A stretch of 41,883 nt of DNA, from the NCBI GenBank assembly GCA_020072765.1, contig JAIQGD010000025.1, forward strand, positions 1 to 41,883. The letters are read 5' to 3'. Shown here piece by piece: positions 1 to 41,883 of the stretch. Under the pieces are notes generated by a model. The model was not told the origin of the DNA and did not search any database. It saw only the letters and a list, made by a program, of their open reading frames with translations. The stretch's first letter is position 1. Every line of letters starts with the position of its first letter. Source of the stretch: Terriglobia bacterium. Its GTDB lineage: Bacteria; Acidobacteriota; Terriglobia; Acidiferrales; UBA7541. Made by a program: the position numbers and the translations under genes.

Positions 1-1066
1 CCAGCCGCGCGCGGAAGTAGCCGCCCACGACGTGTGTGTTCTCCAGCAGGTTCTCTTCTTCGATGACTTCGATTACGGCGCGCGCCGCCACCGACGTCAC
101 CGGGTTCCCGCCGAAGGTCGAGATCGTCAGCCCCTGGAACTTGTCCGCCAGCTCCGCCGTGGTGATCGTAGCGCCCACGGGAACGCCGTTGGCCATGCTC
201 TTGGCGCACGTGATAACGTCGGGCACCACCTCCCACTGCTCGATGCCGAACCATTTCCTGCCCGTTCGCCCGAAGCCGGTCTGCACCTCGTCGGAAATGA
301 ACAGCCCGCCGTACTCCTTCACGATCCGGTAGACGATTTTGAAATATTCCGGCGGTGGCGTGATGAAGCCCGCGACGCCCTGGATCGGCTCGGCGATGAA
401 CGCGGCGATCGACCCGCTGGTGCCGGTCTGGATCAGATTCTCGACGTCGCCGGCGCACGCCACGCCGCAATCGGGGTATTGCAAGTGCAGCGGGCAGCGA
501 TAGCAGTAGGGATTCACCGCGTGCGCGACGCCCACGCCGATCACCCCGCCCTTGCGCCACGCCGCCTGCCCGGTGATGCTTTTCGCCACGGCCGACGCGC
601 CCGCATAGCCGTGGCGCAGCGCCACCACGTCGTAGCTCGGTCCGGCCATGCGCGCCAGCAGGAGGGCGGCTTCGTTGGCCTCGGTGCCGGAATTGGTGAA
701 AAAGCTCTTCTGCAATTTTCCGGGCGTGATCTGCGCGAGTTTTTCGGCCAGCGCGACAATGGCCTCGTTGGGGAACAGCGTCGAGGTGTGCTGCAGCTTG
801 TCCACCTGCGCCTTGATCTTCGAGGTCACCTTGGGGTGGCAGTGGCCGACGCCGATGGTGACGATCCCGCCGAAAAAGTCGAGGTACTTGTTTCCCTCGA
901 CGTCCCACAAGTACTGCATCGAGGCGTGGTCCGCCACCAGCGGCTCCTGGTAGTAGTTGGTCACCGCCGGCCAGACGTATTCCTTGTGCTTGCGGACCAC
1001 CTCTTCGCTGCGGGTCGTTGTGGTTTTGGGCGGCATTGCGATTCTCAGGAGGCCCCGGCGCGCCAT
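1..1066 (-). CDS. Class III PLP-dependent aminotransferase (3' part beyond window)
   Basis: The reverse strand reads an open frame running off the left edge, so the C-terminus is missing. The protein shows class III (AGXT2/ornithine-GABA type) aminotransferase features: YLDFFGGIVTIGVGHCHP near residue 65, NSGTEANEAAL near 125, the cofactor-contacting DEVQTGFGRTG near 260 and the Schiff-base lysine in CAKSMANGVPVGATI near residue 289. Family members transfer an amino group from an amino acid or beta-amino acid to a keto acid in the cytosol; the substrate cannot be read from sequence. I chose ATG 1066 because GGAGGG lies 7 bases upstream; the ATG at 1036, 10 codons later, lacks a Shine-Dalgarno. 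An unusual cysteine-rich stretch (PYCYRCPLHLQYPDCGVAC) sits near residue 190. Confidence 0.88.
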   Translation of the reverse strand, partial: MARRGLLRIAMPPKTTTTRSEEVVRKHKEYVWPAVTNYYQEPLVADHASMQYLWDVEGNKYLDFFGGIVTIGVGHCHPKVTSKIKAQVDKLQHTSTLFPNEAIVALAEKLAQITPGKLQKSFFTNSGTEANEAALLLARMAGPSYDVVALRHGYAGASAVAKSITGQAAWRKGGVIGVGVAHAVNPYCYRCPLHLQYPDCGVACAGDVENLIQTGTSGSIAAFIAEPIQGVAGFITPPPEYFKIVYRIVKEYGGLFISDEVQTGFGRTGRKWFGIEQWEVVPDVITCAKSMANGVPVGATITTAELADKFQGLTISTFGGNPVTSVAARAVIEVIEEENLLENTHVVGGYFRARL

Positions 1067-1182
1067 CGCCGCACCCTCCGTCGAGTGAGTTTACCTTCCC
1101 GCTCCTCCCGCGGCAAGGGCGCGCCACCACGCTGGCGGCCCACCGCCTGCGAAACGTCGGATGCGATTCCCCGGACTTCCCG

Positions 1183-1188
1183 TATAAT
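1183..1188 (+). promoter_or_regulatory. Candidate -10 box for the YihY gene
   Basis: A perfect TATAAT lies 16 bases before the ATG at 1205, implying a very short leader. No convincing -35 hexamer is seen 16-18 bases upstream, so this is only a candidate. Confidence 0.35.
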
Positions 1189-1204
1189 CCCGCCGGGGTA
1201 ATCG

Positions 1205-2017
1205 ATGAAAGCCATAGTGCGACACCTGATCGGCGCGCTCCGCCGTGTCTTTCCCGAGTGCGTCACCCTGAGCCAGGCGATTGCCTTCAACATGTTCCTG
1301 GCATTTTTCCCCTTGCTGCTGCTGGCCCTGGGCCTGGTGGCTGGGACGTCGCTGTTCCACGACGCGTTGCGGGAAATTCCGGCCCGCCTCAGCCTGATTC
1401 TGCCGCCCGGCAGCTCCGAAGTGGTGACCGCCTATTTTGTGCGCAAGGTGGCCAACCCGTGGCGGTGGATCCTGCTGGGACTGGGCGGAACTCTGGCCGC
1501 CGGCACTCAGGTGATGGTGGCCTTCATGGAAGGCTTCCGCATGATCGAGGGGGATGTGCTGCGGCCCGGATACTGGCGGCGCCACTTCCGTGCCCTGGGC
1601 CTTCTGTGCCTGACGATTATTCCCATGCTGGCCGTGATCATTTTCACCGTCTTTGGCAGGCAGATGCGAGCCTGGCTGCTGCTGGAGACGGGCTCGGCCC
1701 TGCTGACGCGCGAACTCGATCTGGCCTTCTACGCCGCGGGCGTGTTTCTGCTGGCCATGGGTGTGCTGGTCCTGATGTACCGCATCGGACGTCCCGGTCA
1801 CGCCGGCTACCGCACTCTTCTGCCGGGTGCGGCGGTTTCCACCGTCCTGTGGTGGGCCGCCGACATCGGCTTCGGCTGGTATATGCGCAAGATGCCCTAC
1901 GACGTCGTGTATCGGGGGCTGGGCTCGGCCATCGGTTTGCTCCTGTGGATGTTCCTGACGGCGCTGATCGTCTTGTTTGGCGCCGCTTACAATGCCGAAG
2001 CCCTGGATCGCTCGTAG
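1205..2017 (+). CDS. YihY/BrkB-family inner membrane protein
   Basis: 270 residues, typical of the YihY/virulence factor BrkB family (once misassigned as ribonuclease BN). The N-terminus has the family opening (LSQAIAFNMFLAFFPLLLLA, residues 22-41), followed by five or so further hydrophobic segments near 95-110, 135-155, 175-195, 215-225 and 240-260. The C-terminal GLGSAIGLLLWMFLTALIVL then FGAAYNAE pattern is also characteristic. The molecular function is not established; members are integral inner-membrane proteins. It stands alone between a convergent aminotransferase upstream and a small orphan gene downstream. The start has only a weak GGGG upstream, but the family begins here. Confidence 0.9.
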   Translation: MKAIVRHLIGALRRVFPECVTLSQAIAFNMFLAFFPLLLLALGLVAGTSLFHDALREIPARLSLILPPGSSEVVTAYFVRKVANPWRWILLGLGGTLAAGTQVMVAFMEGFRMIEGDVLRPGYWRRHFRALGLLCLTIIPMLAVIIFTVFGRQMRAWLLLETGSALLTRELDLAFYAAGVFLLAMGVLVLMYRIGRPGHAGYRTLLPGAAVSTVLWWAADIGFGWYMRKMPYDVVYRGLGSAIGLLLWMFLTALIVLFGAAYNAEALDRS

Positions 2018-2219
2018 GCCCGCCGCACGGTTTGACCCATAGATCAGTTGCAGGACCACCGGGGTAGAGGCTACGCCTGCGCGGTGTGAGCGCGTGATAG
2101 GCGCGGCGATTGGCCGGAGAGCGCGGCTCGTGCGCAGGGCACCGTTCGGGGAACGTGTTAGACTACGTACATAGGTTGAATTCTTCAGTGGTGGAGAGTC
2201 ATCCACCGAGGGAGGCGCG

Positions 2220-2459
2220 ATGACTGAGATTCGCGTCGAATGTTACGCAGGATGGCGTCCCGACGAGCGGCCCCTCCGCTTCGCCATCCGGGGACGCCAG
2301 TTCGAAGTGCAGCAACTCGACGGACAGTGGTATACGCCCGAGGCCAGCTATTTCCGCGTCCGCGCCGACGACGGCAACTATTACGTCCTCCGCCACCACG
2401 AAGCCCAGGATTTCTGGACGCTGGACGGCTTCCGCTCTGCCCGCCACACATCCGGTTAA
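2220..2459 (+). CDS. Small conserved hypothetical protein (79 aa)
   Basis: A 79-residue soluble protein starting MTEIRVECYAGWRPDERP, with GGGAGG 5 bases before the ATG. It is rich in aromatic residues (Tyr, Trp, Phe) and charged residues, has no membrane segment and no cysteine pair, and looks like a short all-beta fold. Coding character is supported by the ribosome-binding site and by GC-rich third positions. I do not recognise a characterised family. Its neighbours (a YihY protein upstream and a transposase region downstream) do not suggest a function. Confidence 0.7.
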   Translation: MTEIRVECYAGWRPDERPLRFAIRGRQFEVQQLDGQWYTPEASYFRVRADDGNYYVLRHHEAQDFWTLDGFRSARHTSG

Positions 2460-2488
2460 CCGCAGGAACTGCCCCAACAGGAAAATTT

Positions 2489-2516
2489 TGGAGTGCGGCG
2501 GCTTGCCGCCGCTTTT
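2489..2516 (-). repeat. REP-like palindrome, left copy
   Basis: Core GCGGCGGC-TT-GCCGCCGC (2495-2512) preceded by TGGAGT and followed by TTTT. The 28 bases are the exact reverse complement of 2597-2624, so the two copies form a head-to-head pair. The same element recurs at 13498-13524 and, with one change, at 39188-39214. Confidence 0.8.
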
Positions 2517-2546
2517 CGGGGTGAAACAGAGCCGCGGGGACAGCCT

Positions 2547-2566
2547 GGGCGAGGCAAGCCTCGCCC
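2547..2566. repeat. REP-like palindrome, second family
   Basis: GGGCGAGGC-AA-GCCTCGCCC is a 9-bp perfect inverted repeat with an AA spacer, in the middle of the two outer palindromes. Half of it (CTTGCCTCGCCC) is repeated at 3258-3269, just past the transposase gene. A related element, CGGCGAAGC-AA-GCTTCGCCG, is at 13446-13465. Confidence 0.65.
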
Positions 2567-2596
2567 GGGCTTACGCCCCGGATTTTCCTCACGCGC

Positions 2597-2624
2597 AAAA
2601 GCGGCGGCAAGCCGCCGCACTCCA
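2597..2624 (+). repeat. REP-like palindrome, right copy
   Basis: AAAA then GCGGCGGC-AA-GCCGCCGC then ACTCCA; an exact inverted copy of 2489-2516. It lies about 50 bases before the start of the transposase gene, the usual arrangement of a REP/BIME array around a RAYT gene. Confidence 0.8.
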
Positions 2625-2677
2625 TATCACCTTTCTTGCCGAATGAGATAGAATGCGGGGGGAACCGGCCTACGACT

Positions 2678-3235
2678 GTGCCTGACTGGCCCCACAGTCC
2701 GTGTCATCATATGACTCACCGCGGAGCCTGCATGGTGACTGCGGGAACGTATCGAAAACTGCCGGTTTTCAATTCCAGATCGCGCCTCACGCTCCTGTGC
2801 GATGCTTTGCTGAAACTATCGCTCGAACATGGCTGGCAGCTTCAGGCCTGGGCGGTTTTCCCGAATCACTATCACTTTGTGGCTGTTCCGGCTTCCGGCG
2901 AACCCTTGCGCAATCTCATCGGCCACCTTCATTCCGTGACCGCCCGCGACATAAATCGGGCCGACCGCACCGCCGGCCGAAAGGTCTGGTTTCAATACTG
3001 GGAGACGAGCCTGACTTACCAGAACTCCTATTTCGCGAGGCTGCATTACGTCCATGATAATGCCGTCCGGCACGGTCTGGTGCGTCTGGCTTCTAATTAC
3101 CTGTGGTGTTCGGCGGGATGGTTTGAGCGCAAGGCAGCGCCGTCCTTCCGAAAAATGATCGCGAGTTTTCCGACAGACCGCGTTACCGTGTCGGACCCGT
3201 TCGAAGTGGGGACTGCGGATATCTCCGAAGATTGA
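2678..3235 (+). CDS. REP-associated tyrosine transposase (RAYT, IS200-like Y1 family)
   Basis: About 185 residues. The HUH metal-binding motif is present as FPNHYHFVAV, and the catalytic tyrosine is most likely in NSYFARLHYVHDNAV, matching Y1 transposases of the IS200/IS605 superfamily. The N-terminal PDWPHSP and internal GRKVWFQYW resemble single-copy RAYT proteins that cleave REP palindromes as single strands. Palindromes immediately upstream (2489-2624) and a half-palindrome downstream (3256-3270) are the expected substrates. I prefer GTG 2678, which begins the domain at PDWPHSP; ATG 2636 would add 14 residues and ATG 2711 would cut into the first strand. No IS200-type right and left ends with a partner tnpB are seen, so this is a domesticated-type RAYT rather than an active IS. 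Confidence 0.88.
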   Translation: MPDWPHSPCHHMTHRGACMVTAGTYRKLPVFNSRSRLTLLCDALLKLSLEHGWQLQAWAVFPNHYHFVAVPASGEPLRNLIGHLHSVTARDINRADRTAGRKVWFQYWETSLTYQNSYFARLHYVHDNAVRHGLVRLASNYLWCSAGWFERKAAPSFRKMIASFPTDRVTVSDPFEVGTADISED

Positions 3236-3255
3236 CGGTCAGAGAAACCTGATAT

Positions 3256-3270
3256 GGCTTGCCTCGCCCG
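3256..3270 (+). repeat. Half REP-like element downstream of the RAYT gene
   Basis: GGCTTGCCTCGCCCG matches one arm and spacer of the 2547-2566 palindrome in inverted orientation, so the transposase gene is bracketed by the same sequence family. It also lies just 3' of hppA, which ends at 3283. Confidence 0.5.
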
Positions 3271-3282
3271 GGGCCCGCGACC

Positions 3283-5742
3283 TTAGTTGCTCTCGGAGCG
3301 GATCCGCATTCCGTAGAACGAGCGGTAAACGAAGAAGAACGACACGGCAAAGAACACAGCGGCCAGAATGTGCGTCAGGTTGCTGTTCCCCTGCGAGGCG
3401 GTGAGCTGCACGGCCAATTCGACGGCCAGCAGCCCGAACAGCGTGGTGAACTTGATCACCGGGTTCAGCGCCACCGAGGACGTGTCCTTGAACGGATCGC
3501 CGACCGTGTCGCCGACCACCGTGGCGTCGTGCAGGGGCGTGCCTTTCTGCTTGAGCTCCACTTCCACGATTTTCTTCGCGTTGTCCCAGGCAGCGCCGGC
3601 ATTGGCCATGAAGATGGCCTCGTACAGGCCGAAGACGGCAATGGAGATCAGGTAGCCGATGAAGAAGAAGGGCTCGACGAACGCGAACGACAGCGCGGCG
3701 AAGAACACGGCGATGAAAATATTCAGCATGCCGCGCTGCGCGTATTTGGTGCAAATCTCGACGACCTTCTTGCTGTCCGTCACCGACGCTTTGTCCAGGC
3801 CTTCGAGCTTGATGTTGGCCTTGATGAACTCGACGGCGCGGTAGGCCCCGGTGGTGACGGCCTGCGTCGAGGCCCCGGTGAACCAGAAGATCATAGCCCC
3901 GCCGGTGATCAGCCCGAGCACGAACGGAGCGTGCAGCAGCGAAAGCATTTCGACGTTGGTCTTCAGCCCGTTGGTCAGCGCCATGATAATCGAGAAAATC
4001 ATGGTGGTGGCGCCGACGACGGCCGTGCCGATCAGCACCGGCTTGGCCGTGGCTTTGAAGGTGTTGCCCGCGCCGTCGTTGGCTTCCAGCAGGTGCTTGG
4101 CGCGCTCGAAGTTCACATCGATGTTGAAATCCTTCTTGAGTTCCTGGGCGACGTTGGGAACGCTTTCGATCATGGACAATTCGTACACCGATTGCGCGTT
4201 GTCCGTCACCGGCCCGTAGGAATCCACCGCGATGGTCACCGGCCCCATCCCGAGAAATCCAAAGGCCACCAGGCCGAACGCGAATACGGGCGCCGCGATC
4301 ATCAGATGCGCCAGCCCGCCCAGGCTGACCAAATATCCGATCGACATCAGGGCCACCATCGCCAAGCCCAGGTAATACGCGGAGAAATTGCCGGCCACGA
4401 ACCCGGAAAGAATCCCGAGCGACGCGCCGCCTTCCTGCGCCGACCGCAGCACCTCGCGCACGTGCCGCGAATCGACCGACGTGAACACCTTGACCAGCTC
4501 CGGAATCACCGCGCCGGCCAGCGTGCCGCAGGAAATGATGGTTGCCAGCCTCCACCACTGCGTGGTGTCGCCGCCCAGGTCGGGAATGATGTAGCGGGAA
4601 ATCAGGTAGGTCAACCCGATGGAGACAAACGATGTGATCCAGACCAGCGAGGTGAGCGGTGTCTCGAAGTTCATTTCATCGGCGTGCGCGAAGCGCGCGC
4701 GGGCGATGGCGGCGTTGAGGAAGTAGGCCGCCGCGCTGGCCACCAGCATGGCGATGCGCATCACGAAGATCCACACCAGCAATTGCACCTGCACCACCGG
4801 ATTCGGCACGCCCAGCAGAATGAAGGTAATCAGCGCCACGCCCGTCACGCCGTAGGTCTCGAATCCGTCGGCGGTGGGGCCCACCGAGTCGCCCGCGTTG
4901 TCTCCGGTGCAATCGGCGATCACGCCGGGATTGCGCGGATCGTCTTCCTTGATCTTGAAAACGATCTTCATCAGGTCGGAGCCGATATCCGCGATCTTGG
5001 TGAAAATACCGCCGGCGATGCGCAGCGCGGCCGCGCCCAGCGATTCGCCGATGGCAAATCCGATGAAGCACGGCCCGGCGTAATCGCCCGGCACAAACAG
5101 CAGAATGATCAGCATCATCATCAGTTCCACGCTGATCAGCATCATGCCGATGCTCATCCCCGCCTGCAGCGGAATCTGATAGATCGGGTAGGGCTTGCCG
5201 CGCAGCCCCGCGAACGCCGTCCGCGAGTTCGCAAACGTGTTCACGCGGATGCCGAACCACGCCACGCCGTAGCTTCCGAGAATTCCGACCACGCTGAAAA
5301 ACAAGATGAACGCGACCCGGACCGCTTCGTAGTGGAGCAGCACGCCGAAGTAGAGCACGATGATGGCGGCCACGAAGACCCACAGCAGGGCCAGGAACTT
5401 GCCTTGCGTCACCAGGTAGGTCTTGCACGTCTCGTAGATCAGCTCGGAGATCTCGCGCATGGCGCGGTGGACCGGCAGATTCTTCAGCCGGACGTACATC
5501 GTCAGGCCGAAGGCCAGGCCGAAGACGCAGAACGCGATGCCCCACAGCAACAGCCGGTGGCCATCCACACCGAGGAAGTTGACCTGCCGCAGATCGGGCA
5601 GCTTCAGCCCCGCCTCGCCAGCCCCTTCCGCGGCCTGCGCATGCGCGGCCGCCGCGCTCGCCAGCACCAGACCAGTGACTGCCGAACAGATTGTTGCCAG
5701 GCGGCGTAGCAGCCCGGACTTGCGTTCAAGGCACGTGCGCAT
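3283..5742 (-). CDS. hppA: Membrane-bound proton-translocating pyrophosphatase
   Basis: 819 residues, at the upper end of the family, with a signal-like hydrophobic N-terminus followed by about 16 membrane segments. It couples PPi hydrolysis to ion export across the cytoplasmic membrane. Substrate-site motifs are visible: DIGSDLMK near residue 260, EDDPRNPGVIADCTGDNAGD near 275-295 and the late SYGPVTDNA near 510. GNTFKATAKP near 560 has Lys at the position that carries Ala in potassium-dependent enzymes, so this should be a potassium-independent type. The first motif departs from the usual DVGADLVGKVE and appears one residue shorter before EDDPRNP, and DCTGDNAGDSVGP replaces the common DNVGDNVGDCAG, which marks a divergent clade. 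The start at 5742 has GGAGG 7 bases upstream. The gene is monocistronic. Confidence 0.95.
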   Translation of the reverse strand: MRTCLERKSGLLRRLATICSAVTGLVLASAAAAHAQAAEGAGEAGLKLPDLRQVNFLGVDGHRLLLWGIAFCVFGLAFGLTMYVRLKNLPVHRAMREISELIYETCKTYLVTQGKFLALLWVFVAAIIVLYFGVLLHYEAVRVAFILFFSVVGILGSYGVAWFGIRVNTFANSRTAFAGLRGKPYPIYQIPLQAGMSIGMMLISVELMMMLIILLFVPGDYAGPCFIGFAIGESLGAAALRIAGGIFTKIADIGSDLMKIVFKIKEDDPRNPGVIADCTGDNAGDSVGPTADGFETYGVTGVALITFILLGVPNPVVQVQLLVWIFVMRIAMLVASAAAYFLNAAIARARFAHADEMNFETPLTSLVWITSFVSIGLTYLISRYIIPDLGGDTTQWWRLATIISCGTLAGAVIPELVKVFTSVDSRHVREVLRSAQEGGASLGILSGFVAGNFSAYYLGLAMVALMSIGYLVSLGGLAHLMIAAPVFAFGLVAFGFLGMGPVTIAVDSYGPVTDNAQSVYELSMIESVPNVAQELKKDFNIDVNFERAKHLLEANDGAGNTFKATAKPVLIGTAVVGATTMIFSIIMALTNGLKTNVEMLSLLHAPFVLGLITGGAMIFWFTGASTQAVTTGAYRAVEFIKANIKLEGLDKASVTDSKKVVEICTKYAQRGMLNIFIAVFFAALSFAFVEPFFFIGYLISIAVFGLYEAIFMANAGAAWDNAKKIVEVELKQKGTPLHDATVVGDTVGDPFKDTSSVALNPVIKFTTLFGLLAVELAVQLTASQGNSNLTHILAAVFFAVSFFFVYRSFYGMRIRSESN

Positions 5743-6047
5743 CAGTAATCCTCCGTATAAAGTTCGTATTGGCTGCAGCCAGGCGCCCCGCCGCTTCCGT
5801 GCAGTGTTCGCACGGGGGCGCTCACACCTGTCAATTCCACAAAACCGGCTTCCATCCTCCGGATTAGGACTCCTGGAATAGGAGCCTCATATCGCGAGAA
5901 GTTCGCAAACGGAACCCCATCTTGTAGCAGGATTCGCCTCTTCCGTCAAGAAAAGCGCGTGTGCGGCACGAGGCGCTGGGCGGAGGTCAAAAGACGGCCA
6001 CAAGCCTATGATCCCACAGCCGTTACGAACCTGCAATCGCATCGGAC
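5743..6047. other. Intergenic leader of hppA (305 bp)
   Basis: It holds the hppA ribosome-binding site (GGAGG at about 5750-5754, minus strand). A TTGACA sits on the minus strand at 5829-5834 but has no good -10 partner. No RNA gene, palindrome family member or small gene is apparent. Confidence 0.5.
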
Positions 6048-7811
6048 TCAGTTGCGGCTGGCGGGCTCAGGGTCCGGCAGGCCGCAGGAGCCGTCGGCGC
6101 ATTCGGCGGCCGCGGGCTGGGCACGCCACTTGTCCACCGACGCGCTGGTCGTGTAGGCAAAGTCTGCGGCCTTCCACAGCGGGCTGGTTTCGCCGCCGAC
6201 GACGATGATGTTGATCATCTCGGGCTTGTTGTAGGGCGCGATCAGCGCGTCTTCCGGCAACTTCTTCCACGTGGCATACGGCTCCACGCCCTGCTCCGCC
6301 ATCGGACCCATAAGCATGTCGATCAAATCCGTCTTCCAGAATTGGCCGGAGGGGACCTTCACGTTTTCCGAAAGCCACCGGCAGTAGTCGATCTTGGTCT
6401 GAAAACCTTCGTTCTCCCGGAGGTTTCGGGCGACCAGCGGATCGAGGATCAGTGTCGCGGCGCCATAGAGCGCGGGCAGGGCTTTCAACTGGAGCGCCAT
6501 TTCTTCGCCGTGGGGCCGGTGCGACGCGCCGCCGCCCATGTTCAGCAAGCTCCAGCCGCGGAAAATGCTGATGACGCTTTCCTCGCTCTTAAAACCGTTC
6601 TGGACGTGGAACGGCTCCCAGACGCTGCGCTCCTCGTTTTCGGCGCAGCACATGTTGTTGTAGCCGAAGTTGTTGCCTTGCGAGGTCCACAGCGTTTTCC
6701 GGAGCCGCATGTAGCCCCAGTTGATGCTGAGCAGCGTCCAGGCGCGGCCGATCGCGGCATTGGCCAGGTTTCGCGGGCTGAACGCGCCGATGCCGGAGTT
6801 CATCCCGATTTCGTTGCGGATGGGCCCGTTGACCAGCAGCATGTTGGCAAAGGGCGTCGTCGAAGGCGTAATCGCCGGAAGCGTGGTGGACGCCACCGCC
6901 AGAATCACGGGCAAGTGTTCGGGACGCGCGCCGGCCATCACCGCGACGATGGCGACCATCTCCACGGTGAACTTCACGTGCTGTTTCGCGTCGGAGAGCG
7001 CGACTTCGCCGACCACTTCGTCGCGGGCGTGGCTGGTGCCGGCGAGCATCCGCTCGACGCGCTCCTCGGTGGGCAGCACGATGGGGAGCCCGTCGGTCCA
7101 GCCGCGGTCGTAGAACAGGCGCTGCAGATTATCTTCGGTGTCGGGTTCGAGCAGTGCCTGGCGCGCGCCCGTGTGCGACACGCCCTCGAGTTCGGAGGCG
7201 TCGGCATTGCCGTTCACGGGCTTTGTCAGCGCGTCGATCACTTCCAGGATGACTTGCCGGTTCGTGGCGGGGTCCTTGCCTTCGATGTAGCGCTGCAGCA
7301 CGGCGTCGGACATGCCGACGACGGGATGCGGGGTGTAGGTGAAGGGCAAGCGCACTCCGAAATAGCGCTCGTCATCCTTGACGCGCCCGAGGAACTCGAA
7401 GGTCGAGACGGGAGCCGTGGGGATGCCGTATTCCTGTTCGAGGGTCCGGCTGCAAGCGGCGACCGCCGCGGCGCAGCCCGGTCAACCGGCGACGCCGAGA
7501 ATCGCGGCGTCGCCTTTTTCCTTGATCTCCTTCCAGAGATCGTTCGTGTCGTCGCGGAAGATGAAGCCGGGCTTCCGCCGGCGCACGGTCTTCACGGCGG
7601 GCATGTGCTGGGCGAGCCACTGCTGCATCTGGTCGAGGAACTTGTAGCTGCCGCCGAACCCGGTGTCGACCAGATACACCGTCTTGCCGTTCAGTGTGTC
7701 GAGGCGCGGCGCCAGGTTCGACACGCCGCGGCTTTGCTGCGCGGGGCCCGCATCCGCGGTGACGATTTGCCGGCTTTCGGGATTCAGCGCCGATATGAGT
7801 CCAGTCTTCAT
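6048..7811 (-). CDS. UGSC-family selenoprotein A (in-frame TGA as Sec110)
   Basis: Two open segments (7811-7485 and 7481-6048) lie in the same frame, separated only by TGA at 7482-7484. Read through as selenocysteine this gives 587 residues. The first ~140 residues form the UGSC domain: LDTLNGKTVYLVDTGFGG near 34-51, then the redox site G-V-A-G-U-P-G-C (U110, C113) before EYGIPTAP. The remaining ~450 residues form a second conserved domain with GWTDGLPIVLPTEERV, NNMCCAENEERSVWEPFHV and GGETSPLWKAADF. The chain ends with C571-ADGS-C576-GLP, a possible resolving pair. The start has GAGGAG 7 bases upstream. The paralogue at 7871-9625 has its TGA at the same homologous position, and a bSECIS-like hairpin follows. 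The reaction is unknown; the motif implies thiol/selenol redox or reductase chemistry. Confidence 0.85.
7446..7481 (-). promoter_or_regulatory. Candidate bacterial SECIS element for gene A
   Basis: Directly after the TGA, the mRNA can fold with an outer stem CCGG(G)CUGC/GCAGCCGG and an upper stem GCGGC/GCCGC closing the loop GGUC. The loop begins 17 nucleotides after the UGA and has G in its first two positions, matching the known bSECIS rules (16-37 nt spacing, small loop with an early G). GC-rich coding sequence forms hairpins easily, so this is supportive rather than decisive. Confidence 0.65.
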
Positions 7812-7870
7812 GGAATGGCTCCTCGTGTTTCGAAACGGCCTTCAGGCCCTCTTGCACCCGGCACAGCGTC

Positions 7871-9625
7871 TCATCCCGGCAGGCCGCAGGTTCCTTCGCT
7901 GCAACTCGTGCCGGCGGGCATGCGGAGCGGGCGTTCGTCACGGCGAATCCCGCCCTTGGGCCGCCACTTGTCCACCGAGGCGCTCTGCGTGTACAGAAAG
8001 TCCGTCGTCAGCCACAGCGGATTGGTTTCTCCGCCGACGACCACGATATTCATCTGCTTCGGATCGTTGTAGGGCGTGATGAGTTCATCCTTCGGCAGCT
8101 TGGACCACGTGGCGTAGGGCTCGACCCCTTGCCGGGCCAGGGGCGACATGAAGGCATAGATGACGTCGGCGCCCCAGTATTGGCCCGCGGGTATTTTCAC
8201 GTTTTCGGAGAGCCATCGCGTGACGTCCTGCTTGGTCTTGAAGCCCTGCTCCTTGAGGCCCTTGGCCACCAGCGGGTCCATGATCAGCGTGGCCGCCGAA
8301 CGCAGCGCGGGAAACGCCTTGAGCATGATGGCCGTTTCCTCGGTAGCCGGCCGGAGGCAATTGGCCGCGCCCATGCTGTTGATGACGCTCCATCCCCGGA
8401 ACAGGCTGACCACGCTTTCGTCGCGCCGGAAACCCTTCTCGACGTGGAACGGTTCCCAGACGCTCAGGGCCTCATTTTCGGCGCAGCACATGTTGTTGTA
8501 ATTGAGATTGTTTCCGGTCGATCCCATGAACGTCTCGCCCAGCCGCGCGTCGGCCAAATTGATGGATAGCAGCGTCCAGGCCCGGCCGATGACGGCGTTG
8601 GCGTAATTGAAAGGACTCAGCGCGCCCCCGCCGTAGCTCATCCCGATTTCATCGCGGATGGGCCCGTTGACGATCACCATCCTTCCAAAGGAGGTCGTCG
8701 AACTCGGCAACGAGGGTTCCTGCGTCGAGGCGATGGCCAGAATCACGGGGAAGTGCTCGGGCCGCGCGCCGGCCATCACCGCGTTGATCGCCACCTTCTC
8801 CACGGTGTACTCGAGTTTCTCCTGCAGAGTCGTGACGGTCATCTGGCCGACCACCTCGTCGGCGGGATGGCTGGTTCCCGTGAGCATTTCGGCCACGCGC
8901 GCTTCGGTGGGCAGCACGATGGGCAGCCCGTCGGTCCATCCGTTTTCGAGGAACAGCCGCTGGAGATTTTCCTCCGTGTCTGTTTTCAGGAGTCTCGGCC
9001 GCTCCGCCCTTTGTATCCTGACCGGACGCTTTTCCTGCTCGGTGAGCGGCTGGGTCAGCGCGTCGATCACTTCCTGCATGAGCGGCTTGCCGGTGGACGG
9101 GTCGTTGCCTTCGACGTATTTGCGCAGCGTCGCCCGGGACACTCCCACCACCGGGTAGGGAGGAAAGCTGAAGCGCAGGGTGATTCCGTGATTGCGGGCG
9201 TCGCGCGCGACGTAATCGGCAAAACGAGCCGTCGCCATGGGTGCGGTGGGGATGCCGTAGTCGTTCTCGAGTTTTCTGCAGTGGTCGGCGACACTCGCCG
9301 AGCAGCCGTCTCAACCACCCACGCCGAACAGGACGGCGTGGCCCTTGTCCTTCACTTCGGCCCACAGCTCCGGGTCATCCAGAAACATGTTGCCGCGCTT
9401 GCGGCGGAGCAGCGTCTTCACCGCCGGCAGGTTGCGGGAGAACCAGCCGACGACCTCCTCGAGGAATTCGTATCCACCGCCAAAGCCGACGTCCACTAGA
9501 TAGAGCGTCTTGCCGTTGAGCGTATCGAGCCGCGGCGCCATCGAGGTGGGCGCGAAGACGCCGGTGGGCCGGCCGCGGGGATCCAATACCGTGCAAGACA
9601 AACCCTGCGCTGTGGTCTGCAACAT
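7871..9625 (-). CDS. UGSC-family selenoprotein B (in-frame TGA as Sec105)
   Basis: A close paralogue of the downstream gene, and the first gene of the pair (59-bp gap). The segments 9625-9314 and 9310-7871 share one frame across TGA 9311-9313; readthrough gives 584 residues. The UGSC domain shows APRLDTLNGKTLYLVDVGFG and the redox site G-V-G-G-U-D-G-C (U105, C108) before NDYGIPTAP. The C-terminal domain repeats GWTDGLPIVLPTEARV, NNMCCAENEALSVWEPFHV and GGETNPLWLTTDF, and ends C575-SEGT-C580-GLPG. The start has GGAGG 6 bases upstream. Conservation on both sides of the TGA, at the same place in two divergent copies, argues strongly against a simple nonsense mutation. Conventional gene callers would split it into a 104-residue piece and a ~455-residue piece. 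The selA, selB, selC and selD genes are not in this window. Confidence 0.85.
9276..9305 (-). promoter_or_regulatory. Candidate bacterial SECIS element for gene B
   Basis: After the UGA, UCGGCG-AGUGU-CGCCGA forms a perfect 6-bp stem with a 5-nt loop carrying G at position two. An outer CUGC/GCAG pairing extends it. The loop begins 15 nt (the G 16 nt) after the UGA, at the short edge of the accepted range. The geometry parallels the hairpin in the paralogue although the sequence differs. Confidence 0.6.
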
Positions 9626-9930
9626 AGCGGTCCTCCCGTCTCGGATGATCTGCCACGCGGAAGAGATGGAATTATAAATTACGGCTGCATCTTACCTCAA
9701 TTCGAGGAGGGTTGGCGCAACCGGCTGCCGCGCTGCGGCAAGCACCGTGGGTTGTGGTGCGGATACGTGCCCGAATCCATGAGCGCAGGCAAGAGTGCCC
9801 GTGGTACGCAGAGTGACCCGTGCGAGCAAACTGCATAACCATCCGAGTGCGAGCGGGCGGACTCCGCGAACGCGGAGTCCGCCCGAGCTATGCAACGAGA
9901 TTACGAATCACCGTGCGAGGATGCGCTGCG
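9626..9930. other. Intergenic region with a long palindrome (305 bp)
   Basis: It contains the ribosome-binding site of the UGSC gene pair near its left end and the 30-base palindrome at 9855-9884. No RNA gene or small gene is evident. The promoter of the selenoprotein pair should lie here but no clear hexamers are seen. Confidence 0.5.
9855..9884. repeat. Perfect 14-bp inverted repeat with AA spacer
   Basis: GGGCGGACTCCGCG-AA-CGCGGAGTCCGCCC is a perfect palindrome except for the central AA. It has the same arm-AA-arm design as the REP-like elements elsewhere in the window, but a different arm. There is no U-tract on either strand, so a rho-independent terminator is less likely than a REP-like element. 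Confidence 0.6.
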
Positions 9931-10884
9931 CTACAGCTTGTCGAACACCGCGGTCGCATCGAAGTTGCCCATGGAGGTTTCGGCATGGGTGGCGACGGTG
10001 AGGGATTTGCCATCGTCACTCACCTTGTAGGTGTCCTTGATGGTCACGTCGCTGCCCTGAAAACTGGTTTTGGCGTTGACCACCAGCGTCGCGCCGTCCC
10101 AATGGCCGGTGCCCTTGACCTCGGCGCCGCCCATTCCCGCCCAGGTGGTTTCCTTGCCGTCGGTGCTGATGGACTCGGTGTAGTTCACGTCGCCCATCAT
10201 GCCGCCCTTCTGATCCACGGTGACTTTGACGGAGGGTTCGTTGTCCACGATGGTCTCCACGCCGCTATCGGGAGCGCCCATCGTGCCGAAGTTGCTCTTG
10301 GCGGCGTTCAGCTTCCAGCTTCCAGTCAGGTTGGGCCGGGAGGCCGAAGCCGCGGGCGCGGCGGCTGCGGGCGGGTCGGCGGTGGCGGAAGCCGTCTGCC
10401 GGTCGTACAGCATTTTGCGGTCGCCATTCATTCGGGCCGAGGTGATGTGCGAAGTGAGCGTGAGGATATTGCCGTCGCCGGAGACCGAGTAGGTGAGCTT
10501 GTCGGTCAGGTCCGAGCCCCCCATGCTGGCGCCTTCGGTGATGACCAGGGAACTGCCTTCCCAGGCGCACAGGATCTTGGTGAGCAGCACGGGTCCGATA
10601 TGGGCGTTGGGATTATCGGGCGTGAGTGGCGTGTCCTTGCCGTCGATGGTGCAGGCGCGGGTGTATTGCGAGGCGCCGCGCGGGGATTCGCTGGTGACGT
10701 GCTGCTTGAAGTCGGCGCCCTTGATGTCGATGACGTCGGTCTCGCCGCCGGGAGGCGGAAACTGGCCGAAGTCGCTCTTGGCGACGTTGAGTTTCCAGGT
10801 GCCATTCAACTTCGAGTTTTGCGCCAACCCCGGCAACGCAAATGTGGCCACCGCGGCCACCAGCAGGAAAATCTTTCGGTGCAT
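9931..10884 (-). CDS. Secreted protein with two tandem GTWKLN-type repeats
   Basis: 317 residues from ATG 10884, chosen because AGGAGG lies 5 bases upstream. A signal peptide (HRKIFLLVAAVATFALPGLAQ) ends near residue 22. The mature protein contains two copies of one domain: repeat 1 begins LNGTWKLNVAKSDFG near residue 26 and repeat 2 begins LTGSWKLNAAKSNFG near 183, joined by an Ala/Pro linker. Each repeat ends in a beta-rich segment with SDLTDKLTYSVSGDG or SDVTIKDTYKVSDDG. The pattern suggests a lipocalin-like beta-barrel domain of the kind common in Acidobacteria; ligand and role are unknown. It is exported to the periplasm or outside. It lies downstream of asd on the same strand, but the 86-bp gap suggests its own promoter. 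Confidence 0.8.
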   Translation of the reverse strand: MHRKIFLLVAAVATFALPGLAQNSKLNGTWKLNVAKSDFGQFPPPGGETDVIDIKGADFKQHVTSESPRGASQYTRACTIDGKDTPLTPDNPNAHIGPVLLTKILCAWEGSSLVITEGASMGGSDLTDKLTYSVSGDGNILTLTSHITSARMNGDRKMLYDRQTASATADPPAAAAPAASASRPNLTGSWKLNAAKSNFGTMGAPDSGVETIVDNEPSVKVTVDQKGGMMGDVNYTESISTDGKETTWAGMGGAEVKGTGHWDGATLVVNAKTSFQGSDVTIKDTYKVSDDGKSLTVATHAETSMGNFDATAVFDKL

Positions 10885-10970
10885 GAACTCCTCCTTGCCC
10901 GGCAAATTTTTCCGGCGCCGCGCGAGCGCGGCTCTGGACGGCGGGATTATACACCCGGCGCGGCCTGCTT

Positions 10971-12139
10971 TTACTGACTAGTATGCTCGCGCAGGATGCG
11001 GAGCATACGGCGCAGGGGTTCGGCGGCGCCCCACAGCAACTGGTCGCCCACGGTGAACGCGCCCAGGAACTGCGGGCCGAGGTTCAGCTTGTGCAGGCGG
11101 CCGACCGGCACATCGAGCGTGCCGGAAACGGCTGTGGGTGTGAGGCAGCGGAGCGTGGCTTCCTTGGTGTTGGGAACCACGCACACCCAGGGGTTCGCGC
11201 CGGCGACGGCTTCCTCGATGTCGCGGAGCGGGACGTCCCGGGTGAGTTTGATGGTGAGCGCCTGGCTGTGGCACCGCATGGTGCCGATGCGCACGCACAA
11301 CCCGTCAATGGGCACGGGCGGGTTGAGACCCAGGATTTTGTTGCCCTCATGCGCACGCACAACCCGTCAATGGGCACGGGCGGGTTGAGACCCAGGATTT
11401 TGTTGCCCTCGGCCATGCCTTTCCATTCTTCCTTGGTCTGGCCGCCGGGCATTTCCTTATCGATCCACGGGATCAGGCTGCCGGCCAGCGCGGCGCCGAA
11501 TTCCTGCGTGGGCAGCGCGGGGGCGCGCTGCGCGTCCACCACCATGCGGTCGACTACCAGCGCGTTTTCGGACGGAGTTGCGCGCGTGGGATTGGTGAGG
11601 CATTCCATCTGCTTCACCAGCTCGAGCATCTTGGCGGCTCCCGCGCCGGACGCAGCCTGGTAGGTCATCGTGGTCATCCACTCGACCAGGCCCGCTTTGA
11701 AAAGTCCGCTCAAGGCCATGAGCATCAGGCTGACGGTGCAGTTGCCGCCCGCGAAGGTGAGGATGCCGCGCGCGAGGCCCTGTTCGATCACCGGCTTGTT
11801 GACCGGATCGAGGATGATGACGGCGTCGTTGCTCATGCGCAGCGTCGAAGCCGCGTCGATCCAGAAGCCCCTCCAGCCGCTCTGGCGCAGGGGGCCGTAG
11901 ATTTCGGAGGTGTATTCGCCGCCCTGGCAACTGATCAGGACGTGGCACGCGCTGAGATCGCGGAGATTCTTCGCGTCTTTGAGCGGGGCGCCCTGCGCCT
12001 CGGTGGGGGCCTGGCCTCCGGCGTTGGAGGTGGAGAAGAAGACGGGTTCGATGCCGCGGAAATCGTTCTCCTCGCGCATCCGCTGCAGGAGCACGCTCCC
12101 GACCATCCCTCGCCACCCGATCAATCCGACCCGTAACAT
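10971..12139 (-). pseudogene. asd: Aspartate-semialdehyde dehydrogenase, frameshifted by a 62-bp duplication
   Basis: The product closely follows the enterobacterial Asd type: LIGWRGMVGSVLLQRM at residues 6-21 (NADP-binding), FFSTS, the catalytic cysteine in GGNCTVSLMLMAL (C134), SLIPWIDKEMPGGQTKEEWKG, then [11 protein letters not shown] and [19 protein letters not shown]. It would reduce aspartyl phosphate to the semialdehyde for Lys, Thr, Met and peptidoglycan synthesis. The frame breaks at 11349, where a 62-bp segment is exactly duplicated in tandem (11287-11410). The 5' part stays in one frame to residue ~270 and the C-terminal ~120 residues lie in another. Deleting one copy leaves 1107 bp, a 368-residue protein of normal length. 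The start at 12139 has GGAGGG 9 bases upstream. Either the gene is newly inactivated or the duplication is an assembly error; the gene is normally essential. Confidence 0.9.
11287..11410. repeat. Exact 62-bp tandem duplication inside asd
   Basis: Copy 1 is 11287-11348 and copy 2 is 11349-11410; both begin ATGCGCACGCACAACCCGTC and end TTTTGTTGCCCTC with no mismatch. As 62 is not a multiple of three, the reading frame shifts. Confidence 0.95.
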
Positions 12140-12376
12140 GCTTTTCGTCCCTCCATGCTGACCGCAAAGCAACTTCCGATTTCAGGCTAAAAAGTATATT
12201 TCAGGCTGGCACAGTCGGAAGTGAATTTCAAATGGTTGTTCCTGTGGGCGTTTCAGCGGTCTACAACGGCAACGGATAAGGCCAAGGCGGGCGCAGCGAG
12301 CGGCGTGCGTGCAAAAGAGGGGTGCCGATTCGGCGGGCGCGATTATGCGGGGCCGAGACGCGCGCGGAGAGGGCGG

Positions 12377-13345
12377 TCAGGGCCAGAGGGAATTGAGGAG
12401 GGCGGCGAGGCGGATGCCGGCCTTGGTCAACTGCTCCTGGACTACGGGCGCGGCGGCGCGCTCGTAGTCATCGGCCAGGCGTTCGTCGAGGCGCAGCATG
12501 CGGGACGAGATGTGGTTATCGTCCGCGCAGGTATGGACCGGGCGCGGCAGTTCGATGGCGACGGCGTGGGGCAGGCGGCCGTAGGCTGTGGTTTCCGCCA
12601 ACCGATGGGTCTCCCAGGCCCAGGCGGCGAAGTCGCGCGACGGCTCGGATTGCCACGCGGGAATCCGCGCGTGGAAGCTTTGCTGCAACTCCTGCGCGAC
12701 CTGCTGCGGCGTTTCCCGCTGCGAAAACTGCTCGAGGATTTCGGCGTCCCAGATTTCATGGAGGTTGGGGGCGTACTCTTCGCGGCGGGGATTAATTTCG
12801 CGGGGCGCGCGGTCGAAGAAGGTGACCGGGAGACAGTTGCCGCCGTGGTCGTTGTTGGTGGTGGTGTGCAGGGGCTGGTGGATATCGCCCACGAAGTGAA
12901 TGAGGAAGCGCAAGGCGTCGGCGCGCGCGGGCGCGGTTGCGCCGGGGTTGCTCAAGATACGGAACTTATCGGTGAGGGCGGTGGTGATGCAGCCGTTGTC
13001 CCCGCGGCAGTAGGGCATGAGGTTCCCGCGGGGCGCTCCGCGAGGAATGTCAATGAAGTGCCAGGCGGCGGTGTCCGGCTGGAGGGTGCGCTCGTCGTCG
13101 GCCCAAGTCGAGGAGTCCACGAAGGCATCCAAGCTATCGGCCCGGCAAAAGCGGGGAAGAGACGCGCTGATGGGGGCGTCGGCGAGAATCCTGAAAACTA
13201 TCGACCGCGCATGAGGGGTAAGGTGCGCTTCGGCGATCAGGGCGACGATCTGGTGCCCCTTGCATCCCCAGGCCCGCGCGGACGGAGCCGCGCCGAGAGC
13301 GGCCAGGGCCAGCAGCAGGCAGGCGAGCCGGGAGCGATGGAGCAT
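12377..13345 (-). CDS. Secreted S1/P1-type zinc nuclease
   Basis: 322 residues with a signal peptide (about 1-25) cleaved at ARA before W26. In S1/P1 nucleases the mature N-terminal Trp itself binds zinc, and WGCKGHQ fits. The remaining zinc ligands fall at family spacing: H31, D83 in STWAD, H96 in WHFIDIP, H150/D154/H160 in HFVGDIHQPLH and H196/D200 in NLHEIWD. The enzyme cleaves single-stranded nucleic acids and 3'-nucleotides through a trinuclear zinc centre and would act in the periplasm or outside, perhaps in nucleotide scavenging. The length matches bacterial members. It is transcribed toward asd but lies 237 bp away, with no evident operon. Confidence 0.93.
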   Translation of the reverse strand: MLHRSRLACLLLALAALGAAPSARAWGCKGHQIVALIAEAHLTPHARSIVFRILADAPISASLPRFCRADSLDAFVDSSTWADDERTLQPDTAAWHFIDIPRGAPRGNLMPYCRGDNGCITTALTDKFRILSNPGATAPARADALRFLIHFVGDIHQPLHTTTNNDHGGNCLPVTFFDRAPREINPRREEYAPNLHEIWDAEILEQFSQRETPQQVAQELQQSFHARIPAWQSEPSRDFAAWAWETHRLAETTAYGRLPHAVAIELPRPVHTCADDNHISSRMLRLDERLADDYERAAAPVVQEQLTKAGIRLAALLNSLWP

Positions 13346-13445
13346 GGCCCTACCTTAGCAGGGCGCGGGGAAGAAGTTGAGGGAAAGCTGCGGGTGGGAA
13401 GAGAGGGGAGGGAGGCTGTTAGGGGATCAGGTGTCCGCTTTAGCC

Positions 13446-13465
13446 CGGCGAAGCAAGCTTCGCCG
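13446..13465. repeat. REP-like palindrome, second family
   Basis: CGGCGAAGC-AA-GCTTCGCCG, a 9-bp perfect inverted repeat with an AA spacer, is a near relative of 2547-2566. Confidence 0.6.
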
Positions 13466-13497
13466 TGGAACTCACGGGAAGGATGCTACGGCACAGC

Positions 13498-13524
13498 AAA
13501 GCGGCGGCAAGCCGCCGCACTCCA
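13498..13524 (+). repeat. REP-like palindrome, dispersed copy
   Basis: AAA-GCGGCGGC-AA-GCCGCCGC-ACTCCA is identical over 27 bases to the copy at 2598-2624, 10.9 kb away and far from the transposase. Confidence 0.8.
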
Positions 13525-13750
13525 AAGAGTTGTCGCTGCGGGCGGGGTAAGGTACAGCCACCAAGTGAGGGCAGGCAGGTTGCAAGGGCCGCGACGAATC
13601 ACGGGAGAAAGGCCCACGGCGGCGACGGCGGCATTGCGAAAAGGCTCTGACCTATTGGGCACAGAGTGCGTAGCTGCGTGCGCGGGCGGGCATGCAGACT
13701 GCTAGGCTAGAAATACGAGCAAACGAGTTCGACCGCAAAGGGGAACGTGT

Positions 13751-15511
13751 ATGAAGAGGACGTCGCTGACCGCTTTACTGGCAGTTTCGATTAGCCTGGG
13801 GGTGAATTTGCCGCCGGCCCACGCGCAGGGGGCGCAGCCCGCGGGCGCGCAGAACCCTGCGAATCAAGGGGGGAACCAAGGCGCGAATCAGGGAGGCAAC
13901 CAGTCGAGCCCGCTGTATCGCATCACGGTGATGGCGCGCACGACGAAGGCGATCAACTATTCGCACGCCAAGGGTTCCACGCCGGTCGATTTCAAGGGGA
14001 CCGTGCTGATGCCGTTCGCCAAGGGCGAGGCCAAGGTGGAGCAGAAGAAGGGCGTGGTCAGCATCTCGGCGAAATTTGAGAAGCTCCTGCCCGCGACGCA
14101 GTACGGCGCGCCGTTTATGACCTACGTGCTGTGGGCGGTGACGCCGGAAGGCCGGGCGACGAACCTGGGCGAGCTGGTGCTGGAGGGGAACAAGGCCAAG
14201 GTGGACGGGGCGGCGGCATTCCAGGCGTTTGCCATGATCGTGACGGCCGAGCCATATTTCGCGGTGACGCAGCCGAGCGACGTGGTGGTGATGGAAAACG
14301 AAGTGCGTCCGGACACGCAGGGAAGCGTCCAAGAGGTGGACGCCAAGTTCGACCTGCTGCAGCGCGGGCAGTACTCGACGATCACGACGGGCGACGAAAC
14401 ACGCCTCGACCCGCGGGTTCCCCTCAGCCTCTATGAGGCGCGCAACGCGGTGAAGATCGCGCAAGCTTCCGGCGCGGCGAAGTACGCGAGCAACAGCTTC
14501 GAGAAATCGCAGCAACTGCTGCAGCAGGCCGAGGAGGCGCAGAAGAACAAGGCGCCCAAGAGAAGCGTGGACATGTCGGCGCGCGAAGCGGTGCAGACCG
14601 CGCAGGATGCGCGGTCGATCACCGAGAAGCGCATCGAGGACGAGCGGCAAGAAGCAGAGCGCAAGGCCGCGGAAGAGCGCGAGGCGCTGGCCAAGCGGCA
14701 GTCCGAAGAGGCACAGCGGGCGAAACTCGAGGCGCAACTGGCCTCCGAGCGAGCGGCCCGCGAACGCGCGGAGGCCGAAGCGGCCCGGGCCACGGCGTTG
14801 GCGCAACAGCAGGAGGCCGAGAAGGCCGCGAGGCTAGCCGTCGAGCAGAAGACGGCCGCCGAGGCGGACGCGGAGAAAGCCCGCGCTGGCGCGTTGGCGC
14901 AACAGCAGGAAGCCGAGAAAGCCCGCGCGGCGGCTCTGGCGCAGCAGCAGGAAGCGGAAAAGGCCGCGCAACTGGCGGCGCAGCAGAAAGCGGAGGCCGA
15001 AGCCGATGCGGCCCGGGCGAAGAAGGCTGCGGCCCAGGCGGAGAACGAGAAGGCGGAGTTGCGCGCGCAGTTGCTGAAGCAGTTGAGCATGGTTCTGCAG
15101 ACGCACGACACGGTGCGCGGGTTGATTGTGAATATGTCCGACGTGCTGTTCGACACCGGTAGCTACACGCTGCGGACGGGCGCGCGCGAGAAGCTGGCGA
15201 AGATTTCCGGGATCCTGCTGGCGTATCCGGCGCTGAAGGTGCAGGTGGAAGGGCACACGGATAGCGTGGGCGGCGACGATTTCAATCAGCGGTTGTCGGA
15301 GCAGCGCGCCGGGATGGTCCGCGATTATCTGGTGGACCAGCAGGTGCCGGCCGATGCCGTGACGGCGCGGGGGTTCGGCAAGACGCATCCCGTGGCGAGC
15401 AACGACGCGCCGGAAGGGCGCCAGCAGAACCGGCGCGTGGAACTGGTGGTGAGCGGCGACGCCATCGGCGACAGCGCGGACAGCGACCCTCCCGCGACGA
15501 AGAAGCCGTAG
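13751..15511 (+). CDS. OmpA-family protein with long coiled coil
   Basis: 586 residues. A signal peptide (1 to about 26, ending PPAHAQG) is followed by a short Asn/Gln/Gly-rich stretch, a beta-rich region to ~215, and a long Ala/Glu/Lys/Arg-rich coiled coil at about 235-445 with repeats of ALAQQQEAEKA. The C-terminal OmpA peptidoglycan-binding domain (about 450-575) shows VLFDTGSYTLRTGAREKL, VEGHTDSVGGDDFNQRLSEQRA and ARGFGKTHPVASNDAPEGRQ, including the Asp and Arg that bind diaminopimelate. It probably tethers the outer envelope to peptidoglycan. A good ribosome-binding site precedes ATG 13751. There is no clear N-terminal eight-strand barrel, so it is OmpA-like at its C-terminus only. Confidence 0.9.
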   Translation: MKRTSLTALLAVSISLGVNLPPAHAQGAQPAGAQNPANQGGNQGANQGGNQSSPLYRITVMARTTKAINYSHAKGSTPVDFKGTVLMPFAKGEAKVEQKKGVVSISAKFEKLLPATQYGAPFMTYVLWAVTPEGRATNLGELVLEGNKAKVDGAAAFQAFAMIVTAEPYFAVTQPSDVVVMENEVRPDTQGSVQEVDAKFDLLQRGQYSTITTGDETRLDPRVPLSLYEARNAVKIAQASGAAKYASNSFEKSQQLLQQAEEAQKNKAPKRSVDMSAREAVQTAQDARSITEKRIEDERQEAERKAAEEREALAKRQSEEAQRAKLEAQLASERAARERAEAEAARATALAQQQEAEKAARLAVEQKTAAEADAEKARAGALAQQQEAEKARAAALAQQQEAEKAAQLAAQQKAEAEADAARAKKAAAQAENEKAELRAQLLKQLSMVLQTHDTVRGLIVNMSDVLFDTGSYTLRTGAREKLAKISGILLAYPALKVQVEGHTDSVGGDDFNQRLSEQRAGMVRDYLVDQQVPADAVTARGFGKTHPVASNDAPEGRQQNRRVELVVSGDAIGDSADSDPPATKKP

Positions 15512-15752
15512 CGCGGCGGAATCCACATCCAACGGGGTTGCGAGGCTTTGACCGCGGAGGGCGTGAAATTCTCCGGCCCGCGAGGGCTGTAGAATATCCG
15601 TGCGCTGAGACCGAATCCCGGATAGAATACTGCGTTTTGAGCAGGGTGCGCCGGTCCGCCAGGTGCGGTGACCCCAGGCAGTCCATCGGGCAGGCCTTTC
15701 TGGCGAATGACGTTCCGAGCAGCAAAACGGCAGTGAGAAGGGAGAAGTCTTC

Positions 15753-16913
15753 GTGATTGTCGGTGTCCCCAAAGAGAGTTTTCCGGGCGAGCGGCGGGTG
15801 GCGCTGGTCCCGTCGGTGATTGCAAACCTGGCCAAGGCCGGCCTGGAAGTGGCGATTGAGAGCGGGGCCGGGGTCGAGGCGGGCTATCCGGACGCCGCCT
15901 ACGCCGAAAAGGGCGGCAAGGTTCTCCCGAACCGCGCCGCGGTGTTCAGCACGGCGGATATCGTCGTGCAGGTGTTGTGCTACGGGTCGAACGACAAGAC
16001 GGGCAAGGCGGACGTTGCGCTGATGCGGCGCGATCAGGCGCTGATCGGGTTCCTGCGGCCGATGGGTTCGCGGGAAATCGTGCAGGAGCTGGCGGGCACG
16101 GGCGTGAGCGCGTTTGCGGTGGAACTGATGCCGCGCACGACGCGGGCGCAGAGCATGGACGCGCTTTCGTCGATGGCGACGGCCAGCGGATACAAGGCCG
16201 TGCTCATTGCCAGCGACATGCTGCCCCGGTTTTTCCCCATGCTGACGACCGCGGCGGGCACCATCACGCCAGCGCGCGTGCTGGTGATTGGCGCGGGAGT
16301 GGCGGGATTGCAGGCCATCGCGACGGCGCGGCGGCTGGGCGCGGTGGTTTCGGCGTACGACCTGCGGCCGGCGGTGAAGGAACAAGTGCAGAGCCTGGGC
16401 GGAAGGTTCGTCGAGCTGCCCATCGAGGCCAAGGACGCGCAGGACGCCGGCGGATACGCGCGGGCGCAGGATGAAGCGTTCTACGCGCGGCAGCGCGAGC
16501 TGCTGGGGCGCGTGGTGGCCGAAAGCGACGTGGTGATCACCACGGCGGTGGTGCCGGGGCAGAAGGCTCCGGTGCTGGTGACGGCGGAGATGGTGCGCGG
16601 GATGGCGCCGGGGTCGGTGATCGTGGACCTGGCGGCGGAGCGGGGCGGGAACTGCGAGCTGACGAAGTCCGAGGAAACGATCGTCACCAACGGCGTGAAC
16701 ATCATCGGGCGCATCAACCTGGCCAGCACGGTGCCGTACCACGCCAGCCAGCTGTACGCGCGCAACCTCACCAACTTCCTTCTGCACCTGACGAAGAAGG
16801 GCCAGCTCGAGATCAATCTGCAAGACGACATCATCCGGGAGACGCTGCTGACGCGGGGCGGGCAAGTGGCCAGCGCGCGGGTGCGGGAATTTTTCAAGAT
16901 TCCGGGGCAGTAA
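15753..16913 (+). CDS. pntA: NAD(P) transhydrogenase alpha subunit, part 1
   Basis: 386 residues beginning at GTG 15753 with GGGAGAAG upstream. This is the soluble NAD(H)-binding domain I, encoded separately as in three-subunit transhydrogenases. It shows the N-terminal VGVPKESFPGERRVALVP (residues 3-20), RAQSMDALSSMATASGYKAV at 131-150 and the Rossmann motif VLVIGAGVAG (176-185). With the two following genes it forms a membrane enzyme that couples hydride transfer between NADH and NADP+ to proton movement, supplying NADPH. The family resembles alanine dehydrogenase, but the downstream PntA2 and PntB remove the ambiguity. Confidence 0.95.
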   Translation: MIVGVPKESFPGERRVALVPSVIANLAKAGLEVAIESGAGVEAGYPDAAYAEKGGKVLPNRAAVFSTADIVVQVLCYGSNDKTGKADVALMRRDQALIGFLRPMGSREIVQELAGTGVSAFAVELMPRTTRAQSMDALSSMATASGYKAVLIASDMLPRFFPMLTTAAGTITPARVLVIGAGVAGLQAIATARRLGAVVSAYDLRPAVKEQVQSLGGRFVELPIEAKDAQDAGGYARAQDEAFYARQRELLGRVVAESDVVITTAVVPGQKAPVLVTAEMVRGMAPGSVIVDLAAERGGNCELTKSEETIVTNGVNIIGRINLASTVPYHASQLYARNLTNFLLHLTKKGQLEINLQDDIIRETLLTRGGQVASARVREFFKIPGQ

Positions 16914-16940
16914 CTGGAACAGCGTAAAGGAGAGAGCGCC

Positions 16941-17240
16941 ATGTCGGGCGATGTACTGATCAACAGCCTGTTCGTATTCATGCTGGCGGGCTTCATCGGA
17001 TTCGAAGTGATCCGCCGGGTTTCGCCGTTGCTGCACACGCCGCTGATGTCGCTGACCAACGCGCTGGACGCCATCGCAGTGGTGGGCGCCATCGTGCTGG
17101 TGGGCGAGGGGAAGAGCAAGCTGGCGACGATTCTGGGCACCATCGCGGTGGTGGCCGCCACCAGCAACATCGTGAGCGGATTCTACATCACCGACCGCAT
17201 GCTGAAGATGTTCAAAACCACCCGGCCGCAGAAACCGTGA
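16941..17240 (+). CDS. NAD(P) transhydrogenase alpha subunit, part 2 (membrane)
   Basis: 99 residues, with AAAGGAGAGAGCGCC before the ATG. There are three to four hydrophobic helices (about residues 5-22, 45-60 and 64-82), including the conserved SLTNALDAIAVVGAIVLVGE. It is the short membrane domain II piece that joins PntA1 to PntB. The gene starts 27 bp after pntA and its stop codon overlaps the possible GTG start of pntB, so translation is probably coupled. Confidence 0.93.
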   Translation: MSGDVLINSLFVFMLAGFIGFEVIRRVSPLLHTPLMSLTNALDAIAVVGAIVLVGEGKSKLATILGTIAVVAATSNIVSGFYITDRMLKMFKTTRPQKP

Positions 17241-17242
17241 CC

Positions 17243-18634
17243 ATGACACTCCCCACCTTCAATTACATGGAAGTTGTGTACCTGATTGCGACGGCGCTGT
17301 TCATCCTGTCGCTGAAATGGATGAGCGCGCCGACGACGGCGCGGCGCGGCGTATGGGCCGGCGAAGTCGGCATGCTGCTGGCGATCGTGGGCACGCTGTT
17401 CGAAAAGGGCATCATCGACTACCACTGGATTTTCATCGCCCTGGTGCTGGGCACGATTATCGGCGTGCCGCTCGGCCGGGTGGCGATGACGGCGGTGCCG
17501 CAGCGGACCGCGCTGAGCCACGCCTTCGGCGCCTGCTGCGTGACGCTGGTGGGCACCGCGGAGTTCTACCTGCGCTCGCCCAACGTGCCGAAGTTCATGA
17601 TGGCCGTGCTTTGCCTGGAAGTGATCCTGGGAGGCTTGACGTTCACCGGGAGCTTGATGGCGGCCGGGAAGCTGCAGGAGGTGCTGCCGCAGCGGCCCAT
17701 CACGTACAAGGGGCAGAACCTGGTCAACCTGGCGTTGCTGGCGGTGGCGATCGTGGTGGGCATCGTCCTCATCCTGCATCCCGAGCACAAGAATTTGTTT
17801 CCCGCGATGGTGGGCATCGCGCTCGTATTCGGCGTGCTGCTGATTATTCCCATCGGCGGCGCGGACATGCCGACGGTGATTTCGCTATTGAACTCCTACG
17901 CGGGACTTTCTGCGGCGGCGATGGGGTTCGTGCTCAATAGCAAGCTTTTGATTGTGGCGGGCGCGCTGGACGGGTCTTCCGGGTTCATTCTGTCGGTGAT
18001 CATGTGCAAGGCCATGAACCGGTCGTTCGCCAACGTGATTTTCGGGGCCTTCGGACAGGTCCAGGCCGCCGCCGCGGCGGGTGGTGAAGCGAAGACGGTG
18101 CGGAGCGCAACGGCGGAAGAAGCGGCGGCGATTCTGGGAGCGGCCAGCAGCGTGGTGATTGTGCCGGGCTACGGCATGGCCGTGGCGCAGGCGCAGCACA
18201 AGGTGCGCGAGCTGTTCGACGTGCTGACCAAGAAGGGCGTGGACGTGCGGTTTGGCATCCATCCGGTGGCGGGCCGCATGCCCGGGCACATGAACGTGCT
18301 GCTGGCCGAAGCGGACATCCCGTACGACCGCCTGAAGGAGATGGACGACGTCAACTCGGACCTGCCGCAGACCGACGTGGCGCTGATCATCGGGGCCAAC
18401 GACGTGACCAATCCGGCGGCGCGCACCGACACCAGCAGCCCCATCTACGGCATGCCCATCATTGACGTGGACAAGGCGCGCACGGTGATGGTGATCAAGC
18501 GCAGCATGAATCCCGGCTTCGCCGGCATCGACAACCCGCTGTATTACCTCGATCAGACGCTGATGCTGTTCGGGGACGCCAAGGCGTTCGTGGGCGATAT
18601 CGTCCGCGAGCTGTCGGGCAGCGGGGGGCACTAG
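17243..18634 (+). CDS. pntB: NAD(P) transhydrogenase beta subunit
   Basis: 463 residues from ATG 17243; an alternative GTG at 17237 overlaps the previous stop codon and would add two residues. The N-terminal half has about eight to nine membrane helices (domain II). The C-terminal NADP(H)-binding domain III carries VIVPGYGMAVAQAQHKVREL, GIHPVAGRMPGHMNVLLAEA and LIIGANDVTNPAAR, all diagnostic. It completes the proton-translocating transhydrogenase with the two upstream genes. There is no clear terminator after it, although a weak hairpin lies near 18680-18720. Confidence 0.95.
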   Translation: MTLPTFNYMEVVYLIATALFILSLKWMSAPTTARRGVWAGEVGMLLAIVGTLFEKGIIDYHWIFIALVLGTIIGVPLGRVAMTAVPQRTALSHAFGACCVTLVGTAEFYLRSPNVPKFMMAVLCLEVILGGLTFTGSLMAAGKLQEVLPQRPITYKGQNLVNLALLAVAIVVGIVLILHPEHKNLFPAMVGIALVFGVLLIIPIGGADMPTVISLLNSYAGLSAAAMGFVLNSKLLIVAGALDGSSGFILSVIMCKAMNRSFANVIFGAFGQVQAAAAAGGEAKTVRSATAEEAAAILGAASSVVIVPGYGMAVAQAQHKVRELFDVLTKKGVDVRFGIHPVAGRMPGHMNVLLAEADIPYDRLKEMDDVNSDLPQTDVALIIGANDVTNPAARTDTSSPIYGMPIIDVDKARTVMVIKRSMNPGFAGIDNPLYYLDQTLMLFGDAKAFVGDIVRELSGSGGH

Positions 18635-18839
18635 ACGTTGTTGCAGTTTGGTGTGTGGGCTGTCGCAGCATCTGCCCGGTCCTGCTTCGCGAGACCGGCC
18701 GCTACAAAACCGGCCTCCTTGGCTGACTCAGCAGCGATTCTGAAAGGTCGCGTAGCTGTGAGCGGGCGGCGCAGGTGATGGCCGCCCATTGTTTTTTGGG
18801 TGTGGACGGCCGCCTGCTGCGGTACCATCTCTTCCGCTG

Positions 18840-19280
18840 ATGAAACCCAAACCCGATCCAACCAGCCGGGCGTTTGTGCGCACGCTGGCGATTCGCACGA
18901 CGCGGCACACCGAGCTGCAGGATGTGACCGCCGCGGTGGAGGCGGCGGTTCGCGAGTCCGGCTGCACGGGCGGCATCTGCCACCTGTACGTCCCGCACAC
19001 CACCGCGGGAGTGCTGATCAACGAGGGCGACGATCCGGCGGTGGCCCGCGATATCGAGGCGACGCTGGACCGGCTGGTGCCGAGCGCGGGCAGCTACGCG
19101 CACACCGAAGGCAACGCCGATTCGCACATCAAGACGGCTCTGGTGGGTTCCTCGCAGGTGGTCTGGATTGAAGACGGGCGTCTGTCGCTGGGTCGGTGGC
19201 AGGCCGTGTTCTTCGCCGAATTCGACGGCCCGCGCTCCCGCGAGCTGCGCGTGAAGATCCTCCCCGACCGGGTTGCTTGA
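18840..19280 (+). CDS. YjbQ/UPF0047-family protein
   Basis: 146 residues from ATG 18840; an upstream in-frame start at 18789 would add a non-conserved 17-residue tail. Family features are visible: HLYVPHTTAGVLINEGDDP near 60-78, the YAHTEGNADSHIKTALVG segment near 98-115 with its histidines, and the final GRWQAVFFAEFDGPRSRELRV. Members are often annotated as secondary thiamine-phosphate synthases because some rescue thiE mutants at low activity; the true function is uncertain. The fold binds metal through the conserved His residues. It lies between pntB and era on the same strand. Confidence 0.9.
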   Translation: MKPKPDPTSRAFVRTLAIRTTRHTELQDVTAAVEAAVRESGCTGGICHLYVPHTTAGVLINEGDDPAVARDIEATLDRLVPSAGSYAHTEGNADSHIKTALVGSSQVVWIEDGRLSLGRWQAVFFAEFDGPRSRELRVKILPDRVA

Positions 19281-19357
19281 GTTTCGCCCGGCGCGCCCGC
19301 CGCTCACCGCAGAGACACTGAGAACTCAGGGCAAACAGGCGTACAATTCCTTCTAGC

Positions 19358-20266
19358 ATGCCTTTCAAGTCAGGATTCGTCGCCATTGTCGGCCGGCCCA
19401 ACGCCGGGAAGTCGACGCTCGTCAACACGCTGGTGGGCCACAAGGTTTCGATTGTTTCGCCGCAGCCGCAAACCACGCGCAACCGCATCCAGGGGATCGT
19501 GAACCGCGAGGACGCGCAGATCGTCCTGATCGACACGCCGGGAATCCACAAGCCCACGACGGTGCTCAGCCGCCAGATGATGGACGAGCTGGTGCACGCG
19601 CTGGAGGGCATCGACATCCTGTCGCTGATCGTGGACGCGTCGGTGGAGTACGGCGGGGGAGACCGGTTTTCCATCGAGTGGGTGCGCCGCTTTCAAGGGC
19701 CGGTGTTTCTGCTGCTGAACAAGATCGACCGCATCAGCAAGCCGCAACTGCTGCCGCTGATTGACCGCTACCAAAAGGAATTTGCGTTCGCCGAAGTGTT
19801 CCCCATCTCCGCGCAAACCGGGGAAGGTTGCTTCGATCTGGTAAAAGGATGGATGAACCTTCTGCCGGAAGCGCCGCCGTACTTTCCGCCGGACCAGTTC
19901 ACCGATCAGCCGGAGCGCTTCCTGGCCGCGGAGATTGTGCGCGAGAAAGCCATTCTGGCGACGCGCGAGGAGGTGCCGCACGCCATCGCCGTGCTGGTGG
20001 ACAGTTTCGAGGAGCGGAAGGACATCGTCAGGATTCGCGCCACGGTGTACGTCGAGCGGGAAGGGCAGAAGGGCATCCTGATCGGCAAGGGCGGCGAGAC
20101 GATGAAGAAGATCGGGACGAACGCGCGGAAAGAGCTCGAAACGATTTTGGGGACGAAGGTTTTTCTGGAGCTGTTCGTCAAAGTGCAGGCGAACTGGCGG
20201 CAGAGCGCCGCGCTGGTGCGGCAACTGGACTGGCACCGCCAGCTCGAACAACTGGCGGGGGAATAG
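19358..20266 (+). CDS. era: GTPase Era
   Basis: 302 residues, the normal length. G1 is GRPNAGKST at 12-20, the switch region QPQTTRNRIQGI, G3 DTPG at 59-62, G4 NKID at 121-124 and G5 SAQT at 151-154. The C-terminal KH RNA-binding domain includes EGQKGILIGKGGETMKKIG near 230-250. Era binds 16S rRNA and assists 30S subunit assembly, linking ribosome maturation to cell-cycle progression. TACAAT at 19342-19347, just upstream, is a possible -10 box without a good -35. Confidence 0.97.
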   Translation: MPFKSGFVAIVGRPNAGKSTLVNTLVGHKVSIVSPQPQTTRNRIQGIVNREDAQIVLIDTPGIHKPTTVLSRQMMDELVHALEGIDILSLIVDASVEYGGGDRFSIEWVRRFQGPVFLLLNKIDRISKPQLLPLIDRYQKEFAFAEVFPISAQTGEGCFDLVKGWMNLLPEAPPYFPPDQFTDQPERFLAAEIVREKAILATREEVPHAIAVLVDSFEERKDIVRIRATVYVEREGQKGILIGKGGETMKKIGTNARKELETILGTKVFLELFVKVQANWRQSAALVRQLDWHRQLEQLAGE

Positions 20267-20323
20267 CGAGCCGATTGCCGCGGGTCGTGGTGCGATCCGG
20301 CTCCCAGCCGGCCTGCCGGGTGT

Positions 20324-21682
20324 TTAGAGCGCTTTCGACGGGGCGATGCCGAGCGAGCGCATTTTGCGGTAGAGGTGGCTGCGCTCGAGGCCCAGCGCGG
20401 CGGCGGCGCGGGTCATATTCCAGCGGTGCTCTTCCAGCTTGCGCAGGACAAACTCCCGCTCGTAGGCCGAGCGGGCCTCGTGCAGGCTCTCGTAGGGCTT
20501 CTGCGGGCTCTTGGAAGCGCCTCGGAACAGCTCGGGCGGAAGATGATGCGGCTCGATGCGGGGCGACGGGCACATGATCACCAGCCGCTCGACCAGATTT
20601 TTCAACTCCCGCACGTTTCCCGGCCATGAATAGGCGAGGAGTACTTCGGCGGCCGGGGGCGCGAAGGTCTTCGATTTTTTGCCGTAGGCCTCGCAGAATT
20701 CCTTCACAAAATGCGCCGCCAGGATGGGAATGTCCTCGGTGCGTTCGCGCAGCGCCGGAACGTAGAAGGGGATCACGTTGAGGCGGTAGAAGAGGTCCTC
20801 GCGGAAGGCGTTGCGGGCGATTTCCTCCTCGAGTTTTTTGTTGGTGGCGGCGATCACGCGCACGTCGACCGTGACCGGGCGGTTCGAGCCCAGGGGCTCG
20901 ACGCGCTGCTCCTCGAGGACGCGCAGCACCTTGGACTGCGTCTTGACGCTCATGTCGCCCACTTCGTCGAGGAACAGCGTCCCGCCATCGGCCTTCTGGA
21001 ATTTCCCCACCTTGTCCTCGCTGGCGCCGGTGAAGCTGCCCTTGCGATGGCCGAACATTTCCGACTCGATCAGCTCTTCCGGAATGGCGGCGCAATTGAC
21101 CTCGACAAAGGGCATGGTGCTGCGGGGGCTGTGGGCGTGCAGCGCGCGGGCGACGAGTTCCTTTCCCGTGCCGCTCTCGCCGTAGATCAGGACGCGGCCG
21201 TTGGTGGGCGCGGTGAGGGCGATCTGTTGGCGGAGCGCCTTCATGGGGACGCTGGCGCCCAGAATCTGGTGGCGCTCCTCGAGTTGGGCGCGCAGGCGGC
21301 GGTTTTCGTCCTCCAGGCGGAGGTATTCGAGGGCGTTGCGCACGACCACCACCATTTTTTCGAGCGACAGCGGTTTTTCCACGAAATCGAAGGCGCCGAG
21401 CTTGGTGGCGCGCACGGCGGTTTCGATATTGGCATGGCCGGAGATCATGACGACCATGGGGGCGGCGTCCTGGGCCTGAAGGCGTTCGAGAGTTTCCAGG
21501 CCGTCGATTCCGGTGAGCCAGACGTCGAGCAGAATGAGGTCGAAGCGGCGGCGGGCCAATTCCTCCAGACACTGCTCGCCGGAAGAGGCGGCCTCGACGT
21601 CGTAGCCCTCGTCGCGCAGCAGGGCCCCGAGCGATTCGCGGATGCCGCTTTCGTCGTCGACAATCAATATGCTGGCTGGCAT
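20324..21682 (-). CDS. Sigma-54-dependent response regulator, NtrC/NtrX type
   Basis: 452 residues in three domains. The receiver domain (1-120) has the phospho-acceptor D53 in LILLDVWLTG and K103 in VEKPLS. The AAA+ sigma-54 activator domain (~140-380) has Walker A GESGTGKE (168-175), the sigma-54 contact loop as GSFTGA (215-220; the consensus is GAFTGA) and GGTLFLDEVGDM. A Fis-type helix-turn-helix closes the protein (NMTRAAAALGLERSHLYRKM). It would activate sigma-54 promoters when phosphorylated by the kinase encoded directly upstream, whose stop overlaps this start by one base (TAATG). The target genes are unknown; NtrX-like nitrogen or envelope control is the nearest analogy. Confidence 0.93.
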   Translation of the reverse strand: MPASILIVDDESGIRESLGALLRDEGYDVEAASSGEQCLEELARRRFDLILLDVWLTGIDGLETLERLQAQDAAPMVVMISGHANIETAVRATKLGAFDFVEKPLSLEKMVVVVRNALEYLRLEDENRRLRAQLEERHQILGASVPMKALRQQIALTAPTNGRVLIYGESGTGKELVARALHAHSPRSTMPFVEVNCAAIPEELIESEMFGHRKGSFTGASEDKVGKFQKADGGTLFLDEVGDMSVKTQSKVLRVLEEQRVEPLGSNRPVTVDVRVIAATNKKLEEEIARNAFREDLFYRLNVIPFYVPALRERTEDIPILAAHFVKEFCEAYGKKSKTFAPPAAEVLLAYSWPGNVRELKNLVERLVIMCPSPRIEPHHLPPELFRGASKSPQKPYESLHEARSAYEREFVLRKLEEHRWNMTRAAAALGLERSHLYRKMRSLGIAPSKAL

Positions 21683-23892
21683 TAGGCGTTCCTGGCTTTC
21701 TGTTTCTCGGATTTGGGCTCGGCCGGAGCGGTTGCTGCATCGGCGGCGGGGAGGCGAATCACGAATCGGGCTCCGGCGGGAAGATTGTCTTCAATGCGAA
21801 TGGCGCCGTTATGTTCGGCGACGATGCGGCTGGCGATGGCCAAGCCGAGGCCGGTGCCGCGGTCCTTGGTGGAAAATTGCGGCAAGAAGAGCTTTTCCTT
21901 GTCCACGGGGGAAATCCCGTGGCCGGTGTCGGCCACCGCGATCTCGACTGCATCTCCGTCGCTATCGGCGCGGGTCTGGACGCGCAACTGGCGCAGGGGC
22001 AGGCCCTCCATGGCCTCGGCGGCGTTGTCGATGAGGTTGGCGACGACCTGCCGCATCAACTCGGCGTCGGCCTTGACGGGCGGAAGGGAAGCGGCGAGTT
22101 CGGCGCGCACAGTGATGCCGTCGAGGCGTCCGTCGAAAAGACCGAGGGCGCCAGAGACAATGGCGTTGACGTCGGCGGGCGCGAGCCGCGCGGCCGGGAA
22201 GCGGGCGAAGCGCGAGAATTCGTCGACGAGAGACTTGAGCGTGTGCACCTCGCGCTCGATCAGGCTGGCGCACTCGGCGGTGAGGCGTTCGAATTCGGTG
22301 CGCGACGCTCCGGGCGCGGCGGGGGCGGCGCGCTCCAGATGGCGCAGCAGGCGCTGCGCGGAAAGCTGAATCGGGGTGAGAGGATTCTTGATTTCGTGCG
22401 CGATGCGCTGCGCCACTTCCTGCCAGGCGGCGGCCTTCTGCGCTTGCAGCAGGTCGGTGAGGTCGTCGATCACGACCACGAAGCCGGGGTTGGCCCGGCT
22501 GGGCCCCAGCGAGCTGACCGTGACGGCGGCGCGCACCAGGCGGCCGCTGGCGGCGATTTCCAGCTCTTGCGAAGCAGCGCCCATGCGCACCGACCGGCGC
22601 ATCAGGTAGAGGACGGCGCTCGATGCCTCCTCGCCGAGCAAGTCGGACAGGGTGCGCGCCTGGGGCGCGTACGGGCCCAGGATGGTGGCGAGCGCGCGAT
22701 TGACGCTGGCCACGTTGCCGGAAGCGTCGAGCGAGACCACGCCGGTGGGAATGTTTTCGAGGATGGCCTCCATCAATTTGCGGCGGCGCTCGCGCTCCTC
22801 GACGGCTTGCTCGAGGCTTTGCGTGAATTCGTTGATCTGGCGCCGCCCTTCGCCCAACTGCTCGGTCATGCGGTTGAAGGAGCGGACCAGAGTGCCGAGC
22901 TCGTCCTGCGCCTGCACGCCGATGCGATGGTCGAAATTGCCGCGCGAGATTTCGCGGGTGGCTTCGGCCAGGGCCTGGATGGGCACGGTCACCTGCTTGG
23001 AGAGAAACAGGGCCACCCAGGTTGTGGTGAAGACCAGCAGCAGGGTGATCAGCGACAGGGCGGCCAGAATGACGCGCTTATAGGAGCGCAATTGCTGCCG
23101 CTGCTGCTGGTAGATGCGCGTTTGCGTTTCGATCTCGTTGTAGCGCTGGAGGAAGGCGGCTGGGACGGCGCGGGCCACGACGACCGTGCCGGTCCGGCAG
23201 GGCGCCCGGTCGGCGATATAGGTGAGATGCTCGCTAGCCCAAATCTCCGCGCCGGTCGGGAGCGTGCGCGCCAGCCTGGGCGATTCCGGCGCCCGGCCGG
23301 AAGAATCCGATCGGGCGGATACCATGGCTCCGATGGACTGATCTGGATTGATGAACCAGAGCGCGTCGGCATCCGGTGCGGCGCGGTGCAGTGCGTCGTT
23401 CGAGGCCACATGCTGTTGGTCGATCAGCGCGCAGGCGGATTGGGCCTGCTGCGACATGCGGGCATGTCCCCGAGTTGTGAAGTCGTCCACGAGCGCCCGG
23501 CTCTGCTCGTTGGCAATTTCGAGCGGCCGGGGGAACCAGGTGTTTAGAGTGCGGTTCACCAGCGCGTAGCTGAAGAAGAACAGAAACACGATGGGGAGCA
23601 GCGAGACGCCCATCGCGCCCAGCACCATCTTCACCTTGAAGCGCGAGCCCATGTGGCCGCTGCGACGCTCCGCCCAGAGCCGCACCAGGGTCCGCCCCAG
23701 GATCAGGCTGAAGATCAGCAGGGCCACGGCGATGAACAGGGAGAGGGCGAAGAAAACGACGAAAGCGTTTCCCTGTTCGGGGCGCACCGTGACGTTGAGC
23801 GAGCCCAGGGTGACGACCGCCGCGGTCAGCAGCGCGACGACCACGCCTCCGACCGTGAGCCAGACGTCGCGCTTCCATTTGGGGGGCTGCAC
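21682..23892 (-). CDS. NtrY-type membrane sensor histidine kinase
   Basis: About 736 residues from GTG 23892, chosen for the GAGGAGG about 10 bases upstream; a GTG at 23940 would add 16 residues and overlap the previous gene more. The N-terminus has three membrane helices (about 11-34, 42-66, 87-112), an extracytoplasmic region to ~274 and a fourth helix at 275-297. HAMP (~298-350) and PAS (~375-480) domains follow, then HisKA with the phosphorylated His499 in AHEIKNPLTPIQLSAQR and the HATPase domain (ANLIDNAAEAM, DTGHGISP, GTGLGLAIASRI). This order matches NtrY. It should phosphorylate the overlapping downstream regulator; the signal it senses is unknown. Confidence 0.92.
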   Translation of the reverse strand: MQPPKWKRDVWLTVGGVVVALLTAAVVTLGSLNVTVRPEQGNAFVVFFALSLFIAVALLIFSLILGRTLVRLWAERRSGHMGSRFKVKMVLGAMGVSLLPIVFLFFFSYALVNRTLNTWFPRPLEIANEQSRALVDDFTTRGHARMSQQAQSACALIDQQHVASNDALHRAAPDADALWFINPDQSIGAMVSARSDSSGRAPESPRLARTLPTGAEIWASEHLTYIADRAPCRTGTVVVARAVPAAFLQRYNEIETQTRIYQQQRQQLRSYKRVILAALSLITLLLVFTTTWVALFLSKQVTVPIQALAEATREISRGNFDHRIGVQAQDELGTLVRSFNRMTEQLGEGRRQINEFTQSLEQAVEERERRRKLMEAILENIPTGVVSLDASGNVASVNRALATILGPYAPQARTLSDLLGEEASSAVLYLMRRSVRMGAASQELEIAASGRLVRAAVTVSSLGPSRANPGFVVVIDDLTDLLQAQKAAAWQEVAQRIAHEIKNPLTPIQLSAQRLLRHLERAAPAAPGASRTEFERLTAECASLIEREVHTLKSLVDEFSRFARFPAARLAPADVNAIVSGALGLFDGRLDGITVRAELAASLPPVKADAELMRQVVANLIDNAAEAMEGLPLRQLRVQTRADSDGDAVEIAVADTGHGISPVDKEKLFLPQFSTKDRGTGLGLAIASRIVAEHNGAIRIEDNLPAGARFVIRLPAADAATAPAEPKSEKQKARNA

Positions 23893-23894
23893 GA

Positions 23895-24692
23895 CTAGCG
23901 GCCCTCCTCGAGGTAGCGTCCCAGGGGGCACTGGCCGCACAGCGGCTGCTGCGTGCGGCAGAAGTTTTTGCCCGTGGTTACGATCAAGGCGTGAAATTCG
24001 TTGAAGCGCCGCGCGTCACCGGGGAACTGGCGCTCGAATATCCAGCGCATCTGGTCGTAGGTGGTTTTTTCGCCGGCCCAGCCGTGGCGCACGAGCAGGC
24101 GCTTGGTGTAGGCATCCACGACAAAGACGCCGTGGCCGCCGGCATACAGCAGGATCGAGTCGGCGGTCTCCGGGCCGATGCCGAAAACGCTCAGCAGTTT
24201 CTCGCGCAGCTCCGGTGTGGGCGTGCGGAACATGCGCGGAAGCGAGCCGCGGTATTCCGCGCGCAGAAACGTGCAGAACGCCTTCAGTTTGCGCGCCTTT
24301 TGCCGGAAATAGCCCGAGGAACGGACCAGCGTTTCCAGGCGCCTCAGCGGCACCTTCTCGATTGCCGCGGGGGAGAGCAGGCCGGCGGAGCGCAGATTGG
24401 CGATGGCGCGCTCGACGTTGGTCCAAGCCGTGTTTTGGGTCAGGATGGCGCCGACAATCACCTCAAAGGAGGTTTTGGCGGGCCACCATTGTTGGGGTCC
24501 GAAGGCGGTGAATAGAGCGTTGTAGTAGTCGTCGAGCGGGGGATGCGTATTTTCAGGCGCATGGGCGGCTAACGATTGGACGGAGGCGCTGCGCCGCTCC
24601 GGGCGGCTCAGGCGGCGCTCTTGGCGCGCGTCAATTACTGGACTGGCCAGGTGGGGGTCGGATTCCGCCGCAGTTGGGAACCTGGAGGCCAT
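23895..24692 (-). CDS. Endonuclease III-family DNA glycosylase (MagIII-like)
   Basis: Up to 265 residues; the first ~45 are poorly conserved and the true start may be downstream. The core has FEVIVGAILTQNTAWTNVER, the helix-hairpin-helix FGIGPETADSILLYA and the catalytic Asp in VVDAYTKRL. The lysine used for AP-lyase activity in endonuclease III (GVGRKTA) is Glu here (GIGPETA), so a monofunctional glycosylase like the 3-methyladenine enzyme MagIII is more likely than a true Nth. The C-terminal cluster is C-x6-C-x2-C with no fourth Cys, so a standard 4Fe-4S site looks incomplete. The stop codon lies 2 bp before the preferred kinase start, so these genes are probably co-transcribed. Confidence 0.85.
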   Translation of the reverse strand: MASRFPTAAESDPHLASPVIDARQERRLSRPERRSASVQSLAAHAPENTHPPLDDYYNALFTAFGPQQWWPAKTSFEVIVGAILTQNTAWTNVERAIANLRSAGLLSPAAIEKVPLRRLETLVRSSGYFRQKARKLKAFCTFLRAEYRGSLPRMFRTPTPELREKLLSVFGIGPETADSILLYAGGHGVFVVDAYTKRLLVRHGWAGEKTTYDQMRWIFERQFPGDARRFNEFHALIVTTGKNFCRTQQPLCGQCPLGRYLEEGR

Positions 24693-24802
24693 GGGATGTG
24701 ACGATAGCGGGAGTAGCGTGACAAGTCAAGGCGCAGTGTTGTAGAGAAGCCACATTCTGTGGCGAATGCGCAGCGGTGATTAAGATTTCCCGAGGCGGTT
24801 TC

Positions 24803-25921
24803 TTAGCCTTTCTTGCGTTCAAATTCGCGCATGAAGGCCACCAGCGCATCCACAGCCTCGATGGGGACCGCGTTGTAGATGGAGGCGCGCATGCCGCCCA
24901 CCGAGCGGTGTCCTTTGACGCCGATGAGGCCGGCGGCCTCGGCCTCTTTCGCGAACTTTTTCTCGATGGCTTCGTCGCCTCCGGCCACGCGGAAGACGAC
25001 GTTCATGCGCGAGCGGGACTGCTTCTCGACGGGGCAGCGGTAGTAGCCGCTGGCGTCAATGGCGTCATAGAGGCGGCGGGCCTTTTCCTCGTTGCGCTTT
25101 TCCATGCCTGCCAGGCCGCCCACGCTCTCCATCCAATCGAGCACGAGTCCCAGGGCGTAGACGGCGAAAGTGGGCGGCGTGTTGTAGAGCGAGCGGTCCT
25201 TGATGAAGGTGCGGTATTGCAGAATCTTGGCGATGTTCTCGGGCGCGCGCTCGGCGAGGTCGCGCCGGGCGACGACGACGGTGACGCCCGAAGGGCCGAG
25301 ATTCTTCTGCGCGCCGGCGAAGATCAAACCGAACTGGCGGACGTCGAGGGGGCGCGAGGCGATGTCCGAGGACATGTCCGCCACGAGCGGCACGTTGCCG
25401 GTGGCCGGCATTTGGCTCCACTGCGTGCCTTCGATGGTGTTGTTGGTGCAGATATAGGCGTAGGAAGCGTCCGGCGAGAGGGTGATCTCATCGGTGCGCG
25501 GCACGCGGGTGAAGTGGTCGGCCTCGGTGGAAGCGGCCAGGCGGTGCTGCGCCAGCTTCTTGAGCTCCTCGATGGCCTTGGCCGTCCAGGAGCCGGTGTG
25601 CAGCATGTCCACGGGCTTGCCGGGCTGGTAGAGGTTCATCGGGACCATGGCGAATTGGAGGCTGCCGCCGCCCTGCAGGAGCAGGACGATGTAGTCGTCG
25701 GGAATGGCGAGCAGACGCCGCAGCGACTTTTCCACGGTGTCGTTGATGGCCTCGTACTCGGCCGAGCGATGGCTCAGCTCCATGACGGACATGCCCGTGC
25801 CGCGATAATCGAGGAGTTCTTCCCGGATGCGTTCGAGCACAGGCAGCGGGAGTGCCGCCGGCCCGGCGTTGAAATTGAAGGCGCGCTTGAGAGCGCTATT
25901 GGAATCCGATGATGAAGTCAC
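24803..25921 (-). CDS. serC: Phosphoserine aminotransferase
   Basis: 372 residues. It opens with RAFNFNAGPAALPLPVLE (13-30), then GTGMSVMELSHRS (41-53), the glycine loop LLLQGGGSLQFAM (80-92), and the PLP lysine K206 in FAGAQKNLGPSG. The C-terminal GLIGVKGHRSVGGMRASIYN is also diagnostic. It converts 3-phosphohydroxypyruvate and glutamate to phosphoserine and 2-oxoglutarate in serine synthesis, and may also act in pyridoxal phosphate synthesis. serA and serB are not adjacent in this window, so the gene stands alone here. Confidence 0.96.
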   Translation of the reverse strand: MTSSSDSNSALKRAFNFNAGPAALPLPVLERIREELLDYRGTGMSVMELSHRSAEYEAINDTVEKSLRRLLAIPDDYIVLLLQGGGSLQFAMVPMNLYQPGKPVDMLHTGSWTAKAIEELKKLAQHRLAASTEADHFTRVPRTDEITLSPDASYAYICTNNTIEGTQWSQMPATGNVPLVADMSSDIASRPLDVRQFGLIFAGAQKNLGPSGVTVVVARRDLAERAPENIAKILQYRTFIKDRSLYNTPPTFAVYALGLVLDWMESVGGLAGMEKRNEEKARRLYDAIDASGYYRCPVEKQSRSRMNVVFRVAGGDEAIEKKFAKEAEAAGLIGVKGHRSVGGMRASIYNAVPIEAVDALVAFMREFERKKG

Positions 25922-26085
25922 GTTGGATCATTCCCCTGTATGGAAGTATGGTGCCGCGCCGGAATACCGCCGGGCGGCGAGTGCGACACGTCAGAATAGC
26001 AGAAGTCGGTAGGGCATGGGAACGCAAGGGGTCCCAGTAGCGCGGGCGGGGTGAGGCGTGATATGAATGGGCCCAAGGGGATCGC

Positions 26086-26820
26086 ATGGAACCGAGGGAG
26101 AGGCCTACGACGTGCGCGGACTTGGCGGAGCTGGCGCCGCTGTATTTGAGCGGCGAACTCGACAGCCGCCGCGCGTCCGTTCTGGACGCTCACCTGAAGC
26201 GGTGTCCGGGGTGTTTCGAGGAGTTGCTGCGGCAGGCCCATGTGGGCGCTGCGCGGCGCAGGATTCAGCCCGTGGCGCGCCCCCACCGGCCGCGCCCGTG
26301 GGTGATCGCCGTGATGAGCGCCGCAGCAATGTTTCTGCTGGCCGCTCTGGGCTTCCTGGTGCTGATGGGGCCGCAGTTGGTACGCGTGTATGCCGCAGCG
26401 GCGCGGGATCACCGGCACGAGATCGCAGAGCGACAGCCCCGGCGATGGGTAACCGATCGGGCGCAGATAGCGGCGCTGGCGGACCGGCGAGGGGTGCCCG
26501 GTTCGGCGGTTCTGGCCCTTTCCGCGCAAGGGTATCATCTGGAGCGGGGCCGGCTGTGTTTCGTGGGCCGGCGCGTGTTTGTCCACCTGGTGTACTCCGC
26601 GGACGGGCATGAGTTCTCGGTGTATTTGCGCGGGCGGGGTACCGACCCGTTGCCCGGAGCCATCCGGGAAACGGTGAACGGAGCGCCGCTGCGGGTCTCC
26701 GAAGAGGGGAGCCAGCATGTGGCGTCGCTGGAGACGTCGCGGCTGACGGTTTTGATCGTGGACGACCAATCCCCGGAGGCGGCCCTCCGGTTTGCCCGAT
26801 TTGCCTCCACCGTGCTCTGA
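26086..26820 (+). CDS. Putative zinc-finger anti-sigma factor-like membrane protein
   Basis: 244 residues. The N-terminal ~50 residues resemble the zf-HC2/anti-sigma zinc-binding fold: TCADLAELAPLYLSGELD and HLKRCPGCFEELLRQ, with the H-x3-C-x2-C motif. A single membrane helix follows near 67-90 and the rest is extracytoplasmic with no known domain. This architecture is typical of anti-sigma factors for ECF sigma factors, but no sigma gene lies beside it, so the partner is unknown. The reading is family knowledge plus inference. ATG 26086 is preceded by a weak GGGG. Confidence 0.75.
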   Translation: MEPRERPTTCADLAELAPLYLSGELDSRRASVLDAHLKRCPGCFEELLRQAHVGAARRRIQPVARPHRPRPWVIAVMSAAAMFLLAALGFLVLMGPQLVRVYAAAARDHRHEIAERQPRRWVTDRAQIAALADRRGVPGSAVLALSAQGYHLERGRLCFVGRRVFVHLVYSADGHEFSVYLRGRGTDPLPGAIRETVNGAPLRVSEEGSQHVASLETSRLTVLIVDDQSPEAALRFARFASTVL

Positions 26821-26859
26821 AGCGCGCGAAATCGCCGCCACAACCTGCCTTCGCTTGTC

Positions 26860-26889
26860 TTGACACTGTTTGCATGCACCCAGTAGACT
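26860..26889 (+). promoter_or_regulatory. Sigma-70-type promoter for the DUF507 genes
   Basis: TTGACA at 26860-26865 and TAGACT at 26884-26889 are separated by 18 bp. The -10 box ends 36 bases before ATG 26926. This is the clearest housekeeping promoter in the window. Confidence 0.65.
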
Positions 26890-26925
26890 GAATTGCGTTG
26901 CGAATGCATCGCGGAGCGAAACCGA

Positions 26926-27207
26926 ATGCTTCTGTCCAGGGATTTTGTGGGCCACATCGCCAAGGAAGTGGTGAAGCGGCTGGTGGCCGGCAAAATGATC
27001 GAAAGCAAGAACGCGGAAAATCTGACGCAGCAGGTGCGGCAGGTGATGGCCGATGAGGTGGGAATCGAGGACCGGCTGAACGAGGAAGTACGCGAGATCC
27101 TGAACCGCTATTCCGAGGAGATGCGGCGGAGCGGCGCGTCGTATCAGGAGATGTACAAGAAGGTGAAGGGGCAGCTCGCCAGAGAAAGGAAGCTGATTCT
27201 CCGCTAA
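26926..27207 (+). CDS. DUF507 family protein, first copy
   Basis: 93 residues from ATG 26926, with GGAG a few bases upstream; a further in-frame start at 26893 lies too close to the promoter. The protein is helical and charged (MLLSRDFVGHIAKEVVKRL; EEVREILNRYSEEMRR), matching the short DUF507 family found in Acidobacteria, Deltaproteobacteria and Aquificae. The function is unknown. The gene lies 11 bp before a second DUF507 gene and the pair ends at a strong terminator, so it forms a compact two-gene operon whose products may form a heterodimer. Confidence 0.88.
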   Translation: MLLSRDFVGHIAKEVVKRLVAGKMIESKNAENLTQQVRQVMADEVGIEDRLNEEVREILNRYSEEMRRSGASYQEMYKKVKGQLARERKLILR

Positions 27208-27218
27208 CCCGGGCCGCT

Positions 27219-27512
27219 ATGCGACTGAGCCGTGAAAAGACCGTGCGATTGTCTCACCGCATCATTGACCTGCTGGTGTCGCTTCCCGACGTGGATTTTG
27301 TCGAGGACCGCGACACGATCCGGCAGGAAATCGTCAACATCATCACGTCGCTGCTGAAGCTGGAGGAGCAGGTGGACACCGAAGTGCGGGCCAAGATCAG
27401 CTCGCAGAAAAAGGAAGTCCTCGAAGGCAGCGAGGAGTGGGACATCCTGTACCGCAAATACTACGCCGAGGGACTCAAGCGGCTGGGCGTGGCCGAAGTT
27501 CACGCGCACTGA
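27219..27512 (+). CDS. DUF507 family protein, second copy
   Basis: 97 residues, MRLSREKTVRLSHRIIDLL with a predicted coiled coil across EEQVDTEVRAKISSQKKEV and the terminal YRKYYAEGLKRLGV. It is a diverged paralogue of the preceding gene. The two are conserved side by side in related genomes (family knowledge), which suggests that their products act together. No catalytic motif is apparent. Confidence 0.88.
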   Translation: MRLSREKTVRLSHRIIDLLVSLPDVDFVEDRDTIRQEIVNIITSLLKLEEQVDTEVRAKISSQKKEVLEGSEEWDILYRKYYAEGLKRLGVAEVHAH

Positions 27513-27549
27513 CGCCTGGTTTTTTATTTTATCCGCACTGAAATAGAAA

Positions 27550-27578
27550 GGCGCCCGGGGGAAACCGGGCGCCTTTTC
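27550..27578 (+). terminator. Rho-independent terminator of the DUF507 operon
   Basis: GGCGCCCGG, a short GGGAAA-type loop and CCGGGCGCC form a 9-bp GC stem directly followed by TTTTCC. It lies 38 bases after the stop of the second DUF507 gene. Confidence 0.85.
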
Positions 27579-27630
27579 CTTTTTCGGATGTCTTTCGCTT
27601 TCGCTCGAAGCTTCCAGCCGTGACCGCGCG

Positions 27631-28878
27631 TTAGGGCTGCTGATCGTCGGGGCGCTTCTTGAGCGTCGGGCGGTCGCTATCGTCGGTGGTTTGATCCGAG
27701 CCCGCCGAAGTGGAGCTGCCGTCGGCCTTGGTGTTGCCGCCCTTGTCGTGCTCGGTCTTCTTCCGCAGCGTTGGCTTATTGGACTTGGCGTCCTTGGCTT
27801 TGATGTTGAGTTCGATCATCTGCAGGCGCTGCTTGACGGAGTCGAACTCCGAGGTGGTCACGATGTACTGTTCGCGCGCCGGGAGGATGGTGGCGATTTC
27901 CTTCTGCGCCGCTTCGATGCGGTCCGGAGTGGGCGGGTGGCTGGAGAACGCCTTGGGAATTGTGCCGGGCTGTTTCTTTTCGTCCGCCTGGACCTTTTCG
28001 AAGAAGGCCACGAAGGCGTTGGGGTCGTAGCCGGCGTTGTACATGTATTGCAGGCCGAGATAATCCGCCTCGCGCTCGGCGTCGCGCGAGAACTTCAGGA
28101 AGGTAAGCGGGATACCCAAATTGATGCCCTGGTAGATGGCGTAGCCGGCCCAGGAGTAGGGAATGAAGATCATTGCCGGAATGGACGCCAAGTTTATGAT
28201 CTGGCCCTTGGTGGCTTGCTTGGTGCCGTGCCGCGCGCAGACGTGGGCGATTTCGTGAGCCATGACGCCAGCCATTTCCGCTTCCTCATCGGCGTGGAGA
28301 AGGATGCCGCTATTGACGTAGAAGAATCCGCCGGGGAGGGCGAAGGCGTTGACCTCGTCGGAATCGATGACCTTGATGGTGAACGGCACGCGGGCATCGG
28401 AATTGCGGACCAGATTCTGGCCCACGCGGTTCACGTATTCGGTGATGACCGGGTCGTCGATAAACTTGGCGTGTTTTTCTACTTCCTGCGATAGCTGCTT
28501 GCCGAGCTTAATCTCGCTCTCGATGGAATAAAAATCCAGGCCCTTTCCCACGCGGCGGTTGCCGATGGCGCTGACGTCGGCCTTGCTGCCGGGCTTCACG
28601 TTGGGATTATCCTTCTGGGGAACCACGTCGGAATTGGCGGCCGGGGCCGGGGCGGGCGGCGTGGTGGCCGGCGTCGTTGCCGGTGGTGCGGCCGGCGGCT
28701 GCTGGGTATCCGGTGGCTGCGAGGAGGCCGGCGGCTGCTGGGTATCCGGTGGCTGCGAGGAGGCCGGCGGCTGGGACGATTGCTGCTGCTCCTGCGGGGC
28801 GGCGGCCATGGCGGGCAGCGTGAAGAGCGAAGCGACCAGGAGCGTCGCCATCCACTGGGCGGCAAACGATTTCCTCAT
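27631..28878 (-). CDS. M48-family metalloprotease with signal peptide
   Basis: 415 residues from ATG 28878 (GGAGG 5 bases upstream). A signal peptide (about 1-26, ending LPAMAAA) precedes a Pro/Gln/Ser/Thr-rich linker (~27-90) with a duplicated 12-residue unit. The peptidase domain (~110-340) has the zinc motif HEIAH at 208-212 and the third ligand E270 in READYLGLQYM, as in the BepA/LoiP periplasmic M48 group. It probably degrades or helps assemble outer-membrane proteins. The C-terminal ~60 residues are charged and low-complexity (KPTLRKKTEHDKGG; DRPTLKKRPDDQQP) with a repeated PTL(R/K)K motif. The frame stays open far upstream, but that part is a shadow of the next gene. Confidence 0.92.
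   Translation of the reverse strand: MRKSFAAQWMATLLVASLFTLPAMAAAPQEQQQSSQPPASSQPPDTQQPPASSQPPDTQQPPAAPPATTPATTPPAPAPAANSDVVPQKDNPNVKPGSKADVSAIGNRRVGKGLDFYSIESEIKLGKQLSQEVEKHAKFIDDPVITEYVNRVGQNLVRNSDARVPFTIKVIDSDEVNAFALPGGFFYVNSGILLHADEEAEMAGVMAHEIAHVCARHGTKQATKGQIINLASIPAMIFIPYSWAGYAIYQGINLGIPLTFLKFSRDAEREADYLGLQYMYNAGYDPNAFVAFFEKVQADEKKQPGTIPKAFSSHPPTPDRIEAAQKEIATILPAREQYIVTTSEFDSVKQRLQMIELNIKAKDAKSNKPTLRKKTEHDKGGNTKADGSSTSAGSDQTTDDSDRPTLKKRPDDQQP
28691..28762 (-). repeat. Two exact 36-bp direct repeats in the M48 linker
   Basis: Units 28691-28726 and 28727-28762 are identical and are followed by a partial third copy. They encode two QPPDTQQPPASS-type 12-residue units, so the frame is preserved. 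This is a likely slippage site of variable length. Confidence 0.85.
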
Positions 28879-29021
28879 TGGAACCTCCGGACGAAGCCAG
28901 CTCAAATTATACTCCTTCAAAGCCGGGCTCTTCCTGGTCAATTCGATGGCGCGGTGCCGGGAAGGGTTTCCTCGGCGGTTGCCGAGGCGCAGGCGTTCGG
29001 CGCGCTCGGAGGCAATGTGGG

Positions 29022-30671
29022 CTACGGCTTGGGCGAAGGCTGCGGCGGCTCGGCCGGGGAAGAGGCGCGGGCCGGGGGCTCCCCATTGCGCCGGTCGACG
29101 TAATGGATCACGCGGTCGTAAGCGTCCTTGATCAGATCGTTCAGGGGCAGGACGGTGCCGTTCAAGCGCTGTTCGTCCAGCAGGTTCATGTCGACATCGG
29201 AGATGACCATCTGCTCCTGATTGACGGTGCCCTCGGCGGCGATGCCGTCGCGGGCGAAAAAATAGTCCGACGGCGTGAGGATGGCGGCCTGGCCGTAGTG
29301 CGTCGCCATGCAAGGGACTTCCGGTAGATTTCCGACGGTGCCGGCCATGGCCACGTAAATCTGATTTTCGCTGGCGCGGGCCTGGGCGCAATAGCGGACG
29401 CGGCAGAAACCCTGGCGTTCGTCCGTGCAGGAGGGAACGAAGACAATCTGCGCGCCGCCTTCGGCCAGCACGCGGGCCGCTTCGGGGAACTCGACGTCGT
29501 AACAGACCAGGATGGCGATGTTGCCGAAGTCGGTGTGGAAGACGTAGAAGCCGTGGCCGCGGCTCATCTGGTACTGCCCCTTTTCGGTCTGCGTTAAATG
29601 GACTTTCTTCTGGCGAAAAATGCGGCCGTTGGGCGTGAACAGGTGCGCGGCGTTGAACAGTTCGCCGCGCTCGATGATCGGATGCGTTCCGGCGATGATG
29701 TACATTCCGGTCTGCGTGGCCAGGCGCTTGAACAGAGCTTCGTACTCGGGCGTGAGCTGCGCCAGGCGGCGCACGGCGCGCGCCGGAGCGGCTTCGCGCA
29801 GGTAGCTGAGCAGTTGCATCGTGAAATACTCGGGGAACAGGACGAAGTGGGTGTGGTATTCCTGGGCGCTGCGGACGAAGAACTCGGCCTGCGTGGCGAA
29901 CTCCTCGAAGCGCGTGATGGGGCGCAGCAGGTACTGCATCGCGGCAATGCGCACGTGCGCGGGCCGGGGATGCGCGCGGCCCGCTTCCTCGGCCAGTTCC
30001 TCGATGGCGGCCTGCTCTTCGGCGGCTTCCAGGCCCACCGCCGCCACGTATTCGGGGTTCAGCCATTCGAGCAGCGTGGCAAAGCCGCGCGAATCGGGAT
30101 CGTCGAGATACTCGGGCACCACGTCGAGCACCACCAGGCCGTTGGCGAGCTGAAAGCTCAGCGTCGGATCTTTTCTCCTGCCCTTGACCACTTCGGCCAC
30201 ATATTCCTGCGGGGTCATGTGGCTTGAGACGGCGGCGTAGGCGGGGATGCGTCCGCCGGTCAGCAGCCGTTTCAGGCCGCGCTCCTTGATCAGTGTTTTG
30301 CGCGCTTCGTAGAAGAGGGAACCGGCGCCGCGGCGGCGGGTGTGCGGGTCAACGCACATGTCCGCGCCGTAAAGGGTGGTTCCGCGGGGGTTATGCGTGC
30401 TGAACGTGCCGTGGCCGGTGATGGCCGGCCATTTCGCCGACTCGGCGTAATCGTCCCAGTCGATGATCAGCGAACTCGACGAACCCAGCAGGCGGCCGGT
30501 TTCGTCCACCGCCACCAGCTGGCCCTCGGGGAAAATGGTGAGATGCTGCGTGAGCTCCGCAGGGCTCCAGGCGAGCCCTTCCGGGTATACGTGGCGCTGT
30601 AATGCCACCACCGCCGGGATATCCTCCGGCGTCATGCGCCTCACGACGAGACCGGGTTTCGCGGCGTCCAT
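29022..30671 (-). CDS. GNAT acetyltransferase-nitrilase superfamily fusion
   Basis: 549 residues from ATG 30671; a GTG at 30716 would add 15 non-conserved residues. The N-terminal GNAT domain (~8-190) includes ADMCVDPHTRRRGAGSLFY, the acetyl-CoA loop. The C-terminal carbon-nitrogen hydrolase domain (~240-530) has the full Glu-Lys-Cys triad: E281 in LFPEYF, K356 in QKKVHL and C390 in LVCYDVEFPE. Such two-domain proteins are known in several phyla and are annotated as bifunctional, but the substrate is unknown. The tail is Pro/Ala-rich. The gene is on the same strand as the M48 gene, 143 bp upstream of it. Confidence 0.9.
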   Translation of the reverse strand: MDAAKPGLVVRRMTPEDIPAVVALQRHVYPEGLAWSPAELTQHLTIFPEGQLVAVDETGRLLGSSSSLIIDWDDYAESAKWPAITGHGTFSTHNPRGTTLYGADMCVDPHTRRRGAGSLFYEARKTLIKERGLKRLLTGGRIPAYAAVSSHMTPQEYVAEVVKGRRKDPTLSFQLANGLVVLDVVPEYLDDPDSRGFATLLEWLNPEYVAAVGLEAAEEQAAIEELAEEAGRAHPRPAHVRIAAMQYLLRPITRFEEFATQAEFFVRSAQEYHTHFVLFPEYFTMQLLSYLREAAPARAVRRLAQLTPEYEALFKRLATQTGMYIIAGTHPIIERGELFNAAHLFTPNGRIFRQKKVHLTQTEKGQYQMSRGHGFYVFHTDFGNIAILVCYDVEFPEAARVLAEGGAQIVFVPSCTDERQGFCRVRYCAQARASENQIYVAMAGTVGNLPEVPCMATHYGQAAILTPSDYFFARDGIAAEGTVNQEQMVISDVDMNLLDEQRLNGTVLPLNDLIKDAYDRVIHYVDRRNGEPPARASSPAEPPQPSPKP

Positions 30672-30804
30672 GGCGAATTCCAAGGCGAGAATAGCAAGAA
30701 TTTGCCCAGATGTCACAAGCGATGGTGGCGGGCGGCCCGGCCTTTAGCCTTTGATCTGGAAGGCGCTTTGGCTCTCAATGCCCCACGCGGGAGGGTGAAA
30801 ATGG

Positions 30805-30834
30805 CCGCGCCGCTTTCCGGGGAAAGCGGCGCGG
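30805..30834 (-). terminator. Hairpin downstream of the porin-like gene
   Basis: CCGCGCCGCTTTCC-GG-GGAAAGCGGCGCGG is a perfect 14-bp inverted repeat 30 bases after the porin stop. On the minus strand it is followed by CCATTTTCACC, a weak U-tract, so it probably ends the porin transcript. It lacks the AA spacer of the REP-like elements. Confidence 0.6.
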
Positions 30835-30863
30835 GGAAATGGTGAGGAACGCGGAGCCGGCGG

Positions 30864-32546
30864 CTAGGGCAGAACGTAGCGCACGCTGACATAGCCCATG
30901 ACGAGGTGCGCGTTCTTGGGTGCCCCCAGCGCGACGAACCACGGGGCGCGCGTTACGTAGGACACCTGCGTGACGAGTTGCATGGCGCCGTACTGCGGGT
31001 TCTTCCAGAACGTTTGCGTCAAGTCCAACGTACCTTCCTGCACGGCGCGGTTGGCGCTGTTGGGTGAGTTCGGCCCGCCGAAGCCGATGAAGGGCTTCAC
31101 GACCAGCGGCGAAGTGATGTCCTGAAAGGTGTTGCGCTGGAAGTAGGCTCCGCCGTAGTAAGCCGCCACTAACGTCCTGGGGCTGACCTGAGCTTCGAAG
31201 CCAAGAACCCCCGACCCGGAATGAACCAGGGAAGGAAGGATGTTGTAGCCCGCCAGCCCATACGCCACCGGACGTATGACCACATCCGGCCCCAATCCCA
31301 GCAGGTAACGGCCGCCGCCATCGCTGTAGAAGCCGTTGAACAGCACGCGGTAGTTCTTGACGATCTCCACGTTGGCCGCGGCTTCGACGCCTCCGCCCAC
31401 CTTCGTGTGCGGCTCAAACGTAATACCAGTGATTGGGACGACGGTCGCTTTTACCGTGGTGAGTAAGCCGGCCACCTCCGCGTGGAGATGCCTTCCGGAG
31501 AAGTCCGTGTCGTAAGCGACTTTGGAAATGAAATCGGGAGCGACGTTGGGGGTGGCGGTGTTGTTGGCGGCGTCAAACTGCGGCCCCAGCGCCGCATTGA
31601 ATTGAAATGGGTAGATGACTTCCCCGGCGCCGACATACTGCTGGGGATTTTCGACGGCCACGCCGAAGGCCCATTTTTCATTGGGGTGATACACCAGCCG
31701 GAACTGCGCGGCGCGGGTCAGGCTCATCCCCACTTGGAAGTTGGGATCGACGTTGATGGTGTTAGCCACGTCGGTGGATACGGCCGACAGGCCCACGCGA
31801 TTGGGCGTCAGCCAGCTCCAGGTTTGTCCTCCCAGGATCTCCCACTTGCCGCGCTTCAGGTCGAGCCAGAAATGGCGGACCCGCTGGGTATGGCTGTTGG
31901 TGGAGACGAAGACGTTGGCCGCGTCATTGCCCAGAAAATCCATTTCCAGGTAGCCCGTGACGTTGTTTTCGCCGTACTTGCCCGCGGTTTTCAGGGAGAT
32001 GCGGGAGTTTTGCGAGGTCAGGCGAATCTCCGACAGATGGCCGTAGATCGTGTTGTTGAAAGGCACGGTGCCGAAAGTCGTCGACATTCCGCTTCCCAGG
32101 TTGGTGGACCGGAAGAAGGTGGTGAAGTCCACGAATCCCCCGGGAGTGAATTCGGTTCCGCCAATGCGCACGGAGAGCGGGGAATCTTTGGGTGGTGCCT
32201 GGGACTGCGCCCCGCCGCCATAGGCGGGAGCGTCGATGGCGCGGGCCGGGCTGGCCGGCGCGCGCAGGGCCGCATCGATCAAGCGCGGCTGTTGGTCGTC
32301 GGTCTTGGCCGAGGCATCCTGTTTGGCGGATACCATCTGGCGCAGCGCCTCGATTTCCTGCTGCTGTTGCGCGATCTGCCTCTGCTGCTCGGCGAGCGCC
32401 TCGCGCAGCTTGGCGAGATCATTGGCTACGGTGGACGCTTCGGAGCCGGAGCTCTTGGCATCGGAATCAGCGGCTCGCGCCGCCGCGGGAGCGATCAGCA
32501 AACTTGCAGCAAGCATGAGAATAGCGAGCCCGTTCAATCGTTTCAT
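30864..32546 (-). CDS. Outer-membrane porin-like beta-barrel protein
   Basis: 560 residues from ATG 32546, with GAGGG upstream. A signal peptide (1 to about 26, ending PAAARA) is followed by a coiled coil at ~38-72 (AKLREALAEQQRQIAQQQQE), a linker, and a long beta-rich region with alternating aromatic residues (VRIGGTEFTPGGFVDFTTFF; VRHFWLDLKRGKWEILGGQT). The design, N-terminal trimerising coil plus barrel, resembles the OprP/DcaP-like porins, and the likely role is solute uptake. The chain ends YVSVRYVLP rather than in a terminal Phe. The substrate is unknown. An open frame extends 58 codons upstream of the start but has no signal sequence. Confidence 0.85.
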   Translation of the reverse strand: MKRLNGLAILMLAASLLIAPAAARAADSDAKSSGSEASTVANDLAKLREALAEQQRQIAQQQQEIEALRQMVSAKQDASAKTDDQQPRLIDAALRAPASPARAIDAPAYGGGAQSQAPPKDSPLSVRIGGTEFTPGGFVDFTTFFRSTNLGSGMSTTFGTVPFNNTIYGHLSEIRLTSQNSRISLKTAGKYGENNVTGYLEMDFLGNDAANVFVSTNSHTQRVRHFWLDLKRGKWEILGGQTWSWLTPNRVGLSAVSTDVANTINVDPNFQVGMSLTRAAQFRLVYHPNEKWAFGVAVENPQQYVGAGEVIYPFQFNAALGPQFDAANNTATPNVAPDFISKVAYDTDFSGRHLHAEVAGLLTTVKATVVPITGITFEPHTKVGGGVEAAANVEIVKNYRVLFNGFYSDGGGRYLLGLGPDVVIRPVAYGLAGYNILPSLVHSGSGVLGFEAQVSPRTLVAAYYGGAYFQRNTFQDITSPLVVKPFIGFGGPNSPNSANRAVQEGTLDLTQTFWKNPQYGAMQLVTQVSYVTRAPWFVALGAPKNAHLVMGYVSVRYVLP

Positions 32547-32893
32547 AAACCCTCGTTTCTGCTGGTCAGCGTGGTGTGGTGTCAATTTGCACCGGTTCGT
32601 GCCGCCCCCCGGCGGGCACAAACCGCCACTATGTTCCTCGACCTCTCCTGGCGCTGCAAGTGCGTGCGTCACAGCGATGCTCAAAGGGTACCTGTACAGC
32701 CCGTGTCCCTCGGGAATCACTCCGGGGAAGCGGGTTTTCTGGCTGCTGCGATGCCGCCAGGGTGGGTTCTGCGGTAACGATTTGGCGACACATGCGCAAG
32801 GTACTATCGACGGAAGCGGCCATCGGGTCTAGGTTGAGTGGAGGTAGTAACCGGGCTGCGCGCCCATCCTTTCGCGCGTGAGGTTAGGCGAGC
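32547..32893. other. Intergenic region between divergent genes (347 bp)
   Basis: It separates the porin gene (-) from the GGDEF-like gene (+), so it should hold both promoters; I cannot assign either with confidence. An imperfect hairpin lies at about 32603-32630 (GCCGCCCCCCGGCGGGC). No RNA gene is seen. Confidence 0.45.
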
Positions 32894-33649
32894 ATGGCCT
32901 TCGATCGAGCGGAACTTGACCGGCTGGAGCGCCACGAACTGCATTTGACGATTCTGGCGGTGCTGATCGTCCTGGTGCTGGCGGCTGGCGATGCGCTGCT
33001 GATGTATCCGCTGGTGTTTGTGCATCCGGCCGAGGGAGGTCGGTGGGGCATGCGCGTGGCGTTCATCGGATTCTGCGCCCTGGTGGTGCTGTTTGCGGGA
33101 TACTTGCTGGACCGGCAGCGGACGGTGGGGCGGCTGAAGCAAGGGCTGCTGGAAGAGCTGGAGAGGAACATCAAGCTGCGCGATCAGGGCAATACGGACC
33201 TGCTGCAGTCGCTGCCCGACCTGCACCGTTTTCAGGATTGCCTGGCCATGGAAGTGCGGCGCGCGGCCAGTTCGGAGAGAGCGCTGACCTTGTTGGTGGT
33301 GAAGGTGGCGGTGTCGCGGGGCGGGCCAGAGTCGAACGAAGGCCGGGCGGCGCTGGGCGAGGCGGCGCGGGCGATCACGCGCCAGCTGCGGCCCACGGAC
33401 TCGGTGTATCTGTTTGGTCCAGGATTGTGCGGGGTCGTTCTGCCGGACACCGCCTCGGCCGGCGCGAAGAAAGTATCTAGCCGTCTTGAGGAATCCTTGC
33501 GATTTGTCGGGACAGGGAATCTCTTCAAGTTCGAGGTGTTGCTCTACAATTACCCGCAGGACGTCCACAGTGCGCATGAGCTGGAGAAGGCGGTTTCGAC
33601 GCTGCTTCCGGAAAGCGAGTCGTGGGAGCTCGCCCCAGGCACTCCGTAG
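32894..33649 (+). CDS. Membrane protein with degenerate GGDEF-like domain
   Basis: 251 residues. Two membrane helices (about 18-43 and 52-74) precede a short coiled coil and a ~150-residue domain whose layout follows GGDEF: LPDLHRFQDCLAMEVRRA, then ALTLLVVKV, then AITRQLRPTDSVYLFGPGLC, then ASAGAKKVSSRLEESLR. The catalytic GGDEF loop is replaced by FGPGLCGVVLP, so diguanylate cyclase activity is not expected. It might be a sensor, a c-di-GMP-independent regulator or a scaffold. The start is preceded by GAGGTTAGGCGAGC. The fold assignment is by eye and should be treated as tentative. Confidence 0.65.
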   Translation: MAFDRAELDRLERHELHLTILAVLIVLVLAAGDALLMYPLVFVHPAEGGRWGMRVAFIGFCALVVLFAGYLLDRQRTVGRLKQGLLEELERNIKLRDQGNTDLLQSLPDLHRFQDCLAMEVRRAASSERALTLLVVKVAVSRGGPESNEGRAALGEAARAITRQLRPTDSVYLFGPGLCGVVLPDTASAGAKKVSSRLEESLRFVGTGNLFKFEVLLYNYPQDVHSAHELEKAVSTLLPESESWELAPGTP

Positions 33650-33903
33650 CTCAGTCTTCTGGCAATCCCCCCTAAACCCATTGATCCAAAGTAAACGTTC
33701 GAGTCAGGGTTTGCTGGCGAGGCGGCGCGGTGCGTGCGCACGAGAGTAGCTCGCGGGACAGCCGAATCAGCCTCCGTTGTCGCAAGCTTGACTTGGCCAG
33801 ACAGGGAAGCGTATAGGAGGACCAGGATTGGCAGCAGGCCGCGGGCGAACGAGGCCCCTCACCATGCCGGCCAGCAGCCCGGCTGCCCGTGGGAGGACCA
33901 GCA

Positions 33904-34377
33904 ATGGCCATCAGCCGACGAAAGACACGCAAGCCTCATGCCGGGCATCGATTGATTAATGGGACCCTCAGCACACCCTGCCTTGAATTTGATCTTGGGC
34001 AAGAGATCGTCCGGCAGCGCAGGGAAGAAGCATGGCTTCAGGAGGCGGGCCGAAGCTCCACGACGCTCGTGAAGCACGCTGACCTTAGGGTGGTTCTGAT
34101 CTCGATGAAGGCCAACACGCGCATGAGCGAGCACCAGGCCGCTGCCCGCATTTCCATGCAAACCATTTCGGGCCACCTGCGAGTTCATCTGCCCCGGCAC
34201 ACAGTGGACCTGCCTGCGGGCCACCTGGTTGTGCTCGACCAGCGCCTGCCTCACGACGTGGAAGCGCTCGAAGATAGCGCCTTCCTCCTTACCCTCTCCT
34301 GGCCGGCTGGCGCGGAAGCCAGCAGACGCAAGTCCCGGCGCGCCAAGCGCGCAGGCTCGCGGCATCGCAGACGCTGA
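33904..34377 (+). CDS. Cupin-like protein, first of a pair
   Basis: 157 residues from ATG 33904, with GGAGG 7 bases upstream. The core (about 60-135) follows the cupin pattern: RVVLISMKANTRMSEHQA, then ISGHLRVHLPRHTVDLPAGH, then LVVLDQRLPHDVEALEDSAF. One glutamate and several histidines could bind a metal. The N- and C-terminal tails are basic (AISRRKTRKPHAGHR; ASRRKSRRAKRAGSRHRRR), which is unusual for a cupin and hints at nucleic-acid or surface contacts. It is followed 50 bp later by a second, more typical cupin. Specific function unknown. Confidence 0.75.
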   Translation: MAISRRKTRKPHAGHRLINGTLSTPCLEFDLGQEIVRQRREEAWLQEAGRSSTTLVKHADLRVVLISMKANTRMSEHQAAARISMQTISGHLRVHLPRHTVDLPAGHLVVLDQRLPHDVEALEDSAFLLTLSWPAGAEASRRKSRRAKRAGSRHRRR

Positions 34378-34427
34378 AGCGCGTTTCAGCCTAAGCAGAC
34401 GAATTTCGACGCGCCAAAGGAGGAAGG

Positions 34428-34766
34428 ATGGCCGCACAGCCAAGCAAGGAGATCCCCGCCGCGGAAGCCGTGCAGTTGGCGACGCTCGCGAGTTACCAGG
34501 AGGGCTCGATCGTCAGCCGGGTGCTGGTCGGACGCCAGACCGGTACGGTCACGCTATTCGCGTTCGATGAAGGGCAGGGCTTGAGCGAACATACCGCGCC
34601 GTTTGACGCCCTGGCGCACGTTCTGGAGGGCGAAGCCGAGATTGCCGTATCCGGGAAGCCGCTGCGGACCCGTTCGGGTGAAATGGTTCTCATGCCGGCG
34701 CACCAGCCGCATGCCGTGAAAGCCGTCACCCGGTTCAAGATGTTGCTGACCATGATCCGCTCGTGA
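34428..34766 (+). CDS. Small cupin-domain protein
   Basis: 112 residues with a strong AAAGGAGGAAGG ribosome-binding site. It is a single cupin domain: GTVTLFAFDEGQGLSEHTAP (motif 1, with Glu and His), DALAHVLEGEAEIAVSGKPL, then MVLMPAHQPHAVKAVTRFKM (motif 2, with His). These residues could form the metal site of a dioxygenase, isomerase or binding protein; small lone cupins are usually of unknown substrate. It is on the same strand as, and probably co-transcribed with, the cupin just upstream. It is convergent with ccmD. Confidence 0.85.
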   Translation: MAAQPSKEIPAAEAVQLATLASYQEGSIVSRVLVGRQTGTVTLFAFDEGQGLSEHTAPFDALAHVLEGEAEIAVSGKPLRTRSGEMVLMPAHQPHAVKAVTRFKMLLTMIRS

Positions 34767-34771
34767 GCGGA

Positions 34772-34912
34772 TCAGCCACCGCGGAGCTGCTGCTTGAGGC
34801 GCTCGACCTCGTCGCGCAGGCGGGCGACGCGGCTGGCGATGGAGAGTTCGTAGACAAAGAAGACGGCCCACACGGCCATCCAGGCAGTGAAGAGATACTG
34901 AAAATTTTTCAT
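34772..34912 (-). CDS. ccmD: CcmD-like small membrane protein
   Basis: 46 residues: one membrane helix (FQYLFTAWMAVWAVFFVYEL, 4-23) and a charged helix (VARLRDEVERLKQQL). Size, topology and position immediately after ccmC fit CcmD, which aids release of haem-loaded CcmE from the CcmABC complex. Its ATG overlaps the ccmC stop (ATGA), so translation is coupled. The sequence alone is too short for certainty; context carries the call. Confidence 0.8.
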   Translation of the reverse strand: MKNFQYLFTAWMAVWAVFFVYELSIASRVARLRDEVERLKQQLRGG

Positions 34913-35637
34913 GGCGTATCCTTTCGGGAACCGGGCGTGACGGCGGAATTCGAGTCGGAGGTGCGCGCCTCGACTTCGAGGCGAAGTTCGTCGAGTTCGT
35001 GGCGCAGGCGTTCGAGGCGGTAGCGATCCATCAGAATCGGAATCATCACCCCGAAAATGGCGACCACGCACAGGCCCAGAACTTTCCCCATGGTGGGGTC
35101 GAGGCCCGATCCCTGTCCGCCGAGAACGACGGGCTGGGGATGCTGGGTTCTCCACAGGCGGTTCGAGACGTAGACCAGCGGCACATCCAAATAGGCGAAG
35201 ATGCCGAAGACGGCGGACAGCGTGGCGCGGCGCTCAGGGTCCTCGAGCAGGTCGCGGAGCAGCAGATAGGATACGTAGAGCAGCCAGAGAATGAAGGTGG
35301 TCGTGAGGCGCGCGTCCCAGGTCCACCAGACGCCCCACACCGGGCGCGCCCAGAGCGGGCCGGTGATCAGGCCGATTGTGCAGCAGGCCACGCCCACTTC
35401 CGCGGCGGCCACGCCGAGGGAATCCCATTGGGGGCGGCGCGTGAGGAGGTAGGCGACGTTGGCCAGGAACACCACCGTAAAGGCCGTGAAGGACGTGATC
35501 CACGCCGGGAGATGGAAGTAGAACACGCGCTGGATTTCGTGCATGGTTCGCTCGTCGGGGGCGATGTACAGCGCCGCATACCCGGCGAAGACGACCAGCG
35601 CGGCGATCAGGGCGGTGCCTGCGATTCGGGCTTTCAT
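34909..35637 (-). CDS. ccmC: Haem exporter protein CcmC
   Basis: 242 residues from ATG 35637, chosen for GAGG 8 bases upstream; ATG 35655 overlaps the ccmB stop and is the alternative. Six membrane helices surround the tryptophan-rich haem-handling motif WGVWWTWDARLT near residue 100, flanked by the conserved His of EIQRVFYFHLPAW (near 43) and a later His in LWRTQHPQ. CcmC loads haem onto CcmE at the periplasmic face. The C-terminal ~45 residues are a charged cytoplasmic extension not seen in short homologues. Confidence 0.93.
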   Translation of the reverse strand: MKARIAGTALIAALVVFAGYAALYIAPDERTMHEIQRVFYFHLPAWITSFTAFTVVFLANVAYLLTRRPQWDSLGVAAAEVGVACCTIGLITGPLWARPVWGVWWTWDARLTTTFILWLLYVSYLLLRDLLEDPERRATLSAVFGIFAYLDVPLVYVSNRLWRTQHPQPVVLGGQGSGLDPTMGKVLGLCVVAIFGVMIPILMDRYRLERLRHELDELRLEVEARTSDSNSAVTPGSRKDTP

Positions 35638-35651
35638 TCGGGGAACCTCAC

Positions 35652-36326
35652 TCATTCCTCCAGTAAGAAGTCGCACAGAAGCCAGGAAGCGGTCAGAAAG
35701 ACAATATCAAATCCCGCGAGAAAAGTGGTCCAGGTGCGGTCGAGGTCGGGCTGGTCAGCGAGCAGCGACGCGGTGGCTTCGACGGCGGCGATGAGCAAAG
35801 GAGCCAGAATCGGGAGCAGCAGCAGCGGCAGGAGGAGTTCGCGCATCCGCGCGTGCGCCGAGACGGCGGAAAAGACCGTGCCGGTGATGACGATGCCGAG
35901 GGTTCCGAGGATCAGCACCAGGATCAGCCGGCCCACCACGCCCGCCAGCGAGACGTTGTAGAGCACGGCGAAGACCGGGACGAGCACCACCTCCGCCAGC
36001 GATAGGAAGATGAAATTCGCCAGCATCTTGCCCAGCAGAATGGCGAAGGTCGACACGGGCGCCATGCGCAGCGCGTCGAGCGTGTTGTTGGCCTGCTCGC
36101 GGCCGAACGACGGATGCAGCATCAGCGAGCCGGCAAACAGGAAGGCGATCCAGAGCAGGCCCGGTCCGTAGCGGCGGGATTCCTCGGGAGTGGGATTGAA
36201 GGCAAAGCTGAAGAGCACGACGACGACGAGAGCGAAGATGACCGTCGTATTCAGGAGTTCGCGCGTGCGGAATTCCAGGCGGAGTTCCTTGGTGAGCAAA
36301 ATGGCGGCGGCGCGGGCGGTGGTCAT
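35652..36326 (-). CDS. ccmB: Haem exporter ABC permease CcmB
   Basis: 224 residues with six membrane helices. The N-terminal AAILLTKELRLEFRTRELL and the later LLWIAFLFAGSLMLHPSFGR, EQANNTLDALRMAPVS are typical of CcmB. It is the membrane subunit of the CcmAB transporter whose ATPase releases holo-CcmE. Its ATG directly follows the ccmA stop (TGAATG), showing tight coupling. Confidence 0.93.
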   Translation of the reverse strand: MTTARAAAILLTKELRLEFRTRELLNTTVIFALVVVVLFSFAFNPTPEESRRYGPGLLWIAFLFAGSLMLHPSFGREQANNTLDALRMAPVSTFAILLGKMLANFIFLSLAEVVLVPVFAVLYNVSLAGVVGRLILVLILGTLGIVITGTVFSAVSAHARMRELLLPLLLLPILAPLLIAAVEATASLLADQPDLDRTWTTFLAGFDIVFLTASWLLCDFLLEE

Positions 36327-37079
36327 TCAGGCCTCGGAGCGAAGGGCGTCCAAAATAGGGCGCGGGTCGCCGCCCGGGCCGCTGTCGCGTTCGATGCGCC
36401 CGCCGGCCAGTAAAACCGCGCGGGTGGCGAGGTCGAGCGATTCATTGCGCGCATGGGTGCTCATGAGCACGGTGCAGCCGCTCTCTCGCAGGTGCGCGAG
36501 CGTTTGGCCGAACCAGGCGAGCCCCTGGCGATCCAAGCCAGCGGCGGGCTCGTCGAGCAGCAGCAGGCGCGGGCCGTGCAGCAGGGCGCGGGCGATGGCC
36601 AGGCGCTGGCGCATCCCGCGAGAAAACGTGCGCACCAGGCTGCCGGCGCGGGAAGCCAGGCCGCAGGCTTCGAGCGATTGCGCGACGCGCCCGGGTATGG
36701 CGGGGACGCCGTAGAGTTGCGCGAACAGCGAAAGATTTTCCGCGGCGCTCAGCTCGTCATAGAGCAGCGTGCTGTGGCCGACCATCCCGGTCAGGCGCTT
36801 GGCATCGTCCACGGTGACCGGAGGGCTGGATGCGGTGCCGGGGGTGAAGCGCACCTGGCCGCGGGATGGATTCATGAGCAGTGCGGCGATGCGGAGCAGG
36901 GTGGTTTTGCCCGCGCCGTTGTGGCCCAGCAGGGCCACGAATTCGCCGGGGAGAATCGCGAGCGAGAGGTCGCGCAGGGCGATAAACGATCCGAAGCGTT
37001 TTTCCAGTTTCTCAAACGAAATTCCCAGGCCCGTGACGCCGTGCGCGCCGTGGGCCGGAGCCGTGGGGTTTCCCGTCAT
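36327..37079 (-). CDS. ccmA: Cytochrome c biogenesis ATP-binding protein CcmA
   Basis: 250 residues from ATG 37079; the frame stays open upstream but lacks conservation. ABC ATPase motifs are in place: Walker [10 protein letters not shown] near 52-60, the signature [17 protein letters not shown] near 150, Walker [13 protein letters not shown] and the switch His in MSTHAR. It hydrolyses ATP with CcmB to release haem-loaded CcmE from CcmC. The first ~15 residues are Ala/Gly/His-rich and may not be part of the fold. Confidence 0.93.
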
Positions 37080-37111
37080 GGGAGCGGACAGTGCGCCGGA
37101 CAAGGTCGTCG

Positions 37112-38389
37112 TTAGCCTTTCACCAGATCGCGCAAAACCTTTTGCATGCGCTCGCGTTCGCGGGCGTACTCCTCTTGAGTGATGGTGCCGGCCTCGCGGC
37201 GCAATTCCAGGCGGAAGAGGGCATCCTTGAGCCCGTCGAGGCTCCCGCGAATTTCGCGGTCGACGTCGGCCGCTTTCGGTGCGGCTGCATTCTTGCGCTT
37301 GGAGGAGGGCGCCTCCACGGCAGCGGCTGCGGGCGCGGTTTGGGGCTGGCGCCACAGGTAGAACAATCCAAAGGCGAACAGCACGCCGAATCCGGCGACG
37401 ATAATCCACTTCAAACTGTCCAGACGGGCGGGCATGGTCGTGACGCTGGCGGCGGGAGCCTCGGCGCCGGATTCGGCGCGCGAGTTGACCGCAGGGTTCT
37501 GCGAATCATCACCGCCGGCAGGGCTCGAGGCGCCCGAGCTTTGGGGCGCCGCCGGAGCGGTGCCGGAAACCGAGATCGCGAGCGGAGCGTTGGCTGCGAC
37601 CGGGCCGTGAAAGTAGACGTTGAATCCCTGCTCCTGGCCGGCCGGTGAAAACCCCTCGCCCTGAATCTGAACCGAGGGCTGCGCAAAAACCGCCACGCGT
37701 TCGGCGGCGTAGCGCGAGACGACCGCAAACCGGGTCTGATTGCCGGGGTAAGGCACGCGATACGACAGGCGCACCTCGCTGTCTCCAGGCCGGAAGGCAT
37801 AGGCGATAGCTTGCCCGCTGGCGCCCTTGTCGATGGGGGTCTGATTGACGGGCATGCCGGAGGCGGCCACGGCGGAGACGTCGCCCAGTTGGGCGCCGGC
37901 GGGTAGGGAAAACGAGAACGAGCCATCGGCGCGGTAATAGGCGACCGGAGGCTTCGTACTGTTCTGGATGTTGTACTCTTCGGCGACGACCAGATCCGAT
38001 CCGGTGGGCTGCAGGATGATGGCGTGAGCCGTGACGCGGAAGGCGCTGGGTTTGTCGGTCGGCTCGAAGACCTGGAGGTCCGCGGTGGTTGTGCCGGGCG
38101 GCACCGGCTCGTGATAGTTCACGCCGCGATAGACGGCGCGGAGGAGCATGGGCGCGGTCCCGAGCATGGAATGATCGAACTGGTAGTGGCCCTGGGAATC
38201 GGTCTTGGTGTTGGCGACCGGCTGCATGGTTCCCTGGAGCTGGATGAGGATCACCTCCACGCCCACCGCGGGTTTGCCGGTGGTGCCGTTGCGGACCGTG
38301 CCCGCGACCGTGCCGGCCAGCGATGCGGAGGCCAGCAGGCCAAGAAGCAGCGAGGCAAGGATGAACCGGTGACAATGGCGAAGCATCAT
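37112..38389 (-). CDS. Secreted/anchored carboxypeptidase-regulatory-like protein in ccm cluster
   Basis: 425 residues. A signal peptide (1 to about 25) is followed by a carboxypeptidase regulatory-like (Ig-type) domain (~26-105: [20 protein letters not shown], then [12 protein letters not shown]), a beta-rich region to ~275, an Ala/Ser/Pro linker, one membrane helix (~328-347) and a cytoplasmic helical tail ([37 protein letters not shown]). The start overlaps the previous stop (ATGATG). It sits inside the ccm operon between ccmI-like and ccmA, so a role in haem or apocytochrome handling is possible but unproven. It is not part of the classical Ccm set. Confidence 0.8.
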
Positions 38390-38724
38390 GAGCGGTGGCC
38401 CTTTTCTGAGGCGGCCTGGCGGGTCGCCGGTGTCGGAGTGCTGCCGGTGAGGGTGTCCATCTCGGCCAGGACGCGCGCGGCCTCGATTTCCAGCGAGCGC
38501 TTCGTTTCTTCGTAGTCGGCTTCGGAGAATTTTCCGGCGCGATATTCGAAGCGGAGGTCGCGCAGATTTTCGTAGATGGCGTCGCGCCGGTCCATGAGCT
38601 GATTGAGCTTGGTGCGATGCGGCGCGGCGTCGGAATCGCCGAGGCGCACGTTGAATACGAACGCGAGCGCGGCGGCGGCGAGCACGGCGCAGGAGATGGC
38701 GGCGGCGATGTCGAGGTTATTCAT
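38386..38724 (-). CDS. CcmI-like small membrane protein
   Basis: 112 residues with one N-terminal membrane helix (IAAAISCAVLAAAALAFVF, 6-24) and a charged helical domain (MDRRDAIYENLRDLRFEYRA, then ADYEETKRSLEIEAARVLAE). That domain resembles the N-terminal part of CcmI/CycH, which chaperones apocytochrome c, but there is no TPR region. Position after ccmH and overlap with the next gene support membership of the operon. The similarly built tail of the next protein may be related. Confidence 0.7.
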   Translation of the reverse strand: MNNLDIAAAISCAVLAAAALAFVFNVRLGDSDAAPHRTKLNQLMDRRDAIYENLRDLRFEYRAGKFSEADYEETKRSLEIEAARVLAEMDTLTGSTPTPATRQAASEKGHRS

Positions 38725-39290
38725 TGGATTCCTTCTCGGACTCCTGGCGGGCGCGATCGAGCAGTTCCGCTGAAACCTGGGGGCCGCCCGCCGGGGCCAA
38801 GGCGGCGCGCTGGCGCCAGCGGCGCACGACTTCCCAGACAATATACAGGGCGATGAAAGGCACCAGGATCGGAATCACCCAGGCCACCCAGTTGAAGCCC
38901 TTCGCGGGAGGCTCCGCCAGGACCGTCAGGCCGTATTCCTGAACGAAGGATTGCAGGATGAGCTGGTCGGAATCGCCGCGGGCGATGCGGTCGTCGAGTT
39001 CCTTGAGCATGGTGTGCGAAGTGGTGCAGCCGACGTGATTGCAGGCGATCAGGCCTTGGTTGCATCCGCAGACGCACAGCAGCTTCTGTCCCAGCGCCTT
39101 GGCGCGCGCCGATTGCTGCGCATGGCAAAGCGGGGCGGCGGCAAGGAGCAGGATGAGCAGAGAAGCTGAGGCCAGCTTCGGCCAGGGAAAGCGGCGGCCA
39201 GCCGCCGCACTCCAGAAACGGGACGGCACCGACAAAGGGGTGCCCCTGCGCAACTCTACCGGCGCCACGCCGGCGCTGCAAACGCGTTGG

Positions 39291-39298
<8 letters not shown>
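38717..39298 (-). CDS. ccmH: Cytochrome c maturation thiol oxidoreductase CcmH
   Basis: The functional part begins at the hydrophobic segment LASASLLILLLAAAPLCHAQ (signal or anchor), followed by LLCVCGCNQGLIACNHVGC, a Cys-rich form of the CcmH redox site, and a C-terminal membrane helix (WVIPILVPFIALYIVWEVV). CcmH reduces apocytochrome CxxCH thiols for haem ligation. The start is unclear. ATG 39298, overlapping the ccmF stop, gives 193 residues, but the first ~50 codons run through a REP-like palindrome (39188-39214) and other hairpins. A GTG at about 39227 is an alternative; no ATG or GTG lies between the palindrome and the signal segment. Confidence 0.85.
39188..39214 (+). repeat. REP-like palindrome inside the 5' end of ccmH
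   Basis: AAA-GCGGCGGC-CA-GCCGCCGC-ACTCCA differs from the 13498 and 2598 copies only at one base of the spacer. It lies between ccmF and the signal segment of ccmH, and is translated as SAAAGRRF if the long ccmH start is used. Confidence 0.75.
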
Positions 39299-41342
<2,044 letters not shown>

Positions 41343-41420
41343 GAAGCCTCCTTGCCCATCTCCTGGCAGAGCGATGAACGAACCCGCCGGCTCTGCTGGG
41401 AGGCTGAACTTCCCTGCGTG

Positions 41421-41861
41421 CTAACCGCCGCTGTTGCTTTGGCCGGGCTGCGCCGGAGCGCCGGGCGTAGAGCCGGGCGCGGCCTCGTATTTGGAGGCGC
41501 ATTTCGCTTGTACCAGTTCGGCGGTGAAGTGGCCGTCGGGCATCAAGCGGCCCTCGACCAGGGCCTGGGCTCCATCGCGAAATGTGTCGGGCAGGGGATC
41601 GCGGCCCGTGTAGCTCACCCCCAGGGTCTTACCCTGCTCCTCGAGCACGAAATCGACGCGGCCGGCGGGATGGGAAATCGAGCCGGCGCGGACATTGCCG
41701 GAGACGCGCATGCGCTGGTGAAGCGCGGAGCCCTGCAGCCCCGAAAGTTCGGAGATCGTGTGGTAGTAGGTATGGCTCTGGGTGAAGCCGACGTAGGCGA
41801 GGACCAGAAGCGTGGCCACGATGAGGCCCGATCCAATCATGAACTTCGCGCTGGCTTTCAT
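41421..41861 (-). CDS. ccmE: Haem chaperone CcmE, CxxxY variant
   Basis: 146 residues. An N-terminal membrane anchor (FMIGSGLIVATLLVLAYVGF, 7-26) precedes the OB-fold domain with SGNVRAGSI, the DFVLEEQGKTLGVSYTG strand pair and GRLMPDGHFTAELVQAKCAS. In most CcmE the haem is bound covalently by a His in an HxxxY motif; here the motif is C121-ASK-Y125. Such CxxxY-type proteins are known from some sulfate reducers and archaea. The C-terminus is a Gly/Pro/Ser tail. The gene is the first of the visible ccm genes; GGGGGG lies 7 bases before the ATG. ccmG is not visible and could lie beyond the right edge. Confidence 0.93.
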   Translation of the reverse strand: MKASAKFMIGSGLIVATLLVLAYVGFTQSHTYYHTISELSGLQGSALHQRMRVSGNVRAGSISHPAGRVDFVLEEQGKTLGVSYTGRDPLPDTFRDGAQALVEGRLMPDGHFTAELVQAKCASKYEAAPGSTPGAPAQPGQSNSGG

Positions 41862-41883
41862 AGGCCTGCCCCCCTGGTGGAGC

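Follow-up and report, generated by a model that had tools for sequence, protein, structure and literature searches.

Two adjacent genes on the minus strand of an acidobacterial contig encode, with a probability that we put at about 0.97, full-length selenoproteins, in which SelB and a predicted hairpin just downstream of an in-frame UGA insert selenocysteine (Sec). The window, i.e. the whole stretch of 41,883 nucleotides analysed here, is contig C49 of a genome of 3.78 Mb that is 97% complete, and the nearest relatives by sequence are Acidobacteriota MAGs. Both proteins join an N-terminal UGSC domain, which carries the Sec, to a C-terminal domain called Unknown_1 (Table 1).

Table 1. Positions in the window of the two selenoprotein genes and of their features.
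Feature	Positions	Strand	Remarks
Selenoprotein gene 1	6048..7811	-	587 aa, Sec110; fusion of UGSC and Unknown_1 domains
Selenoprotein gene 2	7871..9625	-	584 aa, Sec105; UGSC + Unknown_1; upstream partner of gene 1
Gene 1 in-frame TGA, selenocysteine codon	7482..7484	-	GVAG-U-PGC; homologues align with TGA or Cys
Gene 2 in-frame TGA, selenocysteine codon	9311..9313	-	GVGG-U-DGC; homologues align with TGA or Cys
Gene 1 predicted SECIS hairpin	7448..7481	-	apical loop GGUC
Gene 2 predicted SECIS hairpin	9276..9305	-	GU in apical loop
Gene 1 UGSC domain (PF24696)	7296..7742	-	predicted Rossmann-like; likely related to GrdB/PrdB Sec segment
Gene 2 UGSC domain (PF24696)	9110..9592	-	profile match
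Gene 1 C-terminal Unknown_1 domain	6117..7184	-	without Pfam model
Gene 2 C-terminal Unknown_1 domain	7928..9013	-	modelled alone, pLDDT 94.3
Gene 1 C-terminal cysteine pair CADGSC	6084..6101	-	flexibility expected
Gene 2 C-terminal cysteine pair CSEGTC	7886..7903	-	tail pLDDT under 50

Selenocysteine coding

The preliminary description of this DNA held that each gene keeps one reading frame across a single TGA, and this is what we find: the frame is otherwise unbroken in both genes, and YGIPTAP comes after the Sec motif in each. The coding parts run from 7811 to 6051 and from 9625 to 7874, each closed by an ordinary TGA stop (6050-6048 and 7873-7871), and the positions 6048 and 9625 given earlier are the outer ends of the pair. 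The two products are 58% identical and their TGA codons align. Directly downstream of the pair, on the same strand, lies a gene for an H+-translocating pyrophosphatase (3286-5667).

It had been proposed that the genome should be searched for the Sec machinery, whose absence would have spoken against selenoproteins. Profile searches found selA (568 bits), selB (373 bits) and selD (371 bits), and a tRNA-Sec is also present (69 bits), called by ARAGORN as tRNA-SeC(tca) with anticodon TCA. We then compared 122 homologous sites, from 80 related loci, several loci of the genus and 14 genes of the same genome. The codon at the Sec site is TGA in 104 of them, Cys in 11 and another sense codon in seven; it is never TAA or TAG. 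Such a pattern of TGA conservation is far beyond chance. Homologues neither end nor begin at this site, and relative to the closest ones dN/dS stays at about 0.1-0.2 upstream and downstream of the TGA alike, which indicates purifying selection on both sides. Hence, the earlier view that the genes specify products of full length rather than four fragments is borne out.

A hairpin of three or more pairs with GU in the apical loop, whose G stands 17-24 nt from the T of TGA, is predicted in 93 of the 104 TGA genes, as against 0 of the 11 Cys genes (p = 1e-9, Fisher test, a nominal value given that the sequences are related). When the same proteins were recoded synonymously, the hairpin appeared in 25% on average and in 34% at most. 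MFE z-scores computed from synonymous shuffles failed to distinguish the TGA genes from the Cys genes (p = 0.31), and an Rfam scan of the window gave nothing at the gathering score.

Other readings of the TGA codons are very improbable. A standard-code gene caller does give four fragments, as expected if the codons were real stops or damage and the genes fragments or pseudogenes, but TGA sits at one site in more than 100 genes of many phyla with Cys as its alternative, the hairpin goes with TGA, and dN/dS is low after it; site conservation and dN/dS rule out a pseudogene or a frameshift. Genome-wide decoding of TGA as another amino acid, e.g. Trp, would also explain the open frame, but it is ruled out by TGA being the terminal stop of both genes, and it also disagrees with the presence of the Sec machinery and with an alternative residue that is mostly Cys and never Trp. 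The selenoprotein reading is thus as firm as sequence permits.

A fused family and its expansion

Both proteins score above the cut-off of the PF24696 UGSC model (65.4 and 61.5 bits for a cut-off of 25), which covers residues 24-172 in the first and 13-172 in the second. They fall below the 125 bits required by the NCBIfam UGSC equivalog NF041046 (49.7 and 42 bits), and their tetrapeptides are UPGC and UDGC, not U-G-S-C, a motif found in the paralogues L018-L020. The UGSC identity proposed earlier therefore holds for the family and not for the equivalog, as judged by these profiles. The window proteins share with PF24696/NF041046 the N-terminal domain and a Sec in the same position followed by xxC. 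They differ from it by the UPGC/UDGC motif, the fused C-terminal domain, a CxDGxCG tail and the many paralogues per genome. At three loci (L065, L074, L101), homologues of the fusion have Leu, Met, Asn, Ser or Ala in place of Sec, and their function may be altered.

No Pfam model matches the C-terminal ~360 residues. A fusion of UGSC to 'Unknown_1' was reported in 2008 in the selenoproteome of the Global Ocean Sampling (PMC2398784, Fig. S1A), where UGSC ranks as one of the most abundant families of selenoproteins in metagenomes from the ocean. Judged by that paper's description, ours is very probably the same fusion, and the architecture was already known. The first proposal for UGSC made there was a likely Trx-like fold, whereas we describe a Rossmann-like model and a relation to GrdB/PrdB, and in addition a multi-copy expansion, gene neighbours, and split and redoxin-fused forms. 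Our literature searches found no papers for PF24696, nothing on UGSC in work on SAO/mercury selenoproteins, and no function for UGSC proteins.

The genome encodes 14 proteins that match PF24696. All of them are fused to the same C-terminal domain, and the matched frame of each contains a single TGA. The idea that two selenoproteins in tandem suggest a dedicated selenium-dependent redox step was thus an understatement as to number, these being two of 14 paralogues; a redox step is plausible, with a chemistry that we infer. Matches to PF24696 occur in 15 of 61 related genomes (144 in total, 136 with one TGA). They reach 5-18 copies in 12 of 20 genomes of the same genus, i.e. this one and eleven more, and are absent from the 17 genomes that represent the family's other genera. 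Since selA is present in most of the related genomes irrespective of UGSC copies, the use of Sec probably predates the expansion. Most paralogues begin with a twin-arginine-like signal, MK(I)NRRKLLSLLG (judged by eye), which the window pair lacks. One paralogue (L023, 475-2127) is without ~45 residues inside Unknown_1 and may be a decaying or a misassembled copy.

Among the new findings are the set of 14 all-TGA paralogues in one genome and the 5-18 copies in eleven more genomes of the genus. A 2026 review names mainly anaerobes as rich in selenoproteins and leaves Acidobacteria unmentioned (PMC13188914). The family is easily missed, because the standard code reads its genes as fragments.

Predicted fold and probable relation to glycine and proline reductases

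AlphaFold modelled the full protein with a pLDDT of 92.9 and a pTM of 0.92, and Unknown_1 alone with a pLDDT of 94.3. In the model the Sec domain has an alpha/beta fold of Rossmann-like type, in which Sec opens a helix after a strand. Searches with this domain gave Rossmann-like and cobalamin-binding-like proteins as the best solved structures (Z 8-10), with no thioredoxin-fold entry among the matches listed; the fold matches lend middling support to a Rossmann-like Sec domain. The same search with Unknown_1 gave no clear match, the best being weak ones to encapsulin and class I fumarase (Z about 5). We took neither as a relative, and Unknown_1 has no conserved set of cysteines for the Fe-S cluster of a fumarase. 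Searching solved structures by sequence with profiles of the family gave nothing usable, and the only match to Unknown_1, 8ga6 (E 0.005), failed when the stretch was taken on its own.

GrdB and PrdB belong to the glycine and D-proline reductases, which cleave these amino acids reductively. The UGSC-domain profile aligns with a GrdB-type Sec segment at an hhalign probability of 94.6% (E 7e-8), U column on U and C on C, over 68 columns; all sequences behind the template come from Acidobacteriota relatives. Controls gave at most 1.2% with shuffled columns and 0.2% with reversed ones, and Unknown_1 gave 0.3%. The PF07355 profile of GrdB/PrdB matches neither the window proteins nor anything else in the genome, and its model stops just before Sec. 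For these reasons we speak of homology and not of membership: the Sec domain of UGSC is likely homologous to the Sec segment of GrdB/PrdB, with UxxC likewise placed before a helix, in proteins that differ by their partner domain and by the unmatched PF07355. Other Acidobacteriota (L133-L150) carry short GrdB-like proteins in which the PF07355 match ends immediately ahead of an in-frame TGA, with PxC coming next (e.g. LLVPVUPMCNQTVG). To judge from these sequences, they are probably further selenoproteins hidden from annotation.

Candidate thiol partners and a possible mechanism

A TrxR-like flavoprotein is encoded near 16 of the 80 relative loci, usually adjacent, alongside Sec and Cys forms alike. 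These loci are mostly from Proteobacteria, plus one Microbacterium, and there is no such gene beside the window pair. Two alphaproteobacterial MAGs, Roseobacter and Hyphomonas, have in a row selA, selB, a fusion of an AhpC/redoxin domain to Unknown_1, and a stand-alone UGSC selenoprotein (L129:1993-7602 and L130:1979-7611). The subtype with UPGC or UDGC, which includes the window pair, has members with a C-terminal CxDGxCG-like tail, which we saw in no other subtype; the tail-bearing loci are labelled Acidobacteria, Dehalococcoidales, Spirochaetes, Deltaproteobacteria and Firmicutes. The flavoprotein neighbours, the redoxin fusion and the cysteine tail are hints of thiol electron donors.

Sec coding, the two-domain architecture and the family-wide conserved U and C positions are established at the level of sequence. 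The rest we infer: a Sec nucleophile, a UxxC resolving pair, an electron relay through the tail or thioredoxin, and Unknown_1 on the substrate side. The proteins would then be reductases fed by a thiol relay. In the Rossmann-like UGSC domain, Sec would stand at the start of a helix with its partner cysteine three residues on, and Unknown_1 would complete the active site and bind a small organic substrate. The selenolate would attack this substrate and then be set free by pairing with the UxxC cysteine in a Se-S bond, to be reduced by the thiol relay. In the subtype of the window, this relay is probably built in as the flexible CxDGxCG tail, whose electrons would come from cytosolic thioredoxin or a cytosolic TrxR-like flavoprotein. 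The two enzymes of the tandem pair would work in this way on differing ranges of substrates. Because of the relation to GrdB/PrdB, reductases of established chemistry (see also PMC13188914), reductive cleavage next to a carbonyl is an attractive guess by analogy. We give the whole of this mechanism, as distinct from Sec coding, even odds. Three points count against it: the GrdB link comes from a profile-profile comparison of 68 columns with PF07355 itself unmatched, the window pair has no TrxR-like gene beside it, and most paralogues appear to be exported, beyond the direct reach of NADPH-driven thiol relays.

The main rival is that these are general thiol oxidoreductases or peroxidases whose UxxC reduces disulphides or peroxides. 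The UxxC motif itself, the TrxR-like neighbours, the redoxin domain fused to Unknown_1 in the two alphaproteobacteria and the Trx-like expectation of PMC2398784 all fit such a role. Yet, the confident model puts the Sec domain among Rossmann-like folds, its profile kinship is with GrdB/PrdB, and a conserved partner domain of 360 residues together with 14 diverged paralogues suits substrate-specific enzymes better than housekeeping redox. We regard this rival as possible, though less probable than the reductase mechanism.

Another reading starts from gene neighbourhoods. The genome has about 24 PQQ-dependent dehydrogenase genes (contigs C96, C106, C16, C12 and others), an expansion that goes along with that of UGSC throughout the genus: PQQ matches number 30-51 in members with 5-18 UGSC genes and 0-6 in those with 0-1. 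Half of the UGSC genes (7/14) have one of the 24 PQQ genes within 5 kb (p = 1e-5 by gene, 0.002 by contig), and PQQ genes also lie near the relatives L052, L067, L070, L075, L104 and L108. Given the Tat-like N termini of most paralogues, one might speculate that the family is part of PQQ-dependent oxidation in the periplasm, with quinoprotein dehydrogenases and cytochromes c, where it would take the aldehyde or ketone product or relay electrons. But the window pair has neither a signal peptide nor a PQQ gene nearby, the association is seen almost only within Acidobacteriota, and both expansions may merely mark one subclade of the genus. As a general account of the family this is improbable.

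This work offers for UGSC proteins a fold model, a likely kinship with GrdB/PrdB, candidate electron donors, and a genus with up to 18 copies per genome. Tentatively, and at longer odds than the mechanism itself, one might go further: UGSC-Unknown_1 proteins would form a large class, so far unrecognised, of reductive enzymes that depend on selenium, single-chain relatives of glycine and proline reductases with many substrate specificities in soil Acidobacteriota. Its exported copies would act after PQQ dehydrogenases, whereas those in the cytosol would use their own C-terminal dithiol tail.

Follow-up and report, generated by a model that had tools for sequence, protein, structure and literature searches.

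A five-cysteine CcmH alongside a Cys-type CcmE in an acidobacterial cytochrome c maturation cluster

The cytochrome c maturation cluster in the window, a complete contig of 41,883 nucleotides (G000:C49) from a Terriglobia genome bin of 3.78 Mb and 152 contigs, encodes a CcmE with cysteine at the haem-attachment position together with a CcmH that carries five cysteines instead of the usual CxxC pair. Across several phyla, the type of CcmE was linked with the type of CcmH and with the presence of a neighbouring ccmG. Cys-type CcmE and its co-occurrence with CcmH were already known; the variant is named System I* and is described from Desulfovibrio, archaea and other bacteria (Allen 2006; Goddard 2010; both as cited in PMC3601427). 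We consider the cluster very probably a complete System I* machine of the kind usual in its class, in which the five-Cys CcmH matches the CxxxY CcmE and replaces the couple of CcmG and CxxC-containing CcmH.

Gene content of the cluster

All genes lie on the minus strand in the order ccmE, ccmF, ccmH, a small membrane ORF, a CarboxypepD_reg-like ORF, ccmA, ccmB, ccmC and a CcmD-family ORF. Just 22 bases separate ccmE from the contig end on its upstream side and, as the window is the whole contig, nothing further upstream is visible in it. The product of ccmE (41421..41861, 146 aa) matched the Pfam family CcmE with 80.1 bits (cut-off 24.6), and the structures 8ce8, 1sr3 and 2kct in the PDB. Its haem motif LVQAKCASKYEA (KCASKY) contains Cys121 (codon TGC, 41499..41501) and Tyr125 (41487..41489). 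Cys121 was aligned with the haem-binding histidine of the solved CcmE structures 8ce8 and 1sr3 as well as with the cysteine of Desulfovibrio vulgaris CcmE (2KCT), and the tyrosine of CxxxY was kept in all 20 sequences of alignment A1. The replacement of the haem-binding histidine by cysteine, first noticed in a sequence-only reading of this DNA, is thereby borne out.

The core proteins CcmA, CcmB, CcmC and CcmF were all present, two of them with scores below the cut-offs of their own NCBIfam models. The gene ccmF (39291..41342) encodes a protein of 683 aa with the Pfam domains CcmF_C and Cytochrom_C_asm. The ABC ATPase gene ccmA (36327..37409; Pfam ABC_tran) reached 122 bits with TIGR01189 at a cut-off of 131.6, and its ORF is probably too long at the N-terminus. 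CcmB (35652..36326) matched its Pfam family with 129.8 bits, and CcmC (34909..35676; Pfam Cytochrom_C_asm) scored 123 bits with TIGR01191 at a cut-off of 186. The last ORF (34772..35155) matched TIGR04391 (CcmD_alt_fam) in its C-terminal part with 25.7 bits, the cut-off being 24. Two further ORFs are situated between ccmH and ccmA: the small membrane ORF (38386..38841), which had no Pfam or NCBIfam match and which we take to be similar to the N-terminus of CcmI, and an ORF (37112..38389) with sub-cut-off Pfam matches to a CarboxypepD_reg or bMG3-like domain. Their C-termini share a similar stretch, short and charged (LRFEYRAGKFSEADY in one of them), presumably of the kind found in CcmI N-termini.

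A thioredoxin-like CcmG was not detected by Pfam and NCBIfam scans of the nine cluster ORFs. The rest of the bin contained seven TIGR00385-like proteins, all below the cut-off, and CcmG could be encoded elsewhere than in the cluster. The bin also held a single CcmH and one CcdA/DsbD-like protein; ResB of System II was absent from it.

The CcmH protein (38717..39436) matched PF03918 (Pfam CcmH) with 72.6 bits at a cut-off of 25, the only such match in the bin, and all 50 members of alignment A2 matched the same family. Its mature part probably starts near 39118, and the listed TTG start probably lies too far upstream. The AlphaFold2 model of this mature part had a mean pLDDT of 91.7, and a Foldseek search against the PDB returned CcmH 2hl7 as top match (probability 1.00, E 0.013, TM by target 0.66), with CcmH 2kw0 likewise among the top matches; a sequence search of the PDB gave antibody chains only, which are chance matches. 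Family and model thus agree on the three-helix periplasmic CcmH fold. In place of CxxC, the protein carries the five-Cys loop CVCGCNQGLIACNHVGC (39026..39076) with the pattern C-x-C-G-C-x6-C-x4-C. The canonical site LRCxxC is absent from the window CcmH and reads LLCVCGCNQGLIACNHVGC (LLCVCGC), with glycine at the position of the second canonical cysteine and four further cysteines. Among the 50 sequences of A2, the first and third cysteines were invariant and the second, fourth and fifth were conserved in at least 90%. The loop was modelled with high confidence and without regular secondary structure. The multi-Cys CcmH that the sequence-only reading had seen in the cluster is therefore a genuine family member; it is a non-canonical five-Cys subtype with the CcmH fold and not a leftover of the usual CcmH.

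CcmE type in relation to CcmH type and linked ccmG

A pattern search of genome contigs for Cys-type CcmE matched at least 590 stretches, and 574 were confirmed among the matches listed. The 80 loci kept belonged to Acidobacteriota, Latescibacterota, Chloroflexi, Gemmatimonadetes, Deltaproteobacteria, Deferribacteres, Zixibacteria and others; they were picked by the CcmE pattern and not by CcmH type, so the shares of Cys and His forms are not frequencies. The pairing was assessed in 200 loci (L063-L262) and 20 Chloroflexota loci (L270-L289), which together cover several phyla; two loci with an unreadable CcmE motif (L173, L176) were excluded. A CcmH was called canonical when the 30 residues starting at its first cysteine contained a CxxC and no other cysteine.

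Where a CcmH was found next to a CxxxY CcmE (n=107), it was never canonical: 106 proteins had at least three cysteines and one had a single cysteine. In contrast, CcmH was canonical in 19 of 19 loci with HxxxY or HxxxF CcmE and in 14 of 15 loci with CxxxF CcmE, the remaining one carrying CxxC plus two cysteines. Counting distinct CcmH motifs in the first 200 loci gave the same division (CxxxY non-canonical 98/98, His canonical 14/14, CxxxF canonical 6/7). The single-Cys case was L252, in which the CcmH adjoining the CxxxY CcmE has the motif region CPTASGPQPLAVSS. An alignment of CcmE and CcmH across the phylum had been proposed in the sequence-only reading; the co-occurrence of both proteins stood up, but that of CxxxY CcmE with an ordinary, CxxC-only CcmH did not (0/107).

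No CcmH was found in the available stretch of 70 CxxxY, 3 His and 4 CxxxF loci. The CcmH profile used here had been built up from the protein of the window and may overlook distant CcmH. Within the first 200 loci, 68 of 174 CxxxY loci had no CcmH in the stretch examined, some stretches ending early, which argues that CcmH is not always needed. Presence and absence of CcmH were both seen inside the class of the window organism, where in four loci (L075-L078) with CxxxY CcmE the roughly 9 kb that follow downstream contained no CcmH. In four other loci (L151, L156, L162, L175) an adjacent CcmE-like pair was observed, one member with KCPSKY and the other divergent (KCPHRY, KCPHQY, RCPENY or unreadable).

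The Cys-rich CcmH proteins vary in the number and spacing of their cysteines (3 to 6). In the first 200 loci, CxxC occurred together with extra cysteines in 14 of the 106 CxxxY loci with CcmH, for example as CYACPGEPLNIDRC in Desulfobacterota and as CPVC...C...C in Anaerolineae, and forms of the type C-x-C-G-x-C contain a CxxC two residues downstream. Because some Cys-rich forms thus retain CxxC, the rule is one of extra cysteines and not of a CxxC missing everywhere. Long ORFs that include the CcmH domain, mostly at the expected position of CcmF and by this position CcmF-CcmH fusions, were encountered beside either type of CcmE and in several phyla (L090-L092, L096, L154, L158, L164, L170, L179, L180, L182, L195, L199, L200, L206, L216, L237, L240, L241, L282, L285 and L287). 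The idea that such fusions are exclusive to Cys-rich CcmH was dropped, as the His-type loci L282, L285 and L287 have long CcmH-containing ORFs too.

Linked ccmG followed the same division. It was searched for within 7 kb in the 160 of 198 typed loci whose flanks reached 5 kb or more downstream and 1.5 kb or more upstream, 38 loci being excluded for short flanks. With a ccmG profile seeded from His and CxxxF loci, a linked gene was detected in 3/88 CxxxY loci with Cys-rich CcmH and 3/49 CxxxY loci with no CcmH, against 13/14 His and 6/6 CxxxF loci with canonical CcmH; the small remaining groups were CxxxF with four-Cys CcmH (1/1), CxxxF with no CcmH (1/1) and His with no CcmH (0/1). An unseeded plain motif scan pointed in the same direction (5/106 and 1/68 vs 8/13 and 5/6). 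Two of the three Cys-rich CxxxY loci with ccmG (L259, L261) have a four-Cys CcmH bearing CxxC, and their CcmF places them beside the His-type set.

That CcmE residue and CcmH type go together might reflect nothing but the common ancestry of an ancient operon lineage, with no functional meaning, a reading to which we give somewhat less than an even chance. On the CcmF tree of 132 rows, two changes were needed for CxxxY vs the rest, three for CcmH type and three for His vs Cys, with one to two independent pairs, and a tree of 119 rows agreed; repeated independent co-changes were thus too few for a sign test. The short CcmE tree calculated without the motif (113 columns) required a single His/Cys change. 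With so few changes, the correlation is mainly one deep division whose parts were passed on jointly, and common descent could suffice to link the traits. Read from the CcmF tree, the pattern amounts to two System I lineages and not to repeated co-adaptation. Against descent as the whole explanation, the presence of ccmG splits in the same way too, and the CxxxF systems of Chloroflexota are placed differently by CcmF, which groups them with canonical systems, and by CcmE, which sets them among the Cys-type sequences (weakly supported branches in both cases), so that parts can be exchanged.

CxxxY, CxxxF and HxxxY forms are all present in Chloroflexota. The CxxxF loci of this phylum (L249-L251, L254, L256, L257, L271, L272, L274, L275, L278-L280 and L284) combine a CPS[KR]F CcmE, with phenylalanine for tyrosine, with a canonical CxxC CcmH, and ccmG is usually linked as well. 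If the tree placement holds, these systems would be mosaics of both lineages and the window cluster would not.

Putative role of the five-Cys loop

According to published work, haem is exported by CcmABCD, loaded on CcmE and transferred by CcmF. By analogy with the homologues described there, CcmABC(D) would export haem and attach it to Cys121 of CcmE, where Tyr125 is likely to be the second ligand. CcmF would receive the haem and, together with CcmH, attach it to the CXXCH motif of the apocytochrome. The attachment at Cys121 is presumably covalent: haem binding by a Cys-type CcmE is described for D. desulfuricans (PMC3601427), and the cysteine of CxxxY is reported as required for haem attachment in Methanosarcina acetivorans (PMC9084895). 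Non-covalent haem binding was reported for the CcmE of D. vulgaris (PMC3884852).

The five-Cys CcmH, which accompanies the CxxxY CcmE, would stand in for the thiol couple of CcmG and CxxC-type CcmH. A modelled CcmF/H complex has the CXXC of CcmH near the haem site of CcmF (PMC10663686), and with this placement the five-Cys loop would face haem and apocytochrome. The ordered loop probably lies beside the active site of CcmF, where it may hold the thiols of the apocytochrome in readiness with no CcmG dedicated to this task. It could be a relay of several thiols or a thiolate site that binds a metal, and it possibly aids the release of haem from Cys121.

In a purely metal-binding version, the loop would hold a zinc, iron-sulphur or haem site with a structural or haem-handling function and no thiol redox role. 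The strong conservation of the five cysteines in A2 and the confident modelling of a loop free of regular secondary structure are in its favour, but the variable number and spacing of cysteines among Cys-rich CcmH proteins speak against it, and although this alternative is plausible, on balance we doubt it.

Taking the thiol role of the five-Cys CcmH further, System I may consist of two matched machines, one of His-type CcmE, CcmG and CcmH with CxxC, the other of Cys-type CcmE and five-Cys CcmH with no CcmG; in the latter, the loop at the CcmF active site might help to break the thioether between CcmE cysteine and haem or replace CcmG as thiol donor. This extension is speculative and, taken as a whole, rather unlikely. 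It touches on two questions described as open in PMC3601427, namely how the stable CcmE Cys-haem thioether is broken and how System I* manages without CcmG. If true, the five-Cys CcmH would be the compensatory feature that, according to the 2011 review, bioinformatics had not found. A CcmH subtype that goes along with Cys-type CcmE and the lack of ccmG in one phylum after another is a testable candidate for this missing part.

From the sequence alone, it had been suggested that the cluster may be an intermediate or hybrid System I. In such a system, a Cys-type CcmE would still use the thiol pathway of ordinary CcmH (and CcmG). A CcmH-family protein is indeed present in it, and such combinations exist elsewhere, as the CxxxF loci with CxxC-only CcmH and linked ccmG demonstrate; those Chloroflexota systems are a better hybrid candidate than the window. 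The window CcmH, however, has five cysteines and lacks the CxxC spacing, no ccmG is linked in the cluster, and the class shows one and the same state. Searches for PF03100 detected it in 56 of 61 relatives and in 184 of 297 genomes of the phylum; the best 30 phylum loci by score comprised 19 Cys and 11 His forms. All 30 sampled same-class CcmE loci, 18 of them from the same family, carried KCAS[KR]Y; this is a fixed state rather than a transitional one. Close relatives with HxxxY and identical neighbours, which the sequence-only reading had named as counter-evidence, did not occur among these 30 loci. As CcmH had also been reported in Cys-type systems before, we abandoned the hybrid interpretation as improbable. 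The hybrid look of such clusters under annotation alone is explained by the Cys-rich CcmH subtype.

An artefact of sequencing or assembly in the Cys codon, raised earlier as a caveat and conceivable so near a contig end, where assemblies are least sure, is ruled out for practical purposes by the identical codon on a second, 94% identical contig and by the cysteine in 30 of 30 sampled same-class relatives. This second contig end of the bin (G000:C45) matched the window over 896 bases; its locus 51224-51469 (L002) was compared with the ccmE/ccmF start at 40990-41883. Because its ccmE bears a 1-base insertion, it is probably a strain variant or an assembly end rather than another functional gene, and the idea of a second ccmE paralogue in the bin was rejected.

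Comparison with known systems

Canonical System I CcmH proteins (P. aeruginosa 2hl7, E. coli 2kw0) share PF03918 and the fold with the window CcmH. They differ in having CxxC, the pair being replaced in the window by the loop with glycine at the second Cys position and four further cysteines.

The Ccm system of M. acetivorans, as described in PMC9084895, has a CxxxY CcmE like the window, but it has no CcmH and its CcmF is split in two. For three Archaeoglobales, which are Cys-type CcmE organisms, putative CcmH-like proteins that are rich in cysteine and lack LRCXXC are described (PMC4600277; among them Geoglobus and Ferroglobus). Going by the published description, the archaeal proteins carry LX[S,N]C[E,D,H]C and occur in two copies flanking a second ccmF, whereas the window has one C-x-C-G-C-x6-C-x4-C protein after ccmF and reads KLLCVC where that motif would stand. 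Our literature search, thin on subscription papers and hence weak evidence, returned no paper that ties Cys-rich CcmH to Cys-type CcmE across bacteria.

With System I*, the window shares the CxxxY CcmE, CcmABC, CcmF and the lack of a linked CcmG. The 2006 definition of System I* included the absence of CcmH, which was later withdrawn as a defining feature (PMC3601427). The window departs from that original definition by its CcmH and resembles the roughly one third of bacteria with Cys-type CcmE in which CcmH was reported in 2011, CcmH absence thus not being characteristic of the variant (PMC3601427).
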